Source: Siphonodentalium dalli (Eukaryota; Mollusca; Scaphopoda; Gadilida; Siphonodentaliidae). From it: a DNA stretch of 64,000 nt. The notes under the pieces are model-generated. The model did not search any database. It was given only the letters and a program-made list of their open reading frames with translations, and was not told where the DNA came from. The position numbers and the translations under genes are program-made. Shown piece by piece: positions 1 through 64,000 of this stretch (position 1 is its first letter; each line of letters opens with the position of its first letter). Location of the stretch: positions 228,226,961 through 228,290,960 of the forward strand of contig CP136066.1 of assembly GCA_032622095.1 (NCBI GenBank), written 5' to 3'.

Positions 1-3000
1 GGGAGACAGTACTTTACATTATGTAAGATGGCAGTGGTCAGACCAGTGTAGCGGGGAGACAGTACTTTACATTATGTATGATGGCAGTGGTCAGACCAGT
101 GTAGTGAGGAGACAGTACTTTACATTATGTATGATGGCAGTGGTCAGACCAGTGTAGCGGGGAGACAGTACTTTACATTATGTATGTGATGGCAGTGGTC
201 AGACCAGTGTAGCGGGGAGACAGTACTTTACATTATGTATGTTGGCAGTGGTCAGACCAGTATAGCGGGGAGACAGTACTTTACATTATGTATGGTGGCA
301 GTGGTCAGACCAGTGTAGCGGGGAGACAGTACTTTACATTATGTATGATGGCAGTGGTCAGACCAGTATAGCGGGGAGACAGTACTTTACATTATGTATG
401 ATGGCAGTGGTCAGACCAGTGTAGTGAGGAGACATTACTTTACATTATGTATGATGACAGTGGTCAGACCAGTATAGCGGGGAGACAGTACTTTACATTA
501 TGTATGATGGCAGTGGTCAGACCAGTATAGCGGGGAGACAGTACTTTACATTATGTATGATGGCAGTGGTCAGACCAGTGTAGCGGGGAGACAGTACTTT
601 ACATTATGTATGATGACAGTGGTCAGACCAGTGTAGTGAGGAGACATTACTTTACATTATGTATGATGACAGTGGTCAGACCAGTATAGCGGGGAGACAG
701 TACTTTACATTATGTATGTGATGGCAGTGGTCAGACCAGTGTAGCGGGGAGACAGTACTTTACATTATGTATGTGATGGCAGTGGTCAGACCAGTATAGC
801 GGGGAGACAGTACTTTACATTATGTATGATGGCAGTGGTCAGACCAGTATAGCGGGGAGACAGTACTTTACATTATGTATGGTGGCAGTGGTCAGACCAG
901 TATAGCGGGGAGACAGTACTTTACATTATGTATGTGATGGCAGTGGTCAGACCAGTATAGCGGGGAGACAGTACTTTACATTATGTATGTGATGGCAGTG
1001 GTCAGACCAGTATAGCGGGGAGACAGTACTTTACATTATGTATGATGGCAGTGGTCAGACCAGTATAGCGGGGAGACAGTACTTTACATTATGTATGTGA
1101 TGGCAGTGGTCAGACCAGTATAGCGGGGAGACAGTACTTTACATTATGTATGATGGCAGTGGTCAGACCAGTATAGCGGGGAGACAGTACTTTACATTAT
1201 GTATGATGGCAGTGGTCAGACCAGTGTAGCGGGGAGACAGTACTTTACATTATGTATGTGATGGCAGTGGTCAGACCAGTGTAGCGGGGAGACAGTACTT
1301 TACATTATGTATGTTGGCAGTGGTCAGACCAGTATAGCGGGGAGACAGTACTTTACATTATGTATGATGGCAGTGGTCAGACCAGTGTAGCGGGGAGACA
1401 GTACTTTACATTATGTATGTGATGACAGTGGTCAGACCAGTATAGCGGGGAGACAGTACTTTACATTATGTATGTGGTGGCAGTGGTCAGACCAGTATAG
1501 CGGGGAGACAGTACTTTACATTATGTATGGTGGCAGTGGTCAGACCAGTATAGCGGGGAGACAGTACTTTACATTATGTATGTGATGGCAGTGGTCAGAC
1601 CAGTATAGCGGGGAGACAGTACTTTACATTATGTATGTGATGACAGTGGTCAGACCAGTATAGCGGGGAGACAGTACTTTACATTATGTATGGTGGCAGT
1701 GGTCAGACCAGTATAGCGGGGAGACAGTACTTTACATTATGTATGGTGGCAGTGGTCAGACCAGTGTAGCGAGGAGACAGTACTTTACATTATGTATGGT
1801 GGCAGTGGTCAGACCAGTGTAGCGAGGAGACAGTACTTTACATTATGTATGGTGGCAGTGGTCAGACCAGTGTAGCGAGGAGACAGTACTTTACATTATG
1901 TATGGTGGCAGTGGTCAGACCAGTGTAGTGAGGAGACAGTACTTTACATTATGTATGGTGGCAGTGGTCAGACCAGTGTAGTGAGGAGACAGTACTTTAC
2001 ATTATGTATGGTGGCAGTGGTCAGACCAGTGTAGTGAGGAGACAGTACTTTACATTATGTATGATGGCAGTGGTCAGACCAGTGTAGCGGGGAGACAGTA
2101 CTTTACATTATGTATGATGACAGTGGTCAGACCAGTGTAGCGGGGAGACAGTACTTTACATTATGTATGTGATGACAGTGGTCAGACCAGTATAGCGGGG
2201 AGACAGTACTTTACATTATGTATGGTGGCAGTGGTCAGACCAGTGTAGTGAGGAGACAGTACTTTACATTATGTATGATGGCAGTGGTCAGACCAGTGTA
2301 GCGAGGAGACAGTACTTTACATTATGTATGATGGCAGTGGTCAGACCAGTGTAGCGAGGAGACAGTACTTTACATTATGTATGATGGCAGTGGTCAGATC
2401 AGTGTAGTGAGGAGACAGTACTTTACATTATGTATGGTGGCAGTGGTCAGACCAGTGTAGTGAGGAGACAGTACTTTACATTATGTATGATGGCAGTGGT
2501 CAGACCAGTGTAGCGGGGAGACAGTACTTTACATTATGTATGATGACAGTGGTCAGACCAGTATAGCGGGGAGACAGTACTTTACATTATGTATGTGATG
2601 GCAGTGGTCAGACCAGTATAGCGGGGAGACAGTACTTTACATTATGTATGATGGCAGTGGTCAGACCAGTATAGCGGGGAGACAGTACTTTACATTATGT
2701 ATGGTGGCAGTGGTCAGACCAGTATAGCGGGGAGACAGTACTTTACATTATGTATGTGATGGCAGTGGTCAGACCAGTATAGCGGGGAGACAGTACTTTA
2801 CATTATGTATGTTGGCAGTGGTCAGACCAGTATAGCGGGGAGACAGTACTTTACATTATGTATGATGGCAGTGGTCAGACCAGTATAGCGGGGAGACAGT
2901 ACTTTACATTATGTATGTGATGACAGTGGTCAGACCAGTATAGCGGGGAGACAGTACTTTACATTATGTATGTTGGCAGTGGTCAGACCAGTATAGCGGG

Positions 3001-6000
3001 GAGACAGTACTTTACATTATGTATGATGACAGTGGTCAGACCAGTATAGCGGGGAGACAGTACTTTACATTATGTATGTGATGACAGTGGTCAGACCAGT
3101 ATAGCGGGGAGACAGTACTTTACATTATGTATGTGATGACAGTGGTCAGACCAGTATAGCGGGGAGACAGTACTTTACATTATGTATGTGATGGCAGTGG
3201 TCAGACCAGTATAGCGGGGAGACAGTACTTTACATTATGTATGATGGCAGTGGTCAGACCAGTGTAGCGGGGAGACAGTACTTTACATTATGTATGATGG
3301 CAGTGGTCAGACCAGTATAGCGGGGAGACAGTACTTTACATTATGTATGTTGGCAGTGGTCAGACCAGTGTAGTGAGGAGACAGTACTTTACATTATGTA
3401 TGTGATGGCAATGGTCAGACCAGTATAGCGGGGAGACAGTACTTTACATTATGTATGTGATGGCAGTGGTCAGACCAGTATAGCGGGGAGACAGTACTTT
3501 ACATTATGTATGATGGCAGTGGTCAGACCAGTATAGCGAGGAGACAGTACTTTACATTATGTATGGTGGCAGTGGTCAGACCAGTGTAGCGAGGAGACAG
3601 TACTTTACATTATGTATGTGATGGCAGTGGTCAGACCAGTGTAGTGAGGAGACAGTACTTTACATTATGTATGATGGCAGTGGTCAGACCAGTGTAGCGG
3701 GGAGACAGTACTTTACATTATGTATGTGATGGCAGTGGTCAGACCAGTGTAGTGAGGAGACAGTACTTTACATTATGTATGATGGCAGTGGTCAGACCAG
3801 TGTAGTGAGGAGACATTACTTTACATTATGTATGATGGCAGTGGTCAGACCAGTGTAGTGAGGAGACATTACTTTACATTATGTATGATGTCAGTGGTCA
3901 GACCAGTGTAGTGAGGAGACAGTACTTTACATTATGTATTTGATGGCAGTGGTCAGATCAGTGTAGCGGGGAGACAGTACTTTACATTATGTATGATGTC
4001 AGTGGTCAGACCAGTGTAGTGAGGAGACATTACTTTACATTATGTATGATGGCAGTGGTCAGACCAGTGTAGTGAGGAGACAGTACTTTACATTATGTAT
4101 GATGTCAGTGGTCAGACCAGTGTAGTGAGGAGACATTACTTTACATTATGTATGATGGCAGTGGTCAGACCAGTGTAGTGAGGAGACAGTACTTTACATT
4201 ATGTATGATGGCAGTGGTCAGACCAGTGTAGTGAGGAGACATTACTTTACATTATGTATGATGGCAGTGGTCAGACCAGTGTAGCGAGGAGACAGTACTT
4301 TACATTATGTATGATGGCAGTGGTCAGACCAGTGTAGTGAGGAGACAGTACTTTACATTATGTATGATGGCAGTGGTCAGACCAGTGTAGCGGGGAGACA
4401 GTACTTTACATTATGTATGATGGCAGTGGTCAGACCAGTGTAGTGAGGAGACAGTACTTTACATTATGTATGATGGCAGTGGTCAGACCAGTGTAGCGGG
4501 GAGACAGTACTTTACATTATGTATTTGATGTCAGTGGTCAGATCAGTGTAGCGAGGAGACATTACTTTACATTATGTATGATGTCAGTGGTCAGACCAGT
4601 GTAGTGAGGAGACATTACTTTACATTATGTATGATGGCAGTGGTCAGACCAGTGTAGCGGGGAGACAGTACTTTACATTATGTATTTGATGTCAGTGGTC
4701 AGATCAGTGTAGCGAGGAGACATTACTTTACATTATGTATGATGGCAGTGGTCAGACCAGTGTAGTGAGGAGACATTACTTTACATTATGTATGATGGCA
4801 GTGGTCAGACCAGTGTAGCGGGGAGACAGTACTTTACATTATGTATGATGTCAGTGGTCAGACCAGTGTAGTGAGGAGACATTACTTTACATTATGTATG
4901 TGATGGCAGTGGTCAGATCAGTGTAGCGAGGAGACATTACTTTACATTATGTATGTGATGGCAGTGGTCAGACCAGTGTAGTGAGGAGACAGTACTTTAC
5001 ATTATGTATGTAATGTCAGTGGTCAGACCAGTGTAGCGAGGAGACAGTACTTTACATTATGTATGATGGCAGTGGTCAGACCAGTGTAGCGGGGAGACAG
5101 TACTTTACATTATGTATGATGGCAGTGGTCAGACCAGTGTAGCGGGGAGACAGTACTTTACATTATGTATGATGTCAGTGGTCAGACCAGTGTAGTGAGG
5201 AGACATTACTTTACATTATGTATGTGATGGCAGTGGTCAGATCAGTGTAGCGAGGAGACATTACTTTACATTATGTATGATGGCAGTGGTCAGACCAGTG
5301 TAGCGAGTAGACAGTACTTTACATTATGTATGATGGCAGTGGTCAGACCAGTGTAGCGAAGAGACAGAACTTTACATTATGTATGTGATGGCAGTGGTCA
5401 GACCAGTGTAGTGAGGAGACATTACTTTACATTATGTATGATGTCAGTGGTCAGACCAGTGTAGTGAGGAGACAGTACTTTACATTATGTATTTGATGGC
5501 AGTGGTCAGATCAGTGTAGCGGGGAGACAGTACTTTACATTATGTATGATGGCAGTGGTCAGACCAGTGTAGTGAGGAGACAGTACTTTACATTATGTAT
5601 GTAATGGCAGTGGTCAGACCAGTGTAGCGGGGAGACAGTACTTTACATTATGTATCTGATGGCAGTGGTCAGACCAGTGTAGTGAGGAGACAGTACTTTA
5701 CATTATGTATGATGGCAGTGGTCAGACCAGTGTAGCGAGGAGACAGTACTTTACATTATGTATGATGGCAGTGGTCAGACCAGTGTAGTGAGGAGACAGT
5801 ACTTTACATTATGTATGATGTCAGTGGTCAGATCAGTGTAGCGAGGAGACATTACTTTACATTATGTATGATGGCAGTGGTCAGACCAGTGTAGTGAGGA
5901 GACAGTACTTTACATTATGTATGATGGCAGTGGTCAGACCAGTGTAGTGAGGAGACATTACTTTACATTATGTATGATGTCAGTGGTCAGACCAGTGTAG

Positions 6001-7200
6001 TGAGGAGACAGTACTTTACATTATGTATTTGATGTCAGTGGTCAGATCAGTGTAGCGAGGAGACATTACTTTACATTATGTATGATGGCAGTGGTCAGAC
6101 CAGTGTAGTGAGGAGACAGTACTTTACATTATGTATGATGGCAGTGGTCAGACCAGTGTAGTGAGGAGACATTACTTTACATTATGTATGATGTCAGTGG
6201 TCAGACCAGTGTAGTGAGGAGACAGTACTTTACATTATGTATTTGATGGCAGTGGTCAGACCAGTGTAGTGAGGAGACAGTACTTTACATTATGTATGAT
6301 GTCAGTGGTCAGACCAGTGTAGCGAGGAGACAGTACTTTACATTATGTATTTGATGGCAGTGGTCAGACCAGTGTAGCGGGGAGACAGTACTTTACATTA
6401 TGTATTTGATGGCAGTGGTCAGACCAGTGTAGCGGGGAGACAGTACTTTACATTATGTATGATGGCAGTGGTCAGACCAGTGTAGCGGGGAGACAGTACT
6501 TTACATTATGTATGATGGCAGTGGTCAGATCAGTGTAGCGATGAGACATTACTTTACACTGTGTATGTGATGGCAGTGGTCAGATCAGTGTAGCGAGGAG
6601 ACATTACTTTACATTGTGTATGTGATGGCAGTGGTCAGACCAGTGTAGTGAGGAGACAGTACTTTACATTATGTATTTGATGGCAGTGGTCAGACCAGTG
6701 TAGTGAGGAGACATTACTTTACATTATGTATGATGGCAGTGGTCAGACCAGTGTAGTGAGGAGACAGTACTTTACATTATGTATGATGGCAGTGGTCAGA
6801 CCAGTGTAGTGAGGAGACATTACTTTACATTATGTATGATGTCAGTGGTCAGACCAGTGTAGTGAGGAGACAGTACTTTACATTATGTATGATGGCAGTG
6901 GTCAGACCAGTGTAGCGAGGAGACAGTACTTTACATTATGTATGTGATGGCAGTGGTCAGACCAGTGTAGCGGGAAGACAGTACTTTACATTATGTATGA
7001 TGGCAGTGGTCAGATCAGTGTAGCGAGGAGACATTACTTTACATTATGTATGATGGCAGTGGTCAGATCAGTGTAGCGAGGAGACAGTACTTTACATTAT
7101 GTATGATGGCAGTGGTCAGACCAGTGTAGCGAGGAGACATTACTTTACATTATGTATGATGTCAGTGGTCAGACCAGTGTAGCGAGGAGACATTACTTTA

Positions 7201-10200
7201 CATTATGTATGATGGCAGTGGTCAGATCAGTGTAGCGAGGAGACAGTACTTTACATTATGTATGATGGCAGTGGTCAGATCAGTGTAGCGAGGAGACAGT
7301 ACTTTACATTATGTATGATGTCAGTGGTCAGACCAGTGTAGCGAGGAGACATTACTTTACATTATGTATGATGGCAGTGGTCAGACCAGTGAGGAGACAT
7401 TACTTTACATTATGTATGTGATGTCAGTGGTCAGACCAGTGTAGTGAGGAGACAGTACTTTACATTATGAATGTGATGGCAGTGGTCAGATCAGTGTAGC
7501 GAGGAGACAGTACTTTACATTATGTATGATGTCAGTGGTCAGACCAGTGTAGCGAGGAGACATTACTTTACATTATGTATGTGATGGCAGTGGTCAGACC
7601 AGTGTAGCGAGGAGACATTACTTTACATTATGTATGATGGCAGTGGTCAGACCAGTGTAGCGGGGAGACAGTACTTTACATTATGTATGATGTCAGTGGT
7701 CAGACCAGTGTAGTGAGGAGACATTACTTTACATTATGTATGATGTCAGTGGTCAGACCAGTGTAGCGAGGAGACAGTACTTTACATTATGTATGTGATG
7801 GCAGTGGTCAGATTAGTGTAGTGAGGAGACAGTACTGTACATTATGTATGATGTCAGTGGTCAGACCAGTGTAGCGGGGAGACAGTACTTTACATTATGT
7901 ATGTGATGGCAGTGGTCAGATTAGTGTAGTGAGGAGACAGTACTGTACATTATGTATGTGATGGCAGTGGTCAGACCAGTGAGGAGACATTACTTTACAT
8001 TATGTATGATGGCAGTGGTCAGATCAGTGTAGCGAGGAGACATTACTTTACATTATGTATGTGATGGCAGTGGTCAGACCAGTGTAGCGGGGAGACAGTA
8101 CTTTACATTATGTATGATGGCAGTGGTCAGACCAGTGTAGCAAGGAGACAGTACTTTACATTATGTATGATGGCAGTGGTCAGATCAGTGAGGAGACAGT
8201 ACTTTACATTATGTATGATGGCAGTGGTCAGATCAGTGTAGCGAGGAGACATTACTTTACATTATGTATGATGGCAGTGGTCAGACCAGTGTAGCGGGGA
8301 GACAGAACTTTACATTATGTATGTGATGGCAGTGGTCAGACCAGTGTAGCGGGGAGACAGTACTTTACATTATGTATGTGTTGGCAGTGGTCAGACCAGT
8401 GAGGAGACAGTACTTTACATTATGTATGATGGCAGTGGTCAGATCAGTGTAGCGAGGAGACATTACTTTACATTATGTATGATGGCAGTGGTCAGACCAG
8501 TGTAGCGGGGAGACAGAACTTTACATTATGTATGTGATGGCAGTGGTCAGACCAGTGTAGCGGGGAGACAGTACTTTACATTATGTATGTGATGGCAGTG
8601 GTCAGACCAGTGTAGCGGGGAGACAGTACTTTACATTATGTATGATGGCAGTGGTCAGATCAGTGTAGCGAGGAGACATTACTTTACATTATGTATGATG
8701 GCAGTGGTCAGACCAGTGTAGCGGGGAGACAGTACTTTACATTATGTATGATGGCAGTGGTCAGACCAGTGTAGCGGGGAGACAGTACTTTACATTATGT
8801 ATGATGTCAGTGGTCAGACCAGTGTAGTGAGGAGACAGTACTTTACATTATGTATGATGGCAGTGGTCAGACCAGTGTAGCGGGGAGACAGTACTTTACA
8901 TTATGTATGATGTCAGTGGTCAGACCAGTGTAGTGAGGAGACATTACTTTACATTATGTATGTGATGGCAGTGGTCAGATCAGTGTAGCGAGGAGACATT
9001 ACTTTACATTATGTATGATGGCAGTGGTCAGACCAGTGTAGCGAGTAGACAGTACTTTACATTATGTATGATGGCAGTGGTCAGACCAGTGTAGCGAAGA
9101 GACAGAACTTTACATTATGTATGTGATGGCAGTGGTCAGACCAGTGTAGTGAGGAGACATTACTTTACATTATGTATGATGTCAGTGGTCAGATCAGTGT
9201 AGTGAGGAGACAGTACTTTACATTATGTATTTGATGGCAGTGGTCAGATCAGTGTAGCGGGGAGACAGTACTTTACATTATGTATGATGGCAGTGGTCAG
9301 ACCAGTGTAGTGAGGAGACAGTACTTTACATTATGTATGTAATGGCAGTGGTCAGACCAGTGTAGCGGGGAGACAGTACTTTACATTATGTATCTGATGG
9401 CAGTGGTCAGACCAGTGTAGTGAGGAGACAGTACTTTACATTATGTATGATGGCAGTGGTCAGATCAGTGTAGCGAGGAGACAGTACTTTACATTATGTA
9501 TGATGGCAGTGGTCAGATCAGTGTAGCGAGGAGACAGTACTTTACATTATGTATGATGTCAGTGGTCAGACCAGTGTAGCGAGGAGACATTACTTTACAT
9601 TATGTATGATGGCAGTGGTCAGACCAGTGAGGAGACATTACTTTACATTATGTATGTGATGTCAGTGGTCAGACCAGTGTAGTGAGGAGACAGTACTTTA
9701 CATTATGAATGTGATGGCAGTGGTCAGATCAGTGTAGCGAGGAGACAGTACTTTACATTATGTATGATGTCAGTGGTCAGACCAGTGTAGCGAGGAGACA
9801 TTACTTTACATTATGTATGTGATGGCAGTGGTCAGACCAGTGTAGCGAGGAGACATTACTTTACATTATGTATGATGGCAGTGGTCAGACCAGTGTAGCG
9901 GGGAGACAGTACTTTACATTATGTATGATGTCAGTGGTCAGACCAGTGTAGTGAGGAGACATTACTTTACATTATGTATGATGTCAGTGGTCAGACCAGT
10001 GTAGCGAGGAGACAGTACTTTACATTATGTATGTGATGGCAGTGGTCAGATTAGTGTAGTGAGGAGACAGTACTGTACATTATGTATGATGTCAGTGGTC
10101 AGACCAGTGTAGCGGGGAGACAGTACTTTACATTATGTATGTGATGGCAGTGGTCAGATTAGTGTAGTGAGGAGACAGTACTGTACATTATGTATGTGAT

Positions 10201-11676
10201 GGCAGTGGTCAGACCAGTGAGGAGACATTACTTTACATTATGTATGATGGCAGTGGTCAGATCAGTGTAGCGAGGAGACATTACTTTACATTATGTATGT
10301 GATGGCAGTGGTCAGACCAGTGTAGCGGGGAGACAGTACTTTACATTATGTATGATGGCAGTGGTCAGACCAGTGTAGCAAGGAGACAGTACTTTACATT
10401 ATGTATGATGGCAGTGGTCAGATCAGTGAGGAGACAGTACTTTACATTATGTATGATGGCAGTGGTCAGATCAGTGTAGCGAGGAGACATTACTTTACAT
10501 TATGTATGATGGCAGTGGTCAGACCAGTGTAGCGGGGAGACAGAACTTTACATTATGTATGTGATGGCAGTGGTCAGACCAGTGTAGCGGGGAGACAGTA
10601 CTTTACATTATGTATGTGTTGGCAGTGGTCAGACCAGTGAGGAGACAGTACTTTACATTATGTATGATGGCAGTGGTCAGATCAGTGTAGCGAGGAGACA
10701 TTACTTTACATTATGTATGATGGCAGTGGTCAGACCAGTGTAGCGGGGAGACAGAACTTTACATTATGTATGTGATGGCAGTGGTCAGACCAGTGTAGCG
10801 GGGAGACAGTACTTTACATTATGTATGTGATGGCAGTGGTCAGACCAGTGTAGCGGGGAGACAGTACTTTACATTATGTATGATGGCAGTGGTCAGATCA
10901 GTGTAGCGAGGAGACATTACTTTACATTATGTATGATGGCAGTGGTCAGACCAGTGTAGCGGGGAGACAGTACTTTACATTATGTATGATGGCAGTGGTC
11001 AGACCAGTGTAGCGGGGAGACAGTACTTTACATTATGTATGATGTCAGTGGTCAGACCAGTGTAGTGAGGAGACAGTACTTTACATTATGTATGATGGCA
11101 GTGGTCAGACCAGTGTAGCGGGGAGACAGTACTTTACATTATGTATGATGTCAGTGGTCAGACCAGTGTAGTGAGGAGACATTACTTTACATTATGTATG
11201 TGATGGCAGTGGTCAGATCAGTGTAGCGAGGAGACATTACTTTACATTATGTATGATGGCAGTGGTCAGACCAGTGTAGCGAGTAGACAGTACTTTACAT
11301 TATGTATGATGGCAGTGGTCAGACCAGTGTAGCGAAGAGACAGAACTTTACATTATGTATGTGATGGCAGTGGTCAGACCAGTGTAGTGAGGAGACATTA
11401 CTTTACATTATGTATGATGTCAGTGGTCAGATCAGTGTAGTGAGGAGACAGTACTTTACATTATGTATTTGATGGCAGTGGTCAGATCAGTGTAGCGGGG
11501 AGACAGTACTTTACATTATGTATGATGGCAGTGGTCAGACCAGTGTAGTGAGGAGACAGTACTTTACATTATGTATGTAATGGCAGTGGTCAGACCAGTG
11601 TAGCGGGGAGACAGTACTTTACATTATGTATCTGATGGCAGTGGTCAGACCAGTGTAGTGAGGAGACAGTACTTTA
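7201..11676. repeat. 2,238-bp tandem higher-order duplication in satellite
   Basis: Rare variants recur exactly 2,238 bp apart: the 48-bp unit at 7,381 and 9,619, the unit with GCGAGTAGAC at 9,041 and 11,279, and the TATCTGAT linker at 9,391 and 11,629. The TATGAATG, GATTAGTG/ACTGTACA and TATGTGTTGG variants also line up in order. Copy 1 is about 7,201-9,438 and copy 2 about 9,439-11,676. I saw no difference at the markers checked, so the duplication is very recent or an assembly effect. A related older copy of part of the block lies at ~5,160-6,600, offset 5,976 bp from ~11,140-12,580, with a few substitutions. Confidence 0.9.
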
Positions 11677-14600
11677 CATTATGTATGATGGCAGTGGTCA
11701 GACCAGTGTAGCGAGGAGACAGTACTTTACATTATGTATGATGGCAGTGGTCAGACCAGTGAAGTGAGGAGACAGTACTTTACATTATGTATGATGTCAG
11801 TGGTCAGATCAGTGTAGCGAGGAGACATTACTTTACATTATGTATGATGGCAGTGGTCAGACCAGTGTAGTGAGGAGACAGTACTTTACATTATGTATGA
11901 TGGCAGTGGTCAGACCAGTGTAGTGAGGAGACATTACTTTACATTATGTATGATGTCAGTGGTCAGACCAGTGTAGTGAGGAGACAGTACTTTACATTAT
12001 GTATTTGATGTCAGTGGTCAGATCAGTGTAGCGAGGAGACATTACTTTACATTATGTATGATGGCAGTGGTCAGACCAGTGTAGTGAGGAGACAGTACTT
12101 TACATTATGTATGATGGCAGTGGTCAGACCAGTGTAGTGAGGAGACATTACTTTACATTATGTATGATGTCAGTGGTCAGACCAGTGTAGTGAGGAGACA
12201 GTACTTTACATTATGTATTTGATGGCAGTGGTCAGACCAGTGTAGTGAGGAGACAGTACTTTACATTATGTATGATGTCAGTGGTCAGACCAGTGTAGCG
12301 AGGAGACAGTACTTTACATTATGTATTTGATGGCAGTGGTCAGACCAGTGTAGCGGGGAGACAGTACTTTACATTATGTATTTGATGGCAGTGGTCAGAC
12401 CAGTGTAGCGGGGAGACAGTACTTTACATTATGTATGATGGCAGTGGTCAGACCAGTGTAGCGGGGAGACAGTACTTTACATTATGTATGATGGCAGTGG
12501 TCAGATCAGTGTAGCGAGGAGACATTACTTTACATTGTGTATGTGATGGCAGTGGTCAGATCAGTGTAGCGAGGAGACATTACTTTACATTGTGTATGTG
12601 ATGGCAGTGGTCAGACCAGTGTAGTGAGGAGACAGTACTTTACATTATGTATTTGATGGCAGTGGTCAGACCAGTGTAGCGAGGAGACATTACTTTACAT
12701 TATGTATGATGGCAGTGGTCAGACCAGTGTAGCGGGGAGACAGTACTTTACATTATGTATGATGTCAGTGGTCAGATCAGTGTAGCGAGGAGACATTACT
12801 TTACATTATGTATGATGGCAGTGGTCAGACCAGTGTAGCGGGGAGACAGAACTTTACATTATGTATGATGTCAGTGGTCAGACCAGTGTAGCGAGGAGAC
12901 ATTACTTTACATTATGTATGATGGCAGTGGTCAGACCAGTGTAGCGGGGAGACAGTACTTTACATTATGTATGATGTCAGTGGTCAGATCAGTGTAGCGA
13001 GGAGACAGTACTTTACATTATGTATGATGGCAGTGGTCAGACCAGTGTAGCGGGGAGACAGAACTTTACATTATGTATGATGGCAGTGGTCAGACCAGTG
13101 TAGCGGGGAGACAGAACTTTACATTATGTATGATGTCAGTGGTCAGACCAGTGTAGCGAGGAGACATTACTTTACATTATGTATGATGGCAGTGGTCAGA
13201 CCAGTGTAGCGAGGAGACATTACTTTACATTATGTATGATGGCAGTGGTCAGATCAGTGTAGTGAGGAGACATTACTTTACATTATGTATGATGGCAGTG
13301 GTCAGACCAGTGTAGCGAGGAGACAGTACTTTACATTATGTATTTGATGGCAGTGGTCAGACCAGTGTAGCGAGGAGACAGTACTTTACATTATGTATGA
13401 TGTCAGTGGTCAGACCAGTGTAGCGAGGAGACAGTACTTTACATTATGTATGATGTCAGTGGTCAGACCAGTGTAGCGGGGAGACAGTACTTTACATTAT
13501 GTATGATGTCAGTGGTCAGATCAGTGTAGCGAGGAGACATTACTTTACATTATGTATGATGGCAGTGGTCAGACCAGTGTAGCGGGGAGACAGTACTTTA
13601 CATTATGTATGATGGCAGTGGTCAGACCAGTGTAGCGGGGAGACAGAACTTTACATTATGTATGATGTCAGTGGTCAGACCAGTGTAGCGAGGAGACAGT
13701 ACTTTACATTATGTATGATGTCAGTGGTCAGACCAGTGTAGCGAGGAGACAGTACTGTACATTATGTATGATGGCAGTGGTCAGACCAGTGAGGAGACAG
13801 TACTTTACATTATGTATGATGGCAGTGGTCAGACCAGTGTAGCGAGGAGACATTACTTTACATTATGTATGTGATGGCAGTGGTCAGACCAGTGTAGCGG
13901 GGAGACAGAACTTTACATTATGTATGATGTCAGTGGTCAGACCAGTGTAGCGAGGAGACAGTACTGTACATTATGTATGATGGCAGTGGTCAGACCAGTG
14001 AGGAGACAGTACTTTACATTATGTATGATGGCAGTGGTCAGACCAGTGTAGCGAGGAGACATTACTTTACATTATGTATGTGATGGCAGTGGTCAGACCA
14101 GTGTAGCGGGGAGACAGAACTTTACATTATGTATGATGTCAGTGGTCAGACCAGTGTAGCGAGGAGACAGTACTGTACATTATGTATGATGGCAGTGGTC
14201 AGACCAGTGAGGAGACAGTACTTTACATTATGTATGATGGCAGTGGTCAGACCAGTGTAGCGAGGAGACAGTACTTTACATTATGTATGTGATGGCAGTG
14301 GTCAGACCAGTGTAGCGGGGAGACAGTACTTTACATTATGTATGATGGCAGTGGTCAGACCAGTGTAGCGAGGAGACAGAACTTTACATTATGTATGATG
14401 GCAGTGGTCAGATCAGTGTAGTGAGGAGACATTACTTTACATTATGTATGATGGCAGTGGTCAGACCAGTGTAGCGAGGAGACAGTACTTTACATTATGT
14501 ATTTGATGGCAGTGGTCAGACCAGTGTAGCGAGGAGACAGTACTTTACATTATGTATGATGTCAGTGGTCAGACCAGTGTAGCGAGGAGACATTACTTTA

Positions 14601-17600
14601 CATTATGTATGATGTCAGTGGTCAGACCAGTGTAGTGAGGAGACATTACTTTACATTATGTATGATGTCAGTGGTCAGACCAGTGTAGCGAGGAGACAGA
14701 ACTTTACATTATGTATGTGATGGCAGTGGTCAGACCAGTGTAGCGGGGAGACAGTACTTTACACTATGTATGATGGCAGTGGTCAGACCAGTGTAGCGAG
14801 GAGACAGTACTTTACATTATGTATGTGATGGCAGTGGTCAGACCAGTGTAGTGAGGAGGCATAACATTACATTATGTATGTGATGGCAGTGGTCAGACCA
14901 GTGTAGCGAGGAGACAGTACTTTACATTATGTATGATGGCAGTGGTCAGACCAGTGTAGCGGGGAGACAGTACTTTACATTATGTATGATGGCAGTGGTC
15001 AGACCAGTGTAGCGAGGAGACAGAACTTTACATTATGTATGATGGCAGTGGTCAGATCAGTGTAGTGAGGAGACATTACTTTACATTATGTATGATGGCA
15101 GTGGTCAGACCAGTGTAGTGAGGAGACATTACTTTACATTATGTATGATGTCAGTGGTCAGACCAGTGTAGTGAGGAGACATTACTTTACATTATGTATG
15201 ATGTCAGTGGTCAGACCAGTGTAGTGAGGAGACAGAACTTTACATTATGTATGATGGCAGTGATCAGACCAGTGTAGTGAGGAGACATTACTTTACATTA
15301 TGTATGATGTCAGTGGTCAGACCAGTGTAGCGGGGAGACAGAACTTTACATTATGTATGATGGCAGTGGTCAGACCAGTGTAGCGAAGAGACAGTACTGT
15401 ACATTATGTATGATGGCAGTGGTCAGACCAGTGTAGCGGGGAGACAGTACTTTACATTATGTATGTGATGGCAGTGGTCAGACCAGTGTAGTGAGGAGAC
15501 ATTACTTTACATTATGTATGATGGCAGTGGTCAGACCAGTGTAGCGGGGAGACAGTACTTTACATTATGTATTTGATGGCAGTGGTCAGACCAGTGTAGT
15601 GAGGAGACAGTACTTTACATTATGTATGTGATGGCAGTGGTCAGACCAGTGTAGCGAGGAGACAGTACTTTACATTATGTATGATGTCAGTGGTCAGACC
15701 AGTGTAGCGGGGAGACAGAACTTTACATTATGTATGATGGCAGTGGTCAGACCAGTGTAGCGAGGAGACAGTACTTTACATTATGTATGTGATGGCAGTG
15801 GTCAGACCAGTGTAGCGGGGAGACAGTACTTTACATTATGTATGATGGCAGTGGTCAGACCAGTGTAGCGGGGAGACAGAACTTTACATTATGTATGATG
15901 TCAGTGGTCAGACCAGTGTAGCGAGGAGACATTACTTTACATTATGTATGATGGCAGTGGTCAGACCAGTGTAGCGAGGAGACATTACTTTACATTATGT
16001 ATGATGTCAGTGGTCAGACCAGTGTAGCGAGGAGACATTACTTTACATTATGTATGATGGCAGTGGTCAGACCAGTGTAGCGAGGAGACATTACTTTACA
16101 TTATGTATGATGTCAGTGGTCAGACCAGTGTAGCGAGGAGACATTACTTTACATTATGTATGATGGCAGTGGTCAGACCAGTGTAGCGGGGAGACAGAAC
16201 TTTACATTATGTATGTGATGGCAGTGGTCAGACCAGTGTAGCGAGGAGACAGTACTGTACATTATGTATGTGATGGCAGTGGTCAGACCAGTGAGGAGAC
16301 ATTACTTTACATTATGTATGATGGCAGTGGTCAGATCAGTGTAGCGAGGAGACATTACTTTACATTATGTATGATGTCAGTGGTCAGATCAGTGTAGCGA
16401 GGAGACATTACTTTACATTATGTATGATGGCAGTGGTCAGATCAGTGTAGCGAGGAGACATTACTTTACATTATGTATGATGTCAGTGGTCAGACCAGTG
16501 TAGCGAGGAGACATTACTTTACATTATGTATGATGTCAGTGGTCAGACCAGTGTAGCGAGGAGACATTACTTTACATTATGTATGATGGCAGTGGTCAGA
16601 CCAGTGTAGCGGGGAGACAGAACTTTACATTATGTATGTGATGGCAGTGGTCAGACCAGTGTAGCGAGGAGACAGTACTGTACATTATGTATGTGATGGC
16701 AGTGGTCAGACCAGTGAGGAGACATTACTTTACATTATGTATGATGGCAGTGGTCAGACCAGTGAGGAGACAGTACTTTACATTATGTATGATGTCAGTG
16801 GTCAGACCAGTGTAGTGAGGAGACATTACTTTACATTATGTATGATGTCAGTGGTCAGACCAGTGTAGTGAGGAGACATTACTTTACATTATGTATGATG
16901 TCAGTGGTCAGACCAGTGTAGCGAGGAGACAGAACTTTACATTATGTATGATGTCAGTGGTCAGACCAGTGTAGTGAGGAGACATTACTTTACATTATGT
17001 ATGATGTCAGTGGTCAGACCAGTGTAGTGAGGAGACATTACTTTACATTATGTATGATGTCAGTGGTCAGACCAGTGTAGTGAGGAGACATTACTTTACA
17101 TTATGTATGATGTCAGTGGTCAGACCAGTGTAGTGAGGAGACATTACTTTACATTATGTATGATGTCAGTGGTCAGACCAGTGTAGTGAGGAGACATTAC
17201 TTTACATTATGTATGATGTCAGTGGTCAGACCAGTGTAGCGGGGAGACAGTACTTTACATTATGTATGATGGCAGTGGTCAGACCAGTGAGGAGACAGTA
17301 CTTTACATTATGTATGATGTCAGTGGTCAGACCAGTGTAGTGAGGAGACATTACTTTACATTATGTATGATGTCAGTGGTCAGACCAGTGTAGTGAGGAG
17401 ACATTACTTTACATTATGTATGATGTCAGTGGTCAGACCAGTGTAGCGAGGAGACAGAACTTTACATTATGTATGATGGCAGTGGTCAGACCAGTGTAGT
17501 GAGGAGACATTACTTTACATTATGTATGATGTCAGTGGTCAGACCAGTGTAGCGAGGAGACATTACTTTACATTATGTATGATGGCAGTGGTCAGACCAG

Positions 17601-18539
17601 TGTAGTGAGGAGACATTACTTTACATTATGTATGATGGCAGTGGTCAGACCAGTGTAGTGAGGAGACAGTACTTTACATTATGTGATGGCAGTGGTCAGA
17701 TCAGTGTAGTGAGGAGACATTACTTTACATTATGTATGATGGCAGTGGTCAGACCAGTGTAGTGAGGAGACATTACTTTACATTATGTATGATGTCAGTG
17801 GTCAGACCAGTGTAGTGAGGAGACAGTACTTTACATTATGTATGTGATGGCAGTGGTCACACCAGTGTAGTGAGGAGACAGTACTTTACATTATGTATGA
17901 TGGCAGTGGTCAGACCAGTGTAGCGAGTAGACAGTACTTTACATTATGTATGATGGCAGTGGTCAGACCAGTGAGGAGACAGTACTTTACATTATGTATG
18001 ATGGCAGTGGTCAGACCAGTGTAGCGGGGAGACAGTACTTTACATTATGTATGATGGCAGTGGTCAGACCAGTGTAGTGAGGAGACAGTACTTTACATTA
18101 TGTGATGGCAGTGGTCAGATCAGTGTAGTGAGGAGACATTACTTTACATTATGTATGATGGCAGTGGTCAGACCAGTGTAGTGAGGAGACATTACTTTAC
18201 ATTATGTATGATGTCAGTGGTCAGACCAGTGTAGTGAGGAGACAGTACTTTACATTATGTATTTGATGGCAGTGGTCAGACCAGTGTAGCGGGGAGACAG
18301 TACTTTACATTATGTATTTGATGGCAGTGGTCAGACCAGTGTAGTGAGGAGACAGTACTTTACATTATGTATTTGATGGCAGTGGTCAGACCAGTGTAGT
18401 GAGGAGACAGTACTTTACATTATGTATGTGATGGCAGTGGTCAGATCAGTGTAGCGGGGAGACAGTACTTTACATTATGTATGTGATGGCAGTGGTCAGA
18501 TCAGTGTAGTGAGGAGACAGTACTGTACATTATGTATGT

Positions 18540-21500
18540 GATGGCAGTGGTCAGATCAGTGTAGTGAGGAGACAGTACTGTACATTATGTATGTGATGGC
18601 AGTGGTCAGACCAGTGAGGAGACAGTACTTTACATTATGTATGTAATGGCAGTGGTCAGACCAGTGTAGTGAGGAGACAGTACTTTACATTATGTATGTG
18701 ATGGCAGTGGTCAGACCAGTGTAGTGAGGAGACAGTACTTTACATTATGTGATGGCAGTGGTCAGACCAGTGTAGTGAGGAGACAGTACTTTACATTATG
18801 TATGTAATGGCAGTGGTCAGACCAGTGTAGTGAGGAGACAGTACTTTACATTATGTATTTGATGGCAGTGGTCAGACCAGTGTAGTGAGGAGACAGTACT
18901 TTACATTGTGTATGTGATGGCAGTGGTCAGACCAGTGTAGTGAGGAGACAGTACTTTACATTTATGTATGTGATGGCAGTGGTCAGACCAGTGTAGTGAG
19001 GAGACAGTACTTTACATTATGTATGTGATGGCAGTGGTCAGACCAGTGTAGTGAGGAGACAGTACTTTACATTATGTATGTAATGGCAGTGGTCAGACCA
19101 GTGTAGTGAGGAGACAGTACTTTACATTATGTATGTGATGGCAGTGGTCAGACCAGTGTAGTGAGGAGACAGTACTTTACATTATGTGATGGCAGTGGTC
19201 AGACCAGTGTAGTGAGGAGACAGTACTTTACATTATGTATGTAATGGCAGTGGTCAGACCAGTGTAGTGAGGAGACAGTACTTTACATTATGTATTTGAT
19301 GGCAGTGGTCAGACCAGTGTAGTGAGGAGACAGTACGTTACATTGTGTATGTGATGGCAGTGGTCAGACCAGTGTAGCGGGAGACAGTACTTTACATTAT
19401 GTATTTGATGGCAGTGGTCAGACCAGTGTAGCGAGGAGACAGTACTTTACATTATGTATGTGATGGCAGTGGTCAGACCAGTGTAGCGAGGAGACAGTAC
19501 TTTACATTATGTATGATGGCAGTGGTCAGACCAGTGTAGCGAGGAGACAGTACTTTACATTATGTATGATGGCAGTGGTCAGACCAGTGTAGCGAGGAGA
19601 CAGTACTTTACATTATGTATGATGGCAGTGGTCAGACCAGTGTAGGGAGGAGACAGTACTTTACATTATGTATGATGGCAGTGGTCAGACCAGTGTAGCG
19701 AGGAGACAGAACATTACAATATGTATGTGATGGCAGATGTCAGACCAATGTAGCGAAGAGACAGAACTTTACATTATGTTTGATGGCAGTGGTCAGACCA
19801 GTGTAGCGAGGAGACAGTACTTTACATTATGTATGATGGCAGTGGTCAGACCAGTGTAGCGAGGAGACAGAACTTTACATTATGTATGATGGCAGTGGTC
19901 AGACCAGTGTAGCGAGGAGACAGTACTTTACATTATGTATGATGGCAGTGGTCAGACCAGTGTAGCGAGGAGACAGTACTTTACATTATGTATGATGGCA
20001 GTGGTCAGACCAGTGTAGCGAGGAGACAGTACTTTACATTATGTATGATGGCAGTGGTCAGACCAGTGTAGCGAGGAGACAGAACTTTACATTATGTATG
20101 ATGGCAGTGGTCAGACCAGTGTAGCGAGGAGACAGTACTTTACATTATGTATGATGGCAGTGGTCAGACCAGTGTAGCGAGGAGACAGTACTTTACATTA
20201 TGTATGATGGCAGTGGTCAGACCAGTGTAGCGAGGAGACAGAACTTTACAATATGTATGTGATGGCAGTTGTCAGACCAATGTAGCGAAGAGACAGAACT
20301 TTACATTATGTATGTGATGGCAGTGGTCAGACCAGTGTAGCGGGGAGACAGTACTTTACATTATGTATGTGATGGCAGTGGTCAGACCAGTGTAGTGAGG
20401 AGACAGTACTTTACATTATGTATGATGGCAGTGGTCAGACCAGGGTAGCGGGGAGACAGTACTTTACATTATGTATGTGATGGCAGTGGTCAGACCAGTG
20501 TAGCGAGGAGACATTACTTTACATTGTGTATGTGATGGCAGTGGTCAGACCAGTGTAGTGAGGAGACAGTACTTTACATTATGTATGTGATGGCAGTGGT
20601 CAGACCAGTGTAGCGAGGAGACAGTACTTTACATTATGTATGATGGCAGTGGTCAGACCAGTGAGGAGACAGTACGTTACATTGTGTATGTGATGGCAGT
20701 GGTCAGACCAGTGTAGTGAGGAGACAGTACTTTACATTATGTATGTGATGGCAGTGGTCAGACCAGTGTAGCGAGGAGACAGTACTTTACATTATGTATG
20801 TGATGGCAGTGGTCAGACCAGTGTAGCGGGGAGACAGTACTTTACATTATGTATGTGATGGCAGTGGTCAGACCAGTGTAGTGAGGAGACAGTACTTTAC
20901 ATTATGTATGATGGCAGTGGTCAGACCAGTGTAGCGGGGAGACAGTACTTTACATTATGTATGTGATGGCAGTGGTCAGACCAGTGTAGCGGGAGACAGT
21001 AATTTACATTATGTATGTGATGGCAGTGGTCAGACCAGTGTAGCGAGGAGACAGTACTTTACATTATGTATGATGGCAGTGGTCAGACCAGTGTAGTGAG
21101 GAGACAGTACTTTACATTATGTATGTGATGGCAGTGGTCAGACCAGTGTAGCGAGGAGACAGTACTTTACATTATGTATGATGGCAGTGGTCAGACCAGT
21201 GTAGTGAGGAGACAGTACTTTACATTATGTATGTGATGGCAGTGGTCAGACCAGTGTAGCGAGGAGACAGTACTTTACATTATGTATGATGGCAGTGGTC
21301 AGACCAGTGTAGTGAGGAGACAGTACTTTACATTATGTATGTGATGGCAGTGGTCAGACCAGTGTAGTGAGGAGACAGTACTTTACATTATGTATGTGAT
21401 GGCAGTGGTCAGACCAGTGTAGTGAGGAGACAGTACTTTACATTATGTATGATGGCAGTGGTCAGACCAGTGTAGCGGGGAGACAGTACTTTACATTATG

Positions 21501-24500
21501 TATGTGATGGCAGTGGTCAGACCAGTGTAGCGAGGAGACAGTACTTTACATTATGTATGATGGCAGTGGTCAGACCAGTGTAGCGAGGAGACAGTACTTT
21601 ACATTGTGTATGTGATGGCAGTGGTCAGACCAGTGTAGTGAGGAGACAGTACTTTACATTATGTATGATGGCAGTGGTCAGACCAGTGTAGCGAGGAGAC
21701 AGTACTTTACATTATGTATGTGATGGCAGTGGTCAGACCAGTGTAGCGAGGAGACAGTACTTTACATTATGTATGATGGCAGTGGTCAGACCAGTGTAGC
21801 GAGGAGACAGTACTTTACATTGTGTATGTGATGGCAGTGGTCAGACCAGTGTAGCGAGGAGACAGTACTTTACATTATGTATGATGGCAGTGGTCAGACC
21901 AGTGTAGAGAGGAGACATTACTTTACATTATGTATGTGATGGCAGTGGTCAGACCAGTGTAGCGAGGAGACAGTACTTTACATTATGTATGTGATGGCAG
22001 TGGTCAGACCAGTGTAGCGAGGAGACAGTACTTTACATTGTGTATGTGATGGCAGTGGTCAGACCAGTGTAGTGAGGAGACAGTACTTTACATTATGTAT
22101 GTGATGGCAGTGGTCAGACCAGTGTAGCGAGGAGACATTACTTTACATTATGTATGATGGCAGTGGTCAGACCAGTGTAGCGAGGAGACAGTACTTTACA
22201 TTATGTATGTGATGGCAGTGGTCAGACCAGTGTAGCGAGGAGACAGTACTTTACATTATGTATGATGGCAGTGGTCAGACCAGTGTAGTGAGGAGACAGT
22301 ACTTTACATTATGTGATGGCAGTGGTCAGACCAGTGTAGCGGGGAGACAGTACTTTACATTATGTGATGGCAGTGGTCAGACCAGTGTAGTGAGGAGACA
22401 GTACTTTACATTATGTATGATGGCAGTGGTCAGACCAGTGTAGCGAGGAGACAGTACTTTACATTGTGTATGTGATGGCAGTGGTCAGACCAGTGTAGTG
22501 AGGAGACAGTACTTTACATTATGTATGTGATGGCAGTGGTCAGACCAGTGTAGCGAGGAGACATTACTTTACATTATGTATGATGGCAGTGGTCAGACCA
22601 GTGTAGCGAGGAGACAGTACTTTACATTATGTATGTGATGGCAGTGGTCAGATCAGTGTAGTGAGGAGACAGTACTGTACATTATGTATGTGATGGCAGT
22701 GGTCAGACCAGTGAGGAGACAGTACTTTACATTATGTATGTAATGGCAGTGGTCAGACCAGTGTAGTGAGGAGACAGTACTTTACATTATGTATGTGATG
22801 GCAGTGGTCAGACCAGTGTAGTGAGGAGACAGTACTTTACATTATGTGATGGCAGTGGTCAGACCAGTGTAGTGAGGAGACAGTACTTTACATTATGTAT
22901 GTAATGGCAGTGGTCAGACCAGTGTAGTGAGGAGACAGTACTTTACATTATGTATTTGATGGCAGTGGTCAGACCAGTGTAGTGAGGAGACAGTACTTTA
23001 CATTGTGTATGTGATGGCAGTGGTCAGACCAGTGTAGTGAGGAGACAGTACTTTACATTATGTATGTGATGGCAGTGGTCAGACCAGTGTAGTGAGGAGA
23101 CAGTACTTTACATTATGTATGTGATGGCAGTGGTCAGACCAGTGTAGTGAGGAGACAGTACTTTACATTATGTATGTAATGGCAGTGGTCAGACCAGTGT
23201 AGTGAGGAGACAGTACTTTACATTATGTATGTGATGGCAGTGGTCAGACCAGTGTAGTGAGGAGACAGTACTTTACATTATGTGATGGCAGTGGTCAGAC
23301 CAGTGTAGTGAGGAGACAGTACTTTACATTATGTATGTAATGGCAGTGGTCAGACCAGTGTAGTGAGGAGACAGTACTTTACATTATGTATTTGATGGCA
23401 GTGGTCAGACCAGTGTAGTGAGGAGACAGTACGTTACATTGTGTATGTGATGGCAGTGGTCAGACCAGTGTAGCGGGAGACAGTACTTTACATTATGTAT
23501 TTGATGGCAGTGGTCAGACCAGTGTAGCGAGGAGACAGTACTTTACATTATGTATGTGATGGCAGTGGTCAGACCAGTGTAGCGAGGAGACAGTACTTTA
23601 CATTATGTATGATGGCAGTGGTCAGACCAGTGTAGCGAGGAGACAGTACTTTACATTATGTATGATGGCAGTGGTCAGACCAGTGTAGCGAGGAGACAGT
23701 ACTTTACATTATGTATGATGGCAGTGGTCAGACCAGTGTAGTGAGGAGACAGTACTTTACATTATGTATGATGGCAGTGGTCAGACCAGTGTAGCGAGGA
23801 GACAGAACTTTACAATATGTATGTGATGGCAGTTGTCAGACCAATGTAGCGAAGAGACAGAACTTTACATTATGTATGATGGCAGTGGTCAGACCAGTGT
23901 AGCGAGGAGACAGTACTTTACATTATGTATGATGGCAGTGGTCAGACCAGTGTAGCGAGGAGACAGAACTTTACATTATGTATGATGGCAGTGGTCAGAC
24001 CAGTGTAGCGAGGAGACAGTACTTTACATTATGTATGATGGCAGTGGTCAGACCAGTGTAGCGAGGAGACAGTACTTTACATTATGTATGATGGCAGTGG
24101 TCAGACCAGTGTAGCGAGGAGACAGTACTTTACATTATGTATGATGGCAGTGGTCAGACCAGTGTAGCGAGGAGACAGAACTTTACATTATGTATGATGG
24201 CAGTGGTCAGACCAGTGTAGCGAGGAGACAGTACTTTACATTATGTATGATGGCAGTGGTCAGACCAGTGTAGCGAGGAGACAGTACTTTACATTATGTA
24301 TGATGGCAGTGGTCAGACCAGTGTAGCGAGGAGACAGAACTTTACAATATGTATGTGATGGCAGTTGTCAGACCAATGTAGCGAAGAGACAGAACTTTAC
24401 ATTATGTATGTGATGGCAGTGGTCAGACCAGTGTAGCGGGGAGACAGTACTTTACATTATGTATGTGATGGCAGTGGTCAGACCAGTGTAGTGAGGAGAC

Positions 24501-26740
24501 AGTACTTTACATTATGTATGATGGCAGTGGTCAGACCAGGGTAGCGGGGAGACAGTACTTTACATTATGTATGTGATGGCAGTGGTCAGACCAGTGTAGC
24601 GAGGAGACATTACTTTACATTGTGTATGTGATGGCAGTGGTCAGACCAGTGTAGTGAGACAGTACTTTACATTATGTATGTGATGGCAGTGGTCAGACCA
24701 GTGTAGCGAGGAGACAGTACTTTACATTATGTATGATGGCAGTGGTCAGACCAGTGAGGAGACAGTACGTTACATTGTGTATGTGATGGCAGTGGTCAGA
24801 CCAGTGTAGTGAGGAGACAGTACTTTACATTATGTATGTGATGGCAGTGGTCAGACCAGTGTAGCGAGGAGACAGTACTTTACATTATGTATGTGATGGC
24901 AGTGGTCAGACCAGTGTAGCGGGGAGACAGTACTTTACATTATGTATGTGATGGCAGTGGTCAGACCAGTGTAGTGAGGAGACAGTACTTTACATTATGT
25001 ATGATGGCAGTGGTCAGACCAGTGTAGCGGGGAGACAGTACTTTACATTATGTATGTGATGGCAGTGGTCAGACCAGTGTAGCGGGAGACAGTAATTTAC
25101 ATTATGTATGTGATGGCAGTGGTCAGACCAGTGTAGCGAGGAGACAGTACTTTACATTATGTAAGATGGCAGTGGTCAGACCAGTGTAGTGAGGAGACAG
25201 TACTTTACATTATGTATGTGATGGCAGTGGTCAGACCAGTGTAGCGAGGAGACAGTACTTTACATTATGTATGATGGCAGTGGTCAGACCAGTGTAGTGA
25301 GGAGACAGTACTTTACATTATGTATGTGATGGCAGTGGTCAGACCAGTGTAGCGAGGAGACAGTACTTTACATTATGTATGATGGCAGTGGTCAGACCAG
25401 TGTAGTGAGGAGACAGTACTTTACATTATGTATGTGATGGCAGTGGTCAGACCAGTGTAGTGAGGAGACAGTACTTTACATTATGTATGTGATGGCAGTG
25501 GTCAGACCAGTGTAGTGAGGAGACAGTACTTTACATTATGTATGATGGCAGTGGTCAGACCAGTGTAGCGGGGAGACAGTACTTTACATTATGTATGTGA
25601 TGGCAGTGGTCAGACCAGTGTAGCGAGGAGACAGTACTTTACATTATGTATGATGGCAGTGGTCAGACCAGTGTAGCGAGGAGACAGTACTTTACATTGT
25701 GTATGTGATGGCAGTGGTCAGACCAGTGTAGTGAGGAGACAGTACTTTACATTATGTATGATGGCAGTGGTCAGACCAGTGTAGCGAGGAGACAGTACTT
25801 TACATTATGTATGTGATGGCAGTGGTCAGACCAGTGTAGCGAGGAGACAGTACTTTACATTATGTATGATGGCAGTGGTCAGACCAGTGTAGCGAGGAGA
25901 CAGTACTTTACATTGTGTATGTGATGGCAGTGGTCAGACCAGTGTAGCGAGGAGACAGTACTTTACATTATGTATGATGGCAGTGGTCATACCAGTGTAG
26001 AGAGGAGACATTACTTTACATTATGTATGTGATGGCAGTGGTCAGACCAGTGTAGCGAGGAGACAGTACTTTACATTATGTATGTGATGGCAGTGGTCAG
26101 ACCAGTGTAGCGAGGAGACAGTACTTTACATTGTGTATGTGATGGCAGTGGTCAGACCAGTGTAGTGAGGAGACAGTACTTTACATTATGTATGTGATGG
26201 CAGTGGTCAGACCAGTGTAGCGAGGAGACATTACTTTACATTATGTATGATGGCAGTGGTCAGACCAGTGTAGCGAGGAGACAGTACTTTACATTATGTA
26301 TGTGATGGCAGTGGTCAGACCAGTGTAGCGAGGAGACAGTACTTTACATTATGTATGATGGCAGTGGTCAGACCAGTGTAGTGAGGAGACAGTACTTTAC
26401 ATTATGTGATGGCAGTGGTCAGACCAGTGTAGCGGGGAGACAGTACTTTACATTATGTGATGGCAGTGGTCAGACCAGTGTAGTGAGGAGACAGTACTTT
26501 ACATTATGTATGATGGCAGTGGTCAGACCAGTGTAGCGAGGAGACAGTACTTTACATTGTGTATGTGATGGCAGTGGTCAGACCAGTGTAGTGAGGAGAC
26601 AGTACTTTACATTATGTATGTGATGGCAGTGGTCAGACCAGTGTAGCGAGGAGACATTACTTTACATTATGTATGATGGCAGTGGTCAGACCAGTGTAGC
26701 GAGGAGACAGTACTTTACATTATGTATGTGATGGCAGTGG
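18540..26740. repeat. ~4.1-kb tandem higher-order duplication in satellite
   Basis: Two ~4.1-kb blocks (about 18,540-22,636 and 22,637-26,740) carry the same ordered series of rare units. The marker ACGTTACATTGTG is at 19,335 and 23,431. The ACAATATG plus TTGTCAGACCAATG units are at 19,716/23,812 and 20,248/24,344, all 4,096 bp apart. The offset changes in steps that can be seen. It is 4,097 bp before an extra T in copy 1 near 18,961, and 4,093 bp after a 3-bp loss in copy 2 near 24,655 (GTGAGACAG instead of GTGAGGAGACAG). A smaller 426-bp repeat follows (26,351 and 26,777). Confidence 0.92.
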
Positions 26741-27748
26741 TCAGACCAGTGTAGCGAGGAGACAGTACTTTACATTATGTATGATGGCAGTGGTCAGACC
26801 AGTGTAGTGAGGAGACAGTACTTTACATTATGTGATGGCAGTGGTCAGACCAGTGTAGCGGGGAGACAGTACTTTACATTATGTGATGGCAGTGGTCAGA
26901 CCAGTGTAGTGAGGAGACATTACTTTACATTATGTATGAGTTGGCAGTGGTCAGACCAGTGTAGCGAGTAGACAGTACTTTACATTATGTATGATGGCAG
27001 TGGTCAGACCAGTGTAGCGAGGAGACAGTACTTTACATTATGTATGATGGCAGTGGTCAGACCAGTGTAGTGAGGAGACAGTACTTTACATTATGTATGT
27101 GATGGCAGTGGTCAGACCAGTGTAGCGAGGAGACATTACTTTACATTATGTATGATGGCAGTGGTCAGACCAGTGTAGCGAGGAGACAGTACTTTACATT
27201 ATGTATGTGATGGCAGTGGTCAGACCAGTGTAGCGAGGAGACAGTACTTTACATTATGTATGATGGCAGTGGTCAGACCAGTGTAGTGAGGAGACAGTAC
27301 TTTACATTATGTGATGGCAGTGGTCAGACCAGTGTAGCGGGGAGACAGTACTTTACATTATGTATGTGATGGCAGTGGTCAGACCAGTGTAGCGAGGAGA
27401 CATTACTTTACATTATGTATGATGGCAGTGGTCAGACCAGTGTAGCGAGGAGACAGTACTTTACATTATGTATGTGATGGCAGTGGTCAGACCAGTGTAG
27501 CGAGGAGACAGTACTTTACATTATGTATGATGGCAGTGGTCAGACCAGTGTAGTGAGGAGACAGTACTTTACATTATGTATGATGGCAGTGGTCAGACCA
27601 GTGTAGCGAGGAGACATAACTTTACATTATGTATGTGATGGCAGTGGTCAGACCAGTGTAGCGAGGAGACAGTACTTTACATTATGTATGATGACAGTGG
27701 TCAGACCATTGTAGCGGGGAGACAGTACTTTACATTATGTATGTGATG

Positions 27749-29420
27749 ATATAAAGGGTCGAAACATGATATGACATGCGCTTAGCGTGGCATATAGTCA
27801 GCAAACTGCAACTGAAGACGGTCTTATCAAAACATTCTGGCATCTTTTTAACTCATTGGGAGAATTTTTCAAAAACCTAGAAATTCTACTTTTGGCATTA
27901 AATGAATCTTATTTCGATGGGGTACGTTCTAAAACTATTTTCAAAATTCTAATAAACCGCTCCAGGGTCCAGCTTCCACCTCAAAATTCATGTCATCGGA
28001 ACGAGGAGCAAATTGTCTGCGGGAAATTGGGACCTTGGTCATCATCACACGTAGCCTCGAATCTTCTTTAATATGCATACAGCAGACAACCTCCCCTTTC
28101 TTTTGACATCCATGCATTTGTGAACCACCTTCATTTTGTGGGGAAATTATATGACAGATAGGTTGAAAGCCGTTAATTCTTTCACTATACTTATGTTGAC
28201 AAACGGAAAGGCCGCAAGGTCCGTCAGCCAATGCTCCATTCTGACTTTTTATTGTCATTCTGGAAGGCTAGGTGTGTTTTTTCGTGCATATATATGTATA
28301 TATATAATATTATTATCTCTACCCATATAATAATTGTTGTGAGATATAATGCTCACTTACATTTATCTTAAGTATATAATCTAACCCTTTATATTATGCT
28401 TCATAATCCTAAGGTAATAATTTACTGGTGTTAGTGAGTACTTTCCAGCATGCATACATCTCACAATAAGATGTATTACCCCATGTACTCATCTAAATTA
28501 ATTATTCGAAATCTTGTTTAAGTGTTTAACCACCACCTATATGTCACATAGTCATATACTGATTGTAATATGTAAAGATACTTCACGATGACAGATATGA
28601 TAGCTATATATAGCTAACTTGGTCACATAAAGAGCGTTTAACAATATAATATAGAGAGCGTTTAACTCTAGTTATACCTACCGTGTATATATTATAATAC
28701 TATATGGTGTACCACCCATACCGCATACACACGATAACTTGGATAACGCTATGTATATATGTTCCCGAATACTATACTAATCATCTACAATTGTTGGGAA
28801 GTACATTCCAACTTGCATACCTCTTACTAGTATAAGATTCGTGTTAAATACCTCTTATAAGATTCGTGTTAAATATATGTGACACTTATCGGTTTGTAAT
28901 ATGAAGAGTGGTGATGTGGTGGGATCCGCATCATATATTACTTAAATAACAACGTAGGGTTGTATATGAGCACATATACCCACATATACCTATATATATA
29001 TACATAGATACTGTACTTGCATGGGCGCGTATATATCAACCCATTGAGATTACAAGGCCATATAAATAGCGTTTTACTAATATATATTACGTTTTATATG
29101 TAATACACTGTATAACCCTTTCCGTGTCACGCATATGTAATTGTTTCCAAACTTGCGGGGGGACTATACTACCACTTTATATAGACCGTACATTTTGCAC
29201 CGACCGGTATCAATTGTGTGTAAAATTCTTATGACAAATGCGTTCTTAGCCGTTTTACTTTTTTCTTTAGTTGACTTTCTGAAAGGCCTTCTGGTCCACC
29301 TGCCAGCACATTACTTTGACTTTTCTCTGTCTTTCTAGTGTGCTAGGTGTGGGGTCGCTAACCTTGACAGTTCTGCTACCTGGTCAGACACCCCCTTACC
29401 TTATATGGTTACACATAAAA
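27749..29420. other. Unique 1.67-kb island inside the satellite
   Basis: This AT-rich segment interrupts the array. The same 22-bp stretch of satellite sequence, beginning ACTTTACATT, flanks it on both sides (27,727-27,748 and 29,421-29,442). It has two internal direct repeats: 28,080-28,276 resembles 29,150-29,353, both ending in GCTAGGTGTG and sharing GAAAGGCC. Related sequence occurs at 50,575-51,363, so this belongs to a dispersed family. A 26-bp direct repeat lies at 28,821-28,873, and short TATA runs are frequent. Open frames are short; the one at 27,787 starts with GTG and has no recognisable domain. No gene is supported. Confidence 0.8.
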
Positions 29421-32339
29421 ACTTTACATTATGTATGTGATGGCAGTGGTCAGACCAGTGTAGCGAGGAGACAGTACTTTACATTATGTATGATGACAGT
29501 GGTCAGACCATTGTAGCGGGGAGACAGTACTTTACATTATGTATGATGACAGTGGTCAGACCAGTGTAGCGAGGAGACAGTACTTTACATTATGTGATGG
29601 CAGTGGTCAGACCAGTGTAGCGGGGAGACAGTACTTTACATTATGTATGTGATGGCAGTGGTCAGACCAGTGTAGTGAGGAGACAGTACTTTACATTATG
29701 TATGATGGCAGTGGTCAGACCAGTGTAGCGAGGAGACAGTACTTTACATTATGTATGTGATGGCAGTGGTCAGACCAGTGTAGCGAGGAGACAGTACTTT
29801 ACATTATGTATGATGGCAGTGGTCAGACCAGTGTAGTGAGGAGACAGTACTTTACATTATGTGATGGCAGTGGTCAGACCAGTGTAGCGAGGAGACAGTA
29901 CTTTACATTATGTATGTGATGGCAGTGGTCAGACCAGTGTAGCGAGGAGACAGTACTTTACATTATGTATGTAATGGCAGTGGTCAGACCAGTGTAGCGG
30001 GGAGACAGTACTTTACATTATGTATGTGATGGCAGTGGTCAGACCAGTGTAGCGGGGAGACAGTACTTTACATTATGTATGTGATGGCAGTGGTCAGACC
30101 AGTGTAGCGAGGAGACAGTACTTTACATTATGTATGTGATGGCAGTGGTCAGACCAGTGTAGCGAGGAGACAGTACTTTACATAATGTATGTGATGGCAG
30201 TGGTCAGACCAGTGTAGCGAGGAGACAGTACTTTACATTATGTATGATGGCAGTGGTCAGACCAGTGTAGTGAGGAGACAGTACTTTACATTATGTATGT
30301 GATGGCAGTGGTCAGACCAGTGTAGCGAGGAGACAGTACTTTACATTATGTATGATGGCAGTGGTCAGACCAGTGTAGCGAGGAGACAGTACTTTACATT
30401 ATGTATGATGGCAGTGGTCAGACCAGTGTAGCGAAGAGACAGTACTTTACATTATGTATGTGATGGCAGTGGTCAGACCAGTGTAGTGAGGAGACATTAC
30501 TTTACATTATGTATGAGTTGGCAGTGGTCAGACCAGTGTAGCGGGGAGACAGTACTTTACATTATGTATGTGATGGCAGTGGTCAGACCATTGTAGCGAA
30601 GAGACAGTACTTTACATTATGTATGATGGCAGTGGTCAGACCAGTGTAGCGAAGAGACAGTACTTTACATTATGTATGTGATGGCAGTGGTCAGACCAGT
30701 GTAGTGAGGAGACATTACTTTACATTATGTATGAGTTGGCAGTGGTCAGACCAGTGTAGCGGGGAGACAGTACTTTACATTATGTATGTGATGGCAGTGG
30801 TCAGACCATTGTAGCGAAGAGACAGTACTTTACATTATGTATGATGGCAGTGGTCAGACCAGTGTAGCGAAGAGACAGAACTTTACATTATGTATGTGAT
30901 GGCAGTGGTCAGACCAGTGTAGCGAGTAGACAGTACTTTACATTATGTGATGGCAGTGGTCAGACCAGTGTAGCGGGGAGACAGTACTTTACATTATGTA
31001 TTTGATGGCAGTGGTCAGACCAGTGTAGTGAGGAGACATAACTTTACATTCTGTATGTGATGGCAGTGGTCAGACCAGTGTAGCGAAGAGACAGAACTTT
31101 ACATTCTGTATGTGATGGCAGTGGTCAGACCAGTGTAGCGAGGAGACAGTACTTTACATTATGTATGATGGCAGTGGTCAGACCAGGGTAGCGGGGAGAC
31201 AGTACTTTACATTATGTATTTGATGGCAGTGGTCAGACCAGTGTAGTGAGGAGACATAACTTTACATTCTGTATGTGATGGCAGTGGTCAGACCAGTGTA
31301 GCGAAGAGACAGAACTTTACATTCTGTATGTGATGGCAGTGGTCAGACCAGTGTAGCGAGGAGACAGTACTTTACATTATGTATGTGATGGCAGTGGTCA
31401 GACCAGTGTAGCGAGGAGACAGTACTTTACATTATGTATGTGATGGCAGTGGTCAGACCAGTGTAGAGAGGAGACATAACTTTACATTATGTATGTGATG
31501 GCAGTGGTCAGACCAGTGTAGTGAGGAGACAGTACTTTACATTATGTATGATGGCAGTGGTCAGACCAGTGTAGCGAGGAGACAGTACTTTACATTATGT
31601 ATGATGGCAGTGGTCAGACCAGTGTAGCGAAGAGACAGTACTTTACATTATGTATGTGATGGCAGTGGTCAGACCAGTGTAGTGAGGAGACATTACTTTA
31701 CATTATGTATGAGTTGGCAGTGGTCAGACCAGTGTAGCGAGGAGACAGTACTTTACATTATGTATGTGATGGCAGTGGTCAGACCATTGTAGCGAAGAGA
31801 CAGTACTTTACATTATGTATGATGGCAGTGGTCAGACAAGTGTAGCGAAGAGACAGAACTTTACATTATGTATGTGATGGCAGTGGTCAGACCAGTGTAG
31901 CGAGTAGACAGTACTTTACATTATGTGATGGCAGTGGTCAGACCAGTGTAGTGAGTAGACAGTACTTTACATTCTGTATGTGATGGCAGTGGTCAGACCA
32001 GTGTAGTGAGTAGACAGTACTTTACATTCTGTATGTGATGGCAGTGGTCAGACCAGTGTAGTGAGGAGACAGTACTTTACATTCTGTATGTGATGGCAGT
32101 GGTCAGACCAGTGTAGTGAGTAGACAGTACTTTACATTATGTATGTGATGGCAGTGGTCAGACCAGTGTAGCGAGGAGACAGTACTTTACATTATGTATG
32201 TGATGTCAGTGGTCAGACCAGTGTAGTGAGTAGACAGTACTTTACATTATGTATGTGATGGCAGTGGTCAGACCAGTGTAGCGAGGAGACAGTACTTTAC
32301 ATTATGTATGTGATGTCAGTGGTCAGACCAGTGTAGTGA

Positions 32340-35300
32340 GTAGACAGTACTTTACATTCTGCATGTGATGGCAGTGGTCAGACCAGTGTAGCGAAGAGAC
32401 AGAACTTTACATTCTGTATGTGATGGCAGTGGTCAGACCAGTGTAGCGAGGAGACAGTACTTTACATTATGTGATGGCAGTGGTCAGACCAGTGTAGCGG
32501 GGAGACAGTACTTTACATTATGTATTTTATGGCAGTGGTCAGACCAGTGTAGTGAGGAGACATAACTTTACATTCTGTATGTGATGGCAGTGGTCAGACC
32601 AGTGTAGCGAAGAGACAGAACTTTACATTCTGTATGTGATGGCAGTGGTCAGACCAGTGTAGCGAGGAGACAGTACTTTACATTATGTATGTGATGGCAG
32701 TGGTCAGACCAGTGTAGAGAGGAGACATAACTTTACATTATGTATGTGATAGCAGTGGTCAGACCAGTGAGGAGACAGTACTTTACATTATGTATGTGAT
32801 GACAGTGGTCAGACCAGTGTAGCGAAGAGACAGAACTTTACATTCAGTATGTGATGGCAGTGGTCAGACCAGTGTAGCGAGGAGACAGTACTTTACATTA
32901 TGTATGTGATGGCAGTGGTCAGACCATTGTAGCGGGGAGACAGTACTTTACATTATGTATGTGATGACAGTGGTCAGACCAGTTTAGCGAAGAGACAGAA
33001 CTTTACATTCAGTATGTGATGGCAGTGGTCAGACCAGTGTAGCGAGGAGACAGTACTGTACATTATGTATGTGATGGCAGTGGTCAGACCAGTGTAGCGA
33101 GGAGACAGTACTTTACATTATGTATGTGATGGCAGTGATCAGACCAGTGTAGCGGGAGACAGTACTTTACATTTGTATTTGATGGCAGTGGTCAGACCAG
33201 TGTAGCGAGGAGACAGTACTTTACATTATGTATGTGTTGGCAATGGTCAGACCAGTGTAGTGAGGAGACAGTACTTTACATTATGTATGTGTTGGCAGTG
33301 GTCAGACCAGTGTAGCGAGGAGACAGTACTTTACATTATGTATGATGGCAGTGGTCAGACCAGTGTAGCGAAGAGACAGTACTTTACATTATGTATGTGA
33401 TGACAGTGGTCAGACCAGTGTAGTGAGGAGACATTACTTTACATTATGTATGAGTTGGCAGTGGTCAGACCAGTGTAGCGAGGAGACAGTACTTTACATT
33501 ATGTATGTGATGGCAGTGATCAGACCATTGTAGCGAAGAGACAGTACTTTACATTATGTATGATGGCAGTGGTCAGACCAGTGTAGCGAAGAGACAGAAC
33601 TTTACATTATGTATGTGATGGCAGTGGTCAGACCAGTGTAGCGAGTAGACAGTACTTTACATTATGTGATGGCAGTGGTCAGACCAGTGTAGCGGGGAGA
33701 CAGTACATTACATTATGTATGTGATGGCAGTGGTCAGACCAGTGTAGTGAGGAGACATAACTTTACATTCTGTATGTGATGGCAGTGGTCAGACCAGTGT
33801 AGCGAAGAGACAGAACTTTACATTCTGTATGTGATGGCAGTGGTCAGACCAGTGTAGCGAGGAGACAGTACTTTACATTATGTATGTGATGGCAGTGGTC
33901 AGACCAGTGTAGAGAGGAGACATAACTTTACATTATGTATGTGATGGCAGTGGTCAGACCAGTGTAGTGAGGAGACAGTACTTTACATTATGTATGTAAT
34001 GGCAGTGGTCAGACCAGTGTAGCGGGGAGACAGTACTTTACATTATGTATTTGATGGTAGTGGTCAGACCAGTGTAGTGAGGAGACAGTACTTTACATTA
34101 TGTATGTGATGGCAGTGGTCAGACCAGTGTAGTGAGGAGACAGTACTTTACATTATGTATGTAATGGCAGTGGTCAGACCAGTGTAGCGGGGAGACAGTA
34201 CTTTACATTATGTATTTGATGGCAGTGGTCAGACCAGTGTAGTGAGGAGACAGTACTTTACATTATGTATGTGATGGCAGTGGTCAGACCAGTGTAGCGG
34301 GGAGACAGTACTTTACATTATGTATTTGATGGCAGTGGTCAGACCAGTGTAGTGAGGAGACAGTACTTTACATTATGTATGTGATGGCAGTGGTCAGACC
34401 ATTGTAGTGAGGAGACAGTACTTTACATTATGTGATGGCAGTTGTCAGACCAGTGTAGCGGGGAGACAGTACTTTACATTATGTATTTGATGGCAGTGGT
34501 CAGACCAGTGTAGTGAGGAGACAGTACTTTACATTATGTATGTGATGGCAGTGGTCAGACCAGTGTAGCGGGGAGACAGTACTTTACATTATGTATTTGA
34601 TGGCAGTGGTCAGACCAGTGTAGTGAGGAGACAGTACTTTACATTATGTATGTGATGGCAGTGGTCAGACCATTGTAGTGAGGAGACAGTACTTTACATT
34701 ATGTGATGGCAGTTGTCAGACCAGTGTAGTGAGGAGACAGAACTTTACATTCTGTATGTGATGTCAGTGGTCAGACCAGTGTAGTGAGGAGACAGTACTT
34801 TACATTATGTGATGGCAGTTGTCAGACCAGTGTAGTGAGGAGACAGAACTTTACATTATGTGATGGTAGTGGTCAGACCAGTGTAGCGAGGAGACAGTAC
34901 TTTACATTATGTATGATGGCAGTGGTCAGACCAGTGTAGTGAGTAGACAGTACTTTACATTCTGTATGTGATGGCAGTGGTCAGACCAGTGTAGCAGGGA
35001 GACAGTACTTTACATTATGTATTTGATGGCAGTGGTCAGACCAGTGTAGTGAGGAGACAGTACTTTACATTATGTATGTGATGGCAGTGGTCAGACCAGT
35101 GTAGCGGGGAGACAGTACTTTACATTATGTATTTGATGGCAGTGGTCAGACCAGTGTAGTGAGGAGACAGTACTTTACATTATGTATGTGATGGCAGTGG
35201 TCAGACCATTGTAGTGAGGAGACAGTACTTTACATTATGTGATGGCAGTTGTCAGACCAGTGTAGCGGGGAGACAGTACTTTACATTATGTATTTGATGG

Positions 35301-37945
35301 CAGTGGTCAGACCAGTGTAGTGAGGAGACAGTACTTTACATTATGTATGTGATGGCAGTGGTCAGACCAGTGTAGCGGGGAGACAGTACTTTACATTATG
35401 TATTTGATGGCAGTGGTCAGACCAGTGTAGTGAGGAGACAGTACTTTACATTATGTATGTGATGGCAGTGGTCAGACCATTGTAGTGAGGAGACAGTACT
35501 TTACATTATGTGATGGCAGTTGTCAGACCAGTGTAGTGAGGAGACAGAACTTTACATTCTGTATGTGATGTCAGTGGTCAGACCAGTGTAGTGAGGAGAC
35601 AGTACTTTACATTATGTGATGGCAGTTGTCAGACCAGTGTAGTGAGGAGACAGCACTTTACATTATGTGATGGTAGTGGTCAGACCAGTGTAGCGAGGAG
35701 ACAGTACTTTACATTATGTATGATGGCAGTGGTCAGACCAGTGTAGTGAGTAGACAGTACTTTACATTCTGTATGTGATGGCAGTGGTCAGACCAGTGTA
35801 GTGAGTAGACAGTACTTTACATTCTGTATGTGATGGCAGTTGTCAGACCAGTGTAGTGAGGAGACAGAACTTTACATTATGTATGTGATGTCAGTGGTCA
35901 GACCAGTGTAGCGAGGAGACAGTACTTTACATTATGTATGATGGCAGTGGTCAGACCAGTGTAGTGAGTAGACAGTACTTTACATTCTGTATGTGATGGC
36001 AGTGGTCAGACCAGTGTAGTGAGTAGACAGTACTTTACATTCTGTATGTGATGTCAGTGGTCAGACCAGTGTAGTGAGTAGACAGTACTTTACATTATGT
36101 GATGGCAGTGGTCAGACCAGTGTAGCGAGGAGACAGTACTTTACATTCTGTATGTGATGGCAGTGGTCAGACCAGTGTAGTGAGGAGACAGTACTTTACA
36201 TTATGTATGTGATGGCAGTGGTCAGACCATTGTAGTGAGGAGACAGTACTTTACATTATGTATGTGATGTCAGTGGTCAGACCATTGTAGTGAGGAGACA
36301 GTACTTTACATTATGTATGTGATGGCAGTGGTCAGACCATTGTAGTGAGGAGACAGTACTTTCCATTATGTGATGGCAGTTGTCAGACCAGTGTAGTGAG
36401 GAGACAGAACTTTACATTCTGTATGTGATGTCAGTGGTCAGACCAGTGTAGCGAGGAGACAGTACTTTACATTCTGTATGTTATGTCAGTGGTCAGACCA
36501 GTGTAGTGAGGAGACAAAACTTTACATTCTGTATGTGATGTCAGTTGTCAGACCAGTGTAGCGGGGAGACAGTACTTTACATTATGTATGATGGCAGTGG
36601 TCAGACCAGTGTAGTGAGTAGACAGTACTTTACATTCTGTATGTGATGGCAGTGGTCAGACCAGTGTAGCGAGGAGACAGTACTTTACATTATGTATGTG
36701 ATGGTAGTGATCAGACCAGTGTAGCGAGGAGACAGTACTTTACATTATGTATGATGGCAGTGGTCAGACCAGTGTAGTGAGGAGACAGTACTTTACATTA
36801 TGTATGTGATGTCAGTGGTCAGACCAGTGTAGCGAGGAGACAGTACTTTACATTCTGTATGTGATGGCAGTGGTCAGACCAGTGTAGTGAGTAGACAGTA
36901 CTTTACATTATGTATGTGATGGCAGTGGTCAGACCAGTGTAGCGAGGAGACAGTACTTTACATTATGTATGTGATGTCAGTGGTCAGACCAGTGTAGTGA
37001 GTAGACAGTACTTTACATTCTGTATGTGATGGCAGTGGTCAGACCAGTGTAGTGAGTAGACAGTACTTTACATTCTGTATGTGATGGCAGTGGTCAGACC
37101 AGTGTAGTGAGTAGACAGTACTTTACATTCTGTATGTGATGGCAGTGGTCAGACCAGTGTAGTGAGTAGACAGTACTTTACATTCTGTATGTGATGGCAG
37201 TGGTCAGACCAGTGTAGTGAGTAGACAGTACTTTACATTCTGTATGTGATGGCAGTGGTCAGACCAGTGTAGTGAGGAGACAGTACTTTACATTCTGTAT
37301 GTGATGGCAGTGGTCAGACCAGTGTAGTGAGTAGACAGTACTTTACATTATGTATGTGATGGCAGTGGTCAGACCAGTGTAGCGAGGAGACAGTACTTTA
37401 CATTATGTATGTGATGTCAGTGGTCAGACCAGTGTAGTGAGTAGACAGTACTTTACATTATGTATGTGATGGCAGTGGTCAGACCAGTGTAGCGAGGAGA
37501 CAGTACTTTACATTATGTATGTGATGTCAGTGGTCAGACCAGTGTAGTGAGTAGACAGTACTTTACATTCTGCATGTGATGGCAGTGGTCAGACCAGTGT
37601 AGCGAAGAGACAGTACTTTACATTCTGTATGTGATGGCAGTGGTCAGACCAGTGTAGCGGGGAGACAGTACTTTACATTATGTATTTTATGGCAGTGGTC
37701 AGACCAGTGTAGTGAGGAGACATAACTTTACATTCTGTATGTGATGGCAGTGGTCAGACCAGTGTAGCGAAGAGACAGAACTTTACATTCTGTATGTGAT
37801 GGCAGTGGTCAGACCAGTGTAGCGAGGAGACAGTACTTTACATTATGTATGTGATGGCAGTGGTCAGACCAGTGTAGAGAGGAGACATAACTTTACATTA
37901 TGTATGTGATAGCAGTGGTCAGACCAGTGAGGAGACAGTACTTTA
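32340..37945. repeat. Dispersed duplicate segments ~5.2 kb apart in satellite block 2
   Basis: A run of rare variants at 32,361-32,790 recurs at 37,572-37,945: the CTGCATGTG unit, the TATTTTATGG linker, GTAGAGAGG with GACATAAC, then the TGATAGCAG plus 48-bp unit. The offset is 5,211 bp at the CTGCATG marker and 5,160 bp at the TATTTTATGG marker. The 51-bp difference equals one short unit that is present at 32,461 and absent from the second copy. Confidence 0.8.
34150..35760. repeat. 807-bp higher-order repeat in satellite
   Basis: The unusual GATGGCAGTTGTCAG unit occurs at 34,434/35,241, 34,704/35,511 and 34,811/35,618. Each pair is exactly 807 bp apart, with the flanking order of TTTGATGG, CATTGTAGTG and CTGTATG variants preserved. 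One difference is GACAGAAC versus GACAGCAC in the last pair. This is a local block of about 15 units that duplicated. Confidence 0.85.
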
Positions 37946-38682
37946 CATTATGTATGTGATGGCAGTGGTCAGACCAGTGTAGCGAGGAGACGGTACTTTA
38001 CATTATGTATGTGATGGCAGTGGTCAGACCAGTGTAGCGAGGAGGCATAACTTTACATTGTGTATGTGATGGCAGTGGTCAGACCAGTGTAGCGAGGAGA
38101 CAGTACTTTACATTATGTATGATGGCAGTGGTCAGACCATTGTAGCGAGGAGACAGTACTTTTTACATTATGTATGTGATGGCAGTGGTCAGACCAGTGA
38201 GGAGACAGTACTTTACATTATGTATGTGATGGCAGTGGTCAGACCAGTGTAGCGAGGAGACAGTACTTTACATTATGTATGTGATGGCAGTGGTCAGACC
38301 AGTGTAGCGGGGAGACAGTACTTTACATTATGTATGTGATGGCAGTGGTCAGACCAGTGTAGCGAGGAGGCATAACTTTACATTGTGTATGTGATGGCAG
38401 TGGTCAGACCAGCGTAGCGAGGAGACAGTACTTTACATTATGTATGATGGCAGTGGTCAGACCAGTGTAGCGGGGAGACAGTACTTTACATTATGTATGT
38501 GATGGCAGTGGTCAGACCAGTGTAGCGAGGAGACAGTACTTTACATTATGTATGATGGTAGTGGTCAGACCAGTGTAGCGAGGAGACAGTACTTTACATT
38601 ATGTATGTGATGGTAGTGGTCAGACCAGTGTAGAGAGGAGACAGAACTTTACATTATGTATGTGATGCGTAGCGAAGGGACA

Positions 38683-38984
38683 ATCCCAGAACTCTTGCCT
38701 TGCAGTTTGAAAAAAGATGCAGTTTAGTTCCTCTGAATACTGCAAAAGTTGCCAATAGAAAGCAGTATTTTAATATAAAAACATATTAATTACATAATTT
38801 CGAAAAATTACGAACTCGTTCGACTTCACCAAGACTTCTGTGAACTCGGCTTATTCCGTCGTTCCGGTGTCTACAATGTGTTTACGTTAGAAATCAATGT
38901 CGTGCTATGGAAACAAAACAGCATGCTAAAATTATGGAAAATACGTTTTTTTTTAAACACAATCAAGATTCGCGAAGTTTGGAT
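38683..38984. other. Satellite-to-gene transition, no gene seen
   Basis: About 300 bp of non-repetitive AT-rich sequence lies between the end of the satellite and the duplicated 3' end of the B-box gene. I see no exon, RNA gene or recognisable repeat here. Confidence 0.5.
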
Positions 38985-39915
38985 CACGGATACTCCAGCA
39001 TTATCCCACCACTATTACAACATCATCCATGTCCCGATCTACATATCAAATTCAAATGTTCACTAAGCACTGATTCACAATCCAAGTTCATTTTGCGTTC
39101 GTTATACATGATAAATGGTAAACGGATAGTATTTTCAGTGTCATTTGTATACATACACGTGACTCCATTTGTCGCCGCGTTGTATGATCACTTTTTGTGC
39201 CACCGCAGACGCTACGATTAAAATCGTAAGTGGGGAAAATCGCAGGTGGAGAAAAGTGACTTGCCCGCAGACGCTACGGTGCTGCGATGTTTGCAGCTAC
39301 GATTTTATCCACGTGATCAATCACATGATAGCAAAATGTTATACCACATTCTCCGCATTATGCAACTAAATACATGGCATGTATCTCAATTTTCTAAACT
39401 AACAAGTTGATGTTGAAAGTTCAAGTGAAATTGAATATTTTTTTATTTTGACCTTGTTGTACCTGTCAACTCAACAGGCTCAACTGCCCCAATTGAATTT
39501 CAACAATTGCGGCAGCCCTCTACTCCTTGCCTGATATGTGGTATAGGCCTGCACTCCCTGTCGTGCCACATCTCCACCAATGTGGCCTCGTTTTTGTAAG
39601 TGCAAGAAGTTTGTAAACTTTGCGCCATTTTTGAATGTTTTCTTTTCGTGGTATTTACAACATGACCAGTGTGACAGTGGTCATGTGACAGCTACGATCG
39701 CGCGCGTTGCCAAGGTCACGCCACGATTTTCCTGGTAAAATCAAACAGTGCTTGGTCGCTACAATTTGGCTACGATATTGTCGTGGGCATGCGCATTGGA
39801 TGCTTCATCCTACGATTTTCCCCACTTACGATTTTAATCGCAGCGTGTGCGGTGGCACTTATAACAGCCTAACAGGTGGTTATGTTTCTCGTTATACGTC
39901 AAACCACGGACGCTT
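38985..39915 (-). pseudogene. Partial tandem duplicate of the B-box gene 3' end, split by a transposon
   Basis: 38,985-39,180 resembles the gene's 3' flank and last codons (39,915-40,080). Shared blocks include the ACATATCAAA/ACAATCCAAG stretch, TATTTTCAGT, and the codons around the terminal SHMLYVYK region. Past the inserted 662-bp element (39,197-39,858), the copy resumes at 39,871-39,915 with GGTTATGTTTCTC. This matches coding sequence at 40,104-40,150 of the real gene. Removing the transposon leaves a tandem duplication of about 240 bp. The copy's reading frame is broken (TAC AAA TGA replaces the final codons), and it has lost the AATAAA seen in the real 3' flank. It is a relic, not a gene. 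Confidence 0.7.
39197..39858. mobile_element. 662-bp DNA transposon with 46-bp inverted ends (non-autonomous)
   Basis: The termini are near-perfect inverted repeats: 39,197-39,242 begins GTGCCACCGC and contains ATTAAAATCGTAAGTGGGG. 39,813-39,858 is its reverse complement with about three mismatches. Extra partial copies of CGCAGACGCTACG and CTACGATTTT lie just inside. No transposase is encoded: the frame at 39,707-40,015 runs out of the element and has no domain. No clear target duplication is visible, so the superfamily is open. It sits in the partial duplicate of the B-box gene 3' end. Confidence 0.8.
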
Positions 39916-39986
39916 TTCAGCCACAATATTACAGCATCATAACTGTTGCGATCCACATATCAAATGTTTACACAATCCAAGTCTAA

Positions 39987-39992
39987 TTTATT
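39987..39992 (-). promoter_or_regulatory. Poly(A) signal AATAAA of the B-box gene
   Basis: On the minus strand AATAAA lies about 40 nt downstream of the TGA stop at 40,032. This is a normal spacing for a short 3' UTR and supports this exon being terminal. Confidence 0.6.
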
Positions 39993-40031
39993 CGGTATAT
40001 GTACATGATGAATAATATATAGACACTATTT

Positions 40032-41360
40032 TCAGTAAATGTGTCCTTTGTACACATACAGCATGTGACTCCTACCACGTGTGTCTTTTGAGCGAACCAA
40101 TAGATGGTTATGTTTCTCATTATACGCTAGACCACGAATGCCCGTAAGTCCAGTCACTATTGTTTCTCTGTATTTCCCATCCAGATCATAATGCTCTACT
40201 GATTTCTCTGTATCGCCACCTAAAGCCACATATAGACTGGAACGCTGTGTGCACATAGCGAATGGAGAACTGGGTGCATCTCGTAGTTGTACAATCTTTA
40301 TAATAGTCTGTAAATCCACAGAAAGGATCACTAGACATGTCTTGTTGTCTTTAGATTGTTGCATTATGATAACACGATCTTCTGCTGAAGTTACAGATAC
40401 ATGTAGTGAACTATTTGTATGGAACGCATGCTTCGATTTGGCCACCACATCAACTGTGTGCGTCAGAATTCTAACCGCGCTGGGACGTGAATAGCACACT
40501 ACAAATCTGTCAGACAGCACAGCAAATGAAGAAAACTCCCCTCCGACTTCAACAGTCCCGATCGGCGAGAAATCTTTAAGATTGTACATTGCTATTTGAG
40601 TGCCTTTTGTCGACACCGAAACGATTTCACCCTTTACGTGTAATTTATAACTAGAGCACGGATGATCAACCTCATACTGTATCGTACCATCCTCGCTTGT
40701 CCGGACGAGTCTATATCGATGGTCTTGGACGTACTGATTTTCTATCTTTTGTTCTATAATGAGAATCAGATCTGAGTTCTTCTGGCTGTTGACATATGCC
40801 ACAGCGGTGAATTCACATATCACCCGAAATGCTTTGTTTTCAATGTCATACCGGGAGGAGATTGCTTTTGGTTCATTAATTTCCTGTAGTCTTAAGAACT
40901 CTGTTATCTGTTCGCCATCACCCTGGTTTGCGCCTTCGGAGCAGCTGTTCATGCTGGAGAATGAATTCAGAATATCCGCTATTTTATCAATGTCGCCTCG
41001 GCCCCCAATGAATTTCAGATCAGCTGCAACAGATTCCTGTGTTGAGGCACCTAGACTCTCCAGAACATGTTCTCCAGTCCCTGTAACCTCCTGTATATAT
41101 GATGTTTGTCGATATAGGTGTTCTGTGTTTGCTCGCCCTGTTTCAGGAGTCTTTAACTGTAACTCTGCCATCGCCTCCGTTACATAGCTGATGTCTTGTT
41201 CCATTTCCTCGCGGTGTTCTCGTATCTTTCCTCTAACGGATTCCCGCGCTCTGTCCTCGCACTGCGCCATCATGTTTTTAAGATCGTCGTAGAATGTGGT
41301 TATCTCAGAGAGACAGCTATTCTCTATTTCGTCGTAATTATTTCTTCGCTCATCAATAAC
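40032..41360 (-). CDS. B-box/coiled-coil (TRIM-like) protein, exon 2 (442 codons plus stop)
   Basis: Terminal exon of a two-exon gene. The acceptor is ...TTATCACAG with the exon starting GTT ATT GAT GAG at 41,360. The phase is 0, matching the donor of the upstream exon, so the predicted protein is 74 + 442 = 516 aa. Residues ~75-165 of the joined protein are charged and heptad-like (DERRNNYDEIENS, REHREEMEQDIS), continuing the coiled coil begun in exon 1. Residues ~240-516 are beta-rich, with recurring short strands such as VSTKGTQIAMYNL and LYVALGGDTEKSV, suggesting a beta-propeller-like C-terminal domain; no textbook NHL or WD motif is certain. The family usually pairs a RING and B-box with a coiled coil in ubiquitin ligases or scaffolds. 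No RING is visible here, so ligase activity is not supported. Confidence 0.88.
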   Translation of the reverse strand, partial: VIDERRNNYDEIENSCLSEITTFYDDLKNMMAQCEDRARESVRGKIREHREEMEQDISYVTEAMAELQLKTPETGRANTEHLYRQTSYIQEVTGTGEHVLESLGASTQESVAADLKFIGGRGDIDKIADILNSFSSMNSCSEGANQGDGEQITEFLRLQEINEPKAISSRYDIENKAFRVICEFTAVAYVNSQKNSDLILIIEQKIENQYVQDHRYRLVRTSEDGTIQYEVDHPCSSYKLHVKGEIVSVSTKGTQIAMYNLKDFSPIGTVEVGGEFSSFAVLSDRFVVCYSRPSAVRILTHTVDVVAKSKHAFHTNSSLHVSVTSAEDRVIIMQQSKDNKTCLVILSVDLQTIIKIVQLRDAPSSPFAMCTQRSSLYVALGGDTEKSVEHYDLDGKYRETIVTGLTGIRGLAYNEKHNHLLVRSKDTRGRSHMLYVYKGHIY

Positions 41361-42827
41361 CTGTGATAACAATTGTAGAAAAACATATTAATGTCGCATT
41401 CGTGTGTACCACCAAGAACAGTTTAGGCTTGCCCCATGTGACTAGGTTGACCAATGAAAAAACATAATACGTGAAAATATCCCATAGAGACTGATTTTTG
41501 GGGACCCCTAACCCATTTGAAGTCATGAAACCACCACATATTTTCCGAACATTATTCTATGCTGTTCCGGAAAGGTAGCAAATTGTGACTCACTTGGTTA
41601 TTAAATATGCTACTCAATCATATTCTGGTTGTCCCTGTACCTTATGAGCCATGACAAATCATTTTAATGGATGCAGTATGGATTCTGTCCATGTTTTTGA
41701 ACGGAAATGGGCAGAACGTTGAAACGGAACTGAGATGGATCATATGTGGCTAACGAAAAACAGCCGTTAAAGTGACCCCAAGTATTCAATAACCATTCCA
41801 TCCATATACATTGTACATTTCCGGGTAGATCAACCTTTTGTCCAGACCCGCGGTCATTATTGAGAGCATATGCTTTCTGTTCATGGTGGGTTCGTGACCT
41901 CAAATAGGGTAGGTTGTTCACTAACTCAACGAACAAGAAGTTACATCTCGGGTGCCTTGATACCCCCATGGTGAATTGAAACATTGGCAAGACGGAAACC
42001 AATGTTAAAAAGATATTAGCTGACGGACAAACATTTTCAAATTAACAAAGAGAGATAACTCTTGAACGAAAAATGTGAACAACGTCAATGAACGCTGTTT
42101 TGAAAACTCTCCCGATGCGCCGCCGGGGCGATGCCAAACCTCCATACCAAATTTCACGAGATCCGATAATCCATAGTTGAGATGTATGAGCGGACGGACG
42201 TCTCTATACACACCGAGGGTACCTTATGTGTTTTTTTCCTTATGTGTTCAATGTGGGTAAAAGTGGAACTAGAGAAAATGTGCGAGAGAATATCCTAAGT
42301 GGTTCAGTGCAAATATGACAATATCTTAAGTGGTTATTAATTTCCAACAACATAGTTAGAATAGTTGCAAACTTATGTGGTCCATTTCTGAGTATTTATT
42401 TTAATAGTTTTAATGGTGTTGGTTTTGTGTACTATCATTGACTCCTTGCAGCTGGAATTCTTCAAGTGATATGTATGTCCAGGGCCCAGTTGATTGTTTT
42501 TACTCAGTGCTAACCACACATGATGGACATATTAAGTCCAAGGTCGGTCTATGTTGGACAACACATGGACGGACGACGGGCAGGTGGTATCAATTTTAGG
42601 CTACACACAAACCACTTCTAGACACATTTGAGGGTTCCATAGTAAGTGATGACCACTTTGCAAAATCTGTCCACTTAAGTCCTCATTCTACACATAAATA
42701 CCACATAAGATATAAATTGCGGTCTGACGCACGTCGAATCGTCCCGACGGACGGATGGGCAGATTGACGCATGTAATATTATTTGCCATTCTCTTTTTTG
42801 TAAAGTGCCCATACTTTCAATAACAAC
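41361..42827. other. Intron segment with dispersed repeats
   Basis: This is the 3' part of the 7.16-kb intron. 41,555-41,690 resembles 50,270-50,405 (shared CTTGGTTATTAAA, ACCTTATG, ATGCAGTATG). 41,760-41,910 resembles sequence at 46,660-46,925, with CTTTTGTCCAGACC in each. 42,090-42,210 contains the CATACCAAATTTCACGAG and GCGGACGGACG type of repeat. The open frames at 41,664-42,211 follow these repeats and are not credible exons. Confidence 0.6.
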
Positions 42828-45800
42828 CACATCCCCACTGTGGCTGATATGCTCCTCGAATTTTCATTCCACCGAGCAAAATTCCGATTCCGAGCGGTAT
42901 ATGTTCCGATTCCGTGAAAGTTTTGCTAGATTTTCTATGACTATGGTTACAAATTTGTGTATATCGGTGAAGCAACTCACTGGATGGCAGATTCGAATTA
43001 AGAGGACTTCTATCTAAGGTATTTTACTCTTCACTTACTTATTCTTTAGTCCAATTTAAAGCACGCTGAATCAAATTACAAATAATGTTTTGAAGAACAA
43101 AAAGCTTATGTTTGTCCGCAAACATCCCATCGTTACTTTAAAAAGACAGTTGATCAAAATACGCGATTTTAACCTGACATAATGCCTTCAATGTAACACT
43201 ACCATACGCTCCGATTCTGTTTTCGAGGTGTTCCGATTCCCGACAGGCACATTTTCAGCGTTCCGATTCCTGACATGTAAAACTGTTTACCGTAATTCAG
43301 TTAATTGCTTCATTTTTCTGGCTCCACGGTCGTTCTATGTGATGGTAATTTGTCCTATACTGACTTAGCATCTTATACGTCCCTGGTGTTGATTTTGATG
43401 CGATGTTTTTTATTTTCCTATATCTTGAGGTACTTTATTAAATTTGTGACACTTGATTTTTTTTCCCTACAGCAAACATGTTTGAAGTAAGCAGTGATGA
43501 AATCTGAACAACAGCCACGTCAACAGCAATGAATCCTCAAGGGATAGAAAGGTTCCATCCGTCGCACTGACTTCCATCCTGAATAAAATAAAATAAGGGA
43601 TGTTTACATTATTTTGGACAACCTGCATGAGATTGAATAGTCCAGGAGATATTGGTCGACATCTGCACCTCCAGGCCTCAACTTCACCCCACTAATTATC
43701 TTTCTTAATGTCTCCTCTAATTTTTGTCGGTTGTTAACAAGAAACAAAAGTGACCGCAGAGACTCCAGACAAGATGGCGTCCATCGTGGGGGCCATTTTT
43801 TTATATGCATCAGGTCTCTTTGATCGCCGTTATAGTAAATATGATATCACATGCGGTCTTGTTTTCCGCTCGATTCGTTATGCTAATATAGAACCCTTAC
43901 AAGTTAACCAAAAATCCGACACCAGAATCCAATATGGTGGCCAAGATGGCTGCCGAAATGTGAAAATATGCTATTTTTCTGACATGTCACCACCTTTCGT
44001 TTGTCTCTGTGAGAAAATATTGACATATGGGCGTGATGTTATACATTTATCGTATCGAAGAGTCGTTGCCGAACATATGGTGATCATAATATACATTCAT
44101 TGTGGGATATGTTTGTCCGATATCACGTTTTCCCAAATGCCGGTATAATAGGTCAAAGCCGAATCCACACTGATAACGCGATGTAATGTTTCGAATCAAT
44201 GAATGTTATTGCTAGCATAACAACACACATGCATATATATGTGCAGGAGATACTCGACCTAAGATTCCTCTTATGCCTGAGTTTTACCCAAATCCAAGAT
44301 GGTGGCCAAAATGGCCACCAGAAATAGAAAAATCGCCCATTTTAACACCAGTAAGCATTATTGTCATGACAACACCACACCTGCTTATTATGGTGAGTTG
44401 GGAACTTTCCTTGTACCATATCCAAATAAAAGTTCCCCAAATCCAAAACGGCGCCCACAATGGTGGACAGATTTTGAAAAATCACCGAAATTCCCTCATA
44501 TTCACATCATTGGGCATTAATGTCGAGACAACTCTACGCGAGCGTTACAATTGAGTCTGAGGTGAAGTAATTACATTACATCTCATGCAAGAAATGGTTT
44601 TCCAAATCGAAGATGGCGGCCAAAATGGCGACCAAAATTTGAAAACACGGCTACATTCCTTTACTTTCTTACGATGGGCGTATTGTTTCGCGATTTCTAC
44701 CCACCCACATGTTGATATGGAACTTTGATATGAAGTATTCATTAGGGTTTAGCAATTAATACTCACAGTCAATATGGCGGCCAAATTGGCGGCCACAAAT
44801 TGAAATGAAGCCGAAATTATCACATACTAATTTCAACTTTTAGTCATAATATCGGTATGTATGGACAAAACTGTATATAAACCATAGATCAATTTAAACG
44901 TATCAAAACGCACAACATAGCTCGTAACCTTCTGGAAAGATGAAAACCCACAATTAATATCGTGATGTGGCATTTCGAAATCCATTCTCTACTTATCGCC
45001 GATAAGGGCCGTAAGCGTAGGTGCGCCGAATAGTCATGTCAGAACAATTACCTGTTGAAATGTCACACACATAGATGGCTTATAGTATGTACCGTTTCGT
45101 CTATACAGATCGATATTATGACAAAAAGTTGAAATTAGTATGTGATAATATCGGCTTCTTTTCAATTTCTAGCAGCGACCTTGACTGTGATTATCAATTG
45201 CCAAACCCTAATGAATACTTCATATCAATAATCCATATCAACATTTAATGGTGGGTAGAAATCGCGAAACAATACGCCCATCGTAAGGAAGTAAAGGAAT
45301 GTAGCCGTGTTTTCAAATTTCGGTCGCCATTTTGGCCGCTATCTTCGATTTGGAAAACCATTTCTTGCAGGAGATGAAAGGTATTTACTTCACCTCAGTA
45401 TTTCCAACTCAACTGTAAGCATGAGTGGAATGGTCTCGACAATAAAACCCAATGGTGTGAATATGATGGAATTTCGATGATTTTTCAAAATCTGTCTGCC
45501 ATTGTTGGCGCCATTTTGAATTTGGGGGGACATTTATTTGGATATGGTACAAGGAAAGTTCTTCGTCTAAGTGTTCCCAACTTACAATAGTAAGGAGCTG
45601 TGGAGTTGTCATGACAATAATGCTCACTGATGTTAAAATCGGCGATTTTTTTTATTGCAAGTGGCCATTTTGGCCGCCATCTTGAATTTGGATTAATATT
45701 CCTCAACTCATGTATAAGATGAAACCTAGCTCGAGTATCTCCTGCATGGGTGTTGTTATGATAGCAATAACATTCATTGATTCGAAACATTACATCGCGT

Positions 45801-46631
45801 TATTAGTGTGTATTCGGCTTTGACCTATTATACCGGCATTTGGGAAAACGTGATGTCGGACAAACATATCCCACAATGAATGTATATTATGATCATCATT
45901 ATGATTACATTCATGTAACCAATATATTATAATTTATATTTATGGCTAATAATATGATCTTGGTGACGTTACCATTTCTGACTATGGTTTTCTTGTTTCC
46001 CCTGCTCTCGATTTATCATAGGCCTACTGGTATATAGCTGTCGCTCAGTACAATTTCAAAGTAAAATGTGCGACTGGTTATTATATTGACGTAGGAAAAT
46101 TTCCAACCACGAATACTGTTTATATCGGGAAAATGAAGACATTGATCGATAACATTGATAATTTTATGAGAATGTACCAGTGCATAAATAGTCTGATTGC
46201 ATGCCCCTTTAATACTTTCGTCATCATTTTGAAGACAGAAGCTAATGGCCGCTCAATGGAGACGTTTATCGCCAGAAAACTGGACGTCTCTAGTCGACAT
46301 CTGAAGAGTATTGCTTGGGCGACAATAGAACATGCTCGGGCGACATCGGAACATATAGGGCGGGAATCGGAGCGAAAACATAAATCATCGATTACAACAT
46401 TTTGCTGGCTTTTTAGGCAACAAAATGATTGGGGAACATGTATCGGTTGAAACTAGAGGTAAACGTTACCACAATATGTTATCAAACTTACCTTATATCG
46501 GTCTTTAGACGTTTTTCTGCCAGTAAATTTTAAAATTGCTCGGTCGACAATCGGAAAAACTCACAATGGAATTGGACTTTGCTCGGGCGGAATGAAAATT
46601 CGAGGAGCATATCAGCCACAGTGCACATCCC
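42828..46631. mobile_element. 3.79-kb DNA transposon with 8-bp target duplications (hAT-like, non-autonomous)
   Basis: The element spans 42,836-46,623. Its ends are inverted repeats beginning CACTGTGGCTGATATGCTCC and matching for about 35 bp. They are flanked by identical 8-bp direct repeats CACATCCC (42,828-42,835 and 46,624-46,631). An 8-bp duplication and CA...TG ends fit the hAT superfamily; this is inference, as no transposase is seen. Subterminal regions carry repeated TTCCGATTCC-type motifs in opposite orientations on the two sides (42,880-43,280 versus 46,250-46,560). The middle holds a long inverted repeat with ATGGCGGCC motifs. It lies wholly inside the intron of the B-box gene. Confidence 0.85.
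44077..45900. repeat. Long inverted repeat (~0.8-kb arms) with iterated ATGGCGGCC motifs
   Basis: 44,077-44,866 and 45,099-45,900 are imperfect reverse complements around a ~230-bp unique spacer. Anchors include GATCATAATATACATTCATT, ATGCCGGTATAATAGGTC and CGATGTAATGTTTCGAATC. Each arm has units about 150-165 bp apart built on AAGATGGCGGCCAAAATGGC or variants (left arm at 44,296, 44,443, 44,610 and 44,771). Further units lie outside the arm at 43,770 and 43,930. Divergence and small indels between arms suggest an old foldback structure. The open frames here are short and unconserved between arms. Confidence 0.85.
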
Positions 46632-48192
46632 TATAAATATAAAGTGAATGCTTTCTCCTATATCTGCCTTTTGTCCAGACCCTGCTGTAAATTTGAGAGC
46701 AGATATCTTCAGTTCGTGGTGGTTTCATGACTTCAATTAAGGTCGGAATTCCACACACAAAAACAACAAAAAACAGACGTTTTTATTTGCCGTCCTCTTT
46801 TTGCAATGTGACCCATGTTTTCAATAACCATAAGTTGTATATTTCCTGGCAGATCTACCTTTTGTCCAGACCGGGTGCATAGTGATGTTTTATCGACTTC
46901 CATTAGGGTTGGGTTCCCACAAATCACAAAATGCGATTTAAAGCAAATATCGCTAATTGCCATCCGAATGACAAATATTGAAATATACACTACAGCCAAT
47001 TCCGTCATGGACGGCACACCTTTAGCTTGCCACAATCTAATGCACCCCTAACTGTTCTCACTTGGAAAACATAACAAAAGCGTTACAAGACTATTACCTG
47101 TTGCCGGCTACGATATCGTTTTGGGCTCATCGAGATTAATAACAATATATGCCATAAAATATGATTAAAGTACTATAATTCATCACCATTTGAACGTCTG
47201 TGTCTCAGAAGATGCCCATAGAGAATTAGAAAACAGCTGAAATCATAGAAATATTCCCCCGTTATGGCTCCCAGAATGCAACAGAATTAAAACTAACAAT
47301 TTATTCCCCCTTCGTTGAAAATAATACAATTTGCACTACAATCCAGAAGAAACTTAAGCACAAAAAAAAACACGTAGGCAACTCAACAAAAACAACATGT
47401 TCACAGTTTATTACACCGAATAAGTTGATAATACAATGTTTTGGAGCTTCCTCTTTCAAATGGTATACAATATGGAATATATTTTATATAAAAATTATCT
47501 GGGGATTCGAAAATTAAGTGGGCCTTTAAGATTGGGTTCATTGAATTCGGACCTCAATATAGAGTACTTAAACAAAGTGTGTGAAGGATAAAAACTTTGG
47601 TTAATTACTCTGCTGGTCAAAACCAATTTACCTTAATCGATTTTCAAGTCACTCCTTATAATCATACACCAGTGTACATTCTAATATAAATTATTAACAT
47701 GAACAACTTTTCAAACTATCAAAGACAATTGTAAGTAACATATTGTTTAATTCAAACACAGTCTCTGAATAACATGAAGCGAGCGCGTGTGTATGATTGG
47801 CTTGAAGTGACGCGTATAAAGTGCAAACTGCAGTTATTGGTTGATGTACCTCGGCACGTTCCTGTAAACCGTATTTTTTTCTGAGTCTTACGGGCGCTAA
47901 TTGTATGAATGTGTGAATGTAGAGGGTGTTGTGATTATTATTTAATCGTCTGCATTGTACCAATGATTTATCAATATGCGTTATTTTCTACCAAACACAT
48001 TAAATGCGGAAATTGATGCTAAACATAAAATGAATTATCGAACAAAGATATTTAGCATTAAGCTTTTGTCGACTATTTGTATATGCACCAGTCTTGTTTA
48101 TATCTTAGATAAAATAAGTATGTTAACACTAATACTTATGTCTGGTAATTTGTTATACACCCGTTCATGGCTTCCTATCATTACATGGGGGT
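46632..48192. other. Intron segment, AT-rich, no gene seen
   Basis: 46,660-46,925 holds two diverged copies of the CTTTTGTCCAGACC repeat also present at 41,826. The remainder is AT-rich without recognisable exons or RNA genes. The 89-codon frame at 47,694-47,963 on the minus strand has no domain or splice support. Confidence 0.55.
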
Positions 48193-48533
48193 TACCTCTT
48201 TTTCTGGGGGGACTCGGTGGCTCAATCGGTTAGGGGTACAACTCCAAGCCGTTTCGCCTTCCAGCGCTGGCGATAAGGGTTCAAATCCACATGTTTCCAT
48301 CGCGGACTTTGTAACTCGAAATCGTTATCTGGGAAAGTTGCCAGTTACTTGCCGATCGCCGGTGGTTTGCTGCACATGGTCGACGAGTTTATCAGCCATT
48401 GAAATCACTGTTAGATTAGCCGTAAGTGTGCGGATTTTCTCCACCATTAAAACTGGCAATGTCGTGATATGGCCTTAGTGGCTAAAGAGACATAAAACCC
48501 CAATCAATCAATCAATCAATACCTCTTTTTCTG
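48193..48533 (+). mobile_element. tRNA-derived SINE with 14-bp target duplication
   Basis: The body is 48,207-48,519. The 5' head carries Pol III promoter boxes: A box TGGCTCAATCGGTTAGG (48,218-48,234) and B box GGTTCAAATCC (48,278-48,288). A central/3' module has CTCCACCATTAAAACTGGCA, resembling the shared 3' domain of molluscan tRNA SINEs (from memory). It ends in AAACCCCAATCAATCAATC. Identical TACCTCTTTTTCTG copies flank it (48,193-48,206 and 48,520-48,533). It is inserted in antisense at the splice donor of the B-box gene. It is not a tRNA gene: the head cannot fold a full cloverleaf and it is fused to the SINE body. Confidence 0.93.
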
Positions 48534-48744
48534 CGATTAGTTTCGTTGTTATCTCACTCAAGCTGTGTGTTGCCTTCTCTATATCCTCCTTTAAACGTGT
48601 TGTCGCCCTTCCTTCGTCCATGATGTCACACTTTCCAGACAGTTTTGAGTGACATCTGAAGCAGCATGCCATGTGATGTGTGAAGCAGAACGAGTCGAAT
48701 GCTTTCTTGTGCAACTTGCAGTCCCTATCCATATTGGCAGCCAT
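48523..48744 (-). CDS. B-box/coiled-coil (TRIM-like) protein, exon 1 (B-box zinc finger, 74 codons)
   Basis: The ATG is at 48,744 in a good context (AAAAGATGG), and a second in-frame ATG is codon 5. The B-box ligands are visible: C9, H12, C20, H23, C27/C28, C31 and C39. In related B-boxes a histidine normally stands three residues before the last cysteine; here it is Ser36, with His32 nearby, so the second zinc site may be altered. Residues ~48-74 (LKEDIEKATHSLSEI) begin the coiled coil. The exon ends GAG|GTATTG. The GT is followed at once by the tail of a SINE, and reading on gives a stop after four codons. A possible 3' splice site (TATTTGCAG) 10 nt upstream of the ATG suggests a 5' UTR intron further up. 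Confidence 0.85.
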
Positions 48745-50574
48745 CTTTTATAAACTGCAAATAGAACATACATGTACATCTGGTTAATCATATCTTTACT
48801 AAATTAATTATCTCACCCAATTTTATACATTGGAATTGTCTGTTACTCATTTGGAGGAATACTCAAGAGTGTTCAAAAGGCATATGTGCATTTTCAGATT
48901 ATGTTTACACTGAACTAGAAAGTCTGGGATAATACATTTGAACAGCAACGTGAATTATATTCCTTATTCGGTATATATAAGAAAATTTCGGACCGAAACT
49001 GGAAAAATGGGTCGAAAATAAGGAAAGTCTGGAAATAGACGGAAAATGACAGGGATGACTCCAGAATCGTTCATAGCCACCTTTGCAAAACATTTTGGGA
49101 CGCATACAAATTAGGTCGAGTTTTAAAAAATGGGTTGAAAAGTGGTCCGAGCTCTTGTTTGGGTCGAAAACTGTCAGAAAATAAACCGGGATGCGCTCCA
49201 GAATCTTAAGATTAGACTTAGTATGCCATGCTGTTACCAAGCTGTGAAACTCAAAAAACACATAAACACATGCTGTTTAGTAAAAGAATTGTTCACTTCG
49301 TGACTAAAGCATGAAATCTTGCACATATGTACATATTCACATAACAATTCATATTAGATATGGAGCCACACTGAAATGTCACTTTAAGCCCTCTTTTAAG
49401 GGGTTTTCCGAATTTAAAGAGCATTTCGTGATTATATAATTTATTAAATGTCACAATTAATCTTACCATGGAATGTGTGATATAAAATTAGGTATATATA
49501 CAGCAGGTATGTCTCTATGGCAAAATTCCCCGTTCAAGATGACACAATTGTAAGTTGAAAAAGTGACGTTTTTTCACTAATATATTCTAGACCAGTTTCT
49601 TCTGTATGGAACTGGTTCGGAAATTGTTCTTTATTTTGTATTGCTCATGATAACTGATCACTGGAGCAATGAAATATGCCATTCTTGGGATCCCATCCCC
49701 TTACGATATCTCAATAATTTGATTTTACAGAACCCGATATGAAAGTTCACCAAAAATTACCATTGGGATTCTAGTCATATTTCAACAAGAAATGAGCAGA
49801 ACTGTGCAAAGTAAGTAAGGCATACCATTAATCATGAATATTTCAACTCAATGGAACCAAAATTGTTACTTTGGCTAAAATTGGCTGTCAAAATGGTGGC
49901 CAAAATATGGAAGATTGTAAATATTGTTTGTCCCAGCGTGCCATACAATCACTTAAAAGTTGTGGATGATGAATAGAATTGGCCGTTCTGTCATATGTAC
50001 ATTGAATACTAACATTTATGATGCATCTTGTATAGGTGTTACTATTTCATTACCAAAATGATTGGAATTTTCTCTCAAAATCGGCAAAAAAACACTTTTA
50101 AGGTTTGCACCATTTTTTCAAGTAAAATGGAACTATTTGTGTATTTATTGTTTTGATCCGTCTTACATGCGTCACACTGATGTGTATTTAGAAAAATATA
50201 CTCAAGCTGGCTTGCAAAATGTCCACAAAATTTGGTAGAAAAGTTTATATTTTTAAATGTATCCCAGATATTATTCTCTGCTCTTCTGTAATGGTAAGCA
50301 CATTGTGATTTCCTTGGTTATTAAACATGCTTCTATTCCGGTTGACCCAGTACCTTATGTGTCACAACAATTTCATTTTAAATCATGCAGTATGTAATTT
50401 TTGCCGAAAACTTCTTATGGGATTATGGCCATCATTTTGAATGAGAACTCTGAATCTGAACTGAGAGGGGCAGGGCATACATGTAAGTATGTGCACACTC
50501 TGCCCCAATAACATGTGAAACCATTATAGGTAAGTGGGTGTCAGACAAGGTAACACGTTTATCGGAATAGGCAT
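48745..50574. other. Upstream flank of the B-box gene, repeats only
   Basis: 48,900-49,260 has a diverged tandem pattern (two copies of a CCAGAATC-containing unit near 49,060 and 49,197). 49,860-49,990 contains a CAAAATGGTGGCCAAAATAT motif like those in the intronic inverted repeat. 50,270-50,405 matches 41,555-41,690. No exon or promoter can be supported, although a 5' UTR exon of the B-box gene may lie here. Confidence 0.5.
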
Positions 50575-51363
50575 CCCCTCACCTAGCACACTAGAATGAC
50601 AGAGAAATAGCCAGGGTAATGCACTGGCAGGTGGACCAGAAGGCCTTTTAGAAAGTCAAACAAGGAGGTTCGTGAAAAACTGCTTAATAACATCAAATTC
50701 TGGGCCATTGGCATCAAGATTGATTGACTAATGTCAGGAAAACCATTTCCTCCATTGTGAATATAAAAGGCCACCAAAATGAAGAACTCTGACATTAAAT
50801 CCCAATCGATTAACATATACTTGAGTTATTATGGAAAGAACATGATAGCTACCAAAGGTCCAACTGTACAACTCACCCATAACCATACACCCATATTAGA
50901 TTTACATAAACACCACACAAATGACCATGTAGCCACTCGCTTTATACACATACACCTCACCCATATCTATACAACCATACTTGCATTTACTCGTAAACCA
51001 CACACATGACTATACAGCCATGAGTCACCACTAAGGTACACTCCTACACTTCACCCATGACCATATAGTCACTTCCTGTATACATATTCACCACATTCGT
51101 AATCATACAGTCACTTCTTCTATACCGGTACCTCTTCGCCTCACCAATTGGCCATACAATCACAACCTGTAAATCTATTTGCCACATTTGTGGCCATATA
51201 ACCAAGGCCATACAAACCTTTTATATATACCAATAACCCGCACACATGGCCATTCCCCCCCCCCTTTCTTTTGACATACATATATGTACTAGTACCACCT
51301 TCATTATGTGGGGAAATTATATGACGGATAGGTTGTAAGCCATTATTTCTTTCACTATACTTA
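50575..51363. repeat. Dispersed repeat related to the satellite island, with degenerate minisatellite
   Basis: 50,575-50,665 is the reverse complement of 29,265-29,353 (shared AAAGGCCTTCTGGTCCACCT). 51,255-51,363 matches 28,090-28,192 in direct orientation (ATGTGGGGAAATTATATGAC). So the two ends are inverted relative to the island copy. Between them, 50,860-51,250 is a loose tandem of CCATA(C/T)A(G/A)CCACT plus CACC(A/T)CA blocks, period roughly 45-60 bp. Frames translated from it are low-complexity and not genes. Confidence 0.65.
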
Positions 51364-51740
51364 GGCCAAAACAAATATTACCTGTGTTTAGGGTTACATG
51401 GTCCAAAATAATTAGGTTTGGTAGGTAGGTAGGGATTTGTTTTATTCTGAATTCCATTGATCATTGACAATTCAATCTAGAAAGCTTCACAATTCAGATT
51501 AATTGAAAGGTCCAATACTAAATTTTTTTAATCTTGAATTAGTCAAAGTACAAGACTAATAAAACTTCCAAATCTTTTTTATAGTAGAGGTTTGAAAATG
51601 GATAAGATACCTTTCGATGTCCTTCCAATTGAGCCAAAAAAATAATATCTGTGTCTACAGTCCAATAAAAAGTTTTGGGTAGGCACCTTTTTCTAGGGTA
51701 GGTAGGGAAACCCTACACACAGGTATTTTTTTTTTTGGCC
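51364..51740. mobile_element. 377-bp MITE, PIF/Harbinger-like
   Basis: The ends are inverted: GGCCAAAACAAATATTACCT on the left and the reverse complement GGCCAAAAAAAAAAATACCT on the right, matching for about 32 bp. TTA stands directly outside both ends (51,361-51,363 and 51,741-51,743). A 3-bp TTA duplication with GGC-starting ends fits PIF/Harbinger. It lies within a dispersed repeat whose uninterrupted relative is at 28,190, where CACTATACTTA continues without the MITE. No coding capacity. Confidence 0.8.
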
Positions 51741-51743
51741 TTA

Positions 51744-53396
51744 TTACGGGGTCGCACCTGCCCTGTGAGAACTGGCTCGCATTCAGTTTTGGACACGGTG
51801 CGCATTTGCCAATGTCACGGTGCGCTCTTACATTTTCATGAGAAATGGACAAGATATTACAGAAAATTGTAATCATTTCTACCGTTAATATCAGAAATAC
51901 AATACATGTGTGAGTGTTCATCGACAACTGTTGCTACAGATAACAATATCAGCCATTGATTTTATCAATGTTCGTTGACCAAACTTCGAAATATCGAACC
52001 GATCAGTGCGATTTGTTGATTATATTCCCAATGTCTGTTTTAAATGCTATTTTCGCTACAAAAGCAGACTTTCCCCAGTAAATTTTCAAAATATTTCATC
52101 GAGACGATTCCTGCTTGTCCTACATGTATATAATCCGATATGAAATGTCAGATATGTCAATGGTATTCGCACCGTATGCAGGGGGGGGGGGGGTCGTGCA
52201 AACAAATTCCGACACAAGGCCGGGGGGTGGGGGGGGTCGCAGCTCCTGAAAACACGTTTTTTCTGGTGTTTTCTGGTGCTTGCAAATTTTTTCCTTTTGC
52301 CCTTTTTTGACCTAATTACAAGCTGTTTAGCCTATATAATGATTGTTGTGATGTGTTATGATCTAAATAACACCTGTAGTGTACACACAATATACTAGGT
52401 ACAGTTATCTGTGGTCAGGTTGGCCTCAGAATGTTTGGATTATTTGGTCCCTTCTAATACTATTAAAGTAAACCTTTGTGAAATTTTTAACTGCGCTGGC
52501 CCACCTGGGTTGGATAACCACTTGGTATGTAAATATATTATAATGAACTCTAAAGACAAATAAACCACATATACTTCAGTAAGTAAAATAAAATATCACA
52601 TTACCACTATCTGTGGTATCAAACTGAAATTCAACTCTCCAATTAAGTCTGATATGAAACTGAAATAATGTGTAAAATAAATGTAGAACATGCCTGTTCT
52701 CTAATCTATAAACATGTTTCTGGCACAAACTTACTAATACTATAAAAGACAAAAGTGCTACAGTGGTGTTACATACCCAATTATTAATGAACAGACATTC
52801 ACATGGATCTCTATCAGTCTCAATAGCATTTTCTTAGTAAAACATGACTGTCTTTCACTTGCGCTATTCTACAACCATTTAGCTATTGTTAATATTAAAA
52901 TGATCCATCTAACCACGTACACTGCATATTGTAAAACAGGCAAGAAACAGTTTGATAAGTGTCTAGTCTGAAATACTTGGGTAATTTTGTACCAGAAAAT
53001 GTAACCAAAGTTTCTTGTTAAACTCATTCATTTCTTAATCCAGATTAGATAAAGATTTTGGAAGTCACTTTGTACAACGATAATTGAAACTTCACCTGAG
53101 TTTAAAGTAACTTAAATAATTCTTCAATCAGCTTCAACGTTTTTCAAAATTCAATTTAGAAATGTTAGTTGAACGACATCGATGATAAAATGAAAATGAA
53201 TATATCTGATACATTTTGCATAGAAAGTCACTGCTACATCTGCCTCCATTAAATCCAATAAGATCGGAGTGGATCGTTCATAGGAAACTATATTAATACC
53301 ACCAGTCAAAACACTTATATGGACACACTTCCAATGGAAATATATAGGACATACACTTTATGAAATACTGCATAACAAAAAGAGCCGAACTGTCTC
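51744..53396. other. Non-coding AT-rich stretch with G-runs
   Basis: 52,181-52,193 is a run of 13 G and 52,222-52,236 is a second G-rich stretch; together they could form a G-quadruplex. The rest is AT-rich with no recognisable exon, RNA gene or mobile element. Confidence 0.5.
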
Positions 53397-53699
53397 AGCA
53401 CAAGCAATACACTCATATGAGATTTAAAACATTTATCTAGAAAACCTCATCTCAACCTGGGCAGCATATCATTTTCCGGTGTGTTGTGTGTTTACAACTT
53501 CAATTTAACTAGCAACTTTAAAAAATATATAAAGTAAACACGAGTGCATTTCATGGATTACACAAAGTCCAGTGCAAAGTCTGGAATAAATAATTAGATA
53601 AAATATTTTTTTTAAGTTGTTTCACTGGTTGTGTCAGCTGGTTGTGTTGAGTTTTTCATGATAAATGTTTTTAATCTCATGAGTGTATTGCTTGTGCTC
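53397..53699. mobile_element. ~300-bp inverted-repeat element
   Basis: 53,397-53,446 (AGCACAAGCAATACACTCAT) and 53,652-53,699 are inverted copies about 48 bp long with a few differences. No clear target duplication and no coding sequence. This is a MITE-like element of unassigned type. Confidence 0.6.
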
Positions 53700-54735
53700 A
53701 TAGTTATAATTTATTAGTATTTGAGTTTAACTGGTGGCGAAAGTACACCAAAGTTGGATGATGCTTGAAAAAACAGAATGGTCAAATTACGAATGACTGA
53801 TAATTATTATATATGTTCATTCTAATTTAACCATTCTCTGTTTCTCAACATCAGCCACCTTCACTGGACATTCTACACCCTGATGTTTTGCCTATAATGG
53901 CTCTCCAGCTTGATAAATTTCATTCAAATGTGACTGGAAAGGGGGGGGTCCCAAAACCATGAGTGGAAAAAAATATTTTTTTTGCACAAAGAGGGGGGGG
54001 TGTGGGTCCAAAGTGCTGCAAAAAAACAATTCAGCGTTGTGTATGCAAATTTTTTCCTGGCCCCCCCCTGGGTCCCCCCCCCTGCCGTATGTGTCTTTTA
54101 TTTGCAAGTCAAGCATGCCCCAGTGCGCATTTTGGAATGCCAAGGTTCGCATTCTGCACAATTTGATAGGCCCCAGTTCGCATTTTGAATAGCTCTAGCA
54201 TCCGTAATCGGGCAACACGTCTTGGAATCATGCAGAATGTTTCAAAATGTGTCTTACATGTACCTACCTTTAATATGTAATATATATTCCTATCATTTGT
54301 ACACATGGACATATTTATGCTGAAGGGGTTACGCTCACCAAAAAATGTGCTGAAGGGTACACAGGGTTTGAAAATGTGCTGAAGGGTAGACAGTGAAAAT
54401 GTGTAGATACCCCGATAGCAGATAGGCAGGGACATGGTCGCATATATTGGTGGCCCGACACATGGGTTCGGTGACTTGGTCGGGTTGGAGTGCTGGTAGC
54501 CAGAGGAGAGGAGTTTGTTTCAGTTGGATGCAAATGACACGATAGGTTCAGCAATATGTCTGAATCCTCCAACAAACTCAACGATACTTCCATCCAAGAG
54601 TACTTTTTCATTTTTTGGTAGCTACATGTATTGGTGGACATAGGCTGTACTTGTATTTATGCGGCTTATGCTCACCCATAGCTGGCAACAACATCCACAC
54701 GTGACACAGGCGCAGTTGGTGACTGTTCCGTGTCT
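53700..54735. other. Non-coding, homopolymer-rich
   Basis: G runs at 53,941-54,000 and C runs at 54,060-54,082 frame a ~130-bp segment. Three copies of an AAAATGTGCTGAAGGGTA unit lie at 54,315-54,400. Several overlapping frames in all phases at 53,890-54,440 come from the homopolymers and lack domains. Confidence 0.5.
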
Positions 54736-55720
54736 CCCATTTACGGTTGGCAATTATCGCAATACAATAGGGGAACACCGTGTGTGTAACATACTCTCGG
54801 GCTCCAAATAAAAGTGCAGGCCCCAATAATAGTGCAGGGGGGGGAAATTTCATTGAAAGTTAATAAAAGTGCAGACCCAAATAATAGTGCAGGGGAAACT
54901 CTGAGCAAAACCCCAACTGTTAAACATATTATTTTTACAGTTCGTGTAGGTCAAGTATAGGAATCAACATAGTACGGCATGTGTCATGTGGTGTTTTATT
55001 CAGTATTTAAATGTTCACATGTGTGTCATATACATGCATAAAGATACAGTAATGCTCTAATTAATCGACCTCTTAACCAAAGCAGAATTATGGGTAACTT
55101 TTCATGATTTAGTCGGAAATATGGCTTGTTGCCATTCATCGGAAAGCTCTCAGGGAGAGCTTTCCGATGAATGGCAACAAGCCATATTTCCGACTAAATC
55201 CTGAAAAGTTACCCATAATTCTGCTTTGGTTAAGAGGTCGATTAATTAGAGCATTACTGTATAAACTCATCATTTTGGTATCAGAGTTATATAGAAATCT
55301 TGAGTTTGTGCTGATTTCAATTTTCATAGCCTCAAAATTAATAAACGTGCAGACCCAAATAAGCACTGTGCAGGGGGGAAATTTCCCAAGAAAATAATAA
55401 ACGTGCATGCATGTTTATTTGGAGCCCAAGAGTAACTATCACAAGTATAACGTACTCTGATAACAACTTATCGCCAAATTCATGCTTCAAACATTTTAAA
55501 CATGTCATCTTCGGCTTCTTTTATTTTATTTTTATGTAAATGAATAATAATTGGGATGATAAATATGTAACAACAAATACAATCAAATTAGACATTTTTC
55601 CGCGAAACTTAGGACAGGCAAGCCAGGTACAAAAATTGGTGAAAAAAATATGAGTACGAACGTCAAAGTGTTCCCCTATCGTTACAATCGTATTGCGATA
55701 ATTGCCCACCCCCATTTACG
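54736..55720. mobile_element. 965-bp foldback element with 10-bp target duplication (MULE-like MITE)
   Basis: The element spans 54,746-55,710. Inverted ends share GCAATTATCGCAATAC and AGGGGAACAC, and are flanked by CCCATTTACG at 54,736-54,745 and 55,711-55,720. A 9-10-bp duplication fits Mutator-like elements. Inside are a second inverted pair (GGGCTCCAAATAAA at 54,789 against TTTATTTGGAGCCC near 55,420) and direct iterons around GTGCAGACCCAAATAA. At the centre is a near-perfect hairpin. The overlapping frames at 55,136-55,408 on both strands are produced by this palindrome. No transposase. Confidence 0.82.
55044..55262. repeat. Near-perfect hairpin, 108-bp arms, 3-bp loop
   Basis: 55,044-55,151 and 55,155-55,262 are reverse complements with only one mismatch seen (TCATGATT against AATCCTGA) and AGG as the spacer. 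It is the core of the foldback element. Such a short spacer and high arm identity are unusual and would extrude as a cruciform or fold in RNA. Confidence 0.95.
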
Positions 55721-55832
55721 ACTTTGACACTGACAGTTTGGGCGACACTAGATCCATTGGATCTTAGTATCATGGCTTACGCCATCTAAGATCCATCGCC
55801 GATCAATGAAGCTATTGGCGAGTATATTTTCA
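55721..55832. other. Short unique spacer
   Basis: Contains a small hairpin, GGATCTTAG at 55,759 paired with CTAAGATCC at 55,785, and nothing else recognised. Confidence 0.5.
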
Positions 55833-56392
55833 ATAAAAGTAACAATTATGACCAACGCACATGTATTTATCAACTAAATACTAATACAAGTTTGAAACCA
55901 TCCACTCACCTACGTGTCATTTCTCCTTAAAATCCGACAAATAATAGAACGTAAACACTGACATGCCGTGTGTTCGTCGATCATTGAATGTGACACATGA
56001 TTTCATTAATTCCCCTGTGAGTTCGCCCGGAATTCCCGTGCATGCGTCAAGGTAGTCACACGCGTTCCCATTGAGTGTACAATTCTGAATTATTCAGGTA
56101 GCCTGATACAATTCAAGTTGAGGGGGAACTACAATCTGCGCATGCGTGTAGTTTTTACAACTTCCCAACTCCAATTTGTTACACATGTGTACTGTTAACT
56201 TCCTGGTACAGTCAAGCCTGCAAATAACAGGAAATTTTGTGCCTGACATCATATTTTTTGTGCCTGACATATTTCTTAAGAATAAAATAATAGTATGTTT
56301 ACTTGTTTGTTTTGTTTAAATTGTTACTTATACTCTCCTATGTGGTCCCTGGTGGGTATATATGAACATATTATATATATAATATACATATT

Positions 56393-56502
56393 ACAAGCGA
56401 TAAAGTGGCGTATCGAGTTGCCGACATAATAGTGGTTGCCTCATCAAATGGTCTGAGAACCTTAATATACTCCTCGGCTGTGCTCCACTCATACGCGTTC
56501 AG
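56393..56502 (-). pseudogene. Fragment resembling hAT-type transposase
   Basis: The minus strand reads an uninterrupted stretch with the motif VLRPFDEATTIMSATRYATL, about 36 residues in all. This pattern (a conserved PF-E/D-AT followed by a Y-TLS segment) is typical of the region before the C-terminal dimerisation domain of hAT transposases and ZBED-type proteins. It is cut off on one side by TA-rich sequence and on the other by TTAGTGACT. No further transposase sequence was found nearby. It is a relic, recognised by motif only. Confidence 0.6.
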
Positions 56503-57030
56503 GTTAGTGACTTTTGGTAAGTTATGAAATTAATAATTAGTGTAAACATATTTTTATTTCCGTACAGATTTGAATCATATGATAAACATCAGTCATAAAA
56601 GTTTTCCCAACCCGGGCCAACTATTCAGCTTCCATCTAATTTCATAGGTGGAGATATGTTATTATATCGTAACAACAAGGAGAAAGAGCAGCTCAACCTG
56701 AGATTTTAGAGGAGGAAATATGTTGATTTCCCATGAGGAGAACAAGCCGATTAGCCGAAGAGGGAAGACAGTTAATTCCAATCTACATAGTTTTTATGAA
56801 CCCTACTCTAAAACAGTTTTGGTATCTCGTGGTGTCAGACTTATTGATACTAGTATTGCCTACTCCGTGGTACGCAACGATATCCTTACGTTCTTTGGTT
56901 TTAGAGTTGTCCTTCCTGTAAACTCTGGCACACAACGATTTTGATTGGCCCATGCACAAGCTGACATAATCAAACAGGCACTCTGATTGGATGTCTGGAT
57001 GATGAGGTTGTCTGAAATCACACCGCAAGA
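56503..57030. other. Interior of outer element, no gene assigned
   Basis: Overlapping frames of 62-81 codons occur at 56,720-57,028 on both strands without recognisable domains. Confidence 0.4.
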
Positions 57031-57576
57031 ACTTGACCTTGGGCTAACTGGGACCTTGGCTAACTGGGACCATGACCAACTGGGACCTTGGCTAACTGGG
57101 ACCTTTGGCTAACTGGGACCTTGGTTATATTTATTAAATATATTAGTAGAATAGAACATTGATAATAGAATATTGGTTTTATTTATGTTATTGCTTCAAA
57201 AATGTTTTAGATTTGTTTCAACCTGACTTAATAAAAAAAAATGAAAAAAAATATATTGTCAATCTATAAAACTGAAGGTCACTATTTTAATTTCTTATTT
57301 GTATCTTATTTGTATCTTATATATTTCTATGAATATTTATTGTTAATAAAGTCAATAAAGTGATGGTTATTATGGGCATTCACAGTTAAGATGCAATAAA
57401 GTGATTGTTACTCATGGCATTCACAGTGAAGGTGTGAGTTTGTATTGAAAGCGAATGTTGTTTTAATCAGTTGGTCCATTTGATCTTGTGATCTAATCAT
57501 TGTCAGCTTACTTGTGTTCACTTGTAACAACTGACCAGTCATCAGCAGTGAGTGTATTTAACAGTAAAGACAACAT

Positions 57577-58318
57577 ATGGACAGCTAGTCCAACAAATTA
57601 GACTTTCGGATTAAGAGGAATTTTAATATTTGGACATTTATGGACCTTTTAATCCTTCAGTCTAATGGAACACGTGAAAAATTTGAACGCTACGAAGCCA
57701 CATTTTTTATGTGGCAAGGGCATGCCCCTTTAACTTACACTGTTCACGTCCAATGACACAAATAAAACCATAAATAAAAAACACATACCTGTTGTTGGAA
57801 TGTTAAATATCATGACTGAACTAACTAGCATAAATTTGTGTCACTATTAATCCATATAATTTTATAACAACTCAACCGACAGAAATATTCAAACCCGTCT
57901 ACGCTAGCGAACACAAACGAAAACGAAAGCGCGCGCATGCGTAATAGATCAGAAATCTGGGAAAACCCACGAAATTAACATAATTTATTTGTATTTGAAA
58001 ATGGTGATATGTTTTCCAATCCGGGATTAAACTAACAAATCTGTAATTCTGACAACTTTTATATCGCAATCTATGTGTGAACGCAAAGAATACTATCTCC
58101 GCTACAGGTAAGACTAATGTATTTGTAGAAAATTTCAGATAGAATGGTATTTTGAAGGGGTTATATCGGTGGTCACTGGTGTTGACCTGCTTCAAAATTT
58201 GTGCAATCTTGGTTTTCAGCTGTTTTATTAGACTAGAAGGAGTAATACAATCGTAAATGTCCAAATATTAAAATATGTATTAATCCGAATAGTCTAATTT
58301 GTTGGACTAATGGACAGC
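57577..58318. mobile_element. 724-bp MITE with 9-bp target duplication
   Basis: The element spans 57,586-58,309. Inverted ends start TAGTCCAACAAATTAGACT and match for about 60 bp (also GGATTAA and TTTTAATATTTGGACATTTA). Both sides carry ATGGACAGC (57,577-57,585 and 58,310-58,318). A 9-bp duplication fits Mutator-like elements, but the family is inferred. The 121-codon minus-strand frame at 57,899-58,264 fills much of the interior but has no domain I recognise. Confidence 0.85.
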
Positions 58319-58740
58319 TTAGTTTAAACAGTATTTATTTTTCCCTCTATGGACATTCAGATAAATAATTACAATAGATACAAATTTAGAAGAAAAATGG
58401 GATTAGGCAACAAGCCATAGGCTTATTTGAAGCCCTCTCCCTTGAAAATGGCACAGCCCTACTTGACTGCAAGTCAAGTAGGGGTAAATAATAGAGGCAT
58501 AAAAAAGATCCATAGAAAGAAGAAATATGAGGTGGAGGCGAGACAAAGGGACAGAAGATAATGTCAGAATTTTAGAGAGAAGGTCAGAGAGTACAGAGTG
58601 TGAGGTGTAATTATATATCTGAACATGCATATAATTAATATCAAATAAACCAAAAAGATATATAATAACACATTTCAAGGAAATAAAAAGTATTTATACA
58701 TAATTTGTGATTGGAAAAATAACCATGTGAACATCTGCAG

Positions 58741-58842
58741 TGGTCCATCGACCCGACGACCCACGTTGTAGAAACCAATAGCATCTCGGTTTATGATGTA
58801 CCATGCAAGTTCAATATTGCAATTTTGGAACAGCTTAAGAAG
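58741..58842 (+). CDS. Candidate internal exon, unknown protein (34 codons)
   Basis: Bounded by CATCTGCAG| and AAGAAG|GTACGC, open in one frame, and ending in phase 0 compatible with the next candidate exon. Reads WSIDPTTHVVETNSISVYDV and then a short helical end with EQLKK. No family is recognised and no initiating exon was found, so it is either the 3' part of a gene carried by the surrounding element or a chance open stretch. The acceptor lacks a strong pyrimidine tract. Confidence 0.35.
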
Positions 58843-59063
58843 GTACGCTATATTTTAAATCAAATAAATAAAAATCAAATAATAAAAAAAATTGATGAAT
58901 GAATTTAAATATTTATTATTAGTCATTTAAAAATACAAATGAATTTAAATATTTATTGTTATTGATTTACAAATTTACAAAATAATAAATAAATAATGAA
59001 GCATAATTAATAAAGAGCAGAACTAAATGTCAAAATTTCAAATCAACTATAATTTATTTTCAG

Positions 59064-59342
59064 GTTAACACACCTTCCTTCAACGAGAATACGCTCAGTT
59101 ATTCGCACCAGTTACAGAACCAGACAGGCGTGACAGAGAATGCACTCAGGTATTCTCACCAGTTGAAGAACCAGACATGCGTGACATGCGTGAAACAGAG
59201 TAAATACAGCATACCAGTATGGGTATATACATGCAGATACAGTGCTACAGCCTCCATCGTGCTACACAGAACTGCACAACCAGTAGACTTGTATAGTGTT
59301 TTTATTGTGTTTTTACTGTTTTGTTTAATGTTATTTATCTAA
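59064..59342 (+). CDS. Candidate terminal exon, unknown protein (92 codons)
   Basis: Begins after a good acceptor (AATTTATTTTCAG) in phase 0 and ends with TAA at 59,342. An AATAAA follows at about 59,382. The first part is a 20-odd-residue duplication (YSHQLQNQTGVTENALRYSH then QLKNQTCV), caused by a ~50-bp tandem repeat at 59,089-59,190. The C-terminus is strongly hydrophobic (VFIVFLLFCLMLFI), like a tail anchor or signal-type segment. With the upstream candidate exon it gives 126 residues. No homology is recognised and the start is missing. Confidence 0.4.
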   Translation, partial: VNTPSFNENTLSYSHQLQNQTGVTENALRYSHQLKNQTCVTCVKQSKYSIPVWVYTCRYSATASIVLHRTAQPVDLYSVFIVFLLFCLMLFI

Positions 59343-59531
59343 AATGTTAACATTTCATTTGTTTTTAACTTTCTCATGACTTAATAAAAATTGATTTTAA
59401 TGAAATGATTAATAATATATCTGGACTGAAGGTCCCAGTTAGCCAAGGTCCCAGTTAGCCAGAAGGTCCCAGTTAGCCAAGGTCCCAGTTAGCCTGACTT
59501 GAGGTCCCAGTTAGCCAAGGTCCCAGTTAGC

Positions 59532-61093
59532 TGGATACCGTTTGAAAAACGTCCGCTAAAACGTGTCAGTTTTTCTTAGGAGCCAGTCGCCATATTTCTA
59601 TTGTAAACACATGTTCATGATGTTGTTGTCATTTTTTAATTCGCGGCAGGTACATGAAAATCGACCAGACAAGCAATTCGATCCTGCAATCAAGAAAGTT
59701 TATGATATGAAATCGATGCTTTCAGTTTATTTAAGTTGTTGGAATTAATTTAGTTGCTTTATTACCCACGATTTATGAAGTTTTGTGCTGTTTACAGATG
59801 GAAATGTTGATATTTTATTTTTAGAATTTCCAGTCTATAGTCGAAAGCGAGATTACAAGATGTCGTATTATTACGCAAATCACATAAATAGAAAACTTAC
59901 ATGTTTCAGAATATTGTTTTATTCTAAAATCAAATAGCCTATATAAAAACATATTTATGAATAGGAAAGTACCGTATTCCGACGAAATATGTCATATTTT
60001 ACGACGGACTCCTTGTGCGAGTTCACTTCCGGTCAATTCTATTTTGGTGCACTGGGATAAAAACATTGTGGAGAAAAATACGTTTAATGACATTTTAATG
60101 TAAATTAATCGAGAAATTGTCGGTTATCAGGTACAATCATATAGCTTATAACCCATATATATTGATGGGCATAATCAAAAGCTTGATCCCATGCGCGATT
60201 GTCTATACTGATCGATTTCCATTCGTAATCGTATTCTAGTATTGACGGATGAGTTTGTTTGTAATCATGGCCGCCCTGCCCCCATGGCATGTGTATCGGC
60301 TATCGCAAAATAATGTTAGGATATTATGGTCTCCCATACCAAGAAAAATAGTTCCTAAGATTGTAAACAATGCAAATGGAGGACATTTTGCCATTATTCA
60401 GAATGACAGTACTATTTTCACAGGCAGGGTATTTGGGAAAGTTCTTGTTTTTCCTCAAAATGATGTCTCCTTGTCTCTAGCCAGATTCTTATAGGACCAT
60501 TTTTACTGTTCAGTTTGTGCAAAAAGTTAACCATTGGAACTGGAGAAACGCCGTTTGGGGACATGATTTTTTGTCACTCTACCGCGAGTAAATTCTAACA
60601 GCTAAAATTTCTCTACTAATGACAAGATCTTTGTTTATTATTGATTATTATGTGTGAAAAATATGAAGTTTATCCATTCTATGGCCGGTGAGTGATTATT
60701 GATCATCTGGAGGTAGGGTGCAATCCGCGGTGGCCATCTTGACCTAGTCTTAGTACGACCTGGTAATATGGCTTAAGTTAAGCCATACAGGTCGTAGCGC
60801 TAGTGTTCTTTCAGCTTAGACGACTATCTATTTTTTTTAAATACACTTAATTTTAAGAATCAACTAACACAGTCATTAATGTTAACATTATTGCAATTTA
60901 TATTAGCTCTGAGACCTACCAGAACGTGTGTATAATTCCGTAATTATTTAATCCAAAAATCCAGTCGGAAAACATGTTGACAAAACGTGGTTAAATGACC
61001 GAAGCAGGAGGAGCTAACATATCACATGACTACGTGCGTCTCGTGCACTAATCGCGCATGGGAATGTCACCGAACATGATTCTGCAATCCACA
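59532..61093. other. Interior of outer element, no certain gene
   Basis: 60,263-60,494 (+) reads 76 codons from an ATG in good context (ATCATGGCCGCC) but has no recognised domain. 59,650-59,748 is preceded by a CGCGGCAG acceptor-like site but is unsupported otherwise. 60,755-60,797 is a hairpin: TACGACCTG...CAGGTCGTA enclosing TGGCTTAAGTTAAGCCA. The rest is AT-rich. Confidence 0.4.
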
Positions 61094-61824
61094 TGACTGT
61101 ATCACTATCAGGAAGTTATCAGTACGCATGTGTAACAAATTGAAATCAGTTAGTTGTAAAAACTACACGCATGCGCATATTGTAGTTACCCTCACCTTGG
61201 CTTGAATTGTATCAGGCTACCTGAATTGTACACTCAATGTGAACGCATGTGATTACCTTGCCGCGTGCACGGGGATTCCGGGGGAACTCACAGGGGAATT
61301 CATGAAATGATGTGTCACATGCGGACCTCCTATTTACCGAGAACAACCGAGAACAACCGAGAACAAGTCCAAAATTAATAAATAAGTCATAATAATGTCC
61401 AAGTATAGTGTATATATCACTCTTAAGTAGATATTGTACCATATTTGACCATTTAAACTACATATATGTAGTTATTTTACGTATACCGAGAACTTGAAAG
61501 GTCGCCGCCGTGTTCTCGGCTGGCGGTAACGCAAAGGCATGAGTCGTGCCTAAGTGTTAATTAACGGGACCTGGGTCTGTTTGGTGATCAGAATTAATTG
61601 AGTTGTGTATACTAATAGGTGTTACTGTTTGTTAATCACTGCGATGTGTGAGTGCATAACATTGTAGTAACAACACATTGGGAATCAAAGGTCGGTGTTT
61701 TCACACAAAGCAATGACAACTGTTGAGTGAATGTGAGTGAGTCACTGGTGTCAGACGTGGAAAGACTATATATGATTCCATATTTCTTATCTCGGCATTC
61801 TGATCATCGATCTGATATATCATC

Positions 61825-61980
61825 ATGTCTTCAAAATTATATCCATGCGGTATCTGCTCCGAGACCTGCCACAAAGTTCGCAGCATTGCTTGCGATCAAT
61901 GTGACAAATGGTTTCATCTAAAATGCGAGAAGTTGAAGGTAAGTGATTTTAGGTTTTTTGAGAACTCATCCCTGAGTTAA
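61825..61980 (+). pseudogene. PHD-finger fragment of the MULE protein
   Basis: From the ATG at 61,825 the frame runs 51 codons to TAA. It has the first six zinc ligands of a PHD finger: C8, C11, then C23-x2-C26 in IACDQCDKWFH, H31 and C34. The usual tryptophan and final Cys-x2-Cys pair are missing: the frame stops just after SDFRFFENSSLS. OTU-like coding sequence begins in another frame at once (61,976). A GTAAGT stands at 61,939 and might be read as a donor, but the codons after it still look like protein. A deletion between the PHD and OTU-like parts is therefore more likely than an intron. Confidence 0.7.
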
Positions 61981-63022
61981 TGGCAGTTGTCTCTTCAATT
62001 CTGTCTCAGTGTGTCTCTTTGGTGTCGATGACTATAGCACTCAGCTACGAGTCCGAACGTGTATCGAGTTGGCAGTGTCAAGGTCATTCTATGAGTTGAC
62101 TCATTCTAATACGAACATCGGTCTCGTAAGTCCATCACTTGACCAAGATATCCTTGCATGTGCCCACGCTGGAGGCGGTACAGCAGCTTACTCCTCGGCG
62201 TGGACAATGCACGGGGTGGCGTCAGTGATAGGACGTTCTGTTAAATCTGTCTATCCGACCGTTAACGGCCCAAGTGATGTGTCTATCGGTGTTCTAAACA
62301 CGGTATTTCATCCGCGGGTCGGGTCGAAACGGGCATCTCCAGTCAGTGTTTTGTGGGCAGGTTCTGCTCCTATTAGGATGCAATGGGTTCCGAATCACTT
62401 CGTGCCGTTGCTTCCTTCGTTGACAGTTCCTCCAATTGTTCACTTTGTTTCTGACGAGGAGTCAGATAGTCGGAGTGACGAATGTTTAGAGTTATCGAGT
62501 TATGACGAGGAATTCCCTAATTTGATAAGGAAATCATCGTCAGATCCACCAATACTTTTAGGACCTTTATTTTTGCATTGGGATGGTACTTTTCAATCTT
62601 ACCATCGGTTTTTATCTTATTTATCAAGTAAATTAGCAGGCATTCCACAAGATAAAATAATATTTGGAACTGATGATGAATTGTCACTTGTAAATGCTAT
62701 AACATCTTGCTTCCCAAACAGCACGCATACGCTATGCACACGCCATCTCAAGGACAATCTTCGCCATAATCTAAAAAAGACTGACAATGATGAGACGGTG
62801 CAAAAAGTAATCAATAAGGTTTTCAATACAAAGACTGGACTTTTGACAATTGACAATGACATGACATACGATGAGACAGAAGCTGACATACTTACGCAAA
62901 ACAGACGATATTTGACAAATTCATTCATGCCGAGATTACGAACTAAAATATTTGACGCTCGAAAACAAAATAAAAACATACCTAAATTTTGGACTAATAA
63001 CAATTGTGACAGAGTGCTGTAA
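61976..63022 (+). pseudogene. OTU-like plus MULE transposase fragment
   Basis: Open from 61,976, after an in-frame TGA, to TAA at 63,022 (348 codons). No ATG opens this stretch. The first ~150 residues begin NGSCLFNSVSVCLFG, like the catalytic-cysteine segment of OTU or vertnin-type domains. They end with WVPNHFVPLLPS, which includes the NHFVPL histidine motif of that fold. An acidic linker (SDEESDSRSDE) follows. The MULE domain then starts at ILLGPLFLHWDG, contains FGTDDELSLVNAI (second catalytic Asp) and the C-x2-H motif CTRHLKDN. The earlier catalytic Asp segment (usually D-x-TF-x-LG) is absent, implying an internal deletion. The frame breaks at WTNNNC, where family members normally continue. 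Confidence 0.82.
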
Positions 63023-63138
63023 TCAGTGAAATATCACAAGCACTTAAAAAAAAAAATAGGGGCACGTTGTGCCATAACAAAATTAGCACGAAACAAAAGT
63101 GCAAACGTCTAGGCTCTAGACATAAACAAACTTTAAAG

Positions 63139-63246
63139 CTGCCAGACTATGTCTGCCGGTCCAAAGCCCGGATAAAAGCTGATGGAAGTTTAAATTCTCC
63201 GTGTCAAACCGAGAAGACACTACAAACCGAGAACAAGCTTAATTAA
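63139..63246 (+). pseudogene. C-terminal remnant of the MULE protein
   Basis: A 35-codon stretch in a different frame reads YVCRSKARIKADGSLNSP before a TAA. The basic character and position fit the C-terminal tail of the same transposase protein, separated from the main frame by about 115 bp with frameshifts and an A-run. Assignment to the family is by memory of similar tails and is moderate. Confidence 0.5.
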
Positions 63247-63625
63247 TTAAGCCGATACGCTGTATGCTAAACGAGATCGTCGCTCGGTGGCGCTTACAAT
63301 TTGTTAACAATATGTCGGTTAAATGCATAAAAGTAAACATTTTAATGAAAATATTGATGTCTACTGTAGATATTTCAAATAAAACACTATATTTAATGTA
63401 TATAAGGCATTTAAAACCTTGTTCTCGGTTGTTCTCGGTTGTTCTCGGTAAATAGGGTGACCCGTCACATGCAATGATCGACGAACACACGACATGTCAG
63501 TGTTTACGTTCTATTATTTGTCGGATTTTAAGGATAAACGACACGTAGGTGAGTGGATGGTTTCACACTTGTATTAGTATTTAGTTGATAAATACATGTG
63601 CGTTGGTCCTAATTGTTACTTTTAT

Positions 63626-64000
63626 AGGAATCATATTTTTGGCGATATTTTCTCAATTTCTGCGTTCAGATGTGAACTGTCATTACATTGCAAAGATTAA
63701 TGTGGTTTCTTTTACCAAGAACGGATTAAAATGACGGAAACAGAAAATGCGAGAGTTTCGCCCACATTTGACTGTAAACTAGTCGGGCCTACAGGTGATA
63801 AATACTAAATGTGTGAGTGAGTACTCAGCCTATATATATGTTGTCTTTATTAAACACCTTGAAAATAAGAGTTTAATGGGATGTTCATGGATCATGTTGG
63901 TTGGAAATGGGTTGTAGGCCTATATTAATTAATGCACACGATCAATCTGTATGCCCTTGTTTCCGTGGCACTGGCTGATTGCACTGCATGAGTTCTTGTC
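63626..64000. other. Right flank, nothing recognised
   Basis: About 375 bp of unique AT-rich sequence to the window end without an open frame, RNA gene or repeat that I can identify. Confidence 0.4.

What the first reader, a model, noticed from the sequence alone, without database searches (positions are those of the whole stretch)
48193..48533. SINE insertion duplicated a splice donor
The SINE's 14-bp target duplication TACCTCTTTTTCTG spans the exon 1/intron boundary of the B-box gene. On the minus strand each copy reads CAGAAAAAGAG|GTA. There are now two candidate donors, GAG|GTATTG next to the exon and GAG|GTAACC on the far side of the SINE. The ancestral donor context (GTAACC) was moved 327 bp away. 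The proximal copy now takes intron positions +4 to +6 from the SINE tail. Using the distal donor would include antisense SINE and a stop four codons in (GTA TTG ATT GAT TGA). This could act as a productive/unproductive splicing switch.
Basis: partly seen in the sequence, partly recalled or inferred. Interest (0 to 1): 0.78.

Follow-up and report, generated by a model that had tools for sequence, protein, structure and literature searches.

The report
Jumping element duplicated a splice donor
A short mobile element landed exactly on the edge of a coding exon and copied the splice signal there, so this gene now has two possible exon ends, the outer of which would probably ruin the message; it is a clean case of a known kind of accident, and whether the animal's cells use the second end is not known.

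Summary
A 313-bp SINE (48207-48519), antisense to a gene with two coding exons, is flanked by a perfect 14-bp target-site duplication spanning the exon/intron border. Paralogues in the same genome supply the proof: two close ones (92% and 88% amino-acid identity in the exon) read GAG|GTAACC with no SINE there, and the window's flanks align to each with exactly 14 bp of overlap. GT stands at the same codon in all 11 relatives read, so the donor is ancestral and was duplicated. The exon-side copy now reads GAG|GTATTG, the only one of 12 donors lacking both A at +4 and G at +5. The far copy keeps the ancestral context; using it adds a stop after four codons. A matrix recalled from memory, and slightly U1 pairing, favour the far donor, so I predict a leaky, partly unproductive allele rather than a regulated switch. 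No RNA evidence was available. Corrections: the far intron begins at 48195, not 48192; 'exon 1' is probably exon 2. The kind is known (compare the dog merle SINE), and about one such hit is expected per genome for this SINE under an assumed donor number. Interest is modest.

The parts
48193..48206 (-). Far-side copy of the 14-bp target-site duplication, carrying the donor GAG|GTAACC (intron first base 48195), the ancestral context
   Evidence: same GTAACC in L010 and L011
48207..48519 (+). SINE, 313 bp, tRNA-like head, (ATCA)n tail, antisense to the gene
   Evidence: 40 scored full-length or nearly full-length matches, own included; 512 exact matches to a 36-mer, reversed control 0; duplications at both ends
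48218..48229 (+). A-box-like TGGCTCAATCGG of the SINE head
   Evidence: read; the box consensus is recalled, no call; ARAGORN finds no tRNA
48278..48288 (+). B-box-like (pol III promoter) GGTTCAAATCC of the SINE head
   Evidence: read; consensus recalled
48482..48501 (-). Acceptor-like stretch GGGGTTTTATGTCTCTTTAG in the antisense SINE (next base 48481), 41 nt after the near donor
   Evidence: at SINE position 282 the window copy has T (gene strand) where the other fetched matches have G (7) or A (3)
48520..48533 (-). Exon-side copy of the duplication, carrying the donor GAG|GTATTG (intron first base 48522); +4 to +6 come from the SINE tail
48523..48744 (-). Coding exon with the start codon, 222 nt, phase 0, B-box-like cysteine/histidine motif
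   Evidence: only sub-threshold zf-B_box matches in 3 of the 5 relative exons scanned, none on the window protein
48745..48755 (-). Presumed short 5'UTR part (48745-48754) and the last base of the upstream acceptor (G of AG, 48755)
   Evidence: TTTGCAG|TTTATAAAA in window, L010 and L011; TTACAG/TTATAG-type acceptor-like sites in seven further relatives; not clear in L013 and L015
41361..48522 (-). Intron when the near donor is used (41361-48195 when the far donor is used)
40032..41360 (-). Second coding exon, 442 codons plus stop; joins in phase 0 to give 516 aa

Best explanation
A young SINE inserted, presumably by target-primed reverse transcription, into the 14 bases that straddle an exon/intron border of a B-box-like gene, in reverse orientation. 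The 14-bp duplication copied the core of the donor (-11 to +3). SHOWN: the ancestral single donor, its duplication, and the replacement of +4 to +6 of the exon-side copy by SINE tail. INFERRED: the exon-side donor (GAG|GTATTG) is weakened and competes with the intact ancestral-context donor (GAG|GTAACC) 327 nt further on. Exon-side use gives the normal 516-aa protein. Far-side use or read-through gives a stop after four extra codons; on far-side use it lies 312 nt before the junction and is predicted to trigger nonsense-mediated decay. The likely net effect is a constitutively leaky (hypomorphic) allele, not a regulated switch.
For: Empty sites: in L027 and L028 the two window flanks (48987-48520 and 48206-downstream) align with an overlap of exactly 14 bp (gene-strand positions 1154-1167 of L027 and 1095-1108 of L028), and each reads GCAGAAAAAGAG|GTAACCC. 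GT is at the same codon in 12 of the 12 loci read out, which are the best 12 of 150 listed matches. Only the window's near donor lacks both +4A and +5G (1 of 12). Scores: near -0.66, far 2.24, with a matrix recalled from memory; U1 duplex -5.8 against -6.6 kcal/mol. The U1 5' end assumed there, ATACTTACCTG, stands at the start of this genome's best U1 match. Stop and phase.
Against: No transcript data. U1 duplex energies differ little (0.8 kcal/mol), the difference lies at non-invariant positions, and the donor matrix is recalled, human-like and not trained on this genome. By that same matrix two other GT sites also outscore the near donor (48631 in the exon, 0.41; 48348 in the SINE, 1.22), so the far donor is not the only possible rival. 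Using the near donor keeps a normal-sized exon. No sign of decay: both exons are open, and the window copy has no excess of amino-acid changes over paralogue L027 (22 silent: 24 replacement against 15: 27, 18 unpolarised, p = 0.28), though the insertion may be too young for that to show. Six of the 11 relatives have T at +4 (with G at +5), so +4T alone is tolerated.
Confidence: 0.55

Rival explanations
1. Silent insertion: the exon-side donor is used almost always, the SINE and far donor lie inertly in the intron, and the protein is unchanged. (The odds given for the readings are not exclusive and need not sum to one.)
For: The exon and GAG|GTA core are intact; U1 pairing drops only slightly; the coding sequence is open and the window/L027 pair shows constraint (dN/dS 0.51, bootstrap 0.35-0.79).
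Against: The near donor alone of 12 lacks both +4A and +5G. A higher-scoring donor with the same core lies closer to the acceptor; classic duplicated-donor experiments favoured the intron-proximal copy (recalled, no call).
Confidence: 0.3
2. Regulated productive/unproductive switch: cells change the ratio of the two donors to set protein output.
For: Two donors with the same core, one productive and one with an early stop.
Against: Nothing here indicates regulation. The insertion is absent from the two close paralogues and is young (5 differences in 313 bases from the majority of the other fetched copies), so there is no conservation to argue for a selected function.
Confidence: 0.06
3. The weakened donor makes the whole exon be skipped, or makes a new exon from the antisense SINE (acceptor-like site with exon start 48481, ending at the far donor).
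For: The exon is probably internal. The antisense SINE carries TTTTATGTCTCTTTAG|CC, 11 of 15 pyrimidines, 41 nt after the near donor.
Against: A 41-nt intron is too short for most animal spliceosomes (recalled), so the SINE exon would need an upstream donor. Nothing beyond the motif supports it; the other AG sites listed from the near to the far donor have equal or lower pyrimidine content.
Confidence: 0.1
4. The gene is unexpressed or already dying, so the splice change has no effect.
For: The family seems to hold broken copies: exon 2 of the C6:227.1-Mb paralogue matches in two pieces in different frames. The gene lies beside a 38-kb minisatellite.
Against: Both window exons are open and the pairwise dN/dS is below 1, though that ratio mostly predates the insertion.
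Confidence: 0.25

Closest known systems
Merle allele of dog PMEL (SINE at the intron 10/exon 11 border; PMC7349775, passages read, some from its abstract)
   Same: Reverse-oriented SINE at an exon/intron border; a 15-bp target-site duplication at a splice site; two competing splicing outcomes, one giving an abnormal protein.
   Different: Merle affects the acceptor, the rival site is a cryptic acceptor within the SINE, and poly(A)-tail length sets the outcome. Here the donor is affected, both donors are copies of one ancestral site, and the end of the (ATCA)n tail fixes +4 to +6 whatever the tail's length.
Introners (PMC9860276, passages read)
   Same: Splice sites recruited from the target-site duplication of a mobile element, including families whose 5' splice site comes from it.
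   Different: Introners create new introns, and most families outside ascomycetes carry marks of DNA transposons. Here the intron already existed and the element is a SINE with a longer duplication.
Disease insertions that disturb splicing (for example the retropseudogene in ATP7A exon 3, PMC12696343, passages read)
   Same: Retroposed insertion with target-site duplication; premature stop and decay proposed.
   Different: There the authors hypothesise a cryptic donor brought by the insert; here it is the host's own donor, duplicated.

Membership tests
Retroposed SINE insertion | High-copy short element with constant ends | tested here: met
   40 scored of 1588 candidates; 512 exact 36-mer matches, control 0; 0 matches in 10 random 10-kb stretches, so it is not dense
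Retroposed SINE insertion | Target-site duplications at both ends, different at each site | tested here: met
   8 of 8 copies with fetched flanks, 12-15 bp; L005-L007 count as one site
Retroposed SINE insertion | Empty site at related loci | tested here: met
   2 of 2 close paralogues, 14-bp overlap by blastn; the MAFFT alignment did not place the insertion cleanly and is not used for this
Retroposed SINE insertion | tRNA-derived head with A and B boxes | tested here: inconclusive
   box-like words read against a recalled consensus; ARAGORN 0 tRNAs; Rfam nothing near its cut-off
MetaSINE superfamily (recalled lead) | Conserved central Meta domain | not tested
   defining paper PMC4824008 not held; no consensus at hand
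Duplicated splice donor (donor-side counterpart of merle) | Ancestral splice site lies inside the duplicated target | tested here: met
   GT at the same codon in 11 of 11 relatives read; acceptor and phase conserved in 3 of 3 checked
Duplicated splice donor (donor-side counterpart of merle) | Both splicing outcomes occur in RNA | not testable with these tools
   no RNA data
TRIM-like B-box gene | zf-B_box domain above Pfam cut-off | tested here: not met
   none on the window protein at E<=0.1; below cut-off in 3 of the 5 relative exons scanned, of 11 held; so 'B-box-like' only
TRIM-like B-box gene | Sequence similarity to a solved TRIM structure | tested here: not met
   single-sequence search, 0 chains at E<=1
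Introner | Element creates a new intron | tested here: not met
   the intron pre-exists in the empty-site paralogues

The most novel reading that the evidence does not exclude
A natural duplicated-donor experiment: two donors with identical exon end and GTA core, differing only from +4 on, in one gene of a family whose other members read here keep a single site. Both are used in RNA, so that the allele acts as a heritable dimmer, with the antisense SINE as a nascent alternative exon end.
Probability: 0.3. Interest if true: 0.5.

Novelty: new member of a known kind. Interest (0 to 1): 0.35.

Why it matters
It isolates the contribution of the donor positions after +3 in nature: same gene, same exon end, same GTA, two contexts, with unoccupied paralogues as controls. 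It also shows how a retroposon can change a gene's output without touching its coding letters. As a class it is known (merle, Introners), and chance can explain it: with 512-1588 copies of this SINE and an assumed 200,000 donors, 0.4-1.3 such hits are expected per genome.

Tried and rejected
Chance repeat: rejected; the 14-mer is at only these two places in the window and marks the ends of a repeated element. Pre-existing tandem donor: rejected by the two paralogues with one copy. Misplaced exon border: rejected; GT agrees in 12 of 12 loci, acceptor and phase in 3 of 3 checked. Intron gain (Introner-like): rejected, the intron is older. Relaxed selection on the window copy: not seen, low power. 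SINE density from 10 random 10-kb stretches: 0 matches, so it only bounds abundance; the exact 36-mer count is the better figure. MAFFT alignment of window, L010 and L011: the L010 and L011 pieces were short on the intron side and were laid against the SINE, so blastn was used for the empty site. Rfam on 48150-48600: three hits far below their cut-offs. Identifying the SINE superfamily through papers led nowhere (passages of PMC10294476 and PMC8010984; two further papers not held). Searches for a previous retroposon that duplicated a donor (20 of 279 papers listed, 11 of 11, 12 of 12, 2 of 2) showed none in the titles and abstract openings listed. I read passages of six papers only, so this is no claim that none is in print. 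No donor matrix was trained on this genome; the recalled human-like one is a weak yardstick. Orthologues in other animals could not be reached: the sequence collections offered hold prokaryotes, phages, plasmids and viral or metagenome contigs, and the window's genome has no relatives here.

Full report
OBSERVATION. The window is C6:228226961-228290960 of a 2.23-Gb genome held as 9 contigs. The 14-mer TACCTCTTTTTCTG lies at 48193-48206 and 48520-48533 and nowhere else in the window within 2 mismatches. Between them, 48207-48519, is a 313-bp element. In the own-genome search 40 candidates were scored out of 1588; besides the window's copy, 39 places match over all or nearly all of its length at about 98%. 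An exact 36-base word of it occurs 512 times in the genome; the reversed control occurs 0 times. All 8 copies with fetched flanks are bounded by 12-15 bp direct repeats at the same ends; L005, L006 and L007 share their repeat and flanks and are best counted as one insertion, leaving 6 independent sites. So this is an ordinary, recent SINE insertion with its target-site duplication.

GENE MODEL. On the minus strand 48744-48523 is an open coding exon (ATG ... GCA GAA AAA GAG), joined in phase 0 to 41360-40032 across the acceptor ..TTATCACAG|GTTATTGAT to give 516 aa. A genome search with the 74-aa exon listed 150 matches; the best 12, the window included, were read as loci. In 12 of 12 the coding exon is followed at the homologous codon by GT (for L015, where the match stops 4 residues short, the border was placed from the printed sequence). 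The second-exon acceptor is conserved in the three relatives checked, L027, L028 and L024. The donor in question is therefore very probably real and old. An acceptor-like sequence stands 8-20 bases before the ATG in window, L010 and L011 (TTTGCAG) and in L012, L014 and L016-L020 (TTACAG or TTATAG), that is 10 of 12; it is not clear in L013 and L015. The exon is thus probably exon 2 with a non-coding exon before it, not exon 1.

EMPTY SITE. Paralogue L010/L027 (C6:228.15 Mb, 92% amino-acid identity in this exon, 124 kb away) reads GCAGAAAAAGAG|GTAACCCCCATGTAA; L011/L028 (C6:227.12 Mb, 88%) reads GCAGAAAAAGAG|GTAACCCTCATGTAA; the more distant L012 reads AAAAAG|GTAATCCCC. In blastn the window's flanks 48987-48520 and 48206-downstream meet in L027 and in L028 with an overlap of exactly 14 bp. 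This is the signature of one target duplicated by insertion. It settles that GTAACC is ancestral for this branch and that the far copy carries it.

AGE. The window SINE differs from the majority of the other fetched matches at 5 of 313 positions (7 full copies, three of them one insertion, plus three partial matches); some of these may be inherited from its source, so 1.6% is an upper bound on its own change. Window and L027 differ by 0.060 per site in 538 aligned bases of the adjoining intron and by dS 0.13 over 513 codons. The insertion postdates the gene duplication, as the empty sites require.

DONOR STRENGTH. Near donor GAG|GTATTG, far donor GAG|GTAACC. With a human-like matrix recalled from memory they score -0.66 and 2.24 bits; U1 duplex energies are -5.8 and -6.6 kcal/mol. 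The U1 5' end used there is present in the best U1 match of this genome. An argument independent of the matrix: of the 12 family donors, the window's near donor is the only one that lacks both A at +4 and G at +5. L010-L012 have +4A; the eight more distant relatives have +5G. Against this reading, the pairing difference is small, and six relatives have T at +4 (two more have G), each with G at +5. Other GT sites scoring above -1 on the gene strand between 48760 and 47900 are 48631 (0.41, in the exon), 48557 (-0.40, in the exon), 48348 (1.22, in the SINE), 48184, 48160 and 48088, so cryptic use elsewhere cannot be excluded.

CONSEQUENCES. Near use gives the normal protein. Far use keeps the phase (327 = 3 x 109) but meets TGA after V-L-I-D, 312 nt before the far junction; by the usual exon-junction rule (recalled) this would trigger decay. 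Competition between identical duplicated donors classically favours the intron-proximal copy (recalled), here the far one; normal exon size favours the near one. I therefore expect a mixture, that is a hypomorph. The antisense SINE also brings an acceptor-like GGGGTTTTATGTCTCTTTAG|CC 41 nt after the near donor. The window copy has T (gene strand) at a tract position where the other fetched matches have G (7) or A (3) (SINE position 282). This is a curiosity: a 41-nt intron is probably too short to be spliced (recalled).

SELECTION. Both window exons are open. Window/L027 dN/dS is 0.51 (bootstrap 0.35-0.79); in the coding exon alone dS is 0.22 and dN 0.04. With L012/L024 as outgroup, changes on the window branch are 22 silent and 24 replacement, on the L027 branch 15 and 27, with 18 unpolarised (Fisher p = 0.28). 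The gene was under constraint; there is no sign of decay since, but power is low.

CHANCE. With an assumed 200,000 donors and 9 of the 14-bp placements covering -3 to +3, 512-1588 copies give 0.41-1.28 expected hits per genome (arithmetic on an assumed donor number). Such an event needs no special cause.

KNOWN KINDS. The closest is the dog merle SINE at PMEL (PMC7349775; passages read): reverse-oriented SINE at a splice site, 15-bp duplication, two splicing outcomes. Introners recruit splice sites from target duplications (PMC9860276; passages read). The case here is the donor-side counterpart of merle: a new member of a known kind. The gene is only 'B-box-like': Pfam gives no B-box on the window protein and sub-threshold zf-B_box in 3 of the 5 relative exons scanned. 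The SINE's superfamily was not established; MetaSINE is a lead from memory only.

On rereading the calls I mended the count of relatives with +4T (six, not seven), the distance of the upstream acceptor-like site (8-20 bases), and the span of the acceptor-like stretch (48482-48501). I also added two GT sites that outscore the near donor. None of these required a change of odds.

Noticed in passing
2-38662: A 38-kb minisatellite of 53-55-bp units (about 720 copies, 90% alike) with strong G-over-C strand skew (mostly 0.34-0.37 per 4-kb step, 0.21 in two steps) fills the first 60% of the window and ends 1.4 kb from the gene's stop codon.
   Followed up: no
61336-63449: Triple 10-bp repeats ACCGAGAACA (61336-61366) and, inverted, TTGTTCTCGG (63419-63449) flank a 348-aa frame with weak, sub-cut-off MULE/Mutator transposase matches: a possible Mutator-like transposon.
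   Followed up: partly
L027 5425-5801 and L028 7125-7500 (gene-strand positions): A stretch of about 377 bp downstream of the two paralogues is 98.9% identical although the gene parts are only about 83-85% identical in DNA: a recent insertion, duplication or conversion.
   Followed up: no
L028 (C6:227113000-227120800): The paralogue's second exon matches in two pieces in different frames (residues 1-160 and 185-442), so this copy is probably broken or has a changed exon structure.
   Followed up: partly
L039 (C6:94.96 Mb) and C1:103.84-103.88 Mb: U1 snRNA matches lie in clusters; those listed on C1 at 103.84-103.88 Mb are mostly spaced about 2.15 kb apart, a tandem array.
   Followed up: no
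L005, L006, L007 (C6:212.36-212.56 Mb): Three copies of what looks like the same SINE insertion with the same flanks: a recent segmental multiplication.
   Followed up: no
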